From positions 1-64,000 of the forward strand of contig JAYZXF010000003.1 of NCBI GenBank assembly GCA_036141575.1: a stretch of DNA of 64,000 bases. Direction: 5' to 3'. Of the stretch, positions 1-64,000 are shown piece by piece. Origin of the DNA: Pseudomonadota bacterium. Lineage in GTDB: Bacteria > Pseudomonadota > Alphaproteobacteria > UBA2136 > JAPKEQ01. Made by a program: the position numbers and the translations under genes. The notes below the pieces were generated by a model. It had not been told where the DNA came from, searched no databases, and saw only the letters and a program-made list of their open reading frames with translations. Within the stretch, counting starts at the first letter, position 1; every line of letters starts with the position of its first letter.

Positions 1-794
1 TGTCTATTCACCCAACAGCTGTTGTAGACCCTAAAGCCCAGATTGCGGACGACGTAACCGTTGGCCCGTACTCTATTATTGGTCCTGATGTAAAAATCGG
101 TAAGGGGACAACACTCAAAAGCCATGTGGTGATTGAGGGTGATACAACGATTGGTGAAGATAACATCATTTACCCGTTTGTTTCTCTAGGGCAGCGTCCA
201 CAGGATTTGAAGTTCCATGGTGAGAAAACACAGCTGATTATTGGTAACAACAATGATATCCGTGAATACGTAACCATGAGCCCAGGTACAGAGGGCGGCG
301 GTGCAGTCACACGCATTGGTAACGGTAACCTGTTTATGGTACATAGCCACATTGGCCATGACGCTCAGATTGGCAGCGATAACGTATTTGCTAATGGCGC
401 TACAGTTGCAGGGCACGTAGAAATCGGCAGCCATGTCATTCTTGGTGGCCTCAGTGCTGTTCGCCAGTTTGTCCGTATTGGTGACCATGTGATGATTGGT
501 GGCATGAGCGGTATTGATAAAGACGTTCCACCATGTGTGCTCACCATTGGTAATCGTGCAACCATTCAAGGCCTTAACCTTGTTGGTCTGCGCCGTCGTG
601 ACTTCTCTAAAGAAGATATTCGCGGCATTAAAAACTTCTATAAAGACATTTTCCAAAGCGATGAGGGCACATTCTCTGAGCGCCTCGCTTCAGCTAAAGC
701 TGAAACCGCTTCTGAAAAAGACATCCTAAGCTTCATGCAAAAGAGTGAGATTGGCTTCCTGAACTGGAAACCAACAGAACAGAAGGCTGTCTAA
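1..794 (+). CDS. lpxA: UDP-N-acetylglucosamine O-acyltransferase, start cut by window edge
   Basis: First step of lipid A synthesis: transfer of a hydroxyacyl chain from ACP to UDP-GlcNAc in the cytoplasm. The reading frame is open from the first base and begins xTG-TCT, giving (M)SIHPTAVVDP, the usual LpxA N-terminus, so probably only the A of the start codon lies outside the window. About 264 residues, close to the E. coli length of 262. Hexapeptide repeats of a left-handed beta helix run over residues 10-190; the HSHIGHD segment near residues 117-121 carries the histidine expected to be catalytic, followed by GGLSAVRQF and VPPCVLTIGNRA. The C-terminal helical part begins LVGLRRRDFS. It ends 3 bases before lpxI, so it is co-transcribed with lpxI and lpxB. 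Confidence 0.96.
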   Translation, partial: SIHPTAVVDPKAQIADDVTVGPYSIIGPDVKIGKGTTLKSHVVIEGDTTIGEDNIIYPFVSLGQRPQDLKFHGEKTQLIIGNNNDIREYVTMSPGTEGGGAVTRIGNGNLFMVHSHIGHDAQIGSDNVFANGATVAGHVEIGSHVILGGLSAVRQFVRIGDHVMIGGMSGIDKDVPPCVLTIGNRATIQGLNLVGLRRRDFSKEDIRGIKNFYKDIFQSDEGTFSERLASAKAETASEKDILSFMQKSEIGFLNWKPTEQKAV

Positions 795-797
795 CTC

Positions 798-1598
798 ATG
801 GACACTGCGCCTCGCTATGCGATTCTAGCCGGCGGTGGCAATCTTCCGCGTATGGTCCACCTCGGCCTTAAAAAACGTGGCCTGAATGTAGATGTGATTA
901 CCTTCAACGCACAGCCTCAGCCAGAAGGTCTTAACGTAGATGTAAGCTTTCCACTCGGTAAGATCGGCAGCATTTTAAAGCACCTTAAAGCAAATAACAT
1001 TACGCGCGTGATTATGGCAGGCAGTCTCACTAAGCCTGAGCTGAAAAGCCTCAAACCTGATGTTACAGCGCTCAGCTTACTGGTTAAGGCACGCTTTAAT
1101 CTGCGCCATGACGATGCTCTTCTAAGGCTCCTAACAAACTTTCTTGAATCTCACGCTATCCACGTGGTGCCCGTACAAGAAGTTGTGGATGACCTATTTA
1201 TTCCATCAGGCACACACACAAAAGCAGAGCCAAGCAATAAAGATAAGCAAGCCATTGAGCTTGGTATTGAAGCGATTGATCAGCGCTCTAAGGCTGACCT
1301 TGGGCAAGCTGCGATTGTTGGTGAAGGAAAGCTGATTGCAGAAGAGGGCGTAGAAGGAACTGCTGCCCTTATTGCCAGCACCAAAGGAGACTTCCTTGTA
1401 AAAGGTACAAAGCTTGGCCAAAGCATGAAGGCAGATGTCCCATCTGTAGGGATTGATACTATTGAAGCCCTTATTAAAGGTGGCTACAAAGGCCTTGCGG
1501 TAGAAGCTGAAAAAACATTCATCCTTGACCGTGAAGACTGCATTAAACGTGCAGATGAGGCGGGCCTTATCATTTACGCATGGAGACGCAGACCATGA
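798..1598 (+). CDS. lpxI: UDP-2,3-diacylglucosamine pyrophosphatase LpxI
   Basis: Hydrolyses UDP-2,3-diacylglucosamine to lipid X, the role LpxH has in gamma-proteobacteria; LpxI is the form typical of alphaproteobacteria. 266 residues. The N-terminal domain begins with the glycine-rich AILAGGGNLPRM; the C-terminal domain (formerly DUF1009) has KADVPSVGIDTIEALIKGGYKG and ends AVEAEKTFILDRE. The position between lpxA and lpxB supports the assignment independently. One oddity: the usual EGTDA motif of the second domain reads EGTAA here (EEGVEGTAALI), so an acidic residue I would expect is missing, while the aspartate before the PSVG segment is kept. The TGA stop overlaps the lpxB start (ATGA), indicating translational coupling. 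Confidence 0.93.
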   Translation: MDTAPRYAILAGGGNLPRMVHLGLKKRGLNVDVITFNAQPQPEGLNVDVSFPLGKIGSILKHLKANNITRVIMAGSLTKPELKSLKPDVTALSLLVKARFNLRHDDALLRLLTNFLESHAIHVVPVQEVVDDLFIPSGTHTKAEPSNKDKQAIELGIEAIDQRSKADLGQAAIVGEGKLIAEEGVEGTAALIASTKGDFLVKGTKLGQSMKADVPSVGIDTIEALIKGGYKGLAVEAEKTFILDREDCIKRADEAGLIIYAWRRRP

Positions 1599-2704
1599 CA
1601 AAAACATATAAAGTAATGGTCATTGCTGGTGAAGCCTCAGGAGATATCCTTGCAGCAGGCGCTATGGAGGCGCTAAAGGCTTCTCTAGATGCACCCGTCG
1701 AGTTTATTGGTGTCGGTGGCACAGAAATGCAGAAGCAAGGCCTTACAAGCGCGTTCCCGATGAAAGAGCTCTCTATTATGGGGATTGCTGAGGTGCTGCC
1801 TCATATTCCTAATATCTTAAAACGTATTAAACAGATGGTTGAGCTTGCTAAGACTGAACAACCAGACCTGCTTCTTACGATTGACTCACCAGACTTCTGC
1901 CACCGCGTGGCCAAAAAGGTGAAGAAGGAAACTGGGATTCCTTGCGTCCATTACGTGAGTCCAAGTATCTGGGCATGGCGCAGAAAGCGCGTTTTCAAAA
2001 TGGCAAAGTACCTAGACCATGTTCTGGCGCTCTTTCCATTTGAGCCAGATTTCTATACCCCAAGCACACTCAAGTGCAGCTTTGTTGGTCACCCAGTCGT
2101 GGCACGTCTTGCACCGCATCAAGTCAAGAGCAAGCAAGATACACTGCTTCTTATGCCGGGTAGCCGCGCACGTGAAATTACATCTTTGCTTCCAAGCTTC
2201 CATAAAGTGGCGATGCAGCTCAAAGAAGAGGGCGCTGTAAAAGATGTTAAATGTGCTCTGGCCACAGAGGATGACTTTACTCTCGCTCAGGAAATGGCAC
2301 CAGCCCTGGGGCGTGAAGACTGCATTATTGGTGATGAGCGCTACGCTGCTATGGCCAGTGCAAGGCTTGCTTTTGCTGCAAGTGGTACAGCCAACCTAGA
2401 ACTTGCCGTACTCGGCACACCCATGGTGGTCGCTTACACAACGGGTAAGCTCACAGCTTATATTGCACGCCGTATTATTAAAGTGCCGTTCATCTCTCCA
2501 ACCAACTGGGTCCTCGGTAAAAAGGTGATTCCTGAACTCCTGCAAGAAGAGTTTACTGAAGACAACCTAATGACTTCAGCAAGAGAAGCACTTGGCAAAA
2601 ACTCTGTTCAGCCACAAGCCCTCACTACCATTCGTGAAAGTCTAACAACACCAAATCCAAACGCAGAAGTTGCTAAAGTTTTACGTTCTTACTTGAAAGC
2701 CTAA
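1595..2704 (+). CDS. lpxB: Lipid-A-disaccharide synthase
   Basis: Family GT19 glycosyltransferase that joins lipid X to UDP-2,3-diacylglucosamine to make the lipid A disaccharide at the inner membrane. 369 residues, compared with 382 in E. coli. Motifs seen in order: GEASGD near the N-terminus, TIDSPDFCHRVAKK, HYVSPSIWAWR, FVGHPVVARL, LLMPGSRAREI and the donor-binding region SGTANLELAVLGTPMVVAY. The ATG at 1595 is preferred over the in-frame ATG at 1580 because a GGAG sits at 1582-1585 and the start overlaps the lpxI stop as ATGA. Last recognisable gene of the lipid A block in this window. Confidence 0.95.
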   Translation: MTKTYKVMVIAGEASGDILAAGAMEALKASLDAPVEFIGVGGTEMQKQGLTSAFPMKELSIMGIAEVLPHIPNILKRIKQMVELAKTEQPDLLLTIDSPDFCHRVAKKVKKETGIPCVHYVSPSIWAWRRKRVFKMAKYLDHVLALFPFEPDFYTPSTLKCSFVGHPVVARLAPHQVKSKQDTLLLMPGSRAREITSLLPSFHKVAMQLKEEGAVKDVKCALATEDDFTLAQEMAPALGREDCIIGDERYAAMASARLAFAASGTANLELAVLGTPMVVAYTTGKLTAYIARRIIKVPFISPTNWVLGKKVIPELLQEEFTEDNLMTSAREALGKNSVQPQALTTIRESLTTPNPNAEVAKVLRSYLKA

Positions 2705-2719
2705 CATTTCTCTATTACA

Positions 2720-2737
2720 AATGTTGTACACAACATT
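2720..2737. repeat. 18-bp perfect palindrome downstream of lpxB
   Basis: AATGTTGT and ACAACATT flank a 2-base spacer, 16 bases after the lpxB stop and 25 bases before the next start codon. No T-run follows, so it is not a classical terminator; its size and symmetry would suit a dimeric repressor site acting on the small downstream gene. This function is inferred from symmetry and position only. Confidence 0.4.
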
Positions 2738-2762
2738 GTTCACCGTTTCTAAGGAGGCCGTT

Positions 2763-2984
2763 ATGGCTAAAAAACGTAAGGGCAGCACCCCAACCAATAA
2801 GCCTCAGAAGTCCAAACGGGATAAAGGCTTTACCATCAAGGTTGATGAATCCGATCTTCCCAAAGCACGCAAAGGCCATAAACAAGGCCATGGTGGTGCA
2901 GGCGCACACAAGCCGAAAGACCAAAAAGGCAAACCGCGTCAGAATGAAAAGGCAAAACTCAGGAGAGGGGACTTCCCTGAATGA
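2763..2984 (+). CDS. Small, highly basic hypothetical protein
   Basis: 73 residues, very rich in lysine, glycine and proline (MAKKRKGSTPTNKPQKSKRD at the start, then a GHKQGHGGAGAHKP stretch, ending LRRGDFPE). No family recognised; it looks disordered and could bind nucleic acid or ribosomes, but that is only a guess from composition. The ATG is backed by a near-perfect ribosome binding site AAGGAGG at 2751-2757, five bases upstream, which suggests strong translation and rules out the upstream in-frame alternative. Followed at once by a strong terminator, so it ends the transcription unit, either as the last gene behind lpxB or as its own unit. Confidence 0.7.
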   Translation: MAKKRKGSTPTNKPQKSKRDKGFTIKVDESDLPKARKGHKQGHGGAGAHKPKDQKGKPRQNEKAKLRRGDFPE

Positions 2985-2997
2985 GTATCGACCCATG

Positions 2998-3028
2998 AAA
3001 CACCCCTGAAAATAGGGGTGTTTCTTTT
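2998..3028 (+). terminator. Intrinsic terminator after the small basic gene
   Basis: Stem AAACACCCCT / AGGGGTGTTT (10 bp, perfect), loop GAAAAT, followed by TCTTTT. Confidence 0.9.
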
Positions 3029-3054
3029 ATGTGAAATATGTTAATGTGCATACA
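3026..3054 (+). promoter_or_regulatory. Candidate promoter of the inositol-monophosphatase-like gene
   Basis: TTTATG at 3026-3031, 17-base spacer, CATACA at 3049-3054. The -35 box overlaps the T-run of the preceding terminator. The (T/C)ATAC form of the -10 box recurs at other single genes in this window. Confidence 0.4.
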
Positions 3055-3106
3055 CATTCGTAAATCTATATTCGTTTTTACGCTAACAGAAAGAAGAGGA
3101 AACACT

Positions 3107-3949
3107 ATGCTAGACAGACAAGGTCTCAAAACCGTTGAAGCTATCGCCCTTCAAGCCGGTAAAATGGCGGAAGAGACTCTGGCAAAAGATTTCAAAATTT
3201 CTGAAAAGGGTCCTGGCGATCTCGTAACCGAGATTGACCACATGATTGATGCTTTTCTGAAAGAAGAACTGCTGAAGTTTCAGCCAACATACGGCTGGCT
3301 GAGTGAAGAAACTGAAGAAGATCCAAGCTGGCTCGAAAAACCATACGCTTGGGTTGTTGATCCGATTGACGGCACCAGCAACATGGTGAAAACCGCTGCA
3401 ATCCTGTACGGCGATGCTGAAGGCGCTCTGCGTGAGTTCTGTATCTCTGTGGGGTTGGTTGATGTCTCAACTGGTGAGCCTGTTATGGGCGTCATCTATA
3501 ACCCGCTAGACGGGAAGGGCGGCACACTGCTGAGCTCTCTTAAGGGCGAAGGCGTCTTTTTGGATGAACAACCGTTTACCCATAAGGATGAACCATCTGA
3601 TCCACTACGCCTTATTGTAAGCCATGGACGTGCCCAAAAAGGCTTGGAGCTACCAAAACCAGTTACTCTGGTTCCATGCGGTAGCGTAGCTTACCGTATC
3701 TCTAGCCTAGTTATGGGGGGCGGAGATGTGACAATGGGCATCAAAAAAGGCGGAAACCCTTGGGATATTGCCGCAGCACATGCCATTGCGCTTGAAGCAG
3801 GCCTCAAGTTTCTTGATCTTCACGGCGATGAAGTGCGCTACACGGAAGTCGGTCAAAAGATCTTTGGCTTCATGTGTATGGCTGAGTCTCTTGAAGATGA
3901 GGTCAAAGCCCTCTATCAAGAGGTTTCTAAAGTGGCCAAGTCACTCTAA
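3107..3949 (+). CDS. Inositol monophosphatase family phosphatase
   Basis: 280 residues with the two signatures of Mg-dependent Li-sensitive phosphatases: VVDPIDGTSN (metal-binding Asp pair) around residues 83-92 and GGNPWDIAAAHAIALEAG in the C-terminal third, plus SEETEED near residue 68 supplying the metal-binding glutamate. The substrate cannot be told from sequence: inositol phosphate, 3'-phosphoadenosine phosphate (CysQ) and histidinol phosphate are all possible in this fold. Between motif 1 and the core strand lies a segment TAAILYGDAEGALREF that seems longer than usual. The ATG at 3107 follows AAGAGGA; an upstream in-frame ATG at 3038 would add an unrelated leader. Single-gene unit with its own promoter and terminator, and an ATCGAT just after the stop (3953-3958). 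Confidence 0.88.
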   Translation: MLDRQGLKTVEAIALQAGKMAEETLAKDFKISEKGPGDLVTEIDHMIDAFLKEELLKFQPTYGWLSEETEEDPSWLEKPYAWVVDPIDGTSNMVKTAAILYGDAEGALREFCISVGLVDVSTGEPVMGVIYNPLDGKGGTLLSSLKGEGVFLDEQPFTHKDEPSDPLRLIVSHGRAQKGLELPKPVTLVPCGSVAYRISSLVMGGGDVTMGIKKGGNPWDIAAAHAIALEAGLKFLDLHGDEVRYTEVGQKIFGFMCMAESLEDEVKALYQEVSKVAKSL

Positions 3950-3963
3950 ACAATCGATATCTT

Positions 3964-3987
3964 AAAAGCGCCTTCGGGCGCTTTTTT
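3964..3987 (+). terminator. Intrinsic terminator after the phosphatase gene
   Basis: AAAAGCGCC, TTCG tetraloop, GGCGCTTTT and a T-run; the loop is at 3973-3976. Confidence 0.92.
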
Positions 3988-4072
3988 GTGCTTTATACCT
4001 ACAACTCTAGGACGTTTTGGCACGCTTGATGCTTATTATTTAGGCAGTAACGGCGTAAATAGGAGTGAAACG

Positions 4073-4696
4073 ATGTCTACAGCCTATAGAGATGACACAA
4101 TAATGCCATCAAAACTGAGCAATAAGTCTCTGAAAGATAAACTACAATCAGAGATCCGTTATCTGCGTGAAAAGATCGCGGCTCAGTCAGTAACGATTGA
4201 ACATTTAAAGCGTCAAGCCATGGAAGATGGCCTGACAGGTCTTGCCAATCGCCGTTCATTTGAAAGAAGCTTAGAACAATCTCTCTCATATTTTAGACGT
4301 TATAAGCGCGGCGGTGCAGTGCTTATGATTGACGTGAATAGCTTTAAGAGCATTAACGATGGCCTTGGCCACCTCGCAGGGGATGCAATTTTGAAAGACA
4401 TCGCACGCATCCTTGAGCAATACACACGTGAGAGTGATGTGGTTGCCCGCCTTGGTGGTGACGAGTTTGCCATTATTCTTCAAGAAGTTACTCCAGAGCA
4501 GGCAGATGAGAAAGCAGCACAGATTGCAAGTGTGATTGCAGATACACCAACGCGCTACTCTGGCAGAGACGTTTACACCAGCGTAAGTGTTGGCGTATGC
4601 CACTTTAACGCTAAGAGCACATCCACGGATGTTCTACACATTGCAGATAGCGATATGTATGACAAAAAAGCCGAAGAAAAAGACTCTCGCCTTTAA
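4073..4696 (+). CDS. Stand-alone GGDEF diguanylate cyclase
   Basis: 207 residues; makes c-di-GMP from two GTP. A short N-terminal coiled-coil segment (SLKDKLQSEIRYLREKIAAQ) leads into a GGDEF domain starting DGLTGLANRR, with an intact active site RLGGDEFAII. An RxxD inhibitory site (RESD) sits exactly five residues before GGDEF, so feedback inhibition by c-di-GMP is expected. No membrane segment or sensor domain; probably cytoplasmic and dimerising through the coiled coil. The end of the domain is unusual: the common ADxAMYxAK helix reads ADSDMYDKKAEEKDSRL. The ATG at 4073 is chosen because AGGAG lies at 4061-4065. The next gene is a paralogue with the same layout, most likely a tandem duplication. 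Confidence 0.93.
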   Translation: MSTAYRDDTIMPSKLSNKSLKDKLQSEIRYLREKIAAQSVTIEHLKRQAMEDGLTGLANRRSFERSLEQSLSYFRRYKRGGAVLMIDVNSFKSINDGLGHLAGDAILKDIARILEQYTRESDVVARLGGDEFAIILQEVTPEQADEKAAQIASVIADTPTRYSGRDVYTSVSVGVCHFNAKSTSTDVLHIADSDMYDKKAEEKDSRL

Positions 4697-4760
4697 AACG
4701 TTTGTATTGTAACACTTTTTTTATAAAAAATAGGGGCATACCCCTTTACAAACGTTTTTT
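4695..4760 (+). terminator. Two-level hairpin terminator between the GGDEF genes
   Basis: An outer perfect 12-bp stem (AAAACGTTTGTA at 4695-4706 with TACAAACGTTTT at 4747-4758) encloses a second hairpin AGGGG-CATA-CCCCT (4732-4745) and ends in a run of T. The outer left arm begins inside the stop codon of the first GGDEF gene. Confidence 0.75.
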
Positions 4761-4822
4761 CCATCCCCATAACTTAATCTAACACGTTAATTAAATTTAG
4801 ATAGGAGTTACTGAGGGTTACA

Positions 4823-5476
4823 ATGGAAGACAGTTCTAATCCTAAAACTCAGCTCACAGTACAAGAACTTCTTGCACTCAAAGATGGGTCTGTCATCGAT
4901 ACCTCTACTGTAGATCGCCTTCTGGCGACCTATCAGCAACTCCGTGAAACTGTCCACGAACAAAAGCTTCAGATTGAAACTCTGCAAAAGGCCGCAAGTA
5001 CGGACGTGCTTACAGGTCTTTCTAATCGCCGTATGTTTGAAAAAGATCTTAGCCGTGCACTTGCCGTGGCTAAGCGTCATAACCGTACGCATGGGCTTAT
5101 TATTGTAGATGTGGATGACTTTAAAGCCATTAACGATAACTTGGGGCATAACTCTGGAGATGCTGTTCTCCAACACGTGGCAAACTTCCTTAAGCGCCAC
5201 ACAAGGCCAAGTGATACAGTCGCAAGACTGGGTGGTGATGAGTTCGCAGTGATTCTACTGGAACTGGTTTCAGTGCACCAAGCTGAAGCCAAAGCTGAGG
5301 AGCTTATGGCTGAAATGCAGAAGTCTCCGTGCATTATTGATGGGCAACCTGTTCAGGTGAGATTAAGCGCAGGGGCATACATTTTTGATGGCGATGCGAA
5401 GAGCACACGAGACATCATGGATAAAGCCGACCACGCGATGTACATACAAAAACAGTTGCATCACGGAGAAAACTAA
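4823..5476 (+). CDS. Second stand-alone GGDEF diguanylate cyclase
   Basis: 217 residues with the same layout as the gene before it: an N-terminal helical region with coiled-coil character (STVDRLLATYQQLRETVHEQ, residues 29-48), then a GGDEF domain starting STDVLTGLSNRR, active site RLGGDEFAVI, inhibitory site RPSD five residues ahead, and the usual DKADHAMYIQK end. The N-terminal 50 residues differ from the neighbour and probably provide different dimerisation or partner binding. Separated from the first copy by a terminator and an own ribosome binding region (AGGAG at 4803-4807, GAGGG at 4813-4817), so the two are expressed separately. Confidence 0.93.
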   Translation: MEDSSNPKTQLTVQELLALKDGSVIDTSTVDRLLATYQQLRETVHEQKLQIETLQKAASTDVLTGLSNRRMFEKDLSRALAVAKRHNRTHGLIIVDVDDFKAINDNLGHNSGDAVLQHVANFLKRHTRPSDTVARLGGDEFAVILLELVSVHQAEAKAEELMAEMQKSPCIIDGQPVQVRLSAGAYIFDGDAKSTRDIMDKADHAMYIQKQLHHGEN

Positions 5477-5510
5477 TCACAATTTCAGTAACTGGATTTC
5501 CATTTATGTT

Positions 5511-5571
5511 GGTCCACAGCAGATAAGAAAATCATAAAAAGTTTATTTTTGAAGAGGGCGAATAGTGGACC
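5511..5571. repeat. Short inverted repeat GGTCCAC/GTGGACC
   Basis: Perfect 7-bp arms at 5511-5517 and 5565-5571 separated by 47 AT-rich bases, in the intergenic region before the RnfB-like gene. Could be a paired operator; nothing else is recognisable in 5477-5711. Confidence 0.25.
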
Positions 5572-5711
5572 CTATTTAACTAATGATAAAATAAAGTTCT
5601 TATGAATTTTCTTACTGCCCGAAGGGTGGTTGTTTTTAAATAACTCTGCTATGTTTCCATTTAATAATGAATCCACTGTGTATCAATTTAAATGGGACGC
5701 CAGTTACTTAT

Positions 5712-6362
5712 ATGTTTGTAACCATTCAACAGATTGAAGATCATGTAGCGGGCACTCAATGTGAAGAGTGCGGCTATAAAGGCTGCCGCCCATATGCGGA
5801 AGCGATCTTTTCTGGTGATGCGGAGATTAACCTCTGCCGCCCAGGCGGGGAGCGTGTTATTAAAAACCTTGCTGTCACACTTGATAAAGAGGTTCTTCCT
5901 CCAGCGAAAGAAAAAGAATCTCCGCTGATTGCTTGGATTGACCCTAAACGCTGCATTGGCTGCACGCTCTGTATTCAAGCTTGCCCCACAGATGCCATTG
6001 TTGGCCGTTCTAAGCGCATGCATAGCATTATTACAGATGAATGCACAGGTTGCAGACTTTGCATTGAACCTTGCCCTGTGGACTGCATTGAAATGAATGG
6101 CGCAGCAGAAGCCTTTCCAAAGGCCGGCGATGACACATGGGAAGAGGCGCGTGCTGCACAAGTTGCTGAATGGGTTCGTATCAAAAAAGATCGCAAACAA
6201 AGACGTGCAGTTAAAATTGATGCCGCAGAAGCCACCCCTGTAGAGCAAAAAGTACCAGAGCTGGGTGATGACGTTATGGCAAAAATCAAAGCCGCTCGTG
6301 AAGCTGCCCGTAAAAAGGCAGAGAAAAAAGGCCCGGCGCCGAGACCACGTAAGAAACCTTAA
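5712..6362 (+). CDS. RnfB-like ferredoxin with three 4Fe-4S clusters
   Basis: 216 residues from the ATG at 5712. The N-terminus carries the RnfB/RsxB four-cysteine cluster motif (C17, C20, C25, C42; CEECGYKGCRPYAEAI), then two bacterial ferredoxin motifs CIGCTLCIQACP and CTGCRLCIEPCP. The last 70 residues are a lysine/alanine-rich helical tail ending PAPRPRKKP. It lacks the N-terminal membrane anchor of true RnfB and no other rnf genes are near, so it fits the solitary soluble RnfB-like ferredoxins known from alphaproteobacteria; its electron partner is unknown. The start is uncertain: an in-frame ATG at 5667 would add 15 residues, and neither start has a clear ribosome binding site. Confidence 0.85.
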   Translation: MFVTIQQIEDHVAGTQCEECGYKGCRPYAEAIFSGDAEINLCRPGGERVIKNLAVTLDKEVLPPAKEKESPLIAWIDPKRCIGCTLCIQACPTDAIVGRSKRMHSIITDECTGCRLCIEPCPVDCIEMNGAAEAFPKAGDDTWEEARAAQVAEWVRIKKDRKQRRAVKIDAAEATPVEQKVPELGDDVMAKIKAAREAARKKAEKKGPAPRPRKKP

Positions 6363-6501
6363 ATCTCATTATAACTCTACTATAACGCACTGCAAATAAC
6401 TGCTTCTTGCGCTTCCACTACTCATATACTTTAAGTATACTCTGTGTCGGTTCTCATCAGCAGCTATTTTCATGTCGTTCTAGCGAATTATAAAAGAGAT
6501 T
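6363..6501. repeat. Long imperfect palindrome (element A)
   Basis: About 139 bp between the ferredoxin gene and dcd. The centre is TATACTT-T-AAGTATA (6425-6439). Outward, the left arm and the reverse complement of the right arm align over most of their length (shared pieces include AAATA, CTGCT, ATAA and TCTC). A transcript would fold into one long, bulged hairpin. Its arms can be aligned with those of the element between groES and groEL (32436-32562). Confidence 0.6.
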
Positions 6502-6581
6502 AAATAAATCCATACTTGAGATATACAATCCCTTTAGGCAGAATAGAGACAACATAAAAATTAGCGAGCAAGGATTCACGC

Positions 6582-7721
6582 ATGGCGGACGCACTCAAGC
6601 TACAAACCAACACGTCTGGGGTTTGGACTTCTAAACAAATTACTGAAGCTTTTGAAACAGGCATTCTTAAAACTGAAGGCCCACTTGCTGAGGAGCAAAT
6701 TCAACCTGCTAGCCTAGACCTTCGCCTTGGTAAAACCGCTTACCGTGTGCGTGCTGGCTTCCTTCCTGGTAAAAGCAAAAGCGTTATGGACCGTGTTTCA
6801 AGCCTTGGGATGCATGAAGTGAGTCTTGAAGAAGGCGGCGTTCTTGAAAAAGGCGCTGTTTACATTATTCCACTACTTGAGTCTGTTGACCTACCAGAGT
6901 TTCTAGAAGGCGTAATTAGCCCGAAGAGCTCGACAGGTCGCCTTGATATCCTAACGCGTCTGATTACAGATAACGGCACAACGTTTGACCGTATCCCTAA
7001 AGGCTACACAGGGCCACTTTACGTAGAGGTGACTCCACTAACATTTAGCATTGTTGCGCGTACAGGTGACCGCCTAAACCAACTGCGCCTACGTACTGGC
7101 TTCACACCGCTTTCAGAGCAGGACATGGCCAACCTACATAATGAAACACCGCTTATTTTTAACGAGCAGGGCACACCTGAAATGCCTGTTCTAGAGCAGG
7201 GCGGTATTTGGATGTCTGTTGACCTTGAAGGCATTGACGGTAGCGACATTGTGGCTTACCGTGCCCGCAAGCACGCACCGGTGCTCGACCTACGTAAAAT
7301 TGGTCACTACAACCTCAATGATTTCTGGGAGCCGATTACAAAGCCACATGATGGCGGTTTGGTTTTAAACCCTGAAGACTTTTACATCATGGTTTCTCGC
7401 GAAAAGGTTAGCGTACCAGGTCACACAAGCTGTGAGATGATGCCGTATGAAACAACAGCGGGTGAACTGCGTGTTCACTATGCAGGTTTCTTTGACCCTG
7501 GTTTTGGTATGACCAAAGAGGGGAGCTCTGTTGGAGTACGCGCCGTGCTAGAAGTTCGCTCTCATGATGTGCCGTTTGTTTTGGAACACGGACAGAAAAT
7601 TTGCCGTATGGTATACGAACCCCTTGCAGAAACACCAGACATTCTCTATGGTATCGACCTTAGCTCAAACTATGCATCACAAGGTCTTAAGCTTGCTAAG
7701 CAGTTCAAAATGGAAGGGTAA
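6582..7721 (+). CDS. dcd: 2'-deoxycytidine 5'-triphosphate deaminase, two-domain form
   Basis: Converts dCTP to dUTP (or further to dUMP in bifunctional relatives) for thymidylate synthesis. 379 residues, about twice the length of the classical enzyme (about 190), because two dUTPase-like domains are fused; this long form is common in alphaproteobacteria. Domain 1 has EEQIQPASLDLRLG and GVISPKSSTGRLDI; domain 2 has MPYETTAGELRVHYAGFFDPGFG, the typical G-x-L-R-x-H-x-AG-x-x-DPG pattern. The ATG lies behind AGCAAGGATTCACGC with a GGA core. It is followed after 2 bases by the next gene, so the two are probably one unit with maf and the RNase. Confidence 0.9.
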   Translation: MADALKLQTNTSGVWTSKQITEAFETGILKTEGPLAEEQIQPASLDLRLGKTAYRVRAGFLPGKSKSVMDRVSSLGMHEVSLEEGGVLEKGAVYIIPLLESVDLPEFLEGVISPKSSTGRLDILTRLITDNGTTFDRIPKGYTGPLYVEVTPLTFSIVARTGDRLNQLRLRTGFTPLSEQDMANLHNETPLIFNEQGTPEMPVLEQGGIWMSVDLEGIDGSDIVAYRARKHAPVLDLRKIGHYNLNDFWEPITKPHDGGLVLNPEDFYIMVSREKVSVPGHTSCEMMPYETTAGELRVHYAGFFDPGFGMTKEGSSVGVRAVLEVRSHDVPFVLEHGQKICRMVYEPLAETPDILYGIDLSSNYASQGLKLAKQFKMEG

Positions 7722-7723
7722 CC

Positions 7724-8281
7724 ATGCTCACACAGAGTGATGTACTGGCTCTAATCAGAGGGTCTAATCATACAATGAAACTCCTTAAAACCGTTCAGCA
7801 GTCTGACATGACAGACGCTTGGCTCAGCGCAGGGTCTATCAGAAACCTAATTTGGGATCACCTTGAAGGTAAGTCAGAGCCAACACCTATGAACGATGTG
7901 GATGTGATTTATTATGATCCTGATAACATCACCAAAGAGCATGAAAAAGCATGGGACGCACACCTTACGTCCATCACACCCAATATCCCTTGGGAATGCA
8001 AAAACCAAGCTCGCATGCATAAAAAGCACGGCTTTGAGCCGGCAACAAGTGTTGCAGAAGGCATGAGCCGCTGGGTTTACAAAAGCTGCGCCATTGCTGC
8101 ACGCCTTACAGATGATGGTGAGATTGAGCTTATGTCTCCCTTTGCAGACTGGCTCGAGTGCACAGCCTCACACAAGCTCCACGCCACACCTGTAATGCTT
8201 GAAACCAACCCTGAGCTTCCAAAGATTCACTATGTTAATAAAGGATGGGATCAAAAATGGCCGAATCTAACTCTCGCGTAG
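7724..8281 (+). CDS. Nucleotidyltransferase family protein (PF06042-like)
   Basis: 185 residues. The pattern WLSAGSIRNLIWD followed by NDVDVIYYDPDN matches the YiiB/DUF925 type nucleotidyltransferase family, in which a G-S-x-R segment and a D-x-D pair form the minimal transferase core; FADWLECT and SHKLHATPVM follow. The true substrate of this family is not established. It starts 2 bases after dcd and its last 25 bases overlap the start of maf, so it belongs to a dcd-maf-RNase transcription unit. Confidence is good for the family and low for any specific reaction. Confidence 0.75.
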   Translation: MLTQSDVLALIRGSNHTMKLLKTVQQSDMTDAWLSAGSIRNLIWDHLEGKSEPTPMNDVDVIYYDPDNITKEHEKAWDAHLTSITPNIPWECKNQARMHKKHGFEPATSVAEGMSRWVYKSCAIAARLTDDGEIELMSPFADWLECTASHKLHATPVMLETNPELPKIHYVNKGWDQKWPNLTLA

Positions 8282-8853
8282 AACCGCTTGTTCTGGCATC
8301 AGGCTCACCGCGCCGCCAGCAGTACCTTAAAGATTTTGGGATCGCTTTTGAAATTGATCCTGCTGACATTGATGAAACACCACATAAAGGTGAGCTTCCA
8401 CTACCATACGTAAGACGCCTTGCAGAAGAAAAGGCAAGGGAAGTGGCAAGCCGCCATAAAGGTAAAGTTATTCTTGCTGGTGATACCACAGTTGCCCGTG
8501 GCCGTCGTATTTATGGTAAGCCTGAAACACGCGAAGAAGCTTATGAAATGATTAAAGCCTTTGCAGGCCGTCGTCACAAAGTGATGAGCGGTGTATGCGT
8601 ACTGGATAAAGAGGGCAATGCCACTGTTAAACACACAGTGACAGTTGTTCAATTTAAGCCTCTACGCCATAAGGATATTGAGGCTTACGTTGCAAATGAG
8701 GATAATTGGAGAGGCGTTGCCGGCGCTTATAAAATTCAAGGCACACATGGTGGTGCGCTTGTAAAATCTGCCAACGGTTCAATTAGCGGCGTTGTGGGAC
8801 TCCCACTTGTAGAAACAATTAATGCACTGAAGACTATTGGATACGACCTGTAA
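8257..8853 (+). CDS. maf: Maf family nucleotide pyrophosphatase
   Basis: 198 residues. Maf proteins hydrolyse non-canonical or normal nucleoside triphosphates to monophosphates and so keep the nucleotide pool clean. The N-terminal signature ASGSPRR is present, then LAGDTTVARGRRIYGKP in place of the usual ADTVV...KP segment, SGVCVLD, and the C-terminal NGSISGVVGLPLVET. The start at 8257 is chosen because AAGGA lies at 8241-8245; an in-frame ATG at 8245 falls inside this ribosome binding site. Overlaps the end of the upstream gene by 25 bases and the start of the RNase gene by 17 bases, so the three are translationally coupled. Confidence 0.9.
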   Translation: MAESNSRVEPLVLASGSPRRQQYLKDFGIAFEIDPADIDETPHKGELPLPYVRRLAEEKAREVASRHKGKVILAGDTTVARGRRIYGKPETREEAYEMIKAFAGRRHKVMSGVCVLDKEGNATVKHTVTVVQFKPLRHKDIEAYVANEDNWRGVAGAYKIQGTHGGALVKSANGSISGVVGLPLVETINALKTIGYDL

Positions 8854-9973
8854 CATAGTATTTGAAAGCTGCCCTTGGCACACAAGGGTTGCCTTGTTTG
8901 CACCTGAAGGGCATCTAAAGTCCTTACATTTTGATGATCCTGATCTGCCATACCTAGAGGGGACGGTTCTTCTTGGCCGTATTAAAACCATTCATAAAAG
9001 CATGAAAGTCGCCTTTGTCGACATTGGTGAAGAGGTGGAAGGTTACCTCCCTCTTAAAACGATGGAGAATAAAGGTGAGGGCGCGCATGAAGGCCAAGTC
9101 ATTATGGTGCGCATTGTTCGCTCTCGTATGGATGAAAAAGGCGCTAAGCTCTCAGCCAAAGTGATGCATGAGATGCCAGAAGGGGAACTGGAAGCCCCCC
9201 TTGTTCTTAAAACGCCTCATAACGCACTGCAGCGTGCTTTGCACGACTCTGGTGACACACCTGTACAAGTTTGGGTACCAGATGAACGTAGCCTTGCGAT
9301 GGTGAATGATTTTGTGACAAACGATAAGGTTCGACTCCTGAAAGAAGACGATCAAATGTTTGAGCGTCTTGAGCATTACCTGAGTTACATCCGTGAAGGC
9401 GTCTTTCCACTCTCTAACGGTGGCCGCGTGACCGTTGAGCATACCAAAGCGCTCACATCTGTAGATGTAGATACAGGTAAAGCTGGCGGCGGTAAAGATG
9501 TACAAATGGAAACCAATCTCCAAGCCGCGCGTGAAATTGCACGCCTGTGCCGTTTGCTTGATATTGGTGGCTCTATTGTGGTGGACTTTGTGACCATGCG
9601 CTCTAAGAGTGATCGTGAGCAGATTAAAACCGCTCTAAGCGAAGCCTTTACAGAAATTGATGACCGCCGCGTGAACATCCTTAACATGTCACCCTTTGGC
9701 CTTTTGGAAATGAACCGCGAAAAAGTAGATGCACCACTCTACTGGAAGCTCAACCATCCCACTTATGTGGCAGGTGAAGTGCTTCTTGAAATGTGGCGCC
9801 AGCCTGTTGATATCGGCTCTTACAATGTGGAAGCATCTCCTGAAGTAAGCCGCATACTCAAAGACCGCCTTACAGAGAAGGCGGCCCTTGCATATATTGG
9901 TCGTAAAGTGACAATCAAAGAGAACAAAGATCGCTCAATTGAATCCTTTGCCCTCTCTCAGGGCGCAGCTTAG
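8837..9973 (+). CDS. Short ribonuclease E/G family protein
   Basis: 378 residues against about 490 for RNase G. The S1 RNA-binding part (residues 40-110, LGRIKTIHKSMKVAFVDIGE) is followed by the RNase H-like catalytic core with SVDVDTGK and GGSIVVDFVTM carrying the two metal-binding aspartates, and the conserved NMSPFGLLEMNRE. The CxxC zinc-link of RNase E and the long unstructured scaffold are absent, so it is a minimal form, probably RNase G-like, acting on rRNA or mRNA ends. No ATG is available near the start; the frame begins with TTG at 8837 inside the maf gene. Maf next to an rng-like gene is a common bacterial pairing. Overlaps the convergent ligase gene by 4 bases. Confidence 0.88.
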   Translation: MDTTCNIVFESCPWHTRVALFAPEGHLKSLHFDDPDLPYLEGTVLLGRIKTIHKSMKVAFVDIGEEVEGYLPLKTMENKGEGAHEGQVIMVRIVRSRMDEKGAKLSAKVMHEMPEGELEAPLVLKTPHNALQRALHDSGDTPVQVWVPDERSLAMVNDFVTNDKVRLLKEDDQMFERLEHYLSYIREGVFPLSNGGRVTVEHTKALTSVDVDTGKAGGGKDVQMETNLQAAREIARLCRLLDIGGSIVVDFVTMRSKSDREQIKTALSEAFTEIDDRRVNILNMSPFGLLEMNREKVDAPLYWKLNHPTYVAGEVLLEMWRQPVDIGSYNVEASPEVSRILKDRLTEKAALAYIGRKVTIKENKDRSIESFALSQGAA

Positions 9974-12105
9974 CGCTTCAGCATTTCTGCTGGAATTGTT
10001 AGCTCTGCACCTTTTAGACCTTCAATGTATCTTCCAGTTTGTAGAGCACGCAAACGCACACCATTCAAACCATCTTTAGAGATTCTATCCGTTGGCTTAA
10101 TCTCAAGTGCTTTCTGATAGAGAGCATTGGCTTTATTCAGCTTATCCTTAAGTAGATACACGAGACCACCTGTTGAATAGGTATCTTGGTGCATTGGCAG
10201 AACATCTAAAAGCACAAGAAAGTCTTTTTCAGCAAGGTCGATATACTTATTTGAACGGTCTTTATCTCCAAGCCTTGCAAGAAGCTGTGCACGGTTAAGG
10301 TAAACAGCCGCACGGTTAATCAGGTGTCCTGCGCCGTAAGGGTCTTCCATAGCCTGTTTATCAAGCATATCAAGCATCACATCGTATGGTGGAGTTACGT
10401 CCTTTATTTTACGCATATGGTAAGCCGTTTGAATCAAAGCAAGATGCTCAATTGTACGAGGGTTATATGGGAATATTTCATAAGCACGCTGAATTTCATC
10501 AAGCGTACGTTCATCAATACGTTGGAATTTAAGCAGCGCCATTGAACGCTTCAGGTGCCAAGCCCCTTGGTTACGCTTATACATCTGGTCAGCGTAAACA
10601 CATGTTGCAAGAGCAAATACAATAGCAGTAGCAACAAAGACAACCTTGTGAAGTTTCACACTCAACAGAACTTTACGCTCAGACACACAATTCATCACGT
10701 ACATGCCAAGCATTATTGCCCAAAGTAGCCAAAGCACCATAGCGCCTGTTGGCATTTGTAGCGGGAAGTCTCCAGCTGAGTTGAGTGTCATACCACCAAT
10801 TGAAAGCAGCAGAACCGATGTGAAGAACTTTTCATTGTTACTCGCTGCGCTACGCATAATTTTCCATGCTGCAAAGAGCGGGAAAATAAATAGAGTGAGC
10901 CATGCAAGACCAGCAGGAATACCAAGCTCTACAAACATTTGCGCAATATCGTTGTGCATACGCTGTGGACGCGCTTCTTTTTTATAGCCATGTGGAGGTG
11001 TTTCCATCTTGGCGTTATGGTACATCGGGTAGTAAGCAAAGAAACCAGAGTACCCAGTACCAAGAAGAGGGCGGTCTTTCACCATCTCAATACCATTGAG
11101 GTTATAAGCTTTACGTGTGCCAAGTTCACCTGGTTGAAGTGATGTAATCGATGTCACTTGATCAGTAATAGACTCACCAACAGAGTGGTAGCCTTTTAGG
11201 TTTGACTGAACCTGAGAACCAAGCAGAACGAACAGAACAACCGTCGCAAGGATAAGCTTCTTCTCAAATGTAAACGCACCTTTAATAACAGGCCAAATAG
11301 CTTTTCTATGGATGATACCCCATACAGCAAAACATACAAGAGCAGCAGAGAAAGCAAGCCAGCTACCACGGCTACGTGTGTAAAGGAAGAACAGCGTACC
11401 AAGACCAAGTGCAAGAGAGCTTAAAACTTGCTCTGTGCGTGTTCTTGCAACTGTAAAGAACCAGAACATAAGCGGCAGGGCAACAACAAGGAATGACGCA
11501 GCAAGGTTCTTGTTTGCGAATGTACCGGCAGGTGGCGCTGAGTACTGGAAGTAATCAATAAATGGCTTTGGCCAAAACGGAATATGATGACGAATCGTTG
11601 TATCAGTAATCATCATAAACTGGCAAATACCAAGGATACTGTTAAAGATAACACTGATCGCCAACATAGATACTAGTGTCATGTACCATTGCTTGCTACG
11701 TAGCAAATACACAAGGTAGAAGAAGCCAACATAACCAATGAAGTTTAGACCATAAAAGAGTGTACGGTAGAATGATGCTGTCCAGAGAAGCGACGCTGCT
11801 ACCATCAGAGCAAGAAAACCTGCAAGGTAAAGCGGCACAGGGCCTCTATAAATTGTAATGGTACTCACACCCTTAGAGAACATATGTAGAGACAAAAGCA
11901 TAAAGCCAACAAGCGTTGTAAGGCAGACGGCATACCAGCGGACATCACCGGCAACCTCTGGCACAAAGTAGTTGTACATATTTGGGCTTACCAACACAAA
12001 GAAGGCAATCATCGCACGCACAATGTTAGGAACTTTCCCTGTCATTACGGCTGTATCATCAGTGGCTGTAAAATAGTTTGAAATCTGCTTTAGAGGGTTG
12101 GGCAT
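9970..12105 (-). CDS. O-antigen ligase / Wzy polymerase family membrane protein with C-terminal TPR-like region
   Basis: 711 residues. Many membrane helices fill the first 480 residues. The Wzy_C/WaaL core is seen as GTFANKNLAASFL, YTRSRGSWLAF and a periplasmic loop with PQRMHNDIAQMFVELG, where the HN...Q...E pattern is typical of these ligases. The last 200 residues are soluble and resemble tetratricopeptide repeats (LIQTAYHMRKIKDV, NALYQKALEIKPTDRIS). This architecture fits an O-antigen or glycan ligase/polymerase, or an oligosaccharyltransferase that glycosylates pilins. The nearby pilus operon on the same strand makes a pilin glycosylation role possible, but sequence alone does not separate these options. 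Tail-to-tail with the RNase gene. Confidence 0.8.
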   Translation of the reverse strand: MPNPLKQISNYFTATDDTAVMTGKVPNIVRAMIAFFVLVSPNMYNYFVPEVAGDVRWYAVCLTTLVGFMLLSLHMFSKGVSTITIYRGPVPLYLAGFLALMVAASLLWTASFYRTLFYGLNFIGYVGFFYLVYLLRSKQWYMTLVSMLAISVIFNSILGICQFMMITDTTIRHHIPFWPKPFIDYFQYSAPPAGTFANKNLAASFLVVALPLMFWFFTVARTRTEQVLSSLALGLGTLFFLYTRSRGSWLAFSAALVCFAVWGIIHRKAIWPVIKGAFTFEKKLILATVVLFVLLGSQVQSNLKGYHSVGESITDQVTSITSLQPGELGTRKAYNLNGIEMVKDRPLLGTGYSGFFAYYPMYHNAKMETPPHGYKKEARPQRMHNDIAQMFVELGIPAGLAWLTLFIFPLFAAWKIMRSAASNNEKFFTSVLLLSIGGMTLNSAGDFPLQMPTGAMVLWLLWAIMLGMYVMNCVSERKVLLSVKLHKVVFVATAIVFALATCVYADQMYKRNQGAWHLKRSMALLKFQRIDERTLDEIQRAYEIFPYNPRTIEHLALIQTAYHMRKIKDVTPPYDVMLDMLDKQAMEDPYGAGHLINRAAVYLNRAQLLARLGDKDRSNKYIDLAEKDFLVLLDVLPMHQDTYSTGGLVYLLKDKLNKANALYQKALEIKPTDRISKDGLNGVRLRALQTGRYIEGLKGAELTIPAEMLKR

Positions 12106-12205
12106 CTTATTCTTACGCTTTTTATTGTCATTCTTTAACGCGCAAGAGAGTAGCCTGTTTTTAAAGGCCTCGCAATAACAAAGAGGTATCTATGAGAAGA
12201 GAGGG

Positions 12206-12730
12206 TTAATTTGGCTCAACAACGAGCGTCACAACGCCTGCATAGCTTCCGTTTGGTTGCCCAATGGTGCTGGCTCTTTCAATTAAGATTTCAATATTGG
12301 CATTATTGGCCCCACCACAGGTCGTTGATGAGCGATCAGCACCAGTTTGCGCCACAAGCGTCGTACCAGCACTCAGCTCTACCTGGCCTGCTGTTCCGAT
12401 GACATCATTCCAGAAAACACGATAAGGAACAGTATTAGGGCCAGAAGCAATTGTAAACGCATTACCAGCACCGCTACCCGTTGCAGTAATATCGTAGTTT
12501 CCGCCACTGGTATTAGAATAGATACAAACATCATCATTCAGAGTTAAATCTGAACTTCCCATTGTTCCAAAGGCCATATCTTGAAGGCCACTAATGCGCA
12601 CACGTTCTGGAATGGTGATTGTCACGTTATAAGAAAACGTAGACGTTGTTCCAAGTGTGCCATCTGTTGCAGCTGTTGCAGAACCACTCGAAAGAAAGGC
12701 AAGGGCAGCAACTTTTACAAAAGGCTTCAT
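12206..12730 (-). CDS. Secreted pilin-like subunit of the chaperone-usher system
   Basis: 174 residues with a clear signal peptide (MKPFVKVAALAFLSSGSATA, cleavage before ATDG). The mature part is rich in glycine, serine and threonine with predicted beta strands, two cysteines (VCIYSN and TTCGGANN) likely to form a disulphide, a VRISGLQDMAFGTMG segment and a C-terminus GVVTLVVEPN, all features of spore-coat-U or alternate chaperone-usher major subunits. The match is by pattern and context, not by a sharp motif. The ATG at 12730 is 1 base past the usher stop; an upstream TTG at 12754 is rejected because it would bury the signal peptide. Last gene of the pilus operon. Confidence 0.72.
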   Translation of the reverse strand: MKPFVKVAALAFLSSGSATAATDGTLGTTSTFSYNVTITIPERVRISGLQDMAFGTMGSSDLTLNDDVCIYSNTSGGNYDITATGSGAGNAFTIASGPNTVPYRVFWNDVIGTAGQVELSAGTTLVAQTGADRSSTTCGGANNANIEILIERASTIGQPNGSYAGVVTLVVEPN

Positions 12731-12731
12731 T

Positions 12732-15215
12732 TTAAACACAGACCATATCTCCAATATTTACATAAAATTCACCAAACGTAAGCTCTGGCACAGCAAGTGT
12801 ACATGTCCCTTTGCCTTTCACATTTACAAAAGGTTGGTTCCTTGCACTCAATTCAATTTGGAAGTTACCAAACGCGTCCGTTGTACTGAGTGTGTCTAAC
12901 CCTTTTATGGTTTTCCACGCAAGCGGACGGCCATCAATATCAAGCAGGCGGCCAATAAGCAGAACAGATTTATCAATACGCCATCTTAACTGTGCAATAT
13001 TTCCAGGAAGAACACCAATCACTTCTTTTTTATCCTCAACCTTAATAAGGTCTGCGCCTTTAGTAGCTGCCACAGTAATGCTATATGTTTCATGAGGGGC
13101 AAGGTTCACAGGTACAGATTCACCAATTCTACCTTTAGCACGCGCTGTTCCATTTACAAGAATATCAAACTCTGCATCAATAGAAGGGTCACCATCAAGT
13201 TTTACAATCGCCATACCACGTGTTGAAATCTTTGGCAGGCGAGATTTATCTCCACCTTCTGTCCAGATTGTTGAGGTTGTGAGCTCTAAGCCAACCGCGC
13301 GACTATCAGAGTTATCAATGTTACCGCCAGCAGCGTGGCGCGCAAATGCACGGATCGCTGTTTTATCAGTTTGGTGTCTTACAAGTAGGTCATTACGAGA
13401 CTCAACCGCGCCACTCTCTTGTCTGTTGTCATTTGTAATCTGTACATATGTCCCACGACCGTTTCCAGCAGTTTTATCATAACTCAACGTGTTTCTTTGG
13501 CTCCAGTATGTATGGTCTCTGTAACGACCACGGCCAAGGCTTGTTTCTACGCGCCAAGGACGGTGCGTTCTACGATATGTAAGAGACGTGAAGAAGCGAG
13601 AAGTGCCGTTGCCCATAGTCAGTCTGCTATCAGAGTAGAGTGTATGTTTACGATCTTTAATCAGGTCAAATCGTAGACGAGGGCCATACGTATAAGTTTG
13701 CACTTCACCGTTATCGCTATAGCTACCTGTAAGCGTAATTTTAGCCTTGTTATCAGCAAAGCGGCTACCATAGCTCAGGTTCAAACGTTCTTTTTGGCCC
13801 GAGAGGAACAGTTCAAAATCATCAGATGTTAAATTGGTTGTGTCATAGTCAAACCCTTTAAAGGCATTACTATAGTTTACACTCCATGTATCACCCTCAA
13901 AGATACCTTGTCCGTACATATCTAGGTCGAGGGCTGCATCTCCAGCAGATGAGTAAGCAAGTGTTGTTTCAAAACGGTTATGGTCATTTAAGAAATATGT
14001 AAACTTAGGCTCAAAAATACCCAAGCCTTTACCACCGTAGAAATCAAGTTCAGCTTGCGTATTATCAAATAGGCGCCATTTCACTTCAGCCTGTACAATA
14101 GGTGAGGTACCAATTTCAAAGTTGGCTCCGCGTGAAATACCCACTTGAATATTATACTCAGGCTTACCACGAGGTGAAATCTCTAGGAACTTACTAAAGT
14201 TCAAAGTTTCTTCTGTTACCGTACCATCTGTCTCTGTAATAACTGCACGAATTTCATAACTTCCTGATGGGAAACGAGATGTATCAATCTCCTGCAAACC
14301 AAAATCAAGAATACGGCTATAAAGGATACGGCTACCGCGATAAATATCAACCTGAGAACGGGCAGGAATGTAAAGCTCAACACGGCTACCGCGTAGAGAT
14401 CTTAAGTCTTCATAAGACCTCAGCTCTGACGATAAACCAAAACCAAAGAAGTTACGGCTAAATGCAAAATCTTGTCCGACAGTTTCAAGTAAACCAAACT
14501 TAAGCGTAGAATGGTCAAAGTGGTAATTAAACGTTGCATCTGAAAGCTGGTAATCTTCACTCTTAGGCAAGAAACCACGTGTTTCAAAGAACCAACGTCC
14601 TTTACCAAATGTTGTAATGTGATCTAAAGCGAAACGGTCATTAGTATCTGACTGAAAATCCCAGTTACCTGTTCCTCTTAAAGAGTTGGCAAGAACCCAC
14701 TTATCATAAGGCTGGAACTCACGTGTCGCCACATCAAGCTCTTGCTTAATGAGTGACTCTTTCGCAATCTCCATATTCACAAGGAAACGGTTTGGATCTA
14801 CAGAAATTGTACCAAGCCCGTCTTGCTCTCTTGGCGCGCCTTTTTCAATGCGTCCTTTTACGAGCCCTCTAAAGAGTTCAGGATTTTTAACCATGTTCAA
14901 CTGGTCAATCACAGCATCAATTTCAGTAATTTCAACCCAGCTGTCCGTAAATTTAACAGGTATAGACCCAAGCAGCTTGTCACCAACTTTAAAGTCAAAT
15001 AAAAGCTCTTGAGGTGGGATATCCATAAGAAGAGCTTTCTTCAAATCTTGCTGAGTCACAGCTTCTACTTCAGGTGTTTCTACCTTTTGTAGAGAAGGCG
15101 GCGGCGCTTCCTCGTAAGCTTCAATGCCATCACCTTCTTCTTGTGCAAACGCATGTGCACTTAAGAGCAAAATGCTTGAAAGCGTGCAAGCGAGAAGGGA
15201 GTGTTTCATCATCAT
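12732..15215 (-). CDS. Outer membrane usher of a chaperone-usher pilus
   Basis: 827 residues. Signal peptide MMMKHSLLACTLSSILLLSA-HAFA, then a periplasmic N-terminal domain, a long beta-barrel region with alternating aromatic residues (FALDHITTFGKGRWFFETRGF, FNYHFDHSTLKFGLLET), the plug/middle region with IPARSQVDIYRGSRILYSR and FPSGSYEIRAVITETDGTV, and a C-terminal domain ending with carboxypeptidase-like repeats (IDGRPLAWKTIKGL, DAFGNFQIELSAR). The arrangement resembles ushers of the CS1/alternate (alpha) class rather than FimD. It guides pilin-chaperone complexes through the outer membrane. The start at 15215 overlaps the chaperone stop as ATGA, so synthesis of the two is coupled. Confidence 0.85.
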   Translation of the reverse strand: MMMKHSLLACTLSSILLLSAHAFAQEEGDGIEAYEEAPPPSLQKVETPEVEAVTQQDLKKALLMDIPPQELLFDFKVGDKLLGSIPVKFTDSWVEITEIDAVIDQLNMVKNPELFRGLVKGRIEKGAPREQDGLGTISVDPNRFLVNMEIAKESLIKQELDVATREFQPYDKWVLANSLRGTGNWDFQSDTNDRFALDHITTFGKGRWFFETRGFLPKSEDYQLSDATFNYHFDHSTLKFGLLETVGQDFAFSRNFFGFGLSSELRSYEDLRSLRGSRVELYIPARSQVDIYRGSRILYSRILDFGLQEIDTSRFPSGSYEIRAVITETDGTVTEETLNFSKFLEISPRGKPEYNIQVGISRGANFEIGTSPIVQAEVKWRLFDNTQAELDFYGGKGLGIFEPKFTYFLNDHNRFETTLAYSSAGDAALDLDMYGQGIFEGDTWSVNYSNAFKGFDYDTTNLTSDDFELFLSGQKERLNLSYGSRFADNKAKITLTGSYSDNGEVQTYTYGPRLRFDLIKDRKHTLYSDSRLTMGNGTSRFFTSLTYRRTHRPWRVETSLGRGRYRDHTYWSQRNTLSYDKTAGNGRGTYVQITNDNRQESGAVESRNDLLVRHQTDKTAIRAFARHAAGGNIDNSDSRAVGLELTTSTIWTEGGDKSRLPKISTRGMAIVKLDGDPSIDAEFDILVNGTARAKGRIGESVPVNLAPHETYSITVAATKGADLIKVEDKKEVIGVLPGNIAQLRWRIDKSVLLIGRLLDIDGRPLAWKTIKGLDTLSTTDAFGNFQIELSARNQPFVNVKGKGTCTLAVPELTFGEFYVNIGDMVCV

Positions 15216-15925
15216 GAATCCAGCCCCCAAGCTTCTACAGGTACTTTCACTCGCTGCTTCTTAAGGTTGGTCATCAGATGAATTTCAATCTCTTCTGTTT
15301 GGAATTCTTCCGGCAGAACAAATTGGTATGAGCCGTTCGGGTAAAGCCTCTTACCAGAAATAAAGTGGCACAAGTCCTCTTTCTTCGAGTGGCAAATATC
15401 CCTGCGGAGCACCTCAACGTTTACATTACCTTCATTTAAAATGGTAATCACATTCCCTTCACGTTCCCATGAAAGCTTAGGTTTCTTCTCGTCCGGCTCA
15501 ACAAAAACAAGTGCACCAGCACCTGTAATCACTGAAATATAAGGCTCGCCTTCTTTAGGGGTGTGCGCATCCATATGTGGCATAAAACGAAGTCTATAAA
15601 CACCTTGCGTTGGCATAGCTTCATCACGTTGATAGAACATTTTGACCTGAACTTCAGAACGCGGTTCGATGACAAATTGTGATGGAGCGGTAAAGAGATT
15701 TGTAACCTCCTTAAGTTCCTTTTTAGAGTCACCAGGAGACACAACTTCAAGTGCCAGAGACTTAACGTTAAACGTTTTGTAATGAGACAAGTTTCGAACG
15801 TATAACGTTTGGTATTTATCATCCTTTTCGAAGTAAAGAATGTTATCAGAGAGCGCAAGTTGCGCAAAAGCAGCCGAATGGAACATCCAGCCAGAAATCA
15901 TTGCAACCCAAAATATACGTCTCAT
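15212..15925 (-). CDS. Periplasmic pilus chaperone
   Basis: 237 residues with a signal peptide (MRRIFWVAMISGWMF..., cleavage after AFA at residue 21). The N-terminal immunoglobulin-like domain has LYVRNLSHYKTFNV, FVIEPRSEVQVKMFYQRDE and GVYRLRFMPHM, the G1 strand region that donates a strand to pilin subunits; the second domain has ITILNEGNVNVEV and GKRLYPNGSYQFVLP. Divergent from classical PapD but right in size, order and location for an alternate chaperone. The start at 15925 is chosen by the signal peptide; the frame is open further upstream to 16030. First gene of the pilus operon, divergent from the secreted protein at 16063. Confidence 0.8.
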   Translation of the reverse strand: MRRIFWVAMISGWMFHSAAFAQLALSDNILYFEKDDKYQTLYVRNLSHYKTFNVKSLALEVVSPGDSKKELKEVTNLFTAPSQFVIEPRSEVQVKMFYQRDEAMPTQGVYRLRFMPHMDAHTPKEGEPYISVITGAGALVFVEPDEKKPKLSWEREGNVITILNEGNVNVEVLRRDICHSKKEDLCHFISGKRLYPNGSYQFVLPEEFQTEEIEIHLMTNLKKQRVKVPVEAWGLDS

Positions 15926-16062
15926 ATATTTATAGTAATGCACGCGGTAGAGCAGGGGTGAGAACTCTCGTACAAAAAGATCATAAAAAAGATGTTTTAA
16001 AAAGGGTTCTATGGCATTATACCCACACAAGATAAAAACAATAGAACGTTCACTTGTTTAAT

Positions 16063-17160
16063 ATGACTTGGTTCAAAATAAAGACGCCTGTTACAGTACT
16101 AGGGATCCTATCCCTACCTTTCATATGCTTAGCATATAATGTTCAAGCACAATCTCAACCTACTAACACGGTTGGATATGAAGCAGCATCAGAGACTGAA
16201 GTTGCAAGCGTCCCGAACCTTACCGTCAATTTTTCACTCAACAGTGTCGCTGATCCAGAGACAACGCAGTACTACACACAAATTGTAGAAGAAATGCTAC
16301 GCAACCTTCCTCGTAAGGTTTCTCTCACAGGTGACCCTGCCTCTCTTGTACAAACAGAGCCTGTTTACGATCACCTGAAAGTGGTGAGCTACCTTCCTAA
16401 GGCCAATACAGACCCGAACGGCCTTGCTGAAAAGGACATTCGTTACTTCACAGTTGAGTTTGAAGTCCCAGAAGGGTTGGTAAACCTCATTGAAGTAGAA
16501 GACCTTCCACCAGGTGTAGAAAGCCAATCTATCGTTGTTCATAAAGGGAAGTACGAAGACTTCGTTGATATTCTATACAACGATGGCTCTGAACTTGAAA
16601 CAACACCGCAAACACCAGAAGTAGGCTTGCAAAAAGCAGGCATGACAATGGACGACATTATGGGTAAAAAGCCAAAGTCTGAGATTGGTATGATGGTTGA
16701 AGACACAGCTAAAGCTCAGATGGAAAAAGATCGCATGATGCGCAAAGGTCCAACAAAGCTGATGCAAGAGATGACAGCACTTGAAGCCAGCAAAAAAGCT
16801 GGTAAAAAGCCGACCGCTGCTGCGCCAGTTAAAACAGCTGAAGCAAAACCAAGTAAGCCAAAAGCTTCTAAAACACCACTTAAGCTTAAAGGTGTGACAA
16901 TTACTTTTAATAAAGGTGTAGATGTAGGTGGTAAACTGAAACCTCTTGCTGCATCAGGTAGCGAGAAGCGTCGCCTTCAAATGATTGCCTTTGTAACACC
17001 TATGGGTAATGAGACTATTACAGATGTAGCTAACCAAAGATTCCTAAGCGCTGAGAACGAGCTAAAGGCTGCTGGCATGCCAGTCAGCAAAATGCTTCGC
17101 AGCCGCATTATTCTGCAATCAGCAGAAACAAAAGATAAACTGAACATTACGCTGAAATAG
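16063..17160 (+). CDS. Secreted protein divergent from the pilus operon, unknown function
   Basis: 365 residues, with an N-terminal signal sequence (hydrophobic VTVLGILSLPFICLAY, likely cleavage after VQA). The middle, around residues 190-270, is charged and low in complexity (lysine, alanine, methionine, proline). The last 85 residues (RRLQMIAFVTPMGNETITDVANQRFLSAENEL... in outline) have the rhythm of the OmpA-like peptidoglycan-binding fold, where a strand is followed by a helix with R-x-x-S-A, but the match is weak. It sits head-to-head with the chaperone gene, so it may be a pilus-linked periplasmic or anchoring factor. The ATG at 16063 is used; a TTG lies 9 bases upstream. Confidence 0.6.
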   Translation: MTWFKIKTPVTVLGILSLPFICLAYNVQAQSQPTNTVGYEAASETEVASVPNLTVNFSLNSVADPETTQYYTQIVEEMLRNLPRKVSLTGDPASLVQTEPVYDHLKVVSYLPKANTDPNGLAEKDIRYFTVEFEVPEGLVNLIEVEDLPPGVESQSIVVHKGKYEDFVDILYNDGSELETTPQTPEVGLQKAGMTMDDIMGKKPKSEIGMMVEDTAKAQMEKDRMMRKGPTKLMQEMTALEASKKAGKKPTAAAPVKTAEAKPSKPKASKTPLKLKGVTITFNKGVDVGGKLKPLAASGSEKRRLQMIAFVTPMGNETITDVANQRFLSAENELKAAGMPVSKMLRSRIILQSAETKDKLNITLK

Positions 17161-17204
17161 CGAAAAGAGTTTCCCAATACATATTAAGTTCAAGATTAAG
17201 CAAT

Positions 17205-17319
17205 AGCTTTATGATGGATTTTTTCTTTTGTAAAGACTGTGGAAGCGTAAGTGTACAAGCAAGTACATGCGCACCGCAAAAGCTGAGCAAAAGAAAAAAG
17301 GCGCAGAAAGATGAAGCTT
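17205..17319. repeat. Long imperfect palindrome (element C) between convergent genes
   Basis: About 115 bp between the secreted-protein gene and the end of pgk. The centre is near GTACAAGCAAGTAC; a perfect 12-bp core TTTTTTCTTTTG (17219-17230) pairs with CAAAAGAAAAAA (17288-17299), and AGCTT ends match outside. Same size class and layout as elements A and B, but its arms align with theirs only loosely. It could serve as a bidirectional terminator. Confidence 0.45.
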
Positions 17320-17327
17320 AAATTGAA

Positions 17328-18536
17328 CTAAGCTCCAATTTTAAGCTTCAAAGTCTTACTCGTAAGTGCGCTTAGAGCAGGAAGCGTGCAATCGTTCTCA
17401 ATAAACTCAAGCAGAGCACCGCCACCAGTAGAAAGGTAACCCATTTGCTTCTCACGGCCTGTTAGCGCCACGCAAGCAAGCGTATCACCGCCACCAATCA
17501 CACTAAAGCCTTTACTATGCGCAACACTCTCAGCAAGCGCTTTGCTGGCTTCATCAAACGGGTATGTTTCAAAGGCACCGACTGGGCCATTCCAAAGGAT
17601 AGAGCCTGACATTTCCATAACCTTCGCCCAGTTGATCACTGTTTCAGGACCGACATCCAAAATCATTTCATGCGGCTGAACATCACCTGCTTTCACATGA
17701 TGAGACGGCGCACACTCTTCAAGCTTTGTCGCAACCGTTACATCTGTTGGCAGAAGCAGACGGCACCCAATAATGCCAGCTTCAGCAAGAATGTCTCGCG
17801 CTTGGTCTAGGTAGTCTTCCTCATATAGTGAGTTGCCAACCTGCATACCCTTAGCAGCAAAGAAGGTGTTCGCCATAGCTCCACCAATAATAAGCGTATT
17901 CGCTTTTTTGATGAGCGCTTGCAGCACACCAATCTTAGTTGAAATCTTGCTACCGCCGATAATTACAGTAAAAGGCTCTTTCGGCTCACTTAAGATACCG
18001 CCAAGCGTCTCAAGCTCTTTTTGCATCAACAGGCCAATACCGTTTTCTTTTACGTTTGGTACAATACCAGCCATAGAGGCGTGCGTACGATGACTGTTCG
18101 CAAAAGCATCGTTCAGGTAAATATCAATACCCTTAGCAAGCTCTTTGGCAAACTCAGCATCACCCGCTTTTTCTTCCTTGTGGTAACGCAGGTTCTCAAG
18201 CAGCAGAAATTCACTTGGCTCAAGTCCAGCTTTTGCAGCGTCAACCTTATCGCCAATCACTTCACCTACAAACTTTACAGGGCTACCAAGTAGCTCTGAT
18301 AGATACTCAGAGATAGGCTCAAGCGTAAATCTCTTATCTGCACCATCAGGGCGACCAAGGTGGCACCCCATGACAACTTTTGCACCAGCTTCTCTGAGCG
18401 CTACAAGGGTAGGGAGATGAGCCTTCAGGCGGGTATCATCCATAATTTTGCCGTCTTTCATCGGCACGTTAAAGTCAACACGTACAAATACTGTTTTATC
18501 TTTAACGTTAAGATCCTTCAGCGTATGAAAGTTCAT
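17328..18536 (-). CDS. pgk: Phosphoglycerate kinase
   Basis: 402 residues; interconverts 1,3-bisphosphoglycerate and 3-phosphoglycerate with ATP formation. Seen: VFVRVDFNVPMKDG near the N-terminus (PGK signature), CHLGRPDGADKRFTLEP, NDAFANSHRTHASMAGI, GGSKISTKIGVLQAL, and the nucleotide-binding GGGDTLACVALTG with STGGGALLEF near the C-terminus. The start at 18536 is preceded by AAGGAAGGG; the frame is open further upstream but without family similarity. Third gene of a tkt-gap-pgk unit with 27-28 base gaps. Its 3' end overlaps an inverted repeat (GAAGCTT...AAGCTTC) that may help termination. Confidence 0.97.
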   Translation of the reverse strand: MNFHTLKDLNVKDKTVFVRVDFNVPMKDGKIMDDTRLKAHLPTLVALREAGAKVVMGCHLGRPDGADKRFTLEPISEYLSELLGSPVKFVGEVIGDKVDAAKAGLEPSEFLLLENLRYHKEEKAGDAEFAKELAKGIDIYLNDAFANSHRTHASMAGIVPNVKENGIGLLMQKELETLGGILSEPKEPFTVIIGGSKISTKIGVLQALIKKANTLIIGGAMANTFFAAKGMQVGNSLYEEDYLDQARDILAEAGIIGCRLLLPTDVTVATKLEECAPSHHVKAGDVQPHEMILDVGPETVINWAKVMEMSGSILWNGPVGAFETYPFDEASKALAESVAHSKGFSVIGGGDTLACVALTGREKQMGYLSTGGGALLEFIENDCTLPALSALTSKTLKLKIGA

Positions 18537-18564
18537 GAGATAATACCCTTCCTTAAGGCGTGTG

Positions 18565-19581
18565 TTATACCAGCTTGTTTTCGAGCATGTAACGGCATAC
18601 ATCAATCATGCGGTTACTAAAGCCCCATTCGTTATCGTACCAGCTCAGAACTTTAACTAACTTACCGTCTTCCATCACACGCGTTTGCGTTGCATCAAAT
18701 GTGCTAGAGGCGCTGCTGTGGTTAAAGTCGATAGACACAAGTGGCTTCTCGTTTACATCAAGCACACCTTCAAGCGCGCTAGAGGCTGCAGCCGACATTG
18801 CGTTGTTAATATCATCAACCGTTGTTGGGTTGCTTGGTACAAATGTTAGGTCAACAACAGATACATTTGGCGTTGGTACGCGAATCGCAAAACCATCAAG
18901 CTTACCCTGTAGCTCTGGCAGAACCAAACCAACAGCTTTAGCCGCACCTGTGCTTGTTGGAATCATGCTTAGTGCAGCAGCACGGGCACGACGCATATCT
19001 TTGTGAGAGGCATCCAAAATGTTCTGGTCATTTGTGTAAGCGTGAACCGTTGTCATTAGACCACTCTCAATACCAACAGTCTGGTGTAGAACTTTCGCCA
19101 TTGGCGCAAGACAGTTTGTTGTGCAAGACGCGTTAGAGATGATCTTGTGGTCCGCACTAATCATGTCATGGTTTACGCCGTAAACAACAGTCACGTCAGC
19201 GTCGCCAGCAGGCGCACTAATCAGAACTTTCTTCGCACCAGCTTCTAGGTGCATACTTGCTTTTTCGTGACTTGTGAACAGACCTGTACATTCAAATACG
19301 ATATCCACCTTAAGGGCTTTCCAAGGAAGCTCTTTAGGATCACGCAGGCTTGTGCAGATAATACGGTCTTCACCAATTTTAATGGCGTCGCCATCAACTT
19401 CTACGTTTTGACCAAAACGGCCGTGTACACTATCAAACTCGAGAAGGTGTGCCATATCTTCTGTTGGCGACAAATCGTTAATAGCAACAATTTTAATATC
19501 TTCTACACCGCTTTCATATAGGGCGCGAAGTACGTTGCGACCGATTCGTCCAAAGCCATTAATAGCAATTTTGAGTGTCAT
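18565..19581 (-). CDS. gap: Glyceraldehyde-3-phosphate dehydrogenase
   Basis: 338 residues. NAD-binding Rossmann start [15 protein letters not shown], catalytic [12 protein letters not shown] with the active cysteine, then the histidine region [11 protein letters not shown], the substrate loop [17 protein letters not shown], and the C-terminal [13 protein letters not shown]. Converts glyceraldehyde 3-phosphate to 1,3-bisphosphoglycerate, the substrate of the next gene product, pgk. Whether it prefers NAD or NADP cannot be decided safely from sequence, though the [17 protein letters not shown] segment resembles class I enzymes. Middle gene of the tkt-gap-pgk unit. Confidence 0.97.
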
Positions 19582-19608
19582 AGTTTCTCTTTCTCTCTTT
19601 TTATAATC

Positions 19609-21615
19609 TTAAGCAGGCATCTGTGTCAGCATGGCATCTACGATAGCTTTCACCGTAATGCCTTTTGCTTCATAAATTTCAGGGGCAGGGGCGCTCATAC
19701 CAAAATCATCTACGCTGAGCATTTTACCCGTCATGCCTACAATACTTCCCCATCCAAACTTACTACCAGCTTCTACACCTACACGCGCAGTGAGCGTGCT
19801 TGGTAGAACCGATTCTTTATATTCATTGCTTTCAGCGTCAAATAGCTCCATGCAAGGCATACTGATCACACGCACATTATAGCCCTGTGTCATCAGTTCA
19901 CTTTGCGCTTCAAGTGCAAGGTGTACTTCTGTACCCGTCGCGATAATCGCGCCGTGCAGATCAAGCTCAGGTGATTCAGCTGAAAGAATGTAAGCGCCAT
20001 GCGCCGACTTGTTTTCAGGCAAGTGTACTGTACGTACCGCAGGAACACCCTGACGGCTCAGGCACATCACACTTGGACCACCTTGGCGTGCAAGCGCTGT
20101 TGCGTAACACTCTGCTGTTTCCACTTGGTCAGCAGGCCTAAATGTCATCAGGTTCGGTGTTGCACGAAGCATTGCCATATGCTCAACAGGCTGGTGCGTT
20201 GGGCCATCTTCACCAAGGCCAATAGAGTCATGTGTCATCACATAAATGACTTGCTGGTTCATAAGAGCCGCAAGGCGCATTGCTGGGCGCATATAATCTG
20301 CAAAGCAGAGGAACGTTCCGCCAATAGGTAGAATTCCCCCATACAGAGCAAGGCCATTCATCACTGAGCCCATGGCATGTTCACGAATCCCATAGTGAAT
20401 GTAGTTTCCACCAAAGTCATCAGCAGTAATTTCGTACATGCTGGCATCTTTTGTGTTGTTAGAAGGGCTTAGGTCAGCACTTCCACTAATAAGATCAGGC
20501 AAACAAGCGGCAAGGGCGCTAATGCACGTTCCGCTCGCTTTACGTGTTGCAACTTTTGGCTTATCTGATGCAGAAAGCTCTTTCACTTCCTCCATCGCTT
20601 CAATCGCAATACGGCGGTATTCTTTTTGAAGCTGCTTTGTGAGCTTCTTATTTTTCGGGCTATCCTTAAACTTAGCAACCCAACGTTCGTACGTCACTTG
20701 GTTACGCATTGCCGCCGAATTCCACATTTCATAAACTTCAGCCGGAACTTCAAATGGACCATGGCCCCAACCAAGGCTCTTACGCATTTCAGCAATCTCT
20801 TCATCACCAAGAGGCTCACCATGTGTCTTGTGGCTTCCCGCCTTAGAAGGCGCGCCTTGGCCAATCGTTGTTTTAAATGCGATAAATACTGGCTTATGAC
20901 AATCCTGTGCCCCATCCAGTACACGGCGGATCATATCCACATCGTGTCCGTCACACTCAAAGTAATCAAACCCGTAAGATTCAATACGGCCTTTCATATC
21001 CGTTGACGTTGACATATCAGTCGAGCCATCAATGGTAATACCGTTATCATCAAATAGAACAATAAGGTTCTTCAACTTCAGGTGACCTGCCATTTCTAGC
21101 GCTTCGTGGCTAATCCCTTCCATCAGGCAACCATCACCAACCATGACATATGTTTTGTTACTATAAAGGTCAGCACCAAACTGCTTCGCCATTTTCTCTT
21201 GGCCAATCGCCATACCCACAGCATTTGCAAGGCCTTGCCCAAGAGGGCCCGTTGTTGTCTCTACACCTGCTGTATGGCCAAACTCTGGGTGCCCCGGTGT
21301 TTTAGAATCTTTTTGTCTAAACTCTTTAATATCGTCCATTGTGAGGCCGTACCCCGTAAGATGAAGCACACTATAAAGAAGCATAGACGCATGACCGTTA
21401 GATAGTACAAAGCGGTCACGGCCCGGCCACATAGGGTCCTTTGGTGTAAAACGCATGTACTCTGCAAATAGAACAGTTGCTACATCTGCCATACCAAGTG
21501 GCGCACCTGGGTGTCCGCTATTGGCTCTCTGAATGGCATCCGCACTTAAAAAGCGGATAGCATTCGCCATTTGTTTATAATCAAGGTGTTGCATATGGAT
21601 ATTTTCAGCAGTCAT
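19609..21615 (-). CDS. tkt: Transketolase
   Basis: 668 residues, normal length. Thiamine-diphosphate enzyme of the pentose phosphate pathway. N-terminal ANAIRFLSADAIQRANSGHP with the conserved histidine, the TPP-binding motif GDGCLMEGISHEALEMAGH...DDNGITIDG, GAPSKAGSHKTHGEPLG, and the pyrimidine domain with GIREHAMGSVMNG and THDSIGLGEDGPTHQPVEH. First gene of the tkt-gap-pgk unit, divergent from the coiled-coil/zapA pair; this arrangement is common in alphaproteobacteria. The 179-base divergent region 21616-21794 holds a small CCCC-GTTTA-GGGG hairpin near 21654 and AT-rich promoter-like DNA, but no site I can name. Confidence 0.97.
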   Translation of the reverse strand: MTAENIHMQHLDYKQMANAIRFLSADAIQRANSGHPGAPLGMADVATVLFAEYMRFTPKDPMWPGRDRFVLSNGHASMLLYSVLHLTGYGLTMDDIKEFRQKDSKTPGHPEFGHTAGVETTTGPLGQGLANAVGMAIGQEKMAKQFGADLYSNKTYVMVGDGCLMEGISHEALEMAGHLKLKNLIVLFDDNGITIDGSTDMSTSTDMKGRIESYGFDYFECDGHDVDMIRRVLDGAQDCHKPVFIAFKTTIGQGAPSKAGSHKTHGEPLGDEEIAEMRKSLGWGHGPFEVPAEVYEMWNSAAMRNQVTYERWVAKFKDSPKNKKLTKQLQKEYRRIAIEAMEEVKELSASDKPKVATRKASGTCISALAACLPDLISGSADLSPSNNTKDASMYEITADDFGGNYIHYGIREHAMGSVMNGLALYGGILPIGGTFLCFADYMRPAMRLAALMNQQVIYVMTHDSIGLGEDGPTHQPVEHMAMLRATPNLMTFRPADQVETAECYATALARQGGPSVMCLSRQGVPAVRTVHLPENKSAHGAYILSAESPELDLHGAIIATGTEVHLALEAQSELMTQGYNVRVISMPCMELFDAESNEYKESVLPSTLTARVGVEAGSKFGWGSIVGMTGKMLSVDDFGMSAPAPEIYEAKGITVKAIVDAMLTQMPA

Positions 21616-21794
21616 AGCAAAAAACTTACTTTGTTATTTTGCCTGTAAGAATACCCCGTTTAGGGGCAGGGAGCAAACCTTGCCTTAAATATATGCAAGT
21701 TAATCAAAATGTTTTGCCAAGGGTGTGTGGCTCTGATAACATTTTTAGATTAAGAACGTATTCCAACATATTGTAAAAAAGGCTCTATCAACCC

Positions 21795-22058
21795 ATGGCT
21801 GACGCTTTAAAAGAAAACAAAATGTCATCTGCAGAACGCTTAGAAAGCGCACTGCAAGCCCTTGAATCTCATGTCCGTTCAGGCGGAGGGATGGTTGGTA
21901 AAAACGCTGTTGAATCTGCCGAAATCCACGACCTGAACAAGTCTGAGCTTGAAGACTTGCGTCGTGAAAACGCGATTCTAAAGGATAAGCATAACACGCT
22001 ACGCCTTAAGCTTGATAAAGCCATCACAACAATTGAAACAGTACTGGAGAAACAATAA
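21795..22058 (+). CDS. Small coiled-coil protein (DUF4164-like) upstream of zapA
   Basis: 87 residues, charged and helical. Residues 45-85 form a clear coiled coil (LNKSELEDLRRENAILKDKH, then TLRLKLDKAITTIETVLEKQ). It has no membrane segment. A short coiled-coil gene directly before zapA is usual in alphaproteobacteria and is thought to work with cell division, possibly with a ZapB-like role. The stop and the zapA start share a base (TAATG), so both are translated together. Family assignment is by size, composition and location. Confidence 0.75.
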   Translation: MADALKENKMSSAERLESALQALESHVRSGGGMVGKNAVESAEIHDLNKSELEDLRRENAILKDKHNTLRLKLDKAITTIETVLEKQ

Positions 22059-22357
22059 TGAGCGGATTTAAATCAGTTAACGTAGCAGCTCGCCAGTACA
22101 GAATGTCTGTTGAACCAGGCCAAGAAGCACGCCTTGATAAAGTGGCTGATATCTTTAACAGCTACATTGATCAAATTAAAGAAATGGCTGGCAGCGGCAT
22201 TGACCGTGACCAAATGATTGTACTTGCAGGCCTGCTTATGGCAGACGAACACCTTTCACTGCGCCAACAAAAAGACGGCGAAGGCGAAACACTTGAGCGT
22301 TACCACTCACGCCTTGCAGAACGTATTGAAGGCATCCTGTCTCAAGTCAGCGCATAA
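22058..22357 (+). CDS. zapA: Cell division protein ZapA
   Basis: 99 residues. ZapA binds and bundles FtsZ filaments at the division ring. The N-terminal VNVAARQYRMSVEPGQEARL matches the family pattern (I.G..Y...C...E...L...A), followed by the dimerising helices DKVADIFNSYIDQIKEMAG and MIVLAGLLMADEHLSLRQ. In many bacteria 6S RNA lies between zapA and the 5-formyltetrahydrofolate cyclo-ligase gene; here that gap holds only a terminator and an opposite-strand gene. Confidence 0.88.
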   Translation: MSGFKSVNVAARQYRMSVEPGQEARLDKVADIFNSYIDQIKEMAGSGIDRDQMIVLAGLLMADEHLSLRQQKDGEGETLERYHSRLAERIEGILSQVSA

Positions 22358-22372
22358 TACTTATTCCACAGA

Positions 22373-22404
22373 AAAAGCCCCGCGATATGCGGGGCTTTTC
22401 TTTT
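22373..22404. terminator. Bidirectional terminator between zapA and the convergent gene
   Basis: AAAAGCCCCGC (22373-22383), loop GATAT, GCGGGGCTTTT (22389-22399), with T-runs on both strands. Confidence 0.92.
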
Positions 22405-22408
22405 TCGA

Positions 22409-23131
22409 TTAATCGAACAGTTGCGGGTCATTCAGACGTGTAAACACATCCGATGAAATGCAACCAATTGCGGTATCAACATATTCAGACTGCTCAGACT
22501 GGCGCTTCTTGTCCCAATAATCATAGGGACGCGTCGGCATCATGAAGTCACCTTGCTCAGGCTGATTCAGGATAACCACCCGCCGATCACCATCGCGAGT
22601 GCGGAAGCGCACCATCAACTTCAAGCAGCTCTTATAACCAGAGAATGCACCACGCAGCTCACGTTCTGCAAGATCACCAGAAGCAAGCATACTGGGCTTC
22701 ATATTGCGGAAGCGGTTGTCTTCATCAATGTCATAAAAGACATCTTTGATCAGCTCGACCCCAAGCACAGTAGAGCCTGCCGGCAAAATCATCGTACTTC
22801 CACGGTTAAAATGATGAATCTCGTCACCATAGTAAGCGGGGATATACAGCGCTTCTTGCAGGCCCATGTTCTCAGCACTGATGCCAAACCAGCCCTTCGC
22901 CACAAGCGTCTGCTCACCATTGCGCTGTCTGAATTTAACTTCATAGTCATAAACAAAGCTCAAATCAGGCAAAACGGTGGGTACCGCTGGAGCATGATCC
23001 CAAGGGACACAAGTCCGGAAAACCTTTTCACCCTCATCATCCCGATACGACTCAAACGGGTCACGTTCAGACAGGAAGGTTTCAAGGGAGTAAAAGCGCG
23101 CTGAGGACTTCTGTAAATCTTCAAATTTCAT
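22409..23131 (-). CDS. Hypothetical cytoplasmic protein, single-gene unit
   Basis: 240 residues, no signal peptide or membrane segment, rich in aromatic and acidic residues (PYDYWDKKRQSEQSEY, YIPAYYGDEIHHFNRGSTM). No family recognised. A short stretch ILPAGSTVLGVEL looks like a beta-hairpin core. The start at 23131 has a strong ribosome binding site GGAGGA at 23139-23144, and the SD is followed at once by its own complement (AGGA-A-TCCT). Codon choice (more CTG, CGC, GCC) differs from the flanking housekeeping genes. The stop codon lies inside the perfect palindrome TCGATTAATCGA (22405-22416). It interrupts the usual zapA-fau spacing, suggesting a later insertion. Confidence 0.72.
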   Translation of the reverse strand: MKFEDLQKSSARFYSLETFLSERDPFESYRDDEGEKVFRTCVPWDHAPAVPTVLPDLSFVYDYEVKFRQRNGEQTLVAKGWFGISAENMGLQEALYIPAYYGDEIHHFNRGSTMILPAGSTVLGVELIKDVFYDIDEDNRFRNMKPSMLASGDLAERELRGAFSGYKSCLKLMVRFRTRDGDRRVVILNQPEQGDFMMPTRPYDYWDKKRQSEQSEYVDTAIGCISSDVFTRLNDPQLFD

Positions 23132-23182
23132 ATTAGGATTCCTCCAAGACAAAAAGAGAAAAAAGAGATAGAATTCAAAGTC

Positions 23183-23211
23183 TGTATACCAGTAGTAAAA
23201 ATAAAAAGCAA
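23183..23211 (-). promoter_or_regulatory. Promoter of the 22409-23131 gene
   Basis: On the minus strand: TTGCTT (23211-23206), 17-base spacer, TATACA (23188-23183). Confidence 0.55.
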
Positions 23212-23216
23212 ACCAG

Positions 23217-23792
23217 ATGACTGCGATCAGTAAAACATTCCTCCGTAAACAGCTAGAAAGTAAAAGGGATAGACTCTCCCCATCAGATAGAGCTTACGCT
23301 GCCGACGATATGATTAAACGTGTCCTAGAGGTTCTTACCCCTCTTAAGGGAGAGACCATAGGCATGTATTTCGCTATACGGACAGAACCTGACTTAAGCC
23401 CTATGGTAGCTGAAATATCTCTACAAGATAAAACCTTTGCCTTGCCCCGTGTTATGGGGAGTGAGAAACCTCTTAAGTTTAATACATGGACCCTTGATGA
23501 AATGATGGATGAAGACATCTTTGGAACCCCTTGTGCCACAGGTGAAGAAACCTTCCCTGATATCTTTATTGTTCCTCTCCTAGGTTTTGATGAAAGAGGG
23601 TACCGTATGGGCTATGGCGGAGGGTATTATGACCGTACCCTTGCACACTATAGAGAAGAGGGGAAAGAGTTTATAACCATTGGGGTCTGCTATGATGCCT
23701 TAAAGCTTGACCTTTTCCCGGCTGAACCTCATGATGTGCCCCTAGATTATATCGTCACAGAAAAACAAACGATTGCATGTACACATGACTAA
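23217..23792 (+). CDS. 5-formyltetrahydrofolate cyclo-ligase
   Basis: 191 residues; ATP-dependent conversion of 5-formyl-THF to 5,10-methenyl-THF, which returns a storage/inhibitory folate to one-carbon metabolism. Seen: FLRKQLESKRDRLS at the N-terminus (substrate-binding K/R), IGMYFAIRTEPDLSPM, ALPRVMG, and the ATP-binding signature GYRMGYGGGYYDRTL near residue 137. The last 8 bases overlap the start of the YmdB-like gene. The start at 23217 lies in a short divergent region shared with the 22409-23131 gene; no strong ribosome binding site is seen. Confidence 0.92.
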   Translation: MTAISKTFLRKQLESKRDRLSPSDRAYAADDMIKRVLEVLTPLKGETIGMYFAIRTEPDLSPMVAEISLQDKTFALPRVMGSEKPLKFNTWTLDEMMDEDIFGTPCATGEETFPDIFIVPLLGFDERGYRMGYGGGYYDRTLAHYREEGKEFITIGVCYDALKLDLFPAEPHDVPLDYIVTEKQTIACTHD

Positions 23793-24618
23793 TGAAAACG
23801 TAACACGCCTTTTATTCCTTGGAGACATCTTTGGTAGCCCAGGACGTAAAGCCGTTAAAGATCACCTTCCAATGCTTAAAGAGAAACTTAAGCTAGACTT
23901 TGTCGTTGCCAATAGTGAAAACGCAACAGGAGGCTTTGGCCTCAATAAAGATAAAGCACGTGATATTTTTAGTTACGGTGTAGATGTCGCTACTCTTGGT
24001 AACCATACATGGGACCAAAAGGAAGTGTTTGATCTTCTAGAGCACGATAAGCGCGTTCTTCGCCCTATGAACTACCCTCCAGGGACAGTTGGTAGAGGTT
24101 ACCGTGTCTTTACAGCAGATAATGGTAAACGTATTGCGGTAGTGAACGTACTTGGTCGTCTCTTTATGGAGCCATACCTAGATTGCCCATTCCAAGCAAC
24201 ACGCAAACTTCAGAGAGAAACCCTTCTAGGCGATGATTACGACATCATGCTTGTTGACGTACACGCAGAGACAACATCTGAGAAGCGTGGCCTTGGTTAC
24301 CTATGGGACGGTAAAGCAAGTGTTGTAGTCGGGAGCCATACGCATACCCCTACAGCAGATACACACATTATGGCTAAAGGTACAGGCTTCCATACAGATA
24401 CTGGTATGTGCGGTACATATAACTCATGCCTCGGTCTTTCATTTGAAAGCATCATGCCAAGATTTGAGCGCAAAGGTAAGTTCCCATTCCAAGCATCAAG
24501 CGAAGGTGAGCCAACACTCTGTGCAACATATGCAGAGATTGGTGAGGATGGCCTATGTAAGCGTATTGAGATGGTCCGTGTTGGCGGCATTTTACAAGAA
24601 GCGATTCCTGAGCTATAA
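23785..24618 (+). CDS. YmdB-like metallophosphoesterase (TIGR00282 family)
   Basis: 277 residues. All metal and substrate motifs of the YmdB/DR1281 phosphodiesterase family are visible: LGDIFGSPGRKA, ANSENATGGFGL, TLGNHTWD, VDVHAETTSEK and VGSHTHTPTAD, then GTGFHTDTGMCG. Family members hydrolyse cyclic nucleotides such as 2',3'-cAMP in vitro and affect development and biofilms in Bacillus; the role in proteobacteria is not established. It directly follows the 5-formyltetrahydrofolate cyclo-ligase gene, an arrangement conserved in alphaproteobacteria. The ATG at 23785 overlaps the previous stop by 8 bases. Confidence 0.9.
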   Translation: MTNENVTRLLFLGDIFGSPGRKAVKDHLPMLKEKLKLDFVVANSENATGGFGLNKDKARDIFSYGVDVATLGNHTWDQKEVFDLLEHDKRVLRPMNYPPGTVGRGYRVFTADNGKRIAVVNVLGRLFMEPYLDCPFQATRKLQRETLLGDDYDIMLVDVHAETTSEKRGLGYLWDGKASVVVGSHTHTPTADTHIMAKGTGFHTDTGMCGTYNSCLGLSFESIMPRFERKGKFPFQASSEGEPTLCATYAEIGEDGLCKRIEMVRVGGILQEAIPEL

Positions 24619-24712
24619 CTTACCCCTATATTGACAGGGTATACCTATAAATTGATATAAAGCAGCACAGAACAATTTATAAAGCTGCAAACGAAGAGAG
24701 AAAGATAAAAAC

Positions 24713-25465
24713 ATGGCTGGACATAGTAAATGGGCAAACATCAAACACCAAAAAGCCCGTGTAGATGCCAAGCGCGGTAAAATTTTTACACGTCTTATCC
24801 GTGACGTGATGACAGCGGCACGCAGTGGCGGTGGCGATGTTAACTCTAACCCGTCACTACGCCTTGCTGTTGAGACAGCACGTAAGAACAACATGACCAA
24901 AGATACAATTGAGCGCGCTATTAAGCGTGGTACAGGTGAGATTGCTGGTGATGATTACGTAGAGAAGGTGTACGAGGGCTACGGCCCAGCAGGTGTGGCT
25001 ATTATTGTAAAGACACTAACTGATAACGGCACACGTACATTTACAAACGTACGCACAGCTTTCAACAAGAACAACGGTAACCTCGGTACAGATGGTAGCG
25101 TTGCTTGGATGTTTGAAGAGCGCGGCATGCTTCAGTACCCAGTGTCTATCGGTACAGAGGACGACGTTATGGAAGCAGCTATTGAAGCAGGTGCTGCTGA
25201 CTTTGAACCATCTGATGAAGTTTACACAGTTTACACAGAAGTACCTGACTTCGGTGAAGTGCGTAACGCCCTTATTGAGAAGTACGGTGACCCAGCAGAA
25301 GCTGACCTGACGTTTGTACCAAAGCAAACGCAACCAGTTGCAGATGCTGAAACAGCTAGGAAAGTGATTAAGCTTGTTGAAGTTCTAGAAGAAGACGATG
25401 ACGTACAAAACGTAATCGTAAACATGGAACTTGACGACGCCGTAGCAGAAAGTTTGGCGGGCTAA
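24713..25465 (+). CDS. yebC: YebC/PmpR family protein
   Basis: 250 residues, full length. N-terminus MAGHSKWANIKHQKARVDAK is diagnostic; GPAGVAIIVKTLTDNGTRT and NGNLGTDGSVAWMFEERG follow, and the acidic C-terminus LVEVLEEDDDVQNV is typical. The family acts as transcription regulators in some bacteria, and work on YebC paralogues points to relief of ribosome stalling at proline stretches. Often found just upstream of ruvC; here a structured RNA, a deaminase-like gene and two membrane-protein genes lie between yebC and ruvC. Own ribosome binding site GAAGAGAGAAAG and own terminator. Confidence 0.96.
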   Translation: MAGHSKWANIKHQKARVDAKRGKIFTRLIRDVMTAARSGGGDVNSNPSLRLAVETARKNNMTKDTIERAIKRGTGEIAGDDYVEKVYEGYGPAGVAIIVKTLTDNGTRTFTNVRTAFNKNNGNLGTDGSVAWMFEERGMLQYPVSIGTEDDVMEAAIEAGAADFEPSDEVYTVYTEVPDFGEVRNALIEKYGDPAEADLTFVPKQTQPVADAETARKVIKLVEVLEEDDDVQNVIVNMELDDAVAESLAG

Positions 25466-25480
25466 GTCATTACACACTTA

Positions 25481-25507
25481 AAAAAGCCTCCGTCTGGAGG
25501 CTTTTTT
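25481..25507 (+). terminator. Terminator of yebC
   Basis: AAAAAGCCTCC (25481-25491), loop GTCT, GGAGGCTTTTTT (25496-25507). Confidence 0.93.
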
Positions 25508-25526
25508 ACATTTTTTATAGCAGTAC

Positions 25527-25555
25527 TTGAAACTCAAAAAATCATTCCCATACTT
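25527..25555 (+). promoter_or_regulatory. Promoter of the structured RNA
   Basis: TTGAAA (25527-25532), 17-base spacer, ATACTT (25550-25555). Predicted transcription start near 25562. It stands between the yebC terminator and a dense set of hairpins, so it belongs to the RNA and not to yebC. Confidence 0.5.
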
Positions 25556-25561
25556 AAAACT

Positions 25562-25807
25562 CCGGCAGATGTATGCCGTTTTGAAAGCGCCAGGCTCTAC
25601 CCCTAAAAAGGATTCATTGCAGCCAGTCGCTATATGCGAGAGGCGGAAGACTACACTTTCGACCTCGGGGGCGATGTGCCCCCATCGAGTCCCCGGACCG
25701 TGAAATAACGGCGCCGTGGATAGTTCCTCCGACCTTGAGGAGTAAGTCAGATATCACATTTGGCATAAGGTCTACCTTGCTCCCCCTTTTTGGGGGAGCA
25801 TTTTTTT
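25562..25807 (+). ncRNA. Structured non-coding RNA or long 5' leader, family not recognised
   Basis: About 245 bases with their own promoter and a strong terminator, no ribosome binding site plus ORF on this strand, and at least five clean hairpins: CGGCA-GATGTA-TGCCG near 25564; TCGC-TATAT-GCGA; GGGGGC-GATGT-GCCCCC inside a longer GAC-CTC...GAG-TC stem; CCGT-GAAATA-ACGG; TCCTC-CGACCTT-GAGGA. TATGCC near the 5' end can also pair with GGCATA near 25762, closing the whole RNA, which would compete with the first hairpin. The GC content is higher than the surrounding intergenic DNA. I looked for RNase P, tmRNA and SRP RNA signatures and saw none. 6S RNA is possible, because the usual 6S position next to zapA is empty here, but no 6S signature can be confirmed by eye. 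If termination is conditional it would be a riboswitch-like leader of the deaminase gene. Confidence 0.6.
25778..25807 (+). terminator. Terminator of the structured RNA
   Basis: TGCTCCCCC (25778-25786), loop TTTTT, GGGGGAGCA (25792-25800), then seven T. Confidence 0.95.
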
Positions 25808-25871
25808 GTTGCCATACCCCATTCACTTGCATACAATCCATCATCCCAACAGCCAAATAAGGGATAAACAT

Positions 25872-26324
25872 ATGCTGTACAACGTGCAAAAGCTTACAGA
25901 CGCCGATCATGATCTGATTGGGCAAGCCAAAGATCTTATGTTTAAAAGGTGTAAAACCCGTTCACATCAACTCACAAGTATCGTGCGCATGAAGTCTGGT
26001 AATGTTTATGCAGGTGTTCATGTTGGCCTCTATGTTCGCAGACTCTCTACTTGCGCAGAAGCCGTAGCCCTTGGCACAGCCCTCACAGAAGGCGAAGAAG
26101 GGATCGATACAATCGTGACTGTCCGCATGAAAAGCCCAGACATTGCTTATGAAGATATCCGCGTCGTTTCTCCATGTGGCATCTGTAGGGAGATGATCAG
26201 CGACTACGACCGCGACGCCACCGTCATTATGGAAAAAGACGGCGAGTTGGTTAAATTCCCAATCATGGACCTGATTCCTGAAAAATATGAGAAAAGGGTG
26301 GGAGATCACGCACATGCTTGTTAG
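25872..26324 (+). CDS. Cytidine deaminase-like zinc hydrolase
   Basis: 150 residues. The zinc/catalytic motifs of the cytidine deaminase fold are present: TCAEAVALG (C-A-E, cysteine ligand and catalytic glutamate) and SPCGICREMI (two cysteine ligands), giving the three-cysteine ligand set of homotetrameric CDD and blasticidin-S deaminase types. Substrate is uncertain: free cytidine/deoxycytidine or a related base-modified compound. The ATG at 25872 follows AAGGGA at 25859-25864; upstream in-frame ATG codons would reach into the RNA terminator. The last 11 bases overlap the next gene. It lies 65 bases behind the structured RNA terminator. Confidence 0.8.
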   Translation: MLYNVQKLTDADHDLIGQAKDLMFKRCKTRSHQLTSIVRMKSGNVYAGVHVGLYVRRLSTCAEAVALGTALTEGEEGIDTIVTVRMKSPDIAYEDIRVVSPCGICREMISDYDRDATVIMEKDGELVKFPIMDLIPEKYEKRVGDHAHAC

Positions 26325-26865
26325 GGCTGCATCATTCTCATTCGTATCTTTTTTAATCATCTGTTTTATTGTGTTTATTTTCAAAACAGCGCAAACATCA
26401 GGACACGAGTGGGCCAATCTTTGGACCAATGTTTTTGTTGGATGCTCTCTCGTTGCATTTGCAGGACTAACTTGGAGGGTATCTCATTATCAATCCAGAG
26501 AATCAAATAGAAAAGCTCTAAGGCAAAACTATATAAGGCTAATGACAGCCTGTGAAAAAGAGCGACAAGCAATAGCATCTTTTTACCCCGACATAAGAAG
26601 AAGCCAACAAAATTCACCAACAGATGAATTTATTATGGAGTTTAATTTAGTTAAAAGAGAGGCTGAACTTCTACAAGAAAAAGATATTGTTACATATTTA
26701 GAGCCAATCATGGAAATCATTAGCGTCTCCCAAGATAAGCGCCGAAAATACACTGAGGATGAAAATAATTTATTATCATATAAGAAAGCTTTAAATACGC
26801 TTAATGAAGCAATAAAAGTATGCCATGCCCCTGTATATCAACACGCACTTAAAAAGTATAAATAA
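26314..26865 (+). CDS. Hypothetical membrane protein, AT-rich
   Basis: 183 residues. Two membrane segments near the N-terminus (ASFSFVSFLIICFIVFIFK and TNVFVGCSLVAFAGLTW), then about 120 cytoplasmic residues, mostly helical and charged (ACEKERQAIASFYPDIRRSQ, LVKREAELLQEKD). No family recognised; two N-terminal helices followed by a helical soluble part are also seen in small phage-defence or putative membrane-anchored accessory proteins, but no diagnostic motif supports that. The codon use is clearly more A/T-rich (AAA, TTA, ATA) than in neighbours, suggesting recent transfer. The start at 26314 has GGTGGGAGA about 10 bases upstream; an ATG at 26287 is possible. Confidence 0.6.
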   Translation: MLVRAASFSFVSFLIICFIVFIFKTAQTSGHEWANLWTNVFVGCSLVAFAGLTWRVSHYQSRESNRKALRQNYIRLMTACEKERQAIASFYPDIRRSQQNSPTDEFIMEFNLVKREAELLQEKDIVTYLEPIMEIISVSQDKRRKYTEDENNLLSYKKALNTLNEAIKVCHAPVYQHALKKYK

Positions 26866-26907
26866 TATTTCTTTGCTCTCAACCATGCATTCCTCCATAA
26901 TCACTCC

Positions 26908-27252
26908 ATGCTTAAAGATATTCTACTCCTTCTTGCAACGTTTTACCTACCTGCCGTAGTGATGTGGCGCGTGGCGTATTTCAGCAAGCATGCAAGGTTT
27001 ATTAAAATCAGCAGCTACAGCTTTTACCTCTATACGCTTTCTATTATTTTGTACTTTGTGCCGTTTCTGGCAGATTGCACCAGCAATATGATTGATGGGT
27101 TTAAGCATTGCAGCCACCTCAGCAATGAAACAGCCAACATTATTGGCCTCACAAGTTTTGCCCTTTGGGGTATCGTGATTATCATCTACGCGCTTGTTCT
27201 CATGTTTTACAGCACAAAACTCATTTACAAAAAGGTTTTTAAGCGCTCATGA
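26908..27252 (+). CDS. Small membrane protein upstream of ruvC
   Basis: 114 residues with three hydrophobic segments (ILLLLATFYLPAVVMW, YSFYLYTLSIILYFVPFLA, IIGLTSFALWGIVIIIYALVLMF). Two cysteines (DCTSN and HCSH) lie in the loop between the second and third segments and might form a disulphide. No family recognised. The stop overlaps the ruvC start as ATGA, so it is likely transcribed with and coupled to ruvC, although a functional link to recombination is not suggested by the sequence. Confidence 0.6.
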   Translation: MLKDILLLLATFYLPAVVMWRVAYFSKHARFIKISSYSFYLYTLSIILYFVPFLADCTSNMIDGFKHCSHLSNETANIIGLTSFALWGIVIIIYALVLMFYSTKLIYKKVFKRS

Positions 27253-27740
27253 AAATTCTCGGTATTGACCCAGGTCTAAACAACATGGGCTGGGGCGTGA
27301 TTCGCGCTCAAGGTTCATCTCTTTCATACCTTGCAGGGGGTACGGTTAAGGTGCCATCTAAACTGCCAATGTCTGAGCGTCTCCTTAAGCTGCATGAAGC
27401 CCTTGATGAGATTATGACTGTGCATAAGCCTGATAGCGTTGGCATTGAGGAAGTATTCGTGAACTCTAACGCCCGTACCAGTCTTATTCTTGGTCAGGCA
27501 AGGGGTGTTGCTATGCTCACGCCTGCCAAACACGGCATCAGCGTAGATGAGTACACACCCAGCAAAGTGAAACAATCTGTTGTTGGCACAGGTAAAGCAA
27601 GTAAAGAGCAAGTGCAACACATGGTAAAAATGCTCCTGCCAACGGCTCAGTTTAAAACACTTGATACGGCTGATGCCCTCGCAATCGCCATTACACACGC
27701 GCATACATTGCAAAATCAAATCCTCCTAAAATCAGCATAA
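27249..27740 (+). CDS. ruvC: Crossover junction endodeoxyribonuclease RuvC
   Basis: 163 residues, normal for the family. Resolves Holliday junctions made during recombination repair. The acidic active site is visible: Asp7 in MKILGIDPGLNNMGWG, the glutamate of VGIEEVFVNSNART, and the C-terminal DTADALAIAITHAH. RARGVAML-like GQARGVAML helix is also present. Starts inside the stop of the small membrane protein gene (ATGA); ruvA follows after 74 bases. Confidence 0.96.
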   Translation: MKILGIDPGLNNMGWGVIRAQGSSLSYLAGGTVKVPSKLPMSERLLKLHEALDEIMTVHKPDSVGIEEVFVNSNARTSLILGQARGVAMLTPAKHGISVDEYTPSKVKQSVVGTGKASKEQVQHMVKMLLPTAQFKTLDTADALAIAITHAHTLQNQILLKSA

Positions 27741-27814
27741 GCTCTCGCTTTTTCACACGCTTTGCCGTAAACTGTTTTCGTCTTAAATAAGAAAAACGGG
27801 CAGGGGACACATTC

Positions 27815-28429
27815 ATGATTCATTTTCTAAAAGGTATCATTGCAGAAGTCGGTGACGACTATCTTGTGATGGACGTAAACGGCGTAGGCTACAAGGTGCT
27901 GACACATGCACGTATGCTAGGGGGCCACGCAGAAGGTGAAGCCACAACTGTTTCTACATACATGCACGTCCGTGAAGACCAAATGACACTGTTTGGCTTT
28001 ACAGACACAACCGAGCGAAAACTCTTTGAAGTGCTGACATCAGTCAGCGGTGTAGGCCCTAAGATGGGACTTGCCATTCTTAGCGCCCTTTCACCAGATG
28101 AAGTGACTGGCGCTATTTCTATGCAAGACCCAACAATGCTGACACGCGCAAGCGGTGTGGGTAAAAAGCTTGCTGAGCGTATTGTGCTTGAGCTGAAAAA
28201 CAAAGTTGGTAGCCTTCCTGTTTCAGCTTCAGCAACTGGCGCTACTGGCGGTACAGTGGTAAGCATGCCAGCAACAGGCCTTGCAGGCGATGTCCTCAGT
28301 GCCCTTGTTAACCTTGGCTACAAACAAGCCCACGCAAAAGACGCTGTTGCTATGGCTCTTAAAGAGCAGGGCGAAGGCGCAAACTTTGATAACGTATTTA
28401 AAGGGGCTCTACAGGAGCTAAAGGTCTAA
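27815..28429 (+). CDS. ruvA: Holliday junction DNA helicase subunit RuvA
   Basis: 204 residues. RuvA binds the four-way junction and loads RuvB. Domain I starts [28 protein letters not shown]; two helix-hairpin-helix motifs follow ([14 protein letters not shown] and [17 protein letters not shown]); a flexible linker rich in Ala/Gly/Thr (residues 137-158) leads to domain III ([22 protein letters not shown]) that contacts RuvB. The gene ends 1 base before ruvB. GGGCAGGGGACAC provides an SD-like GGGG about 9 bases before the ATG. Confidence 0.96.
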
Positions 28430-28430
28430 C

Positions 28431-29453
28431 ATGACGGAACATGCAGAACGCATTGTAGAGCAGGAACAAATTGAGGGCGATCGCCCAGATACGGCCTTGC
28501 GTCCAGAAAACCTAGATGCCTTTGTCGGCCAACAAGCTGTACGGGATAACCTGAGTATTTTTGTAAAGGCGGCAAAGGCGCGCTCTAAAGCGCTAGATCA
28601 CGTGCTTCTTTACGGCCCTCCAGGGCTAGGGAAAACCTCTCTGGCACAGATTGTTTCTAAGGAGATGGGTGTTGGCCTGCGCAGTACATCTGGCCCAGTG
28701 ATTGAAAAATCTGGTGACCTTGCAGCCATCCTTACATCACTTGAACCAAACGATGTTCTCTTTATTGATGAAATCCACAGGCTCAACGCACATGTAGAAG
28801 AGATTCTGTACCCAGCTATGGAAGATGGCAAGCTTGATATTATTATCGGTGAGGGGCCAGCAGCCCGCACAGTTAAGGTTGAGCTGCCTCCATTTACACT
28901 GGTAGGTGCCACAACACGTGCTGGACTACTTACAAATCCACTGCGTGATCGCTTTGGCGTGCAGTTCCGTATGGAATTCTACAGCCCAGAAGAACTGGTT
29001 GAGATTCTCCGTCGTGCCTGCCGCAAGCTAGACGTAGATATTGCAGATGATGGCGCTCTTGAAATTGCGCGCCGTAGCCGTGGTACACCACGTATTGCAC
29101 ACAGACTCCTCCGCCGTGTACATGATTTCGCCCTTGTAAAAGGCAACGGCCACATTGACCGTGAAATTGCAGACATGGCTCTGGCTGCCCTAGAGGTAGA
29201 CGCCAAAGGCCTAGATAAGAACGATAAGCGCTACTTGACAAGCATTATGGATAAATTCTCAGGTGGCCCTGTTGGCCTCGAAACCATTGCCGCTGCGATT
29301 GGGGAAAGCAAAGACACAATTGAAGATGTTCTAGAACCATACCTGATTCAGCTTGGCTTTATTCAGCGTACACCGCGCGGACGTGTCATTACCCAAAACG
29401 GCTACGGCCACTTTGGCAGAAACGCACCAAGCACTGAAGGCTCACTTATCTAA
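28431..29453 (+). CDS. ruvB: Holliday junction DNA helicase motor RuvB
   Basis: 340 residues. AAA+ ATPase that drives branch migration. Walker [14 protein letters not shown], Walker [12 protein letters not shown], sensor 1 [18 protein letters not shown], arginine finger region, sensor 2 [19 protein letters not shown] and the C-terminal winged-helix domain with [14 protein letters not shown] and [15 protein letters not shown]. Last gene of the ruvCAB block; a strong bidirectional terminator begins 4 bases after the stop. Confidence 0.97.
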
Positions 29454-29456
29454 AGA

Positions 29457-29482
29457 AAAAGGCTCCCAAACGGGAGCCTTTT
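29457..29482. terminator. Bidirectional terminator shared by ruvB and the facing unit
   Basis: AAAAGGCTCCC (29457-29467), loop AAAC, GGGAGCCTTTT (29472-29482); T-runs on both strands. Confidence 0.93.
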
Positions 29483-29493
29483 CATTCGATTTT

Positions 29494-29577
29494 TTAGTAA
29501 CATGTACAAGGGTCTTCGAAACACCAGCATGGCCACAAAGCAGCCAAAGCAGTAGAATTCAAAAGTATCTTTTTCAT
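29494..29577 (-). CDS. 27-residue cysteine-rich micropeptide
   Basis: Sequence in parts: MKKILLNSTALAALW, then PCWCFEDPCTCY, stop. The ATG has a perfect ribosome binding site (TAAGGAG, 7 bases upstream) that begins in the stop codon of the 29588-29986 gene, so it reads as a coupled second gene of that unit. The N-terminus looks like a short lipoprotein or export signal (KK, hydrophobic stretch); the C-terminus has four cysteines in 10 residues (PCWCFEDPCTCY). It is followed by TCGAAT and a terminator. Too short for family assignment. Support is the start signal and its exact placement, not homology. Confidence 0.5.
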   Translation of the reverse strand: MKKILLNSTALAALWPCWCFEDPCTCY

Positions 29578-29587
29578 AATAGTCTCC

Positions 29588-29986
29588 TTAGTAAGAGGTA
29601 CGAACCCGCGTGCACTCAGCTTTGGTGCTTTGCACGGTTTCATCCACATGGGTAATTGTGATTTTGGTGAATGTATTGGGCAGGAAGGTGTTCAAAGTCC
29701 GGCCTTTTTCACCGTTTTCTTCCCACTCTGTGACCACATCAATGCCTTCCTGCATCAGCTTCTTTTTCAAAAGCAGAGCATTTTGTGTAGCATCCATATG
29801 CTGGTCACCCTCAACGTTAAAGGTAAAATCATAGATACCAATACCGTCATCCACTCTCACAATCAAAGTGCAAGCAGTTTGCAAGCGAGGTTCTTCAGGA
29901 GGAAAACATCCACCTGGTGCAATAAGCGGCTCCAGGCCGTCCTGACCAGTCCAGTTAACTGGACGAGGCATCATTTGAATTGTCAT
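29588..29986 (-). CDS. Hypothetical cytoplasmic protein, single-gene unit
   Basis: 132 residues, acidic, with a beta-rich middle (CTLIVRVDDGIGIYDFTFNVEGD) followed by a helix (ALLLKKKLMQEGID) and another strand pair (TFTKITITHVDETV). No family recognised. The ATG follows AAGGACCT, an SD followed at once by its complement (AGG-A-CCT). Like other isolated genes in this window it has its own promoter (TTTACA-17-TATACG) and terminator; the micropeptide gene 29494-29577 is its only partner. Confidence 0.65.
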   Translation of the reverse strand: MTIQMMPRPVNWTGQDGLEPLIAPGGCFPPEEPRLQTACTLIVRVDDGIGIYDFTFNVEGDQHMDATQNALLLKKKLMQEGIDVVTEWEENGEKGRTLNTFLPNTFTKITITHVDETVQSTKAECTRVRTSY

Positions 29987-30036
29987 AGCGACAGGTCCTT
30001 ATAAAAAGATAAAGAAAAGATAAGGTATTCATAAAA

Positions 30037-30065
30037 CGTATACACAGCATACAAAGCCCTGTAAA
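30037..30065 (-). promoter_or_regulatory. Promoter of the 29588-29986 gene
   Basis: Minus strand TTTACA (30065-30060), 17-base spacer, TATACG (30042-30037). Confidence 0.5.
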
Positions 30066-30068
30066 GCG

Positions 30069-30094
30069 AAAAGGCTCCCCAGAGGGAACCTTTT
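30069..30094 (-). terminator. Terminator of the dapE-like gene
   Basis: Imperfect stem AAAAGGCTCCC / GGGAACCTTTT around CCAGA; read on the minus strand it lies 12 bases after the stop. Confidence 0.75.
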
Positions 30095-30106
30095 CTTTTC
30101 AATCGA

Positions 30107-31378
30107 TTAACGCTTGTGATACAGGCTCACAATTTTTGCATAGCTCTGTGCCAAACCTTCAAGATCTTTCAGGCTGATACGCTCATTTACTTGGTGCATG
30201 CCACCTTCTTGCAAATACCTCTCAGGGGCACTGCCATCTGGCTTTAATCCACCACGTTCAGGAGGGCCATATTCCAGCACCTCTGCATCAGGGTAAAAGC
30301 GTTGCACAAAACGCCCATCTGTTGTGCCACCATTCATATCCACCTGCGGGTATCCCCATTCACGACTATAAAGCGCAGATTTAACCGCATCAAACAGCTT
30401 GCCTTCATGAGGTGTGGCGTAGGGCAAAGAGACGCTGTGCAGGTTGGCTTCAACCGTAACACGCTCTAACTTGCGTTCAAGGTTTGTCATACCCCAAACT
30501 AAACGCCTCATATCTTCTACAAGCTCTTCAGGCGACCACTCACTGGTAAAGCGAATATTCCAGAGCATTTCTGCCCGAGCCGGCACAACAGCAGAAGCAC
30601 CAAAGTCTCCAGACTTCATAGCGATAATCTGGAATTGTGTTTGGGTTTGTCCTTTATCACGAAAGCCCCAGTCATACTGACCAAGCAGGTCAGCAGCTTC
30701 AATAAGAGCCGTATTGGGGTTTTTGAACGAACCTGCATAAGCCGCATGGCCTTGCACACCGTCACAAGTCAGCTTACCAACCAGGCTGCCGCGGCGGCCA
30801 GATTTGATATGCGTCCCAAGCGAATCAGGCGAGGAGGGCTCACCCACAAGAAAAGAGTCCACATGAACACCTTCCTCTTTCATCTGCTCAAGAACCTTTG
30901 CGGTTCCGTTCACAGCGGCCCATTCTTCATCACCGGTAATCACAGCAGTAACATGAACATCATCCTGCTGCTGCATCACCTCAGCCATAGCTGAAAAGAA
31001 AGCCGCAACAGAGCCTTTCATATCTGTGGCACCACGGCCATACAGAAAACCATCCTTCACCTGCGCCGAGGTGGGGGAGTTATCCCATAGAGCCGCGTTA
31101 CCTGCGGGCACAGTATCCACATGGCCCAAATAGCACAAGTGTTGATCTGCGTTACCTTTACGCCAAGTCACCACAAGGTTGCTTACAGGGTAGGGCCACT
31201 TTTCATGGCCGCCCTCAAAACGCTTCATTGACCATGTCGCGCCAGAACGCTCAGCGTACCGAGCAAGCTCAAAAAGGCAGTCTTCAACTGTTAAAAGACC
31301 CTCCCTATTACCATCTACAACAGTTGTGGTGCTGTAGTGGATTAAGTTTTGCGCCAAAAGCAAAACATCAGACGTCAT
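30107..31378 (-). CDS. Succinyl-diaminopimelate desuccinylase-like M20 metallopeptidase
   Basis: 423 residues. Binuclear zinc amidohydrolase of family M20. Metal ligands visible: GHVDTVPAG (His), GRGATDMKGSVAAF (bridging Asp), TGDEEWAAVNG (catalytic and ligand Glu pair), and the C-terminal GGMHQVNERISL (His). MNGGTTDGRFVQRF closely matches the GGTSDGRF signature of DapE, which removes succinate in lysine/peptidoglycan synthesis. The protein is about 45 residues longer than E. coli DapE, with inserts near EYGPPERGGLKPDGS, so acetylornithine deacetylase or another dipeptidase activity is possible. ATG at 31378 with AAAGGAG upstream; the SD overlaps a small palindrome (GAGT-A-ACTC). TAATCGATTG follows at the stop. 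Confidence 0.82.
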   Translation of the reverse strand: MTSDVLLLAQNLIHYSTTTVVDGNREGLLTVEDCLFELARYAERSGATWSMKRFEGGHEKWPYPVSNLVVTWRKGNADQHLCYLGHVDTVPAGNAALWDNSPTSAQVKDGFLYGRGATDMKGSVAAFFSAMAEVMQQQDDVHVTAVITGDEEWAAVNGTAKVLEQMKEEGVHVDSFLVGEPSSPDSLGTHIKSGRRGSLVGKLTCDGVQGHAAYAGSFKNPNTALIEAADLLGQYDWGFRDKGQTQTQFQIIAMKSGDFGASAVVPARAEMLWNIRFTSEWSPEELVEDMRRLVWGMTNLERKLERVTVEANLHSVSLPYATPHEGKLFDAVKSALYSREWGYPQVDMNGGTTDGRFVQRFYPDAEVLEYGPPERGGLKPDGSAPERYLQEGGMHQVNERISLKDLEGLAQSYAKIVSLYHKR

Positions 31379-31429
31379 AAGAGTTACTCCTTTAGACGAG
31401 AAAAACGAAAAATACAGATTGATGTATAC

Positions 31430-32035
31430 ATGGGTATATACCAATATAGGCCTACTTTAGCAACAGGGAACTTACCTCAAGAGATGGAACACATTAAGTC
31501 ACGTGGCTTACTAGAACACGCACCGGATCTTGTCGGTTCATATGCGCTAACCATCCGCCCAATGATATCTAAAGATCACGAGCAAATTCGCAGCCTTTAT
31601 ATTGATTCCATTAAACGGAATGAAAAAGGCTTCATTCAAAACCTCAGCTACCACGGTGATATTGTAGAGCTTGGCCAAAAGATGATTGATGCTGGCGGAG
31701 ACTTTGCCGTTACAGAGCACCGCGGCAAGATTGTTGGCTTTGGTGGCCTTAAGCCAGATGAAAAAGAAGGGGCTGTAGAGCTCTGTAAACTCCACCTTCT
31801 ACATAGCTTGCAAGGTGTGGGCATTGGTAAACAAATGACCAAATACCTCCTACTACGTGCCAAACAGCTTGGCTTCACAAATTGTATTCTACATGTCACA
31901 ACATCACAAACAGCTGCCATTGGCCTTTATAAAACCCTTGGCTTTATAGAAGATAAATGCGAGGTGTGGCGTGGAGACATCTGTGGTAAAGAGGAAAGCT
32001 TTGAATGTCTCTTTATGCACAAAAATATTTCATAA
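31430..32035 (+). CDS. GNAT family N-acetyltransferase
   Basis: 201 residues. The acetyl-CoA binding motif A is clear: LLHSLQGVGIGKQMTKYLLLRAKQLGF in outline (Q-x-x-G-x-G) with the preceding strand VELCKLHLL, and motif B TSQTAAIGLYKTLGF. GKIVGFGGLKPDE corresponds to motif D. The substrate is unknown. An N-terminal extension of about 45 residues (EMEHIKSRGLLEHAPD) precedes the fold. The start is uncertain between ATG at 31430 and 31484; the frame also reads upstream into the dapE-like gene start, which lies head-to-head. Confidence 0.8.
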   Translation: MGIYQYRPTLATGNLPQEMEHIKSRGLLEHAPDLVGSYALTIRPMISKDHEQIRSLYIDSIKRNEKGFIQNLSYHGDIVELGQKMIDAGGDFAVTEHRGKIVGFGGLKPDEKEGAVELCKLHLLHSLQGVGIGKQMTKYLLLRAKQLGFTNCILHVTTSQTAAIGLYKTLGFIEDKCEVWRGDICGKEESFECLFMHKNIS

Positions 32036-32051
32036 AAATTGATACACCCCC

Positions 32052-32079
32052 TTGCAACGCTCAACAAATATGTTAAATT
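32052..32079 (+). promoter_or_regulatory. Promoter of groES-groEL
   Basis: TTGCAA (32052-32057), 16-base spacer, TAAATT (32074-32079). The -10 region runs into the CIRCE operator, as in HrcA-controlled promoters. Confidence 0.5.
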
Positions 32080-32104
32080 AGCACTCACAAAACTGGAGTG
32101 CTAA
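32078..32104. promoter_or_regulatory. CIRCE operator (HrcA site)
   Basis: Perfect match to the CIRCE consensus: TTAGCACTC (32078-32086), 9-base spacer, GAGTGCTAA (32096-32104). The HrcA repressor binds it and is released upon heat stress when GroEL is engaged by unfolded protein. hrcA itself is not in the window. Confidence 0.97.
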
Positions 32105-32145
32105 CACTCCATGGAGTTCAATGATGAAAAGAAAGGGCATGATAC

Positions 32146-32439
32146 ATGTCAACTAAACTACGTCCACTATACGACCGCATTGTCGTAAAGGCACTTACTG
32201 AAGATGTAAAAACTGCTGGTGGAATCATTATTCCAGATAGCGCAAAAGAAAAGCCAACAAAAGGTGAAGTTGTTGCAGTGGGTAACGGTGCGATTACAGC
32301 TGACGGAACAACACGTGCAATGGAACTTAAAGTTGGTGATACGGTCCTTTATAAAAAATGGGGCGCTGACGAAGTAAAAGTAGATGGTGAAGATCTACTT
32401 GTGATGCGTGAAGAAGACGTCATCGCTGTTTACGCATAA
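32146..32439 (+). CDS. groES: Co-chaperonin GroES
   Basis: 97 residues. Heptameric lid of the GroEL folding chamber. LRPLYDRIVVKALTEDVKTAGGIIIPD includes the mobile loop, followed by KGEVVAVGNG and VLYKKWGADEVKVDGEDLLVMREEDVIAV. Its start lies 41 bases after CIRCE. The SD is GAAAGGG at some distance (about 7 bases before ATG region GCATGATAC). The stop is directly at the edge of the long palindrome that separates groES from groEL. Confidence 0.97.
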   Translation: MSTKLRPLYDRIVVKALTEDVKTAGGIIIPDSAKEKPTKGEVVAVGNGAITADGTTRAMELKVGDTVLYKKWGADEVKVDGEDLLVMREEDVIAVYA

Positions 32440-32562
32440 ATTCTATTAGAAAGGGCTGCAAATCACTTATTATTTGCTGCACTCGGCTCATGTATAAATC
32501 AATACACTTCGCCTGTGTGCATCAATAACAAATGATTTTCGCACCTATCTAACGAATTTTAT
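32436..32562. repeat. Long imperfect palindrome (element B) between groES and groEL
   Basis: About 127 bp. Left arm 32436-32499 and right arm 32500-32562 align as inverted copies with shared blocks ATAA, TTAGA, AGG, AAATCA, TTATT, TGCAC, GGC and GTAT. It begins in the groES stop codon. Transcribed as part of the groESL message it would form a very long bulged hairpin ahead of groEL. The arms are alignable with those of element A (6363-6501): both contain an ATAA/AATTCG-TTAGA or GCTAGA block, GAAAAT, TGATG and ACACAG in the same order. Confidence 0.65.
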
Positions 32563-32590
32563 ATAACTAGTTTTATAAAAAAACTCTTAA

Positions 32591-34264
<1,674 letters not shown>

Positions 34265-34287
34265 TCCATCACTCCCATATAACCTTA

Positions 34288-34320
34288 AAAAGGCGGCTCT
34301 TCGGAGCCGTCTTTATTTTT
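34288..34320 (+). terminator. Terminator of groES-groEL
   Basis: AAAGGCGGCTC, TTCG loop (34300-34303), GAGCCGTCTTT, then ATTTTT. Confidence 0.93.
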
Positions 34321-34347
34321 GCCCTTGAAAAGAAAAGGGTGCATACC
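34319..34347 (+). promoter_or_regulatory. Promoter of the 75-residue protein gene
   Basis: TTGCCC (34319-34324), 17-base spacer, CATACC (34342-34347), starting in the tail of the groEL terminator. Confidence 0.4.
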
Positions 34348-34403
34348 CACTCTCAATTTTGAGCAAACCATCTCTTACCTTTTTTATCTACAGGAGCATA
34401 CCA

Positions 34404-34631
34404 ATGCAAGGACACTTCCATAACCCTGTTAAGCAGACAGGTTTTTTCATGAGAATTCTGATCGCTCTGCGCCTGGTTAAGGCACCAAGCCAGCCCGTCT
34501 ATCAAGTCGGCGCAGTTATGGAGCCATTGAAATATAATACCGGAGGTTCTGAATGGACCCATGGGAGAGTTACCGTGTATCACACTGATGGCACAAAGCA
34601 GACACTCCACTGCCAAGGCAAAATCGATTAA
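34404..34631 (+). CDS. Small hypothetical protein, 75 residues
   Basis: Begins MQGHFHNPVKQTGFFMRILI, ends VTVYHTDGTKQTLHCQGKID. Probably a small beta-rich fold (VYQVGAVMEPLKY, GRVTVYHTDGTKQTL); one cysteine; no membrane segment of full length. No family recognised. CAGGAG sits at 34391-34396, 7 bases before the ATG. The stop lies in ATCGATTAA and a strong terminator follows at once, so it is a self-contained single-gene unit inserted between groEL and the nucleotidase-like gene. Confidence 0.6.
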   Translation: MQGHFHNPVKQTGFFMRILIALRLVKAPSQPVYQVGAVMEPLKYNTGGSEWTHGRVTVYHTDGTKQTLHCQGKID

Positions 34632-34634
34632 AAG

Positions 34635-34661
34635 AAAGAGGCGGGTAACCGCCTCTTTTTT
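34635..34661 (+). terminator. Terminator of the 75-residue protein gene
   Basis: AAAGAGGCGG, loop GTAA (34645-34648), CCGCCTCTTTTTT. Confidence 0.94.
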
Positions 34662-34767
34662 ATTGTTTTTCCAAAAATCATTTCTTACTTGCCCAAACTT
34701 TAGGCAACATGCTAGGTATACAACAAACCAAATCTGAATTTTCTTTTTATTCTCTAGGAGTTCTCCT

Positions 34768-35508
34768 ATGTTTACGCCCCTTAATGGGCAATATCAGCCC
34801 AAGCACAAGCCGCGCATCTTTGCACGCAAGTCTTGCCCCGTTGCCATTGACGTGATGGACCTCGACTCCACGCTTACATCAAGTGCAGCGGAAGAAGCGT
34901 TAGAGCAGGCTCTTGTTGATGAAATGGCTCAATACTTTCCGGATAACCCCCGTGAAGAGGCCATTGCCATCAACCAAGCAGGCTACCGCAAGTATGGCAC
35001 CACAGCCTTGTTTATTGAACATGAGTTTGGTGTTCCACAAGATGAGTTTGTCCGCGCGGCATATACCCGCTTTCATGAAAGCTGTGGCCACATGTATCAG
35101 CCCAATGCTGATTTGACACGTGCCTTGCAGCGCCATGACCGTCCTCGGATGATCTTTACCGCATCCCCCATGTTCCATGCCAAGTTTGTTTTGAACAAAA
35201 TGCGCATTTGGGATGCATTTGATGGCATCGAGGCCGCCGACGGCGCTTTGATTGCTGGTCGCAAAAAATACGCAATCAGTGTTCTGCGTGATCTGCGCCT
35301 GCACATTTGGGATAGCTTCAAAGCTATGCCGCAACATGTTGCCATTTATGATGACAAAAGCGCTGTTCTTAACGCCGCTAAGGAAGAGGGCTTTGGTCAT
35401 CGCATTCAAGTGCGTGACCGGACCGCCACCTTCCATGGCCCCATTACAGATCAGGCAACCATGCACGTAAAGTGCGTACCGTCTGCTCTGGGTGCTTTGG
35501 CAGCCTAA
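34768..35508 (+). CDS. HAD-family pyrimidine 5'-nucleotidase-like phosphatase
   Basis: 246 residues. HAD motif I reads VMDLDSTLTS (D-x-D-x-T); GYRKYGTTALFIEHEFGVP followed by a helical cap matches the SDT1/pyrimidine 5'-nucleotidase branch, which removes phosphate from UMP/CMP or modified pyrimidine nucleotides. Motif II is MIFTASPMFHAKF (IFTA for the usual T/S), a lysine follows in AGRKKYAISVLRDL, and motif IV is VAIYDDKSAVLNAAKEEGF (DD). Codon usage is richer in ACC, GCC and CGC than in groEL. The SD is part of a perfect short palindrome AGGAG-TT-CTCCT ending at the ATG. ATCGAT follows 1 base after the stop. Confidence 0.82.
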   Translation: MFTPLNGQYQPKHKPRIFARKSCPVAIDVMDLDSTLTSSAAEEALEQALVDEMAQYFPDNPREEAIAINQAGYRKYGTTALFIEHEFGVPQDEFVRAAYTRFHESCGHMYQPNADLTRALQRHDRPRMIFTASPMFHAKFVLNKMRIWDAFDGIEAADGALIAGRKKYAISVLRDLRLHIWDSFKAMPQHVAIYDDKSAVLNAAKEEGFGHRIQVRDRTATFHGPITDQATMHVKCVPSALGALAA

Positions 35509-35520
35509 AATCGATCAAGC

Positions 35521-35546
35521 AAAAGAGCCTCATCTGAGGTTCTTTT
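35521..35546 (+). terminator. Terminator of the nucleotidase-like gene
   Basis: AAAAGAGCCTC, loop ATCT, GAGGTTCTTTT with one G-T pair. Confidence 0.85.
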
Positions 35547-35547
35547 G

Positions 35548-35576
35548 TTGTTCTGTATGGTAAACTTTGTTATAGG
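35548..35576 (+). promoter_or_regulatory. Promoter of the DOPA-dioxygenase-like gene
   Basis: TTGTTC (35548-35553), 17-base spacer, TATAGG (35571-35576). Confidence 0.45.
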
Positions 35577-35628
35577 AAAAGAATACGTTATCTGATTTTT
35601 CCTGTTTACACGCCAAAGGAGGCACACA

Positions 35629-36012
35629 ATGCTCTTTAATTTAGACCCGTATGACTACTTCCACTTTCACATTTATTTTAAAAATGAGGAAGAAGAGAAG
35701 AGGGCCATGACACTCTCCAAGCAGCTCATTGAGCTGTTTGGCGGCGAATACAACAAACCTGTAAACAAGCCAATTGGACCGCACCCTTACCCAATGGTAG
35801 AAGTAGACATCGGTAAAAACATGACCGCAGGCCAACGCCGCGAAAAATTTGCTGCCGCTGTTATGTTCTGCATGAACCATGGCAACGGCCTATCTATACT
35901 GATTCACGCTATGGGTGAAGACGTTGATGCACTCAGTGCTCACACCAAAGAAGCGCTTTGGGTTGGCCCACAGCTGGACCTCAACCTAAATGCCTTTAAA
36001 GGCCACAACTAA
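35629..36012 (+). CDS. DOPA 4,5-dioxygenase family protein
   Basis: 127 residues. Pattern of the small DOPA_dioxygen family: FHFHIYF near the start, PIGPHPYPMVEVDI, then NHGNGLSILIHAMGED and a C-terminal HTKEALWVGPQLDLNL. The conserved histidines (H-F-H, GPHP, LIH, AHT) are all present. Fungal and plant members open the ring of DOPA in pigment synthesis; bacterial members are uncharacterised in most cases, so the substrate here is open. The ATG has an excellent ribosome binding site (AAAGGAGG, 7 bases upstream). The next small membrane-protein gene follows after 12 bases. Confidence 0.78.
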   Translation: MLFNLDPYDYFHFHIYFKNEEEEKRAMTLSKQLIELFGGEYNKPVNKPIGPHPYPMVEVDIGKNMTAGQRREKFAAAVMFCMNHGNGLSILIHAMGEDVDALSAHTKEALWVGPQLDLNLNAFKGHN

Positions 36013-36024
36013 CGGAAAACGCCC

Positions 36025-36249
36025 TTGTTTCTCGGACTACTCTTTACCGCAACCTTTTGGGGCGGCATGATTTGGCTGTGCTTTTACTTTGGTTCAGCAT
36101 GGCCACTTATCTTAACTGTGTTTGGTATCTTGGGCTTTGGTTATGCCTCCATGTTCATCCAAGAACTTGTAGCCAAGCGCCAAGCCAAAAAGAACCCCAC
36201 AGACCTAAGGTCTCTCAGGAAAAAACGAAAGAAGCCTGCTGAAAAGTAA
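36025..36249 (+). CDS. Small membrane protein with basic tail
   Basis: 74 residues from a TTG start. Two hydrophobic segments (LGLLFTATFWGGMIWLCFYFG and WPLILTVFGILGFGYASMFI) followed by a strongly basic tail (VAKRQAKKNPTDLRSLRKKRKKPAEK). No family recognised. The start is uncertain: the in-frame ATG at 36067 would remove most of the first membrane segment. It is close behind the dioxygenase-like gene and shares its terminator, so it is probably co-transcribed. Confidence 0.5.
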   Translation: MFLGLLFTATFWGGMIWLCFYFGSAWPLILTVFGILGFGYASMFIQELVAKRQAKKNPTDLRSLRKKRKKPAEK

Positions 36250-36260
36250 GCTTTAAAATG

Positions 36261-36284
36261 AAACCACCCTTCGGGGTGGTTTTG
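36261..36284 (+). terminator. Terminator
   Basis: AAACCACCC, TTCG loop (36270-36273), GGGTGGTTTTG. Confidence 0.9.
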
Positions 36285-36303
36285 TTGTTCAAGAACAGGT
36301 ATT

Positions 36304-37314
36304 ATGCCCGCCATGGAAAATGCACGCAATGAACACACACCTTATGCGGATCTGTCACCAGACTGTATTTTGAATGCTGTAGACACGACAAAATATGAAA
36401 CCTCAGGCCAAATGTTTGCCCTAAACTCATATGAGAACCGTGTGTATGACCTCGGCCTCGAAGGTAAAAACGAGCACATCATTGCCAAATTCTACCGTCC
36501 AAACCGCTGGAACAAAGAGCAACTTCAAGAAGAACATAACTTTACACTCGGCATGGCCAGTGCTGAAATTGACGTTGTTGCCCCATTAGTAATAGATGGC
36601 AAAACACTCTTTGAATATGAAGGCTACCTCTTTACGCTGTTCCCTAAACGTGGGGGCAGGGCAGTGAGCCTACAAACAGACGAAGACTTCAGGCAAATAG
36701 GTCGCCTGATTGCTCGCGTCCACAGTGTTGGTGCATGGGATAACTTTGAACATCGCATTAACCTGAGCCCACAGACCATTGGTGAAAGCGCAATTAAAAA
36801 CCTGCTCGCTGGCAGTGAACTCATGCCAGAGTATATGAAAGACAACATCCTCAGCACATCTGCTCAGGTCCAAGAACTCTGTAAAAACGTATGGGGCGAT
36901 AGGCACTTTAATATGCGCCTTCACGGTGACCTCCACCTAGGAAACGTACTTGATGATGGCCAGTTCTTCCTTGTTGACCTTGATGACTGCATGAGCGGAC
37001 CTGAAGTGCAAGATGTCTGGATGTGCCTGTCTGGTTCACCAGAAGAACAGCGTTTCCAACTGAACTTGATTTTGGAAGGCTATGAACAAATTAGAGAGTT
37101 TCCACGTGAACAACTTGGCCTGATTGATATTTTGCGCGCTCTCCGTATGATGCACCATGCAGGCTGGCTTGCGAACAGATGGAATGATCCAACCTTCCCA
37201 CAGGCTTTTCCAACATTTACTTCAGAAGAATTTTGGGCTGACTATATGCAAGGACTGAGAGAGCAAATGATACTCATTCAATCTGGCGGCATTTTATCTC
37301 AGGAAAATTACTAA
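36304..37314 (+). CDS. srkA: Stress response kinase A (SrkA/YihE-like)
   Basis: 336 residues. Aminoglycoside-phosphotransferase-type kinase fold. NSYENRVYDLGLEG and IIAKFYRPNRWNKEQLQEEHNFT match the YihE N-lobe (lysine in AKFYRP, glutamate in EEH), and RLHGDLHLGNVL plus FFLVDLDDCMSGPEVQD give the catalytic HGDxHxxN and metal-binding D motifs. In E. coli SrkA is a Ser/Thr protein kinase that counters MazF- and stress-induced death. The ATG at 36304 is used (in-frame ATG 36313 is an alternative); no strong SD is seen. Single gene between terminators. Confidence 0.88.
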   Translation: MPAMENARNEHTPYADLSPDCILNAVDTTKYETSGQMFALNSYENRVYDLGLEGKNEHIIAKFYRPNRWNKEQLQEEHNFTLGMASAEIDVVAPLVIDGKTLFEYEGYLFTLFPKRGGRAVSLQTDEDFRQIGRLIARVHSVGAWDNFEHRINLSPQTIGESAIKNLLAGSELMPEYMKDNILSTSAQVQELCKNVWGDRHFNMRLHGDLHLGNVLDDGQFFLVDLDDCMSGPEVQDVWMCLSGSPEEQRFQLNLILEGYEQIREFPREQLGLIDILRALRMMHHAGWLANRWNDPTFPQAFPTFTSEEFWADYMQGLREQMILIQSGGILSQENY

Positions 37315-37389
37315 AACACTTGAATTTCTTAATATCGCTCCCCATAAATAGGAGAGGAGTGCTCATAAGAGAGCAGGGAGGATTTTAGA

Positions 37390-38646
37390 GTGCCAGATTT
37401 CAAGAAGTTTCTTAAAGACCTCGGCATAGGCGATAAACAGACATTTAAAAGCTCTAACACAACCAAAAGGTTTGATAAAGCAGGCAACCTTGTAGAAGGG
37501 AAAGCCAAGCCTGTAAAGCCTCAAGTTCAAGACACTGTATCGCATACTGCAGAGGCTCCATCTTTAGATGATCTCAAAAACAGTGCAGTACATAGCCTGC
37601 AAAGCAGGCAAAGCCAACCATCCTTCCTTACACGCTTTTCAGATATGTCGGCCAAAGCTAAGGAGCTCGGCTCAAAAGCTGTCGCTTCGACACAATCCGT
37701 TTTTAAATCAGGTGTAGAACGCATTCAAAGTGCTGCCCCAATACTTTCAAGGCAGGCATCTCAAGAAAGTGTCCAACCAGAGTTTAAAACAAGCAGAACC
37801 GTTTCACCTGAAAATGCAGAGCCAGCTGACCTTTCTGAGGTTCCAAGAAATATTAATCTAACAGCAGAGCCTGAAGTAGAGTTCTCAACAACACGTACAG
37901 TATCGCCAAAACAAGCTGGCAATGTAAGCCTTGCAGATGTACCTAGCAGGCTCCACCTCCAGGAGCCAGGCGAACAAACACAAGATTTTGACCTTGCAGA
38001 GAAGGACTCTCAACCAGAGGCTAAGCCAGAAACTGAACAGCCTAAACGTAAAGGATTCTTGGGCCGCATGTTCCAAAGCTATGTAGATGGCCAAATGAGA
38101 CGTGCCCACATTATGGTAGACCTTGCAGGTAATAAAGCCCAGCTTGCTGAGTTAAGAGCTCAGAAAGAAGCAGCAAAAGAAGTTACAGAACCAGAATTAG
38201 AAGCTGAGGAAACATTAGAGCAAGCCCCACTAGATCCTGCAAAGCAGGAAGAGCTAGATGAAAAAGTTGCCAAGATCAAAGACGCTGTTGAAAAACATGA
38301 ACGACAGCAACCTGCTGGCCAAATTCTAAGCAGCAGTGAAGGCGCCATGATGAATGAAGCATGGGAAGATTACACGCAAGAAGAAGCTGCTCCTGAAACT
38401 CAGCCAGAACAACCAAAACGCCCGAAAGGCAAAGGCACAAAGTACATGGGTGGTGCTCATGTAGAAACCGTTCCAGGCCATACAGCAGACAACCCAGATA
38501 AAAGTCTTAACGATGCATGGTCTGCTTATGCACGCGATGAGATGAAAAAAGATGCGCTCCGTGAATCTGAGCAAGCCCGTAAAGAAGGCGCTTATCTTGA
38601 TGAGGTAGAAGCTGAACAAATAGAGCAGGACGCACCTGAAAGATAA
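37390..38646 (+). CDS. Long disordered, acidic hypothetical protein with internal repeats
   Basis: 418 residues from a GTG with GGAGG 8 bases upstream. No signal peptide or membrane helix. Composition (Glu, Gln, Ala, Ser, Pro, Lys) predicts disorder with helical stretches (residues 225-300: AHIMVDLAGNKAQLAELRAQ and EELDEKVAKIKDAVEKHER). Two internal repeats are visible: EFKTSRTVSPENAEPADLSEVP and EFSTTRTVSPKQAGNVSLADVP, and MMNEAWEDYTQEE with SLNDAWSAYARDE. Unknown function; repeated short motifs in a disordered chain suggest scaffold or secreted-effector behaviour, which is inference only. Followed by a hairpin that overlaps the ribosome binding site of the next gene. Confidence 0.7.
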   Translation: MPDFKKFLKDLGIGDKQTFKSSNTTKRFDKAGNLVEGKAKPVKPQVQDTVSHTAEAPSLDDLKNSAVHSLQSRQSQPSFLTRFSDMSAKAKELGSKAVASTQSVFKSGVERIQSAAPILSRQASQESVQPEFKTSRTVSPENAEPADLSEVPRNINLTAEPEVEFSTTRTVSPKQAGNVSLADVPSRLHLQEPGEQTQDFDLAEKDSQPEAKPETEQPKRKGFLGRMFQSYVDGQMRRAHIMVDLAGNKAQLAELRAQKEAAKEVTEPELEAEETLEQAPLDPAKQEELDEKVAKIKDAVEKHERQQPAGQILSSSEGAMMNEAWEDYTQEEAAPETQPEQPKRPKGKGTKYMGGAHVETVPGHTADNPDKSLNDAWSAYARDEMKKDALRESEQARKEGAYLDEVEAEQIEQDAPER

Positions 38647-38677
38647 CTCGTAGCATCCCACGTTTAAATTTAGTAAG

Positions 38678-38704
38678 ATACTCTCCTTAAAGGGGAGTAT
38701 TTTT
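38678..38704 (+). promoter_or_regulatory. Terminator-like hairpin that covers the ribosome binding site of the next gene
   Basis: ATACTCTCC (38678-38686), loop TTAAA, GGGGAGTAT (38692-38700; one G-T pair), then TTTT and the ATG at 38705. The right arm contains the only SD (GGGGAG). It can end the upstream transcript or hide the start of the downstream gene. Confidence 0.6.
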
Positions 38705-39646
38705 ATGCCGTTTACTAAAGAGATTGTAAATTTTGACACCTATTGGCGTGGTAACAGAAAGTATGAAAGTGCTTTTGGAGACAAAGCTTTTGAAGGTAAA
38801 GGTAAACGTGTTTCAGGCCTTGAAGAAATTTTTAAAGATCATGACATTCAACTGGTCCTTCTCGATTCATACGGTGTCCTCAACAATAATGAAAGTGTCA
38901 TTCCATCAGCAGTTGAAGCATTTGCATGGATGAGAGAGCAGGGGGTTCCTGTGCATCTAGTCAGTAATGATGCGCGCTTCCATAGCCATACCCGCGTGAG
39001 CCACTACAACGGCTGGGGCTATAATTTTAGCGCAAATGAAATGGTAAATAGCTTTGATACCCTCATGCATAAAATTTCTCAGGAGCAAAAAAGCGCACCG
39101 CTCTGGGGCGCTGTCAATCTGCCACAAGAGCACAGCGCACACGAAGCTTGGGACGGCAAGGTTGTTAACCTATCAAATGGTGGCAACATTGATGAAGCGA
39201 CACATCTAACACTTCTCTGCACCAACCCAATTTCAAATACACTCAGAGAAAATGTTCAAAGCAAACTCAGCGAAGCCTCTCAAAACTTGTGGGTGGGCAA
39301 CCCTGATGTGGGCGTTTATATCGATCATGACACATACTTTGTGACTCCAGGCGGCATTGCACAAAGCCTGACATCAGAGCAAAGAGAATTCCATGAACAA
39401 CTCAAGCTCCTCGGTAAACCTTGGCCAGACATCTTCCTCATGGCAGTAGAAAAGTTCCCAGACATTGCTCCAGAAAATATTTTGATGGTAGGTGATACAC
39501 TCCATACAGACATCCTTGGCGGCAATAACCTTGGTTTTAAAACACTGCTTGTTGAAAGTGGTGTTTATACAGGGCTAAACACCGACAAACTCATTCAAGA
39601 ATCAAACATCACACCTGATTATATTTGTGAAGCACTAAAACTTTAG
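38705..39646 (+). CDS. HAD-IIA (NagD-like) phosphatase, TIGR01459-like
   Basis: 313 residues. Motif I is LVLLDSYGVLNN: the nucleophile Asp is present but the second Asp of the classical DxD is Tyr, comparable to the DxWGVL variant common in alphaproteobacterial HAD-IIA proteins. Motif II VHLVSNDARFHSH, motif III lysine in LGKPWPDIFLMAVEKF, and motif IV ILMVGDTLHTDILGGNNLGF are intact. The C2 cap between residues 85 and 230 includes WVGNPDVGVYIDHDTYFVTPGG. Sugar or nucleotide phosphate substrates are likely; the exact one is unknown. The last 4 bases overlap the convergent small gene. Confidence 0.85.
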   Translation: MPFTKEIVNFDTYWRGNRKYESAFGDKAFEGKGKRVSGLEEIFKDHDIQLVLLDSYGVLNNNESVIPSAVEAFAWMREQGVPVHLVSNDARFHSHTRVSHYNGWGYNFSANEMVNSFDTLMHKISQEQKSAPLWGAVNLPQEHSAHEAWDGKVVNLSNGGNIDEATHLTLLCTNPISNTLRENVQSKLSEASQNLWVGNPDVGVYIDHDTYFVTPGGIAQSLTSEQREFHEQLKLLGKPWPDIFLMAVEKFPDIAPENILMVGDTLHTDILGGNNLGFKTLLVESGVYTGLNTDKLIQESNITPDYICEALKL

Positions 39647-39885
39647 ACGTAAACATCAACAGCACTCCCTCTACCAGAAGAGGGGTGTTGGCTTTCTGCC
39701 TGATATTTTTTGTGAGTGCTACCAGAGCTGTCTGTTTTTTTATTCGGAACAACAGTTTGATTGGTTTGTAGAACGGTTGCAGCGGCTGTTGTGGCGCCAG
39801 ATGCCTGCACAGGCGTATCCGCACGTGTTGCACTGGCAGCACGCACAAGACTTCCAAGTTGTGCAGTATTATTTATATCCATCAT
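39643..39885 (-). CDS. Small Ser/Thr/Ala-rich hypothetical protein
   Basis: 80 residues, starting MMDINNTAQLGSLVRAASAT, low-complexity middle (ASGATTAAATVLQTNQ), ending GSAVDVYV. Short proteins of this kind with a hydrophilic linker and a terminal beta strand (xxxVDVxV) occur next to motility and surface genes in alphaproteobacteria, but I recognise no named family. ATG at 39885 with GGAGAG directly upstream; the frame is open to 39954. It is divergent from the PAS-GGDEF-EAL gene and shares a palindrome (39948-39961) with it. Confidence 0.5.
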   Translation of the reverse strand: MMDINNTAQLGSLVRAASATRADTPVQASGATTAAATVLQTNQTVVPNKKTDSSGSTHKKYQAESQHPSSGRGSAVDVYV

Positions 39886-39947
39886 TTTCTCTCCACTTAT
39901 ATTATGGGTATTTTCATTAGCTTTTTCAATAGGAAGAGAAGAAAGTC

Positions 39948-39961
39948 CTGACACATGTCAG
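39948..39961. promoter_or_regulatory. Palindrome in the divergent region before the GGDEF-EAL gene
   Basis: CTGACA-CA-TGTCAG, perfect 6-bp arms. Position between two divergent genes suggests an operator; the regulator is unknown. Confidence 0.35.
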
Positions 39962-40081
39962 AAAATTGGCCTGTTTTTTGTATAAACATCTATAGCAATT
40001 TTTGTTACCGTTCATAAGAGCTGTGTGACAGAATATAGCGTAACAATAAGAAAAATATACGCATTAGAGGTGCAACTTCAG

Positions 40082-43000
40082 GTGAAAAGGGCTTTAAATT
40101 CAAAGCAGTTATGGTACGCCATCATTGGCGCTTGTGCTGTTATCGGCATGCTTTTAACCCTTTGGACATCGTTCTACACTATGGAACACGCACAAAAAGA
40201 GTGGGTTGTTGAAGTTGAAGACTTTTCTGAAGTGACAACACAAAACATCAAATATGACCTCCTGACACTCAGCAATGAGATTTCTCACTTCCTTATGCTT
40301 TACAACGGGGACTACCCGAAACAAGATTCAATTAATTCTTCAGCTAAAGAGCTTCTGAGCAATAACCCAACGCTAAAACGTATTGGTGTTTATGCAGGTA
40401 TTAGAGGTGCTGACGGTAACGTCAACAGTGTCCTTCTTTATAAGTCAGATGGTGCTGACCTATCTTCATACGCAAGGCCTATTGTTTCTCAAGGTATGAT
40501 GGGCGATAAAAACGGCACGCTTAACTTCTACAAAGCACCAGATTCATCTGTGATGACATTCTACAAGCCAGTCATTCGTGACAATGAGGTCTCTCAAGTT
40601 CTTATTGGTCAGCTAGACCTTAAAGAGTTTATTCGTGAACAGCATGTAAAATCTGGCGTTATTGGCTCAACAGACCTTAAAGCCACACTAACAAACGAGA
40701 CAGGCGACACGCTATGGAAGTCTAATATCCTTACACTTGCTGAAATTCCAAAAATTTTCCATGCAAACAGCGAATCTTTTGAGTTTGATGACCAGAAAGT
40801 AACTCTAAACTGGCAGTTTAAGCCAGATGCACTCTCAGGCATGAACTTCTTTACAGCCGGCATGGTTGGCCTAATTGGCTTTATCATTACACTGGCACTG
40901 TGCGGTATCCTGTGGGGTCAACTGCGCATGCAAAGCAAAGTGAGCAGGGAAGTGGTTCTACGTACAAAAGAACTTGAAGACCTCACAGCTCGCTTTAAAA
41001 CAATTAGTGATAACGCTTACGATCTTATCGCGCTTCTGAGCCAAGACCATAACTTTGACTACGTGAACCTTGCGTACACACGTTTGCTTGGTTACCAGTC
41101 TCTTGAGCTTAAAGGGAAGAGCATCTTTGACTTTGTACATGAGTCTGACCATGACCTTGTTGAATCTCACCTTGCAGATAAAACAGAGTCTCCACGCAAA
41201 AAAGATATTACATTTAGACTGAAGAAACATGATGGTTCATTCCTGCATGTTGAAACAGTGATTAAAGAGCTTACTCTAGAAGAAGATGACGAACCTGTGC
41301 TTGTGATGCACTGCCGTGACGTTACAGCACGTAAACAGTATGCAGACCAACTTGCACGTAGTGAGCAGCGCTTTAGAGACTTTGCTGAATCTTCATCTGA
41401 CTGGCTATGGGAAATTGATGCTGACGGCCTGTTTAACTACGTTTCTCCAGGTGTGAAGGAAACACTAGGCTACACATCTAACGAGATGATTGGCTCATTC
41501 ACATTTGACCGCCTCTTTAACGCCAACAACGATACAACACGTGCCCTGATTGAAAGCCGTATTGAGCGCCATCAGCCATACCGTGATATCGAATTCTGGA
41601 CACGTTCTAAGTCTGGCGACCAAGTTTGTCTACGTATGAGCGGTGTTCCAATTTTTGATGAGCGAGGGAACTTTACAGGTTACCGTGGTGCAGCAAGTAA
41701 CACGACAGCGTCAAAGCTAGACCGTCAAAACATGTTCCGCCTTGCGACAACAGATAGCCTGACAAACCTTCTTAACCGTACTCGTTTTATGGAAGAGCTC
41801 GACCGTACACTTGGCCTTGCTAAGCGCCATAAAACATCTGGTGTGCTTCTGTTTATTGACCTTGACCGTTTCAAGGAAGTAAACGATACACACGGTCACG
41901 AAGCAGGGGATGCCCTTCTTAAGTCTGTGGCTGATGTTCTTGAGCGTAACGTACGTACAACGGACGTAGTTGCCCGTCTTGGTGGTGATGAGTTCGGTGT
42001 GATCATGCATAACATTGATACAGACCGCGCCCGTGAGAAGGTTGATAAGATTATTGAAGACATCAATGCACTGCGTATTGATTTCAAAGGCATTAAGCTG
42101 CAAGCCACAATGAGTATTGGTGTGGTGACATACCCTCAGGAAGACCGCGACACAGCGAGCCTGATTATGAGTGCCGACCTTGCCATGTACCGTGCAAAAG
42201 ATATGGGCCGTAACCGTGCTTACATTGATGACCACGGTGGAGCTGATGATGGTCGTGATTCAATTCGTGAACAGCTGAAGTGGGTAGAGCGTCTACGTAA
42301 AGCACTGCAAGACGGTGACTTTGAAATGCACTACCAACCACTTGTGCCAAGCCACAAAACGCAACGTCCTCTCTTTGAAGCTCTGATTCGTCTGCGTGAT
42401 GAGAACGGTGATCTTGGTGCACCAGGTATCTTTATTGACGCCGCTGAACACTTTGGCCTTATTCAAGAGCTTGACCTTGCCGTGGTAAACCGCTGCTTTG
42501 AGCAACAGCTTGAAATGAAGAAGCAAGGCTTTGAGTACGACGTATCAATCAACCTGTCTGGCCGTAGCATTGGTGACCAGCAAATGATTGAAACCCTCAA
42601 AGACAACCTAAAAAACCATGAAGACCTAAACCCAGGTAACTTCATCTTTGAGGTAACTGAAACAGCCGCTCTCCACGACCCTGCCGCTTACCGTGATATT
42701 GGCCAAATCCGTGAGTTCATGAACGAGCTTCACGATATGGGCTTCCGCTTTGCACTGGATGACTTCGGTACAGGTTTCAGTTCATTCGCTTACATTAAGC
42801 AACTTAAGATTGACGTTCTTAAGATTGATGGTTCATTTATCCGCTCAATCACAACCTCTAAGAATGACCAACTGTTTGTTCGTAGTATCTCTGACCTTGC
42901 GAAGGGCATGGGCATTAAGACAGTTGCCGAGTTTGTGGAAGATGAGAAGATTCTTAACAAGCTGAACGAGCTTGGTATTGACTATGCACAGGGTTACTAC

Positions 43001-43084
43001 CTGAGCCGTCCAGAAGGTGATGTTAAGTCTCTGCACCAGCGCTTTGTTGGCAAGAACTACCACGACTTCCTACTCAGCTCATAA
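40082..43084 (+). CDS. Membrane-bound PAS-PAS-GGDEF-EAL c-di-GMP enzyme
   Basis: 1000 residues from GTG 40082 (SD GAGGTG 8 bases upstream); GTG 40025 would add 19 residues. Layout: membrane helix 10-32, periplasmic sensor region 35-255 with a Cache-like look, membrane helix 256-278, PAS 304-425, PAS 430-550, GGDEF 558-725, EAL 740-990. GGDEF motif RLGGDEF at 634-638 with RTTD inhibitory site nine residues before it. EAL motif FEALIRL at 766-768, then NLSGRSI, FEVTETA, DDFGTGFSSF, KIDGSFI and AEFVED...YAQGYYLSRP: all metal and catalytic residues are visible, so both synthesis and hydrolysis of c-di-GMP are possible. Shares a divergent promoter region with the 39643-39885 gene. Confidence 0.93.
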   Translation: MKRALNSKQLWYAIIGACAVIGMLLTLWTSFYTMEHAQKEWVVEVEDFSEVTTQNIKYDLLTLSNEISHFLMLYNGDYPKQDSINSSAKELLSNNPTLKRIGVYAGIRGADGNVNSVLLYKSDGADLSSYARPIVSQGMMGDKNGTLNFYKAPDSSVMTFYKPVIRDNEVSQVLIGQLDLKEFIREQHVKSGVIGSTDLKATLTNETGDTLWKSNILTLAEIPKIFHANSESFEFDDQKVTLNWQFKPDALSGMNFFTAGMVGLIGFIITLALCGILWGQLRMQSKVSREVVLRTKELEDLTARFKTISDNAYDLIALLSQDHNFDYVNLAYTRLLGYQSLELKGKSIFDFVHESDHDLVESHLADKTESPRKKDITFRLKKHDGSFLHVETVIKELTLEEDDEPVLVMHCRDVTARKQYADQLARSEQRFRDFAESSSDWLWEIDADGLFNYVSPGVKETLGYTSNEMIGSFTFDRLFNANNDTTRALIESRIERHQPYRDIEFWTRSKSGDQVCLRMSGVPIFDERGNFTGYRGAASNTTASKLDRQNMFRLATTDSLTNLLNRTRFMEELDRTLGLAKRHKTSGVLLFIDLDRFKEVNDTHGHEAGDALLKSVADVLERNVRTTDVVARLGGDEFGVIMHNIDTDRAREKVDKIIEDINALRIDFKGIKLQATMSIGVVTYPQEDRDTASLIMSADLAMYRAKDMGRNRAYIDDHGGADDGRDSIREQLKWVERLRKALQDGDFEMHYQPLVPSHKTQRPLFEALIRLRDENGDLGAPGIFIDAAEHFGLIQELDLAVVNRCFEQQLEMKKQGFEYDVSINLSGRSIGDQQMIETLKDNLKNHEDLNPGNFIFEVTETAALHDPAAYRDIGQIREFMNELHDMGFRFALDDFGTGFSSFAYIKQLKIDVLKIDGSFIRSITTSKNDQLFVRSISDLAKGMGIKTVAEFVEDEKILNKLNELGIDYAQGYYLSRPEGDVKSLHQRFVGKNYHDFLLSS

Positions 43085-43091
43085 ATCTGAC

Positions 43092-43120
43092 TTGAACCCA
43101 AAGCCCCATACGTATACAAT
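43092..43120 (+). promoter_or_regulatory. Promoter of the BFD-like gene
   Basis: TTGAAC (43092-43097), 17-base spacer, TACAAT (43115-43120). One of the best matches to the vegetative consensus in this window. Confidence 0.6.
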
Positions 43121-43161
43121 AGACATACCTTAACCTGTATCCCGTTCTAATGGAGACTCCT

Positions 43162-43383
43162 ATGATTATCTGTAGCTGTACAGTCCGTACAGACGATGAT
43201 TTTGAGAAACTCTATGAGAAATATGCTCATCGCAACCTGAAAGCCGAGCGGCTTGCACGACTGATTTGGCGAGACTTTAGTGAAGACAGAGCTGCCAATA
43301 AAGATCGTTGCGGGATGTGCATTCTTCATATTGTCTCTCGCATTAAAGAGAAGAGGGCAAAGCCTTCTAGCAAAGCGACTTGA
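43162..43383 (+). CDS. BFD-like [2Fe-2S]-binding small protein
   Basis: 73 residues. C-x-C near the start (MIICSCTVRTDDDFEKL) and C-x-x-C at the end (DRCGMCILHIVSRI) match the bacterioferritin-associated ferredoxin fold, where a helix-turn-helix places four cysteines around a [2Fe-2S] cluster. Family members release iron from bacterioferritin or serve as electron carriers; no bacterioferritin gene is near. ATG 43162 follows GGAG at 43152-43155, and the SD is followed by its own complement (GGAG-A-CTCC). Own promoter and terminator: a single-gene unit. Confidence 0.82.
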   Translation: MIICSCTVRTDDDFEKLYEKYAHRNLKAERLARLIWRDFSEDRAANKDRCGMCILHIVSRIKEKRAKPSSKAT

Positions 43384-43410
43384 AAGACCCTGCTATACGT
43401 GGGGTCTTTC
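43383..43410 (+). terminator. Terminator of the BFD-like gene
   Basis: AAAGACCC (43383-43390), GGGTCTTT (43402-43409), overlapping the last base of the stop codon; T-rich tail. Confidence 0.8.
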
Positions 43411-43465
43411 TTTATATAAAAATCAAAAAAGGGGGAGACATCCTCTAAAAAATCCCCTAATATGA

Positions 43466-45160
<1,695 letters not shown>

Positions 45161-45163
45161 CCT

Positions 45164-45451
45164 ATGAAATTTCGAGAAGCCAAAGAGTCATTCAATCTCA
45201 AGCGATTGTGTATCGCTTGGCTTCTCGTGTTTATGGTTCCGTTTCTACTGGTAAACGGCATTGCTCTCTTTTTAGAGAAATCCTTCCCGCATTGCATGGA
45301 GCTCCACAAAGCCTGCGCTGTGACGGTTCCGCAACTGGAAATCGTTGAAAGCGCGATCTACAATGCCTCAATTTACGGAATTATCGCGCTCGCTCTCATG
45401 GTGAGCTTTAAACTATCATCTTACTTCATGAAACAGATTAAGGAGTGGTAA
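45164..45451 (+). CDS. Small two-helix membrane protein between pyrG and pheA
   Basis: 95 residues. Two hydrophobic segments (LCIAWLLVFMVPFLLVNGIALFL and IYGIIALALMVSFKLSSYFM) flank a loop with two cysteines (HCMELHKACAVTV), probably on the periplasmic side. No family recognised. Tightly packed (3 bases after pyrG, 1 base before pheA), so certainly part of the pyrG-pheA-kdsA-eno transcript. The codon use is like that of the neighbours, so it is not an obvious recent arrival. Confidence 0.65.
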   Translation: MKFREAKESFNLKRLCIAWLLVFMVPFLLVNGIALFLEKSFPHCMELHKACAVTVPQLEIVESAIYNASIYGIIALALMVSFKLSSYFMKQIKEW

Positions 45452-45452
45452 C

Positions 45453-46313
45453 GTGGAGAAGCGTATTGCTTTCCAAGGGGTAGAGGGGAGTTACTCTCAC
45501 CTTGCTTGTATGAATGTTTTTGGCGAAGACGTAGACGTAATCGCCTGCGCCAGCTTTATGGACGCCTTTAGCGCCGTAGAAGAGGGCACGGCCACACATG
45601 CGATGATTCCAATTGAAAACGGAACCGCTGGCCGCGTGACAGATATTCACCGCATTCTACCAAACACTGATCTCACAATGATCAAAGAACACTTCCAGCC
45701 GGTTGAACACTGCCTGCTTGCGGTAGAAGGCGCAGATATGGACAGCATTAAAACAGCTGAATCCCATATCCAAGCGCTTATGCAGTCTGAAATTAACCTG
45801 CGTAAATGGGGCCTTGGTATGCGTGAGCGTACAGATACTGCTCTCGCCGCAAGAGACATTGCGCTTTCTGGTGATAAAAGTCGCGCAGCTGTAGCCTCTA
45901 AAGCTGCAGCTAAACTATATGGCCTAAAGATCCTTGAGGAAAACATTGAGGATATCAAAGGCAACACAACACGTTTTGTGATCTTCACGAAAGAGAAGAA
46001 CACACCTAGGTATGATGAAGACAAAAAGTACGTCACATCATTCTTGTTTGAAGTGAAACACATCCCAGCAGCGCTTTACAAAACCCTTGGGGGCTTTGCT
46101 ACAAACGGCGTCAACATGGTGCGCCTAGAGAGCTACATGGGCAAAAACTTCAACAACACACATTTTTACGCTGAAATTTTAGGGCATACAGAAGAGGCAC
46201 ATGTTGCCAGAGCCTTCGAAGAGTTGGCTTTTTACTCAAAAGACCTTAAACTGCTCGGCATATATGAAGCGGATAAAACGCGCTTAAGTCATAAAAGGGG
46301 AATGAACACATGA
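45453..46313 (+). CDS. pheA: Prephenate dehydratase
   Basis: 286 residues. Converts prephenate to phenylpyruvate in phenylalanine synthesis. Catalytic domain: [32 protein letters not shown], and GNTTRFVIF (the TRF motif). The C-terminal ACT regulatory domain reads [20 protein letters not shown]...LESYMG; PAAL and LESY replace GALV and ESRP of E. coli, the form common in alphaproteobacteria. No fused chorismate mutase. GTG start at 45453 with AAGGAG 7 bases upstream, inside the end of the previous gene. Stop overlaps the kdsA start (ATGA). Confidence 0.95.
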
Positions 46314-47185
46314 CAACACAGAAAACAGTAACTCTTGGTGGAGATAACGGGGTAAGCCAGATTAACATTGCGGCAAACCTTCCATTTGCACTTATTTGTG
46401 GTCCATGTGCCATTGAAAGCCGCGACCTTGCGATGCAGACAGCTGAAAAGCTAACTGAAATGACGCAACGCCTTGGCATTCCGTTTATTTACAAATCATC
46501 TTTTGATAAAGCCAACCGCACAAGCGTTTCTGGCAAGCGCGGTGTAGGTCTTGATGAAGGTCTAAAAATCCTTGGGGAAGTGCGTGACACATTTAAAGTA
46601 CCAGTACTGACTGACGCACACGACGCACACCAAATGCCTGCCGTAGGTGAGGTGGTTGATGTGATTCAGATTCCAGCTTTCCTATGCCGCCAAACAGACG
46701 TACTTGTTGCCGCAGCTCAAACAGGCAAAGTGGTTAACGTGAAAAAAGGCCAGTTCCTAGCGCCAACAGACATGGGCAACGTAGCTGAAAAAGTGGCTGA
46801 AAGCGGTAACGATAAAGTGCTCCTCACAGAGCGTGGTACAAGCTTTGGCTACAACACGCTGGTAACAGATTTCCGCGGCCTGCGCATTATGGCTGATACG
46901 GGCTATCCAGTGATCTTTGACGCAACACACAGTGTACAAATGCCAGGTGGTAACGGTAAGAGCTCAGGCGGTAAGCGTGAGTTTGTAGAACCTCTAGCCC
47001 GCGCAGCTGTGGCTGTGGGTGTTGCAGGTCTCTTTATTGAGAGCCATCCAAATCCAGCAGAAGCCTTCTCAGATGGCCCGAACATGGTACCAATGGATAA
47101 GCTTGAAGGCCTGCTTGCAACACTTAAACAACTTGATGACATCACTAAGGGCATGGGCTACCAGAACATCCCAAGTGCTGCATAA
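46310..47185 (+). CDS. kdsA: 3-deoxy-8-phosphooctulonate synthase
   Basis: 291 residues. Joins arabinose 5-phosphate and PEP to KDO 8-phosphate for the LPS inner core. [14 protein letters not shown] carries cysteine at the position that is asparagine in the E. coli enzyme; with the histidine of [11 protein letters not shown], the glutamate of ESHPNP and the aspartate of SDGPNM this gives the full metal-ligand set, so the enzyme should be the metal-dependent class. [11 protein letters not shown] is the PEP/A5P-binding loop. Overlaps pheA by 4 bases; eno follows after 12 bases. With lpxA/I/B it shows that a complete LPS core-lipid A is made. Confidence 0.95.
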
Positions 47186-48475
<1,290 letters not shown>

Positions 48476-48517
48476 TGACTCTAGCGTTTCTACAAGCTTC
48501 ATGGCACAATAGTGTTT

Positions 48518-48907
48518 ATGAAGTTTGTAGATTCCACCCAGCAAAGAGCAAAACGTATGGCATGGCCTACGCTTTTGTTTTTCTTGCTATTCTACACATA
48601 TTTACAGCTCCTTACGGGCGAACGTAACATTAATACATGGTACAAACTCTCTGGTGAAATCTCTTCTCTTGAAAAAGATATCTACTTTTTAGAGACAGAG
48701 CGCGATGACTGGCGCCTTAAAGTGAATCGCTTGCGCACAGCAACACTTGACGCTGATTACGTAGAAGAGCTGATTCGTCGCGACACACCAATGATCCGTG
48801 AAAATGAGATTCTTGTCCTCATCGACTGGGAAGATGAGCAAGCCACCCAAGAAGAGAACAAACCAACACTTCGCCAGTTCTTAGATGAACGCCTTGCCGC
48901 TAATTAA
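48518..48907 (+). CDS. ftsB: Septum formation initiator FtsB/DivIC family
   Basis: 129 residues. One membrane helix near residues 18-37 (WPTLLFFLLFYTYLQLL) followed by a periplasmic coiled coil (LSGEISSLEKDIYFLETERD) and YVEELIRRDTPMIRENEILVL, the conserved A/R-x-x-L-x-x-x-x-x-E-x-x pattern at the end of FtsB-like proteins. It acts with FtsL/FtsQ in divisome activation. It lies directly after eno, as in most alphaproteobacteria, but the pdhA-pdhB-pdhC genes that usually follow are not here. Start chosen at ATG 48518; a GTG at 48512 is in frame; no strong SD. It meets the KAP gene tail to tail with no gap. Confidence 0.85.
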   Translation: MKFVDSTQQRAKRMAWPTLLFFLLFYTYLQLLTGERNINTWYKLSGEISSLEKDIYFLETERDDWRLKVNRLRTATLDADYVEELIRRDTPMIRENEILVLIDWEDEQATQEENKPTLRQFLDERLAAN

Positions 48908-50350
48908 CTAAAGAAACGGCGACCAGCTTTCTAACCTTGTATAAATAGTTGAAAAAGCAGATGTTGAATTTGGCCTAAACCTCCATCGGTCCACATGCTC
49001 TGACAAATACCTAAGAACCTCCGCCCTTAATTGATCTTCACCCTCTTTACCATTAGGATCCTCATATCCGAACAACGGCATAGCAAGGTTTGCAATGCGC
49101 AAGTTTCTCTCTTCATTATTTGTCATAGAAAAAGCCAAACCAATCCTTAGAACCCACTCATCATTTCTTTCTCCAGAATAATCAAAGAATGGCTTGCCTT
49201 TAATAAAGTTAGTAAAGTCCTCAGGCTGAACCAAGTTTTTACCTACCTGATGATACATTGACGGATTAACAATAGATAACGCAACAAGCAATACGGCTGC
49301 CTGAACCCAATTGACTAAAGCAAGCTTATCTTCATTTTCTGAGATGGCCATAAACTGAGAAAATCGTCTGTATAATTTTTGAATTTCTCTAGGCTTAAGC
49401 TCCAGCCCCTTAGCAATATCTGCAATAAACTCATTTATCTGATGCTCATCATTTTCTTTAAAAGGATATTTAATTCCAGACTGGCGTTTTTCATCAATAT
49501 ATTCCTGCCTCAAATCTCTTAAGAAAGGCTTTAAGTCAACTTGAGCAAGTTCTGGTAAGCTCACCTCATTAGTGGCAAACCTTAGGTAATAATTTTTAAA
49601 ATCAATATCTCCATACACTTGAGCTACAGATTTCTCTAGTTGCCCTTTATCTACAGATAGGACAAAACAAATGCCTTGCACGGGAAACATATGCTTAATT
49701 GTCTCAAGAAAGCGAATGCTGTAATCAGGACGTGCGCGGTCTAGCTCATCTACAAAAATAACCAAAGGCCTTTTATCTAAAGATTCCACAAAATCAGTAA
49801 GGCTCTCCCTTAATTTTTTAAAAGCTTCTTTTTTAAAGTGATAGCCTTTATAAATTTCAGCACCAACAGAATTGATATCGCCAGCTTCTCCTGCTTCCTT
49901 GATAACCTTCTTAACATCAACGCCAAGCTTATGTGCAATTAAATCATTTGTAGTAGAGGCCATGGCGCCAAAAAATGCAGAGCGTAAGTCTATCCCTTTA
50001 TTTGGCATTGCCGCCAAAAGGGTACTTAAAATAGGTACAATAGGTTCATCATCAAAATCATGCTCCCATGCATTTAAGTAAATGCATTCCATGCCTTGCT
50101 CCTCTTGGAGCATATTTTGCCACATTTCAATAAAAGTTGATTTTCCAGAACCAAAGGGAGCATTCAAACTTAGTACATAAGAATCGTCATAGAATGGAGA
50201 GAATTTACAAATTGCTTCTGTAAGCTTTTCTGCCAAATCTTTACGATTAAACCTGTCGTCTACTTCAAAAGAAAGCTTAGGGGTATCAAGATGTACAGGA
50301 ACATCCTCCACCGCAGAGTTTATCTCTTTCATAATTGCTACTTTTGACAT
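48908..50350 (-). CDS. KAP family P-loop NTPase
   Basis: 480 residues. Walker A NAPFGSGKSTFIEMW near residue 65, Walker B LVIFVDELDRARPDYS near residue 195, and FVLSVDKGQLEKSVAQVYG after it, the typical order of KAP NTPases. The membrane insert of many KAP proteins is not obvious; one hydrophobic stretch (WVQAAVLLVALSIV) lies near residue 350. KAP proteins are patchily distributed, often on plasmids and mobile elements, and some belong to anti-phage systems. Codon use is more A/T-rich than in eno or pyrG. It replaces the usual gene neighbours after ftsB and lies on the 3' side of tRNA-Phe, a favoured insertion spot. ATG 50350 with AGGAG; a CAGGT-AC-ACCTG palindrome (50384-50395) lies in its promoter region. 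Confidence 0.82.
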   Translation of the reverse strand: MSKVAIMKEINSAVEDVPVHLDTPKLSFEVDDRFNRKDLAEKLTEAICKFSPFYDDSYVLSLNAPFGSGKSTFIEMWQNMLQEEQGMECIYLNAWEHDFDDEPIVPILSTLLAAMPNKGIDLRSAFFGAMASTTNDLIAHKLGVDVKKVIKEAGEAGDINSVGAEIYKGYHFKKEAFKKLRESLTDFVESLDKRPLVIFVDELDRARPDYSIRFLETIKHMFPVQGICFVLSVDKGQLEKSVAQVYGDIDFKNYYLRFATNEVSLPELAQVDLKPFLRDLRQEYIDEKRQSGIKYPFKENDEHQINEFIADIAKGLELKPREIQKLYRRFSQFMAISENEDKLALVNWVQAAVLLVALSIVNPSMYHQVGKNLVQPEDFTNFIKGKPFFDYSGERNDEWVLRIGLAFSMTNNEERNLRIANLAMPLFGYEDPNGKEGEDQLRAEVLRYLSEHVDRWRFRPNSTSAFSTIYTRLESWSPFL

Positions 50351-50410
50351 AAAAATTCTCCTAACCAATTACTACAACCATAGCAGGTACACCTGTTCTA
50401 ACAACTAAAA

Positions 50411-50434
50411 AAGCACCCAGTTGGGTGCTTTTTT
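50411..50434. terminator. Bidirectional terminator next to tRNA-Phe
   Basis: AAGCACCC (50411-50418), AGTT loop, GGGTGCTT (50423-50430), flanked by A- and T-runs. It lies 3' of the tRNA and 5' of the KAP gene. Confidence 0.9.
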
Positions 50435-50437
50435 AAA

Positions 50438-50513
50438 TGGTGGCCAGGGACGGGTTCGAACCGCCGACACAAGGAGCTTCAATCCTTTGCTCTACCAGCT
50501 GAGCTACCTGGCC
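50438..50513 (-). tRNA. tRNA-Phe (anticodon GAA)
   Basis: 76 bases including an encoded CCA. Acceptor stem GGCCAGG/CCTGGCC, D-arm TAGCTCAGCTGGTAGAGCA, anticodon stem AAGGA/TCCTT with loop TTGAAGC (GAA read at 50480-50478 on the minus strand), T-arm GGCGGTTCGAACCCGTC. Confidence 0.98.
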
Positions 50514-50620
50514 ACGTGTCACGAGGACAACGGGAATATACCCATAGACGCGAAGTCTGGCAAGCCCATTTTTTGCTTTTTTATATCTTAAAATGCAAAA
50601 TGCCTAAAAAAGCATCTTTT

Positions 50621-50650
50621 TTGTGGATTTTTAAAACGACTCCATATAGT
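50621..50650 (+). promoter_or_regulatory. Promoter of the protease gene
   Basis: TTGTGG (50621-50626), 18-base spacer, TATAGT (50645-50650). Confidence 0.45.
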
Positions 50651-50700
50651 CTGCATACACATTCTATCTACTTTTCTGTTTCTGACTACGGAGTTCTCCC

Positions 50701-52158
50701 ATGACAAACAATGTCCTGAACCCTTTGGTGCGCCAAACTGTTGCCCTTGTTATTGAGGGACCTGGTGGAAGCGGGCAGGGCAGTGGTATTCTTGTGTCTC
50801 TTGCAGGCCTTGGCCTCAAAGAGGGTGCAACAATTCCACGTGCCAAAGGCCCTGATATGGTGCTTAAAAATGACGATGTCCTCATCGTCACCTGTGCACA
50901 CTGTATCCCTGGTGGTATCCGAGCGATGCCCGTTGAGCTCTATAATGGCGAACGTGCCATTGCTGATGCTCTGGTTGTGGATAACCGTGCAGATGTCGCT
51001 TTGATGAAAATCCGCGATTTCGAATGGGACAGCACCAATGGCTTTGCCAACGCGCATGACCTTGCCCCTGTTAAAGTGGGTAAAAGCTCACAGGTATCGC
51101 AGGGTGCACGCATCCTGACTGTTGGTGCCCCCCTGATGGCTGACTATCGTTTCAGCCTGCACAGCGGCGTTATCAGCAAAACCAAAGCTTATAACCCTCT
51201 GTCTATCTTGCCAACTTTCGTGATTGATGCTCAGATTAACCCGGGTAACTCCGGCGGTCTTCTGGCTCTTGAAGAAACTGGCGAATGGATCGGCATGAAC
51301 TCATCTGGCCTGTTTGGCGCTGGCGGTGGTAACCGCGGCCTGAACCACGCTCTTCGCGTAGGCGAGATCCGTTTCTGGATTAAGCGTATGGTCGTTCACA
51401 AAAAAGTTGTACGTGATGGCATTACGTCCATGATGTTCCTGCAACTGGGTGAACTGGTGAAAAAGAAGCTGGGCCTGAAAACCCCATACGGTGCATTCAT
51501 TGCAGCAATTGCTGACGATGACCCCGGTGTTGGGCAGGTTCTGCAACGGACAGACGTGATTCAACGCATCAAGATCAAACGTGATGTGCAAGATGCTGCT
51601 GGAAATGTGAGCTCCAAGGTTCACAAGGTGATTGAGGTGGAAAACCCTCAAGATTGTGTCTACGGCTTCCAGCGTGCAGCAGGCCTGCATGTTGATATTG
51701 ATATCTGGCGTTCTGGCGCCACTCAAACGGTTTTCTGTAAGGTGCCGATTGAACTGATGCCATTCTCCAACCAAGCGTCGTTTGACCCATTTGGTATGGA
51801 GCTTCAGACGTACCGTGGCAACAAAGGTGTGCAGGTGGCCAACATTCACCCGCAATGTCCGCTTTACGGTGCACTTGATCGTCACGATGTGATCACTGGT
51901 GTGGAAGATCCGAACGATCCGACCTCCATTTTGCCTGTGCCTGACAGCGACACTTTCTACAAGCTCGCCCAAGCACATAACGGCAAACCGTTCTGGATTG
52001 AGCGTGAAGATCTGAAGATCATTCTGCCTCTCTATGATGTTCGTCAAAACCCTCAGCACCTGAGCAAAGTGCTTGGTATTGAGATGGAGCCGGACCTCTT
52101 TCATGACATGCCTGAAGGTGATGATTTTTATGATCACCTCATCCGTTGGAATAATTAA
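50701..52158 (+). CDS. Trypsin-like serine protease without signal peptide
   Basis: 485 residues. The catalytic triad is intact: His67 in IVTCAHC, Asp98 in NRADVALMKI, Ser184 in INPGNSGGLLAL, as in the HtrA/S1C type. A PDZ-like or C-terminal binding region follows (FLQLGELVKKKLGLKTPYGAF, DDPGVGQVLQRTDVIQRI). Unlike HtrA/DegP no signal peptide or membrane anchor is visible (MTNNVLNPLVRQTVALVIEG), so it should stay in the cytoplasm. The C-terminal 200 residues match nothing I recognise. Codon use is rich in CTG, ACC, GGC, unlike the KAP gene or eno. The SD lies in GGAG-TT-CTCC, directly followed by the ATG; TAATCGA at the stop and a strong terminator close the unit. Confidence 0.82.
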   Translation: MTNNVLNPLVRQTVALVIEGPGGSGQGSGILVSLAGLGLKEGATIPRAKGPDMVLKNDDVLIVTCAHCIPGGIRAMPVELYNGERAIADALVVDNRADVALMKIRDFEWDSTNGFANAHDLAPVKVGKSSQVSQGARILTVGAPLMADYRFSLHSGVISKTKAYNPLSILPTFVIDAQINPGNSGGLLALEETGEWIGMNSSGLFGAGGGNRGLNHALRVGEIRFWIKRMVVHKKVVRDGITSMMFLQLGELVKKKLGLKTPYGAFIAAIADDDPGVGQVLQRTDVIQRIKIKRDVQDAAGNVSSKVHKVIEVENPQDCVYGFQRAAGLHVDIDIWRSGATQTVFCKVPIELMPFSNQASFDPFGMELQTYRGNKGVQVANIHPQCPLYGALDRHDVITGVEDPNDPTSILPVPDSDTFYKLAQAHNGKPFWIEREDLKIILPLYDVRQNPQHLSKVLGIEMEPDLFHDMPEGDDFYDHLIRWNN

Positions 52159-52170
52159 TCGAAATTGAAG

Positions 52171-52195
52171 ATGCCCCCGATTGGGGGCATTTTTT
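52171..52195 (+). terminator. Terminator of the protease gene
   Basis: ATGCCCCC, GATT loop (52179-52182), GGGGGCAT, then TTTTT. Confidence 0.94.
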
Positions 52196-52209
52196 CGTGC
52201 TATATAAAC

Positions 52210-53106
52210 TTATTCGGCTGGATTTTTCTTCACCATCTCATCTACAGCCTTACGTTCCGGGATAGAGACCTCTGTCCCCAGAACCTGCACCGCAAGCGCA
52301 GAGGCCGCACGTGCAAATGTGAAGTGCTCTTCCCAAGTGGCGTCAGGGCGCTCCACATAGCTTGTCATGTAAGCTCCATGGAACACATCACCCGCACCAG
52401 AGCTATCCACCACAGCCTCTTTTGGCAGTTTAATGGCTGGAAGCTTCTTCGTTTTCCCGCCATCTTCTTTCCAAATAATCCCTTTAGAACCAAGCGTAAC
52501 AGCAGAAACTTTCACACCTTTCTCTGCAAGGTAACTCAGTGTTTTGGCTGGCGTGAGCTCTAGCTGCTCACAAAAGCGCTCTGATACCACAGCCACATCA
52601 ATAAAAGGAAGCAGCGCATTGGTTGTTGGACGAAACGATCCACCATCCAATGAGGTAAGGGCGCCAGCTGCTTTGGCTTCTCTTGCATACTGCTGGGCCG
52701 CTGCCGGTTGATGACCATCTACATGGAGCGCAAAATACTTTTTCATATCTACAGGAGGTACTGGACCATACTCACCATCACGCACACGCACAATAGCACG
52801 ACGATCTCCATTTGGAAGAAGGAGAGACAAAGAGCTACGCTGCACACGGCGCTTAATGAGAGTGACGTTATTGAGCTTCCCTAAATGGAATTGCGTATAT
52901 TGGCCAAGGTCGTCATCTGCTACTGGCATCAGTAGGTCAGTACGTACACCAAGCTTTGCAGATGTGAGGCCAGCGTTCATGGCATTTCCACCCATGCAAA
53001 ACGCATAGTCCTGTCCAACATATTTTTCATCACCTGTTGGCATATAATCTGTCACAAAGGTGACATCAATGTAAGCGTGTCCAATCGCAAGAATCTTCTT
53101 CGGCAA
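52210..53106 (-). CDS. PfkB family carbohydrate kinase
   Basis: 298 residues. ATP-dependent sugar or nucleoside kinase of the ribokinase type. KILAIGHAYIDVTFVTDYMP and GGNAMNAGLTSAKLG (PfkB signature 1), then AVTLGSKGIIW and the catalytic signature 2 VVDSSGAGDVFHGAYM with the base aspartate of GAGD. The substrate cannot be read from sequence. TTG at 53106 is taken as the start because GGGAG lies at 53115-53119; a TTG at 53121 is also in frame, and no ATG is available. Divergent from the HAD-IIIA gene. Confidence 0.88.
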   Translation of the reverse strand: MPKKILAIGHAYIDVTFVTDYMPTGDEKYVGQDYAFCMGGNAMNAGLTSAKLGVRTDLLMPVADDDLGQYTQFHLGKLNNVTLIKRRVQRSSLSLLLPNGDRRAIVRVRDGEYGPVPPVDMKKYFALHVDGHQPAAAQQYAREAKAAGALTSLDGGSFRPTTNALLPFIDVAVVSERFCEQLELTPAKTLSYLAEKGVKVSAVTLGSKGIIWKEDGGKTKKLPAIKLPKEAVVDSSGAGDVFHGAYMTSYVERPDATWEEHFTFARAASALAVQVLGTEVSIPERKAVDEMVKKNPAE

Positions 53107-53194
53107 AGCTTGTACTCCCAAAACTTTTTACTTATATGAAAGATAGAAACGAGTTACTCTCATTTCAAGTATTAGCATAACGGAGAAACCCTCA

Positions 53195-53731
53195 ATGTAC
53201 AAAGCTGTGATTTTTGACCGTGATGGCACGCTGAACCACACAGCTCCCAAAGAGCAGGGCGGTTACGCACTTTCACCAGAAGATATCATTCTTATGCCAA
53301 CTGTTGCAGAAAGCATGCAAAAGCTAGCGGATAGTGGCATTCGTCGTTTTGTTTATACCCAACAAAAATGCGTTGGCAAAGGGCTGATGACTGAGGAGGG
53401 GCTTGACGCTGTGAACGGACAGCTTAACAGCCTTCTTCCTGAGGGGACACAAATTGAGTATTTCGCCTACTGTCCACACCACCTGCCTGATACGTGCGAC
53501 TGTGCCAAGCCAAAACCTGGCATGATTACAGGCATCCTACGTCAGTTTAATTTGAAGCCAAAGGACGTTGTTGCTATTGGTGATACCAAACGCGATAAAC
53601 TTTCAGCTGAGGCCGCTGGCGTAGATTTTGTCTATGTTAAATCAGATGACACCTCAAAACATAGTGATTATGAAGATTCTGACCGTGTTTTCAACACCTT
53701 AGAAGAAGCTTTACAATCCCTAGGGTTTTAA
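53195..53731 (+). CDS. HAD-IIIA phosphatase, GmhB/histidinol-phosphatase type
   Basis: 178 residues. VIFDRDGTLN (motif I), RRFVYTQQ (motif II, Q for the usual N), the zinc loop CPHHLPDTCDCAKPKPGM with C-x-H...C-x-C ligands, and VAIGDTKRDKLSAEAAGV (motif IV). This set marks the D-glycero-D-manno-heptose 1,7-bisphosphate phosphatase / histidinol phosphatase group. A role in LPS heptose synthesis would suit the organism, but the neighbouring PfkB protein does not carry the nucleotidyltransferase domain of HldE, so heptose specificity is not proven. SD CGGAGAAA ahead of the ATG. Confidence 0.85.
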   Translation: MYKAVIFDRDGTLNHTAPKEQGGYALSPEDIILMPTVAESMQKLADSGIRRFVYTQQKCVGKGLMTEEGLDAVNGQLNSLLPEGTQIEYFAYCPHHLPDTCDCAKPKPGMITGILRQFNLKPKDVVAIGDTKRDKLSAEAAGVDFVYVKSDDTSKHSDYEDSDRVFNTLEEALQSLGF

Positions 53732-53761
53732 CCCCTCTCTAACAGCATACAAAACTGTTCT

Positions 53762-53797
53762 ATAGAAGCCACAGACCAAGAAATCTGTGGCTTCTAT
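53762..53797. terminator. Long perfect hairpin after the HAD-IIIA gene
   Basis: ATAGAAGCCACAGA (53762-53775) pairs perfectly with TCTGTGGCTTCTAT (53784-53797) around an 8-base loop. There is no T-run, so it may end transcription by another route or protect the 3' end of the mRNA. Confidence 0.6.
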
Positions 53798-53800
53798 GCC

Positions 53801-53829
53801 TTGACAGAGCCTCTTCAACCTGTGACACT
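53801..53829 (+). promoter_or_regulatory. Candidate clpX promoter
   Basis: A consensus TTGACA (53801-53806), 17-base spacer, GACACT (53824-53829). The -35 box starts 3 bases after the hairpin. Confidence 0.4.
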
Positions 53830-53920
53830 TAAAACATAGGTGTGGACTTCCATAAGTGAATAGAACGCCTTGCAAACATGGAACACTTTTTGCGAAAGCA
53901 TAGGAAAAGGTTGAAAATTT

Positions 53921-55183
53921 ATGACAAAAGAAAAAGAAACGAACGGAACTCTATACTGCTCATTTTGCGGTAAAAGCCAGCATGAGGTGCGCAAACTTAT
54001 TGCGGGTCCTACTGTCTTTATTTGTGACGAGTGTGTTCGCCTATGCATGGACATTATTCGTGAAGAGGAACAATCGCCTATTTCTCGTGGTGAAACAACA
54101 GGCGTTCCAACACCAACTGAAATTTATGAAGTGCTAGAAAATTACGTTATTGGCCAGCAAAAGGCAAAGCGTATTCTTTCTGTGGCTGTGCACAACCACT
54201 ACAAGCGTCTTGAGCACGCTGGCGGTGAAAGCGAAGTTGAGATTCAAAAATCGAACATCCTTCTGCTCGGTCCAACAGGTTGTGGTAAAACACTTCTTGC
54301 AAGTACGCTTGCACGCATCCTAGACGTACCATTTACAGTGGCGGATGCAACAACTCTTACTGAAGCGGGTTACGTAGGTGAAGACGTAGAGAACATTGTT
54401 CTTAAGCTTCTTCAAGCTGCGGACTACAACGTAGAACGCGCTCAGCGTGGTATCGTTTACGTGGATGAGATTGATAAAATCTCTCGTAAATCAGATAACC
54501 CATCTATTACACGTGATGTAAGTGGTGAAGGTGTACAACAAGCCCTTCTAAAACTTATTGAAGGTACAGTGGCTGCAGTTCCACCTCAAGGTGGTCGTAA
54601 GCACCCACAACAAGAATTCCTACAAGTTGATACCAGCAACATCCTATTTATCGTAGGTGGTGCATTTGCAGGCCTAGATAAAGTAATCTCTGGCCGTATG
54701 CGTAAAACAGGTATCGGTTTCAAAGCTGAAGTTAAAGAAAAAGACGAAAAGGGCGTTGGTGAGCTATTCCAAATGGCTGAGCCAGAGGATCTTGTAAGAT
54801 TTGGTCTTATCCCTGAGTTTGTTGGTCGTGTACCCGTTCTTGCCAGCCTAGAAGACTTGGACGAGGATGCTCTTGTAACGATTCTTACAGAGCCAAAGAA
54901 CGCTCTTGTGAAGCAGTACCAAGAACTCTTTGCGATGGAAAATGTAAACCTAAGCTTTACAGATGGCGCACTCAAAGCTGTTGCCGCTCAAGCGATTGAG
55001 CGTAAAACAGGGGCGAGGGGTCTACGTGCCATCCTCGAAGGCATTCTGCTTGATACTATGTTTGATCTTCCAAACGATGAAGACCTAGAAGAAGTAGTGA
55101 TCAACAAAGATGTTGCCGTGAAGAAAACTGAGCCACTACGCATTTACAGCAAAGGCTCTAAGAAAAGTGATGTAAGCGCGTAA
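53921..55183 (+). CDS. clpX: ATP-dependent Clp protease ATP-binding subunit ClpX
   Basis: 420 residues. Unfoldase that feeds ClpP. N-terminal C4 zinc finger [11 protein letters not shown]...FICDECV; AAA+ core with Walker [14 protein letters not shown], Walker [12 protein letters not shown], pore loop GYVGED and GVQQ segments, sensor region [15 protein letters not shown]. Usually clpP lies directly upstream in alphaproteobacteria; here the upstream gene is the unrelated HAD-IIIA phosphatase, so clpP must be elsewhere. The lon gene follows after 105 bases. SD AGGAAAAGG about 13 bases upstream of the ATG. Confidence 0.98.
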
Positions 55184-55288
55184 GCTTTCATACTTTCTGA
55201 AAAACCCTTCGTTCTTTAGTTCAGATTTGATAAACTAAAGATATACGACAAAAAAGTATAATAATAAGCCAAGAAAGGCATGACTTAT

Positions 55289-57724
55289 ATGAGTGAAAAA
55301 AGTCTAGACGGAAAAACAGTTCTTCCAATTTTGCCACTACGCAATATTGTCGTTTTCCCAAACATGATTGTTCCATTGTTTGTGGGTCGCGATAAGAGTG
55401 TTAAGGCCCTTGAAGAAGTAATGAACAGTGATAAGCAAATCCTGCTTGTGGCACAAAAAGACGAATCAGAAGACGATCCGGCGATTGAAGATTTTTACCG
55501 TATTGGTTGCCTTGGTAACGTTCTGCAAATGCTTAAACTGCCAGATGGCACAGTTAAGGTTCTTGTAGAAGGGGGCGTACGTGTTCGCTTTAAAGATGTT
55601 GAAGACACTGGCGACATGTTTGTGGCTCGTGCTGAAGAATTCAAAGAGCGCGAAGGTGCACCACAAGAGCTTGAAGCCCTTGTACGTGCCGTTGTGACTG
55701 AGTTTGAAGAGTACGTTAAGCTCAACAAAAAGATTCCACCTGAGGTTCTTGTCAGCCTTGCAGCGATTGATGAACCAACGCGCCTTGCAGATACAATTGC
55801 CTCTCACCTTAACCTTAAGATTTCTGAGAAGCAGGAACTTCTTGAGATGGATCTTGTTGATGACCGTCTTGAGAAACTTTACCAGCTTATGGAAAACGAG
55901 ATTGGTGTTCTCCAAGTCGAGAAGCGCATCCGTAACCGTGTGAAGCGCCAAATGGAGAAGACTCAGCGTGAGTACTACCTGAATGAGCAAATGAAAGCGA
56001 TTCAGAAAGAGCTTGGTGAAGAAGATGCCAGCGAAATGGAAGAATTCGAGAAGAAGATCCATGAAGTTGGTCTAAGTAAAGAAGCGAAAGAAAAAGCAGA
56101 GCAAGAGCTTAAGAAGCTACGTATGATGTCTCCGATGTCTGCTGAAGCGACAGTAAGCCGTAACTACCTTGATATCCTTCTTAACCTGCCATGGACGAAA
56201 AAGTCTAAGCTGAAGAAAGATCTTGTGAAGGCCACTGAAATCCTTGACGACGATCACTACGGTCTTGAAAAAGTTAAAGAGCGCATTGTTGAGCACCTAG
56301 CGGTACAGCAACGTGTGAAGAAACTTAAAGGTCCTATCCTTTGTCTTGTCGGCCCTCCAGGGGTTGGTAAAACATCTCTTGCAAAGTCTATTGCAAAGGC
56401 AACAGGCCGTGAGTACTACCGTATGGCACTTGGTGGTGTACGTGATGAAGCGGAAATCCGTGGTCACCGTCGTACATACATTGGTGCACTTCCAGGTAAG
56501 ATCATCCAAGGGATCCGCAAGTCGGGTACAAACAACCCACTGTTCCTATTCGATGAGATCGATAAGCTTGGTAACGACTTCCGTGGTGACCCATCTTCGG
56601 CACTACTTGAAGTACTTGACCCAGCTCAAAACACAACGTTTAACGACCACTACCTAGAGCTTGATTACGATCTCAGTGATGTTCTGTTCCTAACAACAGC
56701 AAACTCACTCGATATTCCACCAGCTCTACGTGACCGTATGGAAGTGATCCAGCTGTCTGGTTACACAGAAGATGAGAAGGTAGCCATTGCAACACGCCAC
56801 CTTATCCCACGTGCAATGAAGGACAACGGTATTAAGAAGGACGAAGTTACAATTAGCGAAGACGCTGTACGTGACGTTATTCGTTACTACACACGCGAAG
56901 CCGGTGTACGTAACCTAGAGCGCACAATGCAGGGCCTATGCCGTAAAGCTGTTAAGGATATCTTGACTGCTGAAAGCAAGGCTAAGAAGTCTAAGACTGC
57001 TAAGAAAGTTGCATCTATTAAGATCACACCTAAGAACCTTGAAAAATACCTTGGTATTAAGAAGTTCAGCTTCGGTATGGTTGAGAAATCAAACCAAGTG
57101 GGTGTTGTAACTGGTCTTGCATGGACGGCTGTAGGTGGTGACACTCTACCAATTGAAGCGGTTGTTCTAGATGGTAAGGGTAAAGTAACAACAACTGGTA
57201 AACTTGGTGATGTGATGACTGAGTCTATCTCTGCGGCAATGAGCTACGTGCGTCGTAGAGCAGGGGACTTCGGTATCGATGAGAACTTCTACCAGAAGAA
57301 CGACATCCACATCCACGTTCCAGATGGTGCCACGCCTAAAGATGGTCCATCAGCGGGTATCGCAATGGTAACATCTATTGTCTCTATCCTAACGGGTACG
57401 CCAGTACGCAAGGAAGTAGCAATGACGGGTGAAGTTTCACTTCGTGGACATGTGATGCCAATCGGTGGCTTGAAAGAGAAACTTCTAGCCGCTCACCGTG
57501 CAGGTATTACAAAGGCCATTATCCCAATGGAAAACAAGAAAGACCTAGAGGACATTCCAAAGAACGTTCTTGAAGGGATTGAGGTTGTTCCTGTGGAATA
57601 CATGGACGATGTTCTTAAGCACGCTCTAACAAAGATGCCATCGGCACCTAAGAAGAAGACGACTAAAAAAGCTGCGTCTTCTACTAAGTCCAAGTCAAAA
57701 GCGAAAGACGTGAGCGTACACTAA
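55289..57724 (+). CDS. lon: ATP-dependent protease La (Lon)
   Basis: 811 residues. N-terminal substrate domain (LPILPLRNIVVFPNMIVPLF), long coiled-coil linker (residues 195-270, KRQMEKTQREYYLNEQMKAI), AAA+ module with GPPGVGKTSLAKS and FLFDEIDKLG, and the protease domain with catalytic serine in DGPSAGIAM and lysine in GGLKEKLLAAHRAG. A lysine/serine-rich tail (KKKTTKKAASSTKSKSK) extends the usual C-terminus, as often in alphaproteobacteria. ATG 55289 is chosen: AAAGG is 9 bases upstream, whereas the in-frame ATG 55280 lies directly on it. clpX-lon-HU is a conserved order. Confidence 0.97.
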   Translation: MSEKSLDGKTVLPILPLRNIVVFPNMIVPLFVGRDKSVKALEEVMNSDKQILLVAQKDESEDDPAIEDFYRIGCLGNVLQMLKLPDGTVKVLVEGGVRVRFKDVEDTGDMFVARAEEFKEREGAPQELEALVRAVVTEFEEYVKLNKKIPPEVLVSLAAIDEPTRLADTIASHLNLKISEKQELLEMDLVDDRLEKLYQLMENEIGVLQVEKRIRNRVKRQMEKTQREYYLNEQMKAIQKELGEEDASEMEEFEKKIHEVGLSKEAKEKAEQELKKLRMMSPMSAEATVSRNYLDILLNLPWTKKSKLKKDLVKATEILDDDHYGLEKVKERIVEHLAVQQRVKKLKGPILCLVGPPGVGKTSLAKSIAKATGREYYRMALGGVRDEAEIRGHRRTYIGALPGKIIQGIRKSGTNNPLFLFDEIDKLGNDFRGDPSSALLEVLDPAQNTTFNDHYLELDYDLSDVLFLTTANSLDIPPALRDRMEVIQLSGYTEDEKVAIATRHLIPRAMKDNGIKKDEVTISEDAVRDVIRYYTREAGVRNLERTMQGLCRKAVKDILTAESKAKKSKTAKKVASIKITPKNLEKYLGIKKFSFGMVEKSNQVGVVTGLAWTAVGGDTLPIEAVVLDGKGKVTTTGKLGDVMTESISAAMSYVRRRAGDFGIDENFYQKNDIHIHVPDGATPKDGPSAGIAMVTSIVSILTGTPVRKEVAMTGEVSLRGHVMPIGGLKEKLLAAHRAGITKAIIPMENKKDLEDIPKNVLEGIEVVPVEYMDDVLKHALTKMPSAPKKKTTKKAASSTKSKSKAKDVSVH

Positions 57725-57741
57725 GCACGTACACACTTAAA

Positions 57742-57770
57742 AATCGCTACCTGAAAGGGTAGCGATTTTT
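57742..57770 (+). terminator. Terminator of lon
   Basis: AATCGCTACC (57742-57751), loop TGAAAG, GGTAGCGATT (57758-57767) and T-run; wrapped by outer arms ACACACTT and AAGTGTGT (57731-57738, 57787-57794). Confidence 0.92.
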
Positions 57771-58129
57771 TTATATGCCGCTTTAAAAGTGTGTCTTTTT
57801 TGTTAAAAATGGCTCAAACTTGCGGGTTTTGACGAATTATCATGCACAAAAATGCATATTTTTTGGGCAGTTTTTATTCCTCCCATATATTTGGACAACA
57901 TTATATTTCAATGACTTACACTACAGAGTTCAAATAACCCCTTATAAATCAAGCAAAAAAATGAAAATAAAAGTGAAAAATACGCTTGACGACCATAGGT
58001 GGAAACTCGTTAAATATAAGCATTCCAAGGGTTACAGCCCATTTGGAATCGGCGCTCTTTAAACAGTTCGAATAAGAATAATAAGTTTATAGAGCAAACT
58101 TAAATTAAATAAGTATTAAGGGTAGACTC
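57771..58129. other. Intergenic region between lon and the HU gene
   Basis: About 360 bases without a believable gene. Contents: a small ATGCA/TGCAT hairpin followed by T-run (57842-57863), an AT-rich stretch, the HU promoter candidate and a leader hairpin ATTCCAA-GGG...CCC-TTGGAAT (58022-58049). A frame of 80 codons exists at 57820-58062 but has no ribosome binding site and an amino-acid mix that does not look like a protein. Confidence 0.6.
57986..58015 (+). promoter_or_regulatory. Candidate promoter of the HU gene
   Basis: TTGACG (57986-57991), 18-base spacer, TTAAAT (58010-58015). The predicted transcript begins near the leader hairpin at 58022-58049. Confidence 0.45.
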
Positions 58130-58402
58130 GTGAACAAGAACGAACTTATCTCTGCAGTTGCTGATAGCGCTAGCATTACTAAAACAGACGCAGCTAAAGC
58201 TGTTGACGCTGTTTTCGACACAATTTCAACAAGCCTAAGCTCAGGCACAGAAGTACGCCTAACTGGTTTCGGTACTTTCACTGTGACTAGCCGTAAAGCG
58301 ACTACTGGCCGTAACCCACGTACTGGCGAAGCAATCCAAATTCCTGCTTCTAAGCTACCTAAGTTCCGTCCAGGAAAAACTCTTCGTGAGTCTGTAAACT
58401 AA
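58130..58402 (+). CDS. hup: DNA-binding protein HU
   Basis: 90 residues. Dimeric nucleoid protein. MNKNELISAVADSASITKTDAAKAVDAVF, the beta-arm with GFGTFTVTSRKATTGRNPRTGEAI and the C-terminal FRPGKTLRESVN are all standard. GTG start at 58130 with AAGGG 7 bases upstream. Follows clpX-lon, a conserved context. Long leader with a hairpin (58022-58049) suggests control at the mRNA level, but this is inference. Confidence 0.97.
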   Translation: MNKNELISAVADSASITKTDAAKAVDAVFDTISTSLSSGTEVRLTGFGTFTVTSRKATTGRNPRTGEAIQIPASKLPKFRPGKTLRESVN

Positions 58403-58422
58403 GTCGTTTACATTTTGTAGGG

Positions 58423-58444
58423 CCCTCGCACCTGCGAGGGTTTT
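58423..58444 (+). terminator. Terminator of the HU gene
   Basis: CCCTCGCA, CC, TGCGAGGG, TTTT; the 2-base loop would in practice open by one or more pairs. Confidence 0.9.
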
Positions 58445-58579
58445 ACTTTTTTATATAGGTATATCAAGCCTTAAAGAATAGGGGGCAAGAGTCTACAAAA
58501 CCCCAAATTCAAAAAAATGCAATTTTTGTAAAATTAAAGCTTGATATCCACTGAGAACTGAAGTAAAAACATTCTCACA

Positions 58580-58655
58580 GGGCGGTTAGCTCAGTTGGTA
58601 GAGCAACTCGTTTACACCGAGTAGGTCGGGAGTTCGAGCCTCTCACCGCCCACCA
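58580..58655 (+). tRNA. tRNA-Val (anticodon TAC)
   Basis: 76 bases with encoded CCA. Acceptor GGGCGGT/ACCGCCC perfect; D-arm TAGCTCAGTTGGTAGAGCA; anticodon stem ACTCG/CGAGT with loop TTTACAC (TAC); T-arm with GTTCGAGCC. Confidence 0.98.
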
Positions 58656-58664
58656 TTATTCTAG

Positions 58665-58690
58665 AAAAACCCGCTAATGCGGGTTTTTTA
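58665..58690 (+). terminator. Terminator of tRNA-Val
   Basis: AAAAACCCGC, TAAT loop, GCGGGTTTTTT. Confidence 0.92.
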
Positions 58691-58740
58691 TTTTCTACAT
58701 ATCAGCTAGTCTAATGCGACCAATATAAAGGATACGAATT

Positions 58741-59172
58741 ATGTTCAAAGAATATGTTGAAGAAATTACGCATTACCTATCCAATCTTGAACCGCATATT
58801 ATGCCGTACCAAGATATGGCGCATAACTGTTTAATCTTACTATTCGTCATACTTGGGTTCCTTTGCTTTTATCAAGTATCTTACCCATTTAAAATATCTA
58901 GAGTTAATTCAGACGAGGCAGGAAATTGGCTAGCTAAATACCCAAAAATCAAATCACAACTTTCTATGCCACTCGCTATTATGGGCATAATGATAGTACC
59001 TGCTATGTATGCCACCCCTGAAGAAAAGCAAGATATTTTTCTATTAGTTCTACTTATAGCAATGTTACCCCTATTGCTAGGGGGAGCTGTTCTTGGTTTT
59101 GTAGAGTTTATTAAATCTTACAAAAACTCAATCACTCGCTACCATGAGAAAAAAAGCTCAACTACAGAATAA
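58741..59172 (+). CDS. Hypothetical membrane protein
   Basis: 143 residues with three hydrophobic segments (NCLILLFVILGFLCFYQVSY, MPLAIMGIMIVPAMYA, IFLLVLLIAMLPLLLGGAVLGFV) and hydrophilic ends. No family recognised. It starts a two-gene unit: its TAA shares a base with the ATG of the endonuclease/exonuclease/phosphatase gene (TAATG). AAGGATACGAATT before the ATG contains an AAGGA ribosome binding site. Confidence 0.6.
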   Translation: MFKEYVEEITHYLSNLEPHIMPYQDMAHNCLILLFVILGFLCFYQVSYPFKISRVNSDEAGNWLAKYPKIKSQLSMPLAIMGIMIVPAMYATPEEKQDIFLLVLLIAMLPLLLGGAVLGFVEFIKSYKNSITRYHEKKSSTTE

Positions 59173-60110
59173 TGAAATACATATTCACCATTCCTGCACT
59201 TGTGTGCTTTGTGTTTCTTCTTAGTATTATTGCACCTGAGGCGCATTGGATGCTGGACAACGTATCTTCCTTCCTACCACAGGCAGCTCTCGGGGCGTTT
59301 TCTTGCGCGCTTATTGCGCCAGCCGTTAAAGCGTACGGGCCAGCAATTGTACTGGCGGGGTATGCCGGCATCTTTGGTTATGTAAGTTATAACGCGCACC
59401 CAGCAGAGCAGGGGAGCCTGACTGAGGATTACACAGTGCTACACTGGAATGCTCTCTACTTAAATAATGACCTCAGTGCCTTTGCAGAGCATGTAAGCGC
59501 CTCAGATCTTCCTGATTTGATACAGATCCAAGAGTTCTCACTGGCGCATATGCAAAGCGTAGAGAGCCTCACATCTCTTTACCCGCACTATAAGCTCTAC
59601 CCTGAGGCAACTGCCGCGAGCCAAGGCGCCGCCATCTTCAGTAAGCACCCTATAACAGAGCACACAGCCTTTGCTCTTGGTGAGAACGGTTATGAGTTTG
59701 TACTTAGCACGATCATCCAGAAAGAGGGAAGGGCGCCACTCGGTGTATTAAGCCTCCATACCAAGGCGCCTATTGATGAAAGCTGGATTCAGGCCCGCAA
59801 TACCTCTTTAAATGATATTATTCCACACTTAAAGAGCCTCAAAGGCAAAGCAGAGCATACTGTACTGCTTGGTGACCTGAATATTGCGCCATATTCCTCA
59901 GTGTTTAAAAGCTTCCTAAAAAATGCTGAGCTCAAAGCAACAACAGAGCTCTTCAATACTGAGACATGGCCAGCATACGCCCCAAGCTATATGCGCACAC
60001 AGATTGACCATATTCTCACCGGTGATAACGTTCAAACCTCTCTCAGCGTCCTTGAAGACAGCTTTGGTTCAGATCATTTACCAATTAAAGCAAGACTCAC
60101 GCTCAACTAG
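59172..60110 (+). CDS. Membrane-anchored endonuclease/exonuclease/phosphatase family protein
   Basis: 312 residues. Three N-terminal hydrophobic segments (IFTIPALVCFVFLLSIIA, ALGAFSCALIAPAV, IVLAGYAGIFGYVSY), then an EEP-type domain: VLHWNALYLNND, LIQIQEFSLAHM (catalytic Glu), TVLLGDLNIAPYSS (D-x-N), TQIDHILTGD and SFGSDHLPIKA (D-H). This layout resembles EEP proteins with a membrane-embedded N-terminus seen in many bacteria; the catalytic domain should lie in the periplasm. Substrate (lipid, phosphodiester or DNA) is unknown. Coupled to the upstream small membrane protein by a 1-base overlap. Confidence 0.83.
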   Translation: MKYIFTIPALVCFVFLLSIIAPEAHWMLDNVSSFLPQAALGAFSCALIAPAVKAYGPAIVLAGYAGIFGYVSYNAHPAEQGSLTEDYTVLHWNALYLNNDLSAFAEHVSASDLPDLIQIQEFSLAHMQSVESLTSLYPHYKLYPEATAASQGAAIFSKHPITEHTAFALGENGYEFVLSTIIQKEGRAPLGVLSLHTKAPIDESWIQARNTSLNDIIPHLKSLKGKAEHTVLLGDLNIAPYSSVFKSFLKNAELKATTELFNTETWPAYAPSYMRTQIDHILTGDNVQTSLSVLEDSFGSDHLPIKARLTLN

Positions 60111-60123
60111 GTACAATGCTTGC

Positions 60124-60159
60124 ATAAAAATATCCGCCCAATGAAAAGGATATTTTTAT
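60124..60159 (+). promoter_or_regulatory. Hairpin covering the ribosome binding site and start codon of the next gene
   Basis: ATAAAAATATCC (60124-60135) pairs perfectly with GGATATTTTTAT (60148-60159) across a 12-base loop. The right arm contains the AAGGA-type SD and the first bases of the ATG at 60158. It also resembles an intrinsic terminator (stem plus T5) for the upstream gene. Confidence 0.6.
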
Positions 60160-60859
60160 GGATATACACAGCATTCTCGAGTTCAGAAATAACAGCATTA
60201 GCCAAAAGACCAAAGCAGAGAGCGCCGCAAGCTCTGTGAGCTTTGCAGACATCATGAAGAACACGCAAAGCTCTGAAGCCATTCAACCTGCTGCAAGCAT
60301 CTCTTCAGCAGACCCAATCCTCAACACCAATAAAGGCTATATTGATGTAGATTTGGATGAATACTTCTCAAATGAGGCCCCAAAGCATGAGGGACCGCTC
60401 TCTATTGATGACCTACCACCACTTATGATGCCTTCAGCAGATAACATTCTTGCCATTTCTGAGCATGTTTCAGGCCGTTTTCAGCAGTTAATGAAGGAGT
60501 ATGGTATCCCTGAGGCTCCAGAAAAGATCACGTTTGATGGAGAAGGGCAGATGCAGATTCCTCTAGATTACCCATATAGCGACAAGTTGAGGCAAATGAT
60601 GGATGAGAATCCAGGGCTTGAGCGTGAGCTACAAACACTGAACGCACTGAGCAGCCATTACGCAGAGCTGAAGAAGCGTGAGCCATTCATTGAAGAAATG
60701 AGCAAAGCCAACTCACAAAAAGAGATCGATTTTATTATTCAGAAGTATCAACACCTTTTACATGATAACCACAGTTACTCTGTTATTGAACTTAACTTTA
60801 GTCCAGAAGGGACCGTACAAGTGATGGCAGATAACCAACCTTTAAATCTGTTTTCTTAA
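60158..60859 (+). CDS. Hypothetical soluble protein
   Basis: 233 residues, acidic; the first 60 residues are Ser/Ala/Gln-rich and likely disordered (FADIMKNTQSSEAIQPAASI), the rest is helical (HVSGRFQQLMKEYGIPEAPE, QTLNALSSHYAELKKREPF) with two short strands (KITFDGEGQMQIPLD and IELNFSPEGTVQVMAD). No family recognised. A disordered N-terminus with MDIHSILEF resembles the small unknown proteins that flank flagellar or secretion genes, but no such genes are close. Start codon is held in a hairpin; a second long hairpin follows the gene. Confidence 0.65.
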   Translation: MDIHSILEFRNNSISQKTKAESAASSVSFADIMKNTQSSEAIQPAASISSADPILNTNKGYIDVDLDEYFSNEAPKHEGPLSIDDLPPLMMPSADNILAISEHVSGRFQQLMKEYGIPEAPEKITFDGEGQMQIPLDYPYSDKLRQMMDENPGLERELQTLNALSSHYAELKKREPFIEEMSKANSQKEIDFIIQKYQHLLHDNHSYSVIELNFSPEGTVQVMADNQPLNLFS

Positions 60860-60891
60860 GATTTCTTTAAAAACACCCAAACCTATGTAAA

Positions 60892-60944
60892 ACGCTCTGT
60901 ATATTCGTATACAGGGCGTACACATTCGTATACAGGGCGTACAC
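60892..60944. repeat. UUCG hairpin with tandem 21-bp duplication
   Basis: ACGCTCTGTATA, TTCG, TATACAGGGCGT form a 12-bp stem with one G-T pair (60892-60919). The right half is then repeated: the unit ATTCGTATACAGGGCGTACAC occurs twice in tandem (60903-60923 and 60924-60944) without mismatch. The remaining intergenic DNA to 61094 is AT-rich, with nothing else recognised. Confidence 0.7.
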
Positions 60945-61094
60945 ATATTATATTCACATTAGCCATTTTACATAATATACATTATGCGCATATAGCACTA
61001 AGTTAGTAAACACCAACATGAAACGCACTTGTAGCTTGTTTGTCTTTTAAAAAGACCAATGATAAAATGCAAAAAATTATTTTAGGAAAAGATT

Positions 61095-61592
61095 TTGAAG
61101 TTAGATTTGGAAAAAGTTCTGGAAGGCCCTCCTGTCTTTGATGACAACAAGGAGTGCGTAAAGTACTTCAGGCACATACGCTGGCAAACTGCAATACGTG
61201 GCTTAAGGGTATTATTCTGGATCACCATTTCTTGGGCTGGGTTTTTGGTCATTTATCCTATGCTGCCTTCCCCTACACCATTTTTAAAAGCCTGTAAAGC
61301 TATTGCTATTATAACTGTTTGGAACGCAACTATCTCTTACATAGGATATATAGTGTTTTTTATTGCGCTGTGCCTACTCAATTGGAATAGAGCTGTTCAC
61401 GAAAATTTAAAATTGGATGACCATTTTCTATATGCGTCGCCTTCTCCTACAGGGAAATTAGGATCTCAGGATTATAGGTTTACGCAAGCCCATTTATACT
61501 TTGGAATAGTTTTGGGCTTGGCCGCGATACTCATATCCGCTTGGATTAACATCGCGACATTCTATACACTTGTTTTCGATAGCCTCGTGTAG
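61095..61592 (+). CDS. Hypothetical membrane protein, AT-rich
   Basis: 165 residues from a TTG start with AGGAAA upstream. Three hydrophobic segments (VLFWITISWAGFLVIYPML, AIIITVWNATISYIGYIVFF-like region, FGIVLGLAAILISAWINIATF) and a central charged loop (NWNRAVHENLKLDDHFLYASP). No family recognised. More A/T-rich in third positions than most genes of the window. No obvious partner; it lies after the tandem duplication. Confidence 0.55.
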   Translation: MKLDLEKVLEGPPVFDDNKECVKYFRHIRWQTAIRGLRVLFWITISWAGFLVIYPMLPSPTPFLKACKAIAIITVWNATISYIGYIVFFIALCLLNWNRAVHENLKLDDHFLYASPSPTGKLGSQDYRFTQAHLYFGIVLGLAAILISAWINIATFYTLVFDSLV

Positions 61593-61699
61593 ATACTTTT
61601 TTAAAGACTATGCATCAATGACACACAACTTAAGCCTACACCTTTATAAACGCTGAACTTTGGTTGCCAAAGGCTTATAAACATCGTATTGTTCTCCCC

Positions 61700-62239
61700 A
61701 TGGCTGATTATATTAAAAACTTTGACAACGATGATGACAAATACATCACTGGGCTTGCAGTGCAACCCCAGAAGTTTAACATTCTCCTCACACGTGATGG
61801 TGACGAGATTGATTTTGACTTTACACCAGCAACAGCTGAGCTGATTACGCGTTACGGGTACATTATGCCTGTTGATGCACGCTGCGATGATGACATTATT
61901 ATTGAAGAAGATGATATTTATGAGCGTCTGCGCCCTGTTCTTGGCAATGCGTTTACAGGTCAGCTTTCATACCATACACGCAAGCAAGTGATCATTTCAC
62001 TACATGACACAGCCATTCTTGGCTACCAGCGTCAAACAATCATTGACCCTCGTATTGGTAACGAGATCGCAGTATTCTGGGAAATTTACCTAGATCAACG
62101 CATCTTCACCCAGTGCGATGATGAAGAATGGCAGCTCCTTATGGCTGAAGTCATTGCTTCTGAAACAGTTGATAAAGACGCAGACCGCAAACTTGCTGAA
62201 GACATTAAAAACCGTCTTCTTGAGCAAGCAGAACTTTAA
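61700..62239 (+). CDS. Hypothetical acidic cytoplasmic protein
   Basis: 179 residues, strongly acidic (FDNDDDKYITG, CDDDIIIEEDDIYERLRP). Mixed alpha/beta look with QVIISLHDTAILGYQR and EIAVFWEIYLDQRIF. No family recognised and no membrane segment. ATG 61700 is preferred over the TTG at 61664. Codon use is like that of the conserved genes (CTT, ACA, GCA), so it is likely a resident gene. Confidence 0.62.
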   Translation: MADYIKNFDNDDDKYITGLAVQPQKFNILLTRDGDEIDFDFTPATAELITRYGYIMPVDARCDDDIIIEEDDIYERLRPVLGNAFTGQLSYHTRKQVIISLHDTAILGYQRQTIIDPRIGNEIAVFWEIYLDQRIFTQCDDEEWQLLMAEVIASETVDKDADRKLAEDIKNRLLEQAEL

Positions 62240-62390
62240 ACCTACTTTTTTACAACAGCCTCCCTGCCCCTTTGTCAGATAAAGGGTTCTTTAGGTATTT
62301 TGCTTCTTACTTTTACCTGTCAGATTTTCGCAACCTATGGTTTAATGTAAGTATACATAATACAACAGGGAAAAAATAAGGTTATAGGTT

Positions 62391-62792
62391 ATGCCAATCA
62401 TTACAGTGCATGGTAAAGAGAAAAATTATATTTTCAGTGTTGTTCCATATAGTTACGGTAACATGCCAGACTGGGGCGGCATCTATATTGCTGTCAACGC
62501 CTCAGAAAATGGCTTACGCATGGAAAACTGTATTGCGCTCGGCGGGTGCTCTAGCTTTAAAAAGTATCAAAATAAAATCCTAAGTTTTGTGAAAGACCGC
62601 TGTACCCATATCTACCTCATGCCTGAGTACGAAATGAAAGGCCGTGCTTTTGCCATTGCAGACCTGATTTCAGCACCAGCTTTCTCTGATGTTCCAAGGC
62701 AAATCCTTGAACAAGCCAATATCCCTGACGATATCAACTGGTATGATGAGGATGCTATTCAAACATTTGCAAATACCTCATCAAGTGAGTAA
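62391..62792 (+). CDS. Hypothetical cytoplasmic protein
   Basis: 133 residues. The pattern MPDWGGIYIAVNASENGLRM followed by CIALGGCSSFKKYQNKILSF suggests a compact alpha/beta fold; the aromatic N-terminal strands (YIFSVVPYSYGN) and the cysteine pair are notable. No family recognised. AAGTATACATAATAC upstream offers a TATACA -10 box like those of other single genes here. Its 3' end overlaps the convergent small membrane-protein gene by 34 bases. Confidence 0.6.
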   Translation: MPIITVHGKEKNYIFSVVPYSYGNMPDWGGIYIAVNASENGLRMENCIALGGCSSFKKYQNKILSFVKDRCTHIYLMPEYEMKGRAFAIADLISAPAFSDVPRQILEQANIPDDINWYDEDAIQTFANTSSSE

Positions 62793-62995
62793 CCACCCTC
62801 CTCTTCCAAAGGAAAACATAACGCATTGCTCATAAGGTAATCTGTAATCACAACAAACTCTACAGCCATGCTTATAAGCATGATCACGACAAATAAAATC
62901 AACACAGAAGCGCGACTTAACCTTATAAAGCGCTGTTTTTCAACACTGTGTAACTGAACAAGATAAGCAATCTTGTGCTCTCTATACCTGTCCAT
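62759..62995 (-). CDS. Small single-helix membrane protein
   Basis: 78 residues from ATG 62995, with GGGAGAG directly upstream. Basic N-terminal helix (MDRYREHKIAYLVQLHSVEK), one long hydrophobic segment (ASVLILFVVIMLISMAVEFVV), acidic C-terminus (PLEEEGGYSLDEVFANV). No family recognised. The charge pattern (basic side cytoplasmic) is that of a genuine type-II membrane protein, which supports it as a gene in spite of the 34-base overlap with its convergent neighbour. Confidence 0.5.
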   Translation of the reverse strand: MDRYREHKIAYLVQLHSVEKQRFIRLSRASVLILFVVIMLISMAVEFVVITDYLMSNALCFPLEEEGGYSLDEVFANV

Positions 62996-63146
62996 CTCTC
63001 TCCCAATCCTCAACTGTGCTTTAATAATAAAGCACTTATCCTGCCTTTATAAGCAGGTCTCTCATTTAACTTATGTGAGGTCGGGTCCACGATATGTGGT
63101 ACGCGCCATTTTACTTTGCAGCTTTTCAGCAACAGAGAAAAATATA

Positions 63147-63172
63147 GGGGCTGTTTCTTATAAAACAACCCC
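63147..63172 (-). terminator. Terminator of the YceI gene
   Basis: On the minus strand GGGG-T-TGTTT pairs with AAACA-G-CCCC around TATAAG, followed by TATATTTTT. The upstream region up to 62996 also holds two hairpins: GTGCTTTA-ATAA-TAAAGCAC (63016-63035) and CCTGC...GCAGG (63040-63057). Confidence 0.65.
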
Positions 63173-63212
63173 TTGTTGATATTTTATTGAAATAATCCCG
63201 TTAGAGTTGGAC

Positions 63213-63767
63213 TTACTTTTGTGCAAAAACATGCATTTTTATCACGATTTCATTATCCACCCACTCTAGTGTAGGGTCAGAGTTTTTCCCCATCCCAAAG
63301 TCCAAGCGCTTCAAGATCATCTCTGAATGAGACTTATAGCTCATCTCGTCAACTTTAGAGATCTTTGCATCAAAAGAAATCGGCTTTGTTACATCTCTTA
63401 GAGTGAGTTCACCTTCAATCTTATAAACATCACCTTCCACATGCTGCACAGAAGTACTCTTAAAAGTCCCCTCAGGCGTCTCGGCCACATTAAACCAGTC
63501 AGCAGTTGGCAATGTACCGTCATACATGGCATTACCTGTCTCTGCTGATTCTAGCTTAAATACAGCTGAAATATGGCTCGCTGTTGGATTCTCAAAATCA
63601 AAGTTTACGTCCGCTGTCCATTCGTTAAACATGCCAGAAAAATCATTGCCTGCATGCTTACCAGAAAACTGAACCTGACTCTTTTCATAATCCACAGTGT
63701 AGTGCTCAGCATGTACAAGCTGTGCGCTGCTTAAAAGTAACCCAAATGTAAATAGTGTAAGCTTCAT
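63213..63767 (-). CDS. YceI family periplasmic lipid-binding protein
   Basis: 184 residues with signal peptide (MKLTLFTFGLLLSSAQLVHA, cleavage before EHYTVD). YceI proteins form a beta barrel that binds isoprenoid chains. Typical: YTVDYEKSQVQFSGKHAGNDFSG in outline, TADVNFDFENPTAS, LPTADWFNVAETPEGTFKST and GELTLRDVTKPISFD. Together with the adjacent cytochrome b561 gene it forms a pair often found together in proteobacteria, perhaps for quinone-linked electron transfer. ATG 63767 is chosen (SD GGGGAG, 5 bases); ATG 63770 is equally possible. Confidence 0.93.
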   Translation of the reverse strand: MKLTLFTFGLLLSSAQLVHAEHYTVDYEKSQVQFSGKHAGNDFSGMFNEWTADVNFDFENPTASHISAVFKLESAETGNAMYDGTLPTADWFNVAETPEGTFKSTSVQHVEGDVYKIEGELTLRDVTKPISFDAKISKVDEMSYKSHSEMILKRLDFGMGKNSDPTLEWVDNEIVIKMHVFAQK

Positions 63768-63777
63768 CATCACTCCC

Positions 63778-64000
63778 CTACCCTCTAAAGCTCATGCGCT
63801 TCAGCAGGTTAACTTTTTCTTTTTTCAAATGCACCACTACGGCAGCAACGTGCAGAACAATCAGTGCAATAAATGCCCAGCCTAACCATTTATGACCAAA
63901 CTTAGACAGACTGTTCATTTCTGTATCGCCTGCAAGGCCTGGAATATGCGGCCATGTAAACATATCAAAAATAATAGTTGGCAGGCCATATGGGCTGCTT
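63778..64000 (-). CDS. Cytochrome b561 family protein, C-terminal part (cut by window end)
   Basis: The frame is open to the last base of the window; only the last 74 residues or so are seen. SSPYGLPTIIFDMFTWPHIPGL followed by HKWLGWAFIALIVLHVAAVVVHL matches the C-terminal half of small di-heme cytochrome b561 proteins, with two histidines on the last helix region for heme binding. It lies 10 bases upstream of the YceI gene on the same strand, so they are one operon. The N-terminal half, with the other heme ligands, is outside the window. Confidence 0.85.
   Translation of the reverse strand, partial: SSPYGLPTIIFDMFTWPHIPGLAGDTEMNSLSKFGHKWLGWAFIALIVLHVAAVVVHLKKEKVNLLKRMSFRG

Follow-up and report, generated by a model that had tools for sequence, protein, structure and literature searches.

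6S RNA is defined by a long rod with an open central bubble, and its usual place is beside zapA. Alphaproteobacteria also contain small RNAs (sRNAs) with anti-Shine-Dalgarno loops, which, according to the accessible parts of two reports, silence mRNAs at their ribosome-binding sites; in those of the NfeR1 type, CCUCCUCCC is repeated in the loops of three hairpins (PMC10746234, PMC3927594). Here we describe a structured RNA in a 64,000-nucleotide stretch of alphaproteobacterial DNA (the window), where it lies between yebC and a cytidine deaminase gene. Among the listed titles and abstracts on sRNAs of yebC/cytidine deaminase intergenic regions, no paper on this locus was found. We estimate a probability of roughly 0.7 that the RNA is a small non-coding RNA gene in its own right, specific to this lineage and transcribed separately, judging from sequence comparison and prediction. 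Very probably it is a candidate sRNA of an ordinary kind without a known family, real but not extraordinary. Its limits are well defined, and it extends the list of candidate sRNA genes to an alphaproteobacterial lineage in which the only named member is known as a metagenome-assembled genome (MAG).

Layout of the locus

The original prediction had placed the RNA at 25562-25807, with a promoter TTGAAA-17-ATACTT in front of it, a very strong terminator at its end and the deaminase gene 65 bases downstream. The end at 25807 was kept and the start was corrected to about 25559-25562; the deaminase gene is indeed adjacent, its ATG at 25872 lying 64 bases past the U-run (Table 1). The strong terminator was confirmed, both stem and U-run being seen, with a predicted stem probability of 0.99-1.00. 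For the promoter, TTGAAA at 25527-25532 was retained, whereas ATACTT matches TATAAT at only 1/6 positions and was given up; the -10 is better read as CATACT at 25549-25554, with a 16-base spacer and 4/6 matches. Because of this -10, we regard the RNA promoter as modest and not strong.

Scanning of 601 bases gave 2 promoter-like sites against 0.7 ± 0.9 in shuffled sequences; for terminators the count was 3, with one site listed twice, against 0.7 ± 0.7. Taken alone, these counts are mild evidence. The G+C content of the RNA centre reaches 59%, compared to 37-46% across most of the flanking sequence. The locus shows the features of a free-standing sRNA gene, namely a promoter (by consensus and conservation only), an intrinsic terminator and no conserved open reading frame (ORF). 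That the RNA is a well-delimited unit, apparently separate from its neighbours, is well supported by the comparison below. Transcription of the RNA would begin near 25560, driven by a promoter of its own, and end at its own terminator at 25807, and the deaminase gene behind it would start from a promoter of its own. Further downstream, between the deaminase gene and ruvC (26287-27252), there are two ORFs of 192 and 114 aa, the first of which overlaps the end of the deaminase frame; neither has a Pfam match.

Table 1. Features of the candidate sRNA locus (window coordinates).
Feature	Position	Strand	Basis or remark
yebC	24713-25465	+	upstream gene
yebC terminator, upstream boundary of the RNA unit	25479-25508	+	terminator scan, sequence
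RNA promoter-like site TTGAAA-16-CATACT	25527-25554	+	9/12 consensus matches
Candidate sRNA gene of about 247 nt, U-run included	25559-25807	+	start inferred from promoter
5' hairpin CGGCA-6-UGCCG	25563-25578	+	same stem in G001, different loop
Central hairpin-rich domain, up to 59% G+C	25585-25723	+	unrelated 40-45 nt stretch in G001
Core hairpin 1, UCCUC-7-GAGGA	25725-25741	+	starts with invariant UCCUCCG
Core hairpin 2, GUCAGAU-5-AUUUGGC	25746-25764	+	stem identical in G001
Invariant, partly unpaired AUAAGGUCUA, candidate pairing segment (role inferred)	25765-25774	+	
Intrinsic terminator of the RNA: stem 25778-25800, U-run 25801-25807	25778-25807	+	fold, terminator scan
Deaminase promoter-like site TTGCCA-17-TACAAT	25809-25837	+	hexamers and spacing identical in G001
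Cytidine deaminase gene	25872-26324	+	NF005314 match, 160 bits (cut-off 131)

Predicted fold and known RNA families

Fold prediction of 25556-25807 bore out the hairpins seen earlier in the sequence. The region folds at -95.6 kcal/mol, compared to -75.0 ± 4.9 for shuffled sequences (z -4.2; 0/200 as good). Much of this excess comes from the terminator, because z falls to -2.3 when it is removed (4/200 shuffles equally good); the central part alone gives z -2.4 (6/200 equally good). The version found in a congener (G001, below) reached z -3.4 and beat 200/200 shuffles. Both predicted folds are strings of local hairpins. A long-range closing pair, TATGCC/GGCATA, had also been considered and is not sustained: its probability is about 0.2 in the window and about 0.02 in G001, where it contains a mismatch, and both species retain the two local hairpins with which it would compete.

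Rfam gave no match in the region at gathering score, and hits at E<=10 were mostly to the two terminators. The absence of RNase P, SRP RNA and tmRNA signatures, already noted from the letters alone, was upheld (no match in the region to RF00010, RF00169, RF00023 or RF01849); RNase P, SRP RNA and a one-piece tmRNA are located elsewhere in the same genome.

The original prediction had named 6S RNA as one identity for the RNA. This was not supported: RF00013 has no match in the region or in the whole genome at E<=10, and the fold is not a rod, the long rod with an open central bubble being absent from the predicted folds of both the window RNA and its G001 version. In a survey of 61 genomes (E<=0.001, strict filters), RF00013 matched 0/18 members of the order, while 32 genomes carried a 6S match, all of them among the 43 outside the order. 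Because the model is empty in this genome and in the 18 order members, the order may have lost 6S RNA or may carry a strongly diverged form of it. Why none is recognisable in any of the order members is a further question, distinct from that of the sRNA, to which the locus draws attention. A single-copy, separately transcribed structured RNA would be available for the role; that it is a highly diverged 6S RNA, or a functional substitute binding RNA polymerase, is nevertheless very improbable, as the region has no RF00013 match, the fold is multi-hairpin, the central part is not conserved and searches of the remaining order members did not find the RNA. We consider it hardly credible, too, that this deep and little-known lineage of Alphaproteobacteria, in which 6S RNA is not recognisable, has a new RNA family with constant ends and a central module open to exchange that acquired a global function, for example the control of RNA polymerase.

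Two further observations concern these families. The window interval 22058-23792, between what we take from the ORF sequences to be zapA and the gene for 5-formyltetrahydrofolate cyclo-ligase, is filled by a 247-aa ORF on the minus strand (22409-23152) that has no Pfam or NCBIfam match. The usual tmRNA of Alphaproteobacteria is the alpha two-piece type; its model, RF01849, has no match in this genome at E<=1, and the one-piece match lies outside the window at G000:C1:151052-151408 (L042; RF00023, 158 bits).

Comparison with a congener

In BLAST searches of 61 genomes, the RNA unit was convincingly common to a single congener, G001, where the matching record is JAPKEQ010000043.1 (MAG ANT-120). 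The available part of the study that describes MAG ANT-120 assigns it to the Alphaproteobacteria and gives its origin as coastal waters of the western Antarctic Peninsula; its relative evolutionary divergence of 0.66 was the lowest in that study's set (PMC10232865). All comparisons below involve only two genomes of the genus, the window genome (G000) and G001.

The gene order in G001 is yebC, a VOC-like gene, RNA promoter, 5' hairpin, short centre, 3' core, terminator, second promoter and deaminase gene. Promoter position, 5' hairpin, 3' core and RNA terminator are kept and the RNA belongs to no Rfam family, in agreement with the earlier suggestion of a new small RNA. Conservation of the hairpins, whose absence from relatives had been named as refuting, is seen in G001 in the stems of the 5' hairpin and of the core. 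The centre differs: it is about 140 bases long in the window and 40-45 in G001, and the two sequences are unrelated. In the 3' core (25724-25778), 47/52 aligned bases are identical, with three additional gap columns. Four-fold sites are identical at 67/123 positions in yebC and 35/58 in the deaminase gene (102/181 pooled), and under the pooled rate the chance of the core identity is about 9e-8. With gaps counted, 0/24 paired columns of the core changed versus 8/31 unpaired ones, and 12/12 pairs of the two core hairpins are unchanged. The covariation analysis proposed earlier has two sequences to work with, so a covariation count is impossible, and invariant core pairs neither prove nor disprove the predicted stems.

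Taken together, these results show a conserved unit with fixed ends, conserved predicted hairpins in the 3' core and a centre that seems to change freely. The main interest of the RNA lies in this contrast: the 3' core hardly varies, whereas the length of the centre differs about threefold in the two species, which would allow asking what the core does alone. If the locus were a decayed gene, or intergenic DNA that drifts and has a promoter and hairpins by chance, this would account for the narrow distribution and for the unconserved centre and length; such a lack of function is highly unlikely, since the core is far more conserved than four-fold sites and the changes avoid stems. As for a protein product, a 44-codon ATG frame from 25569 within the RNA has no ATG in G001 when read by eye.

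Counting against an sRNA gene are the modest fold excess left without the terminator and the -10, a weak match in the window and weaker still in G001: the G001 promoter, TTGTAA-16-CATACA, has the same position and spacing and a poorer consensus match. The upstream neighbour in G001 (L002 1691-2113), which we presume from its protein sequence to be VOC/glyoxalase-like, overlaps the yebC stop and occupies the place of the window's yebC terminator, so that the sRNA terminator may also end its transcript. This gene ends 12 bases before the -35, with no terminator noted in between, as would suit an RNA that lacks its own promoter and is processed as a piece of the 3' region from read-through of the upstream gene. 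We find this improbable, because yebC in the window has its own terminator ahead of the RNA unit and the position of the RNA promoter is kept in both genomes.

A separate gene or a leader of the deaminase gene

The RNA adjoins the same deaminase gene in both genomes while the upstream neighbour differs. This constancy would be expected of a terminator-controlled 5' region (riboswitch-like or an attenuator) in which read-through switches the deaminase on, a possibility raised by the original prediction, and the UGCC of the 5' hairpin can alternatively pair with the GGCA of core hairpin 2 (about 0.2 in the window). A leader of this kind is unlikely, being disfavoured above all by the conserved second promoter behind the RNA terminator. 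The hexamers TTGCCA and TACAAT and their 17-base spacing are the same in both genomes and much of the spacer sequence is altered, which is the pattern expected if a working promoter lies behind a terminator; with this promoter placed just past the terminator, the deaminase appears to be separately transcribed. Moreover, the alternative UGCC/GGCA pair has a probability of only about 0.02 in G001, the terminator stem is predicted at 0.99-1.00 with no conserved antiterminator seen, and the centre is not conserved, unlike a ligand pocket. Given these pairing values and the unconserved centre, no conserved mutually exclusive fold or ligand pocket was found in the two versions. Finally, duplexes between the RNA and the region around the deaminase start were no better than those of shuffled sequences (77 and 83/200 as good), which also leaves this region unsupported as a target.

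Distribution

Beyond the window genome and G001, BLAST of the 61 genomes returned three short hits (E 0.001-0.007). Two of these were rejected as lying inside ORFs, and the third (L003) was judged from inspection of its sequence to be due to chance. A model of the 3' core (R1), run on 385 genomes of the class, recovered the window genome's own locus and nothing else convincing, since the three weak hits besides it (E 0.002-0.09) each lie within an ORF and were rejected; among the genomes listed from this sample (361 of the 385 are not), at least four are order members besides the window genome, and there is no match entry for G001. In other order members, R1 also had no match in the 19 loci taken from the surroundings of yebC or of the deaminase gene, and by eye nothing like the RNA unit follows yebC in the 14 loci inspected from the 16 such members. 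These 16, the order members besides the window genome and G001, thus yielded no homologue. Because BLAST, R1 and the scans of order loci were otherwise empty, the RNA is restricted to one genus in the collections searched.

Plasmid and phage collections gave no match. In IMG/VR, a 20-base probe had no hits and a 17-base probe had two: L064, which has neither core nor terminator around it and no R1 match, and L065, which has a weak R1 match (11.3 bits) and was dropped because it lies within an ORF. The centre of the RNA has no second copy in its own genome at E<=0.001, and insertion of a repeated element there was rejected on this ground.

Possible mode of action

We tentatively suggest, with less than even confidence, that the RNA acts by base-pairing in trans. 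Invariant 3' segments (UCCUCCG, the core hairpin 1 loop and AUAAGGUCUA) would pair with mRNAs; AUAAGGUCUA would serve as a pairing segment placed between core hairpin 2 and the terminator, UCCUCC could cover a Shine-Dalgarno sequence, and the central domain would serve to stabilise the RNA or as a spacer, and could be replaced. Because UCCUCCG is mostly predicted to be paired, as UCCUCC is in both species, the anti-Shine-Dalgarno role is possible and perhaps doubtful. An exact search with the complement of AUAAGGUCUA (one 10-base probe) found 4 sites in G000 versus 12 for the reversed control, and 6 versus 6 in G001. One site is common to both genomes and lies deep in a coding gene, and no conserved start-site target emerged.

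Relation to known systems

The RNA resembles attenuation leaders and riboswitches in having hairpins and a terminator right before a metabolic gene; it differs from them in that the deaminase gene has its own conserved promoter past the terminator and in lacking a conserved alternative fold. With 6S RNA (RF00013) it shares single copy, structure, similar length and an own promoter, but it has no match to the model, another fold and another neighbourhood. From alpha-r14/NfeR1 it is set apart by having a single UCCUCC, mostly in a stem, and no Rfam match, and three hairpins each with a CCUCCUCCC loop, the mark of that family in the accessible parts of its descriptions, are absent from its sequence. 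At the same time, like alpha-r14/NfeR1 and SmelA075/SmelA099, it is a candidate free-standing hairpin sRNA gene in Alphaproteobacteria, and its invariant UCCUCC could, as in these RNAs, cover a Shine-Dalgarno sequence.
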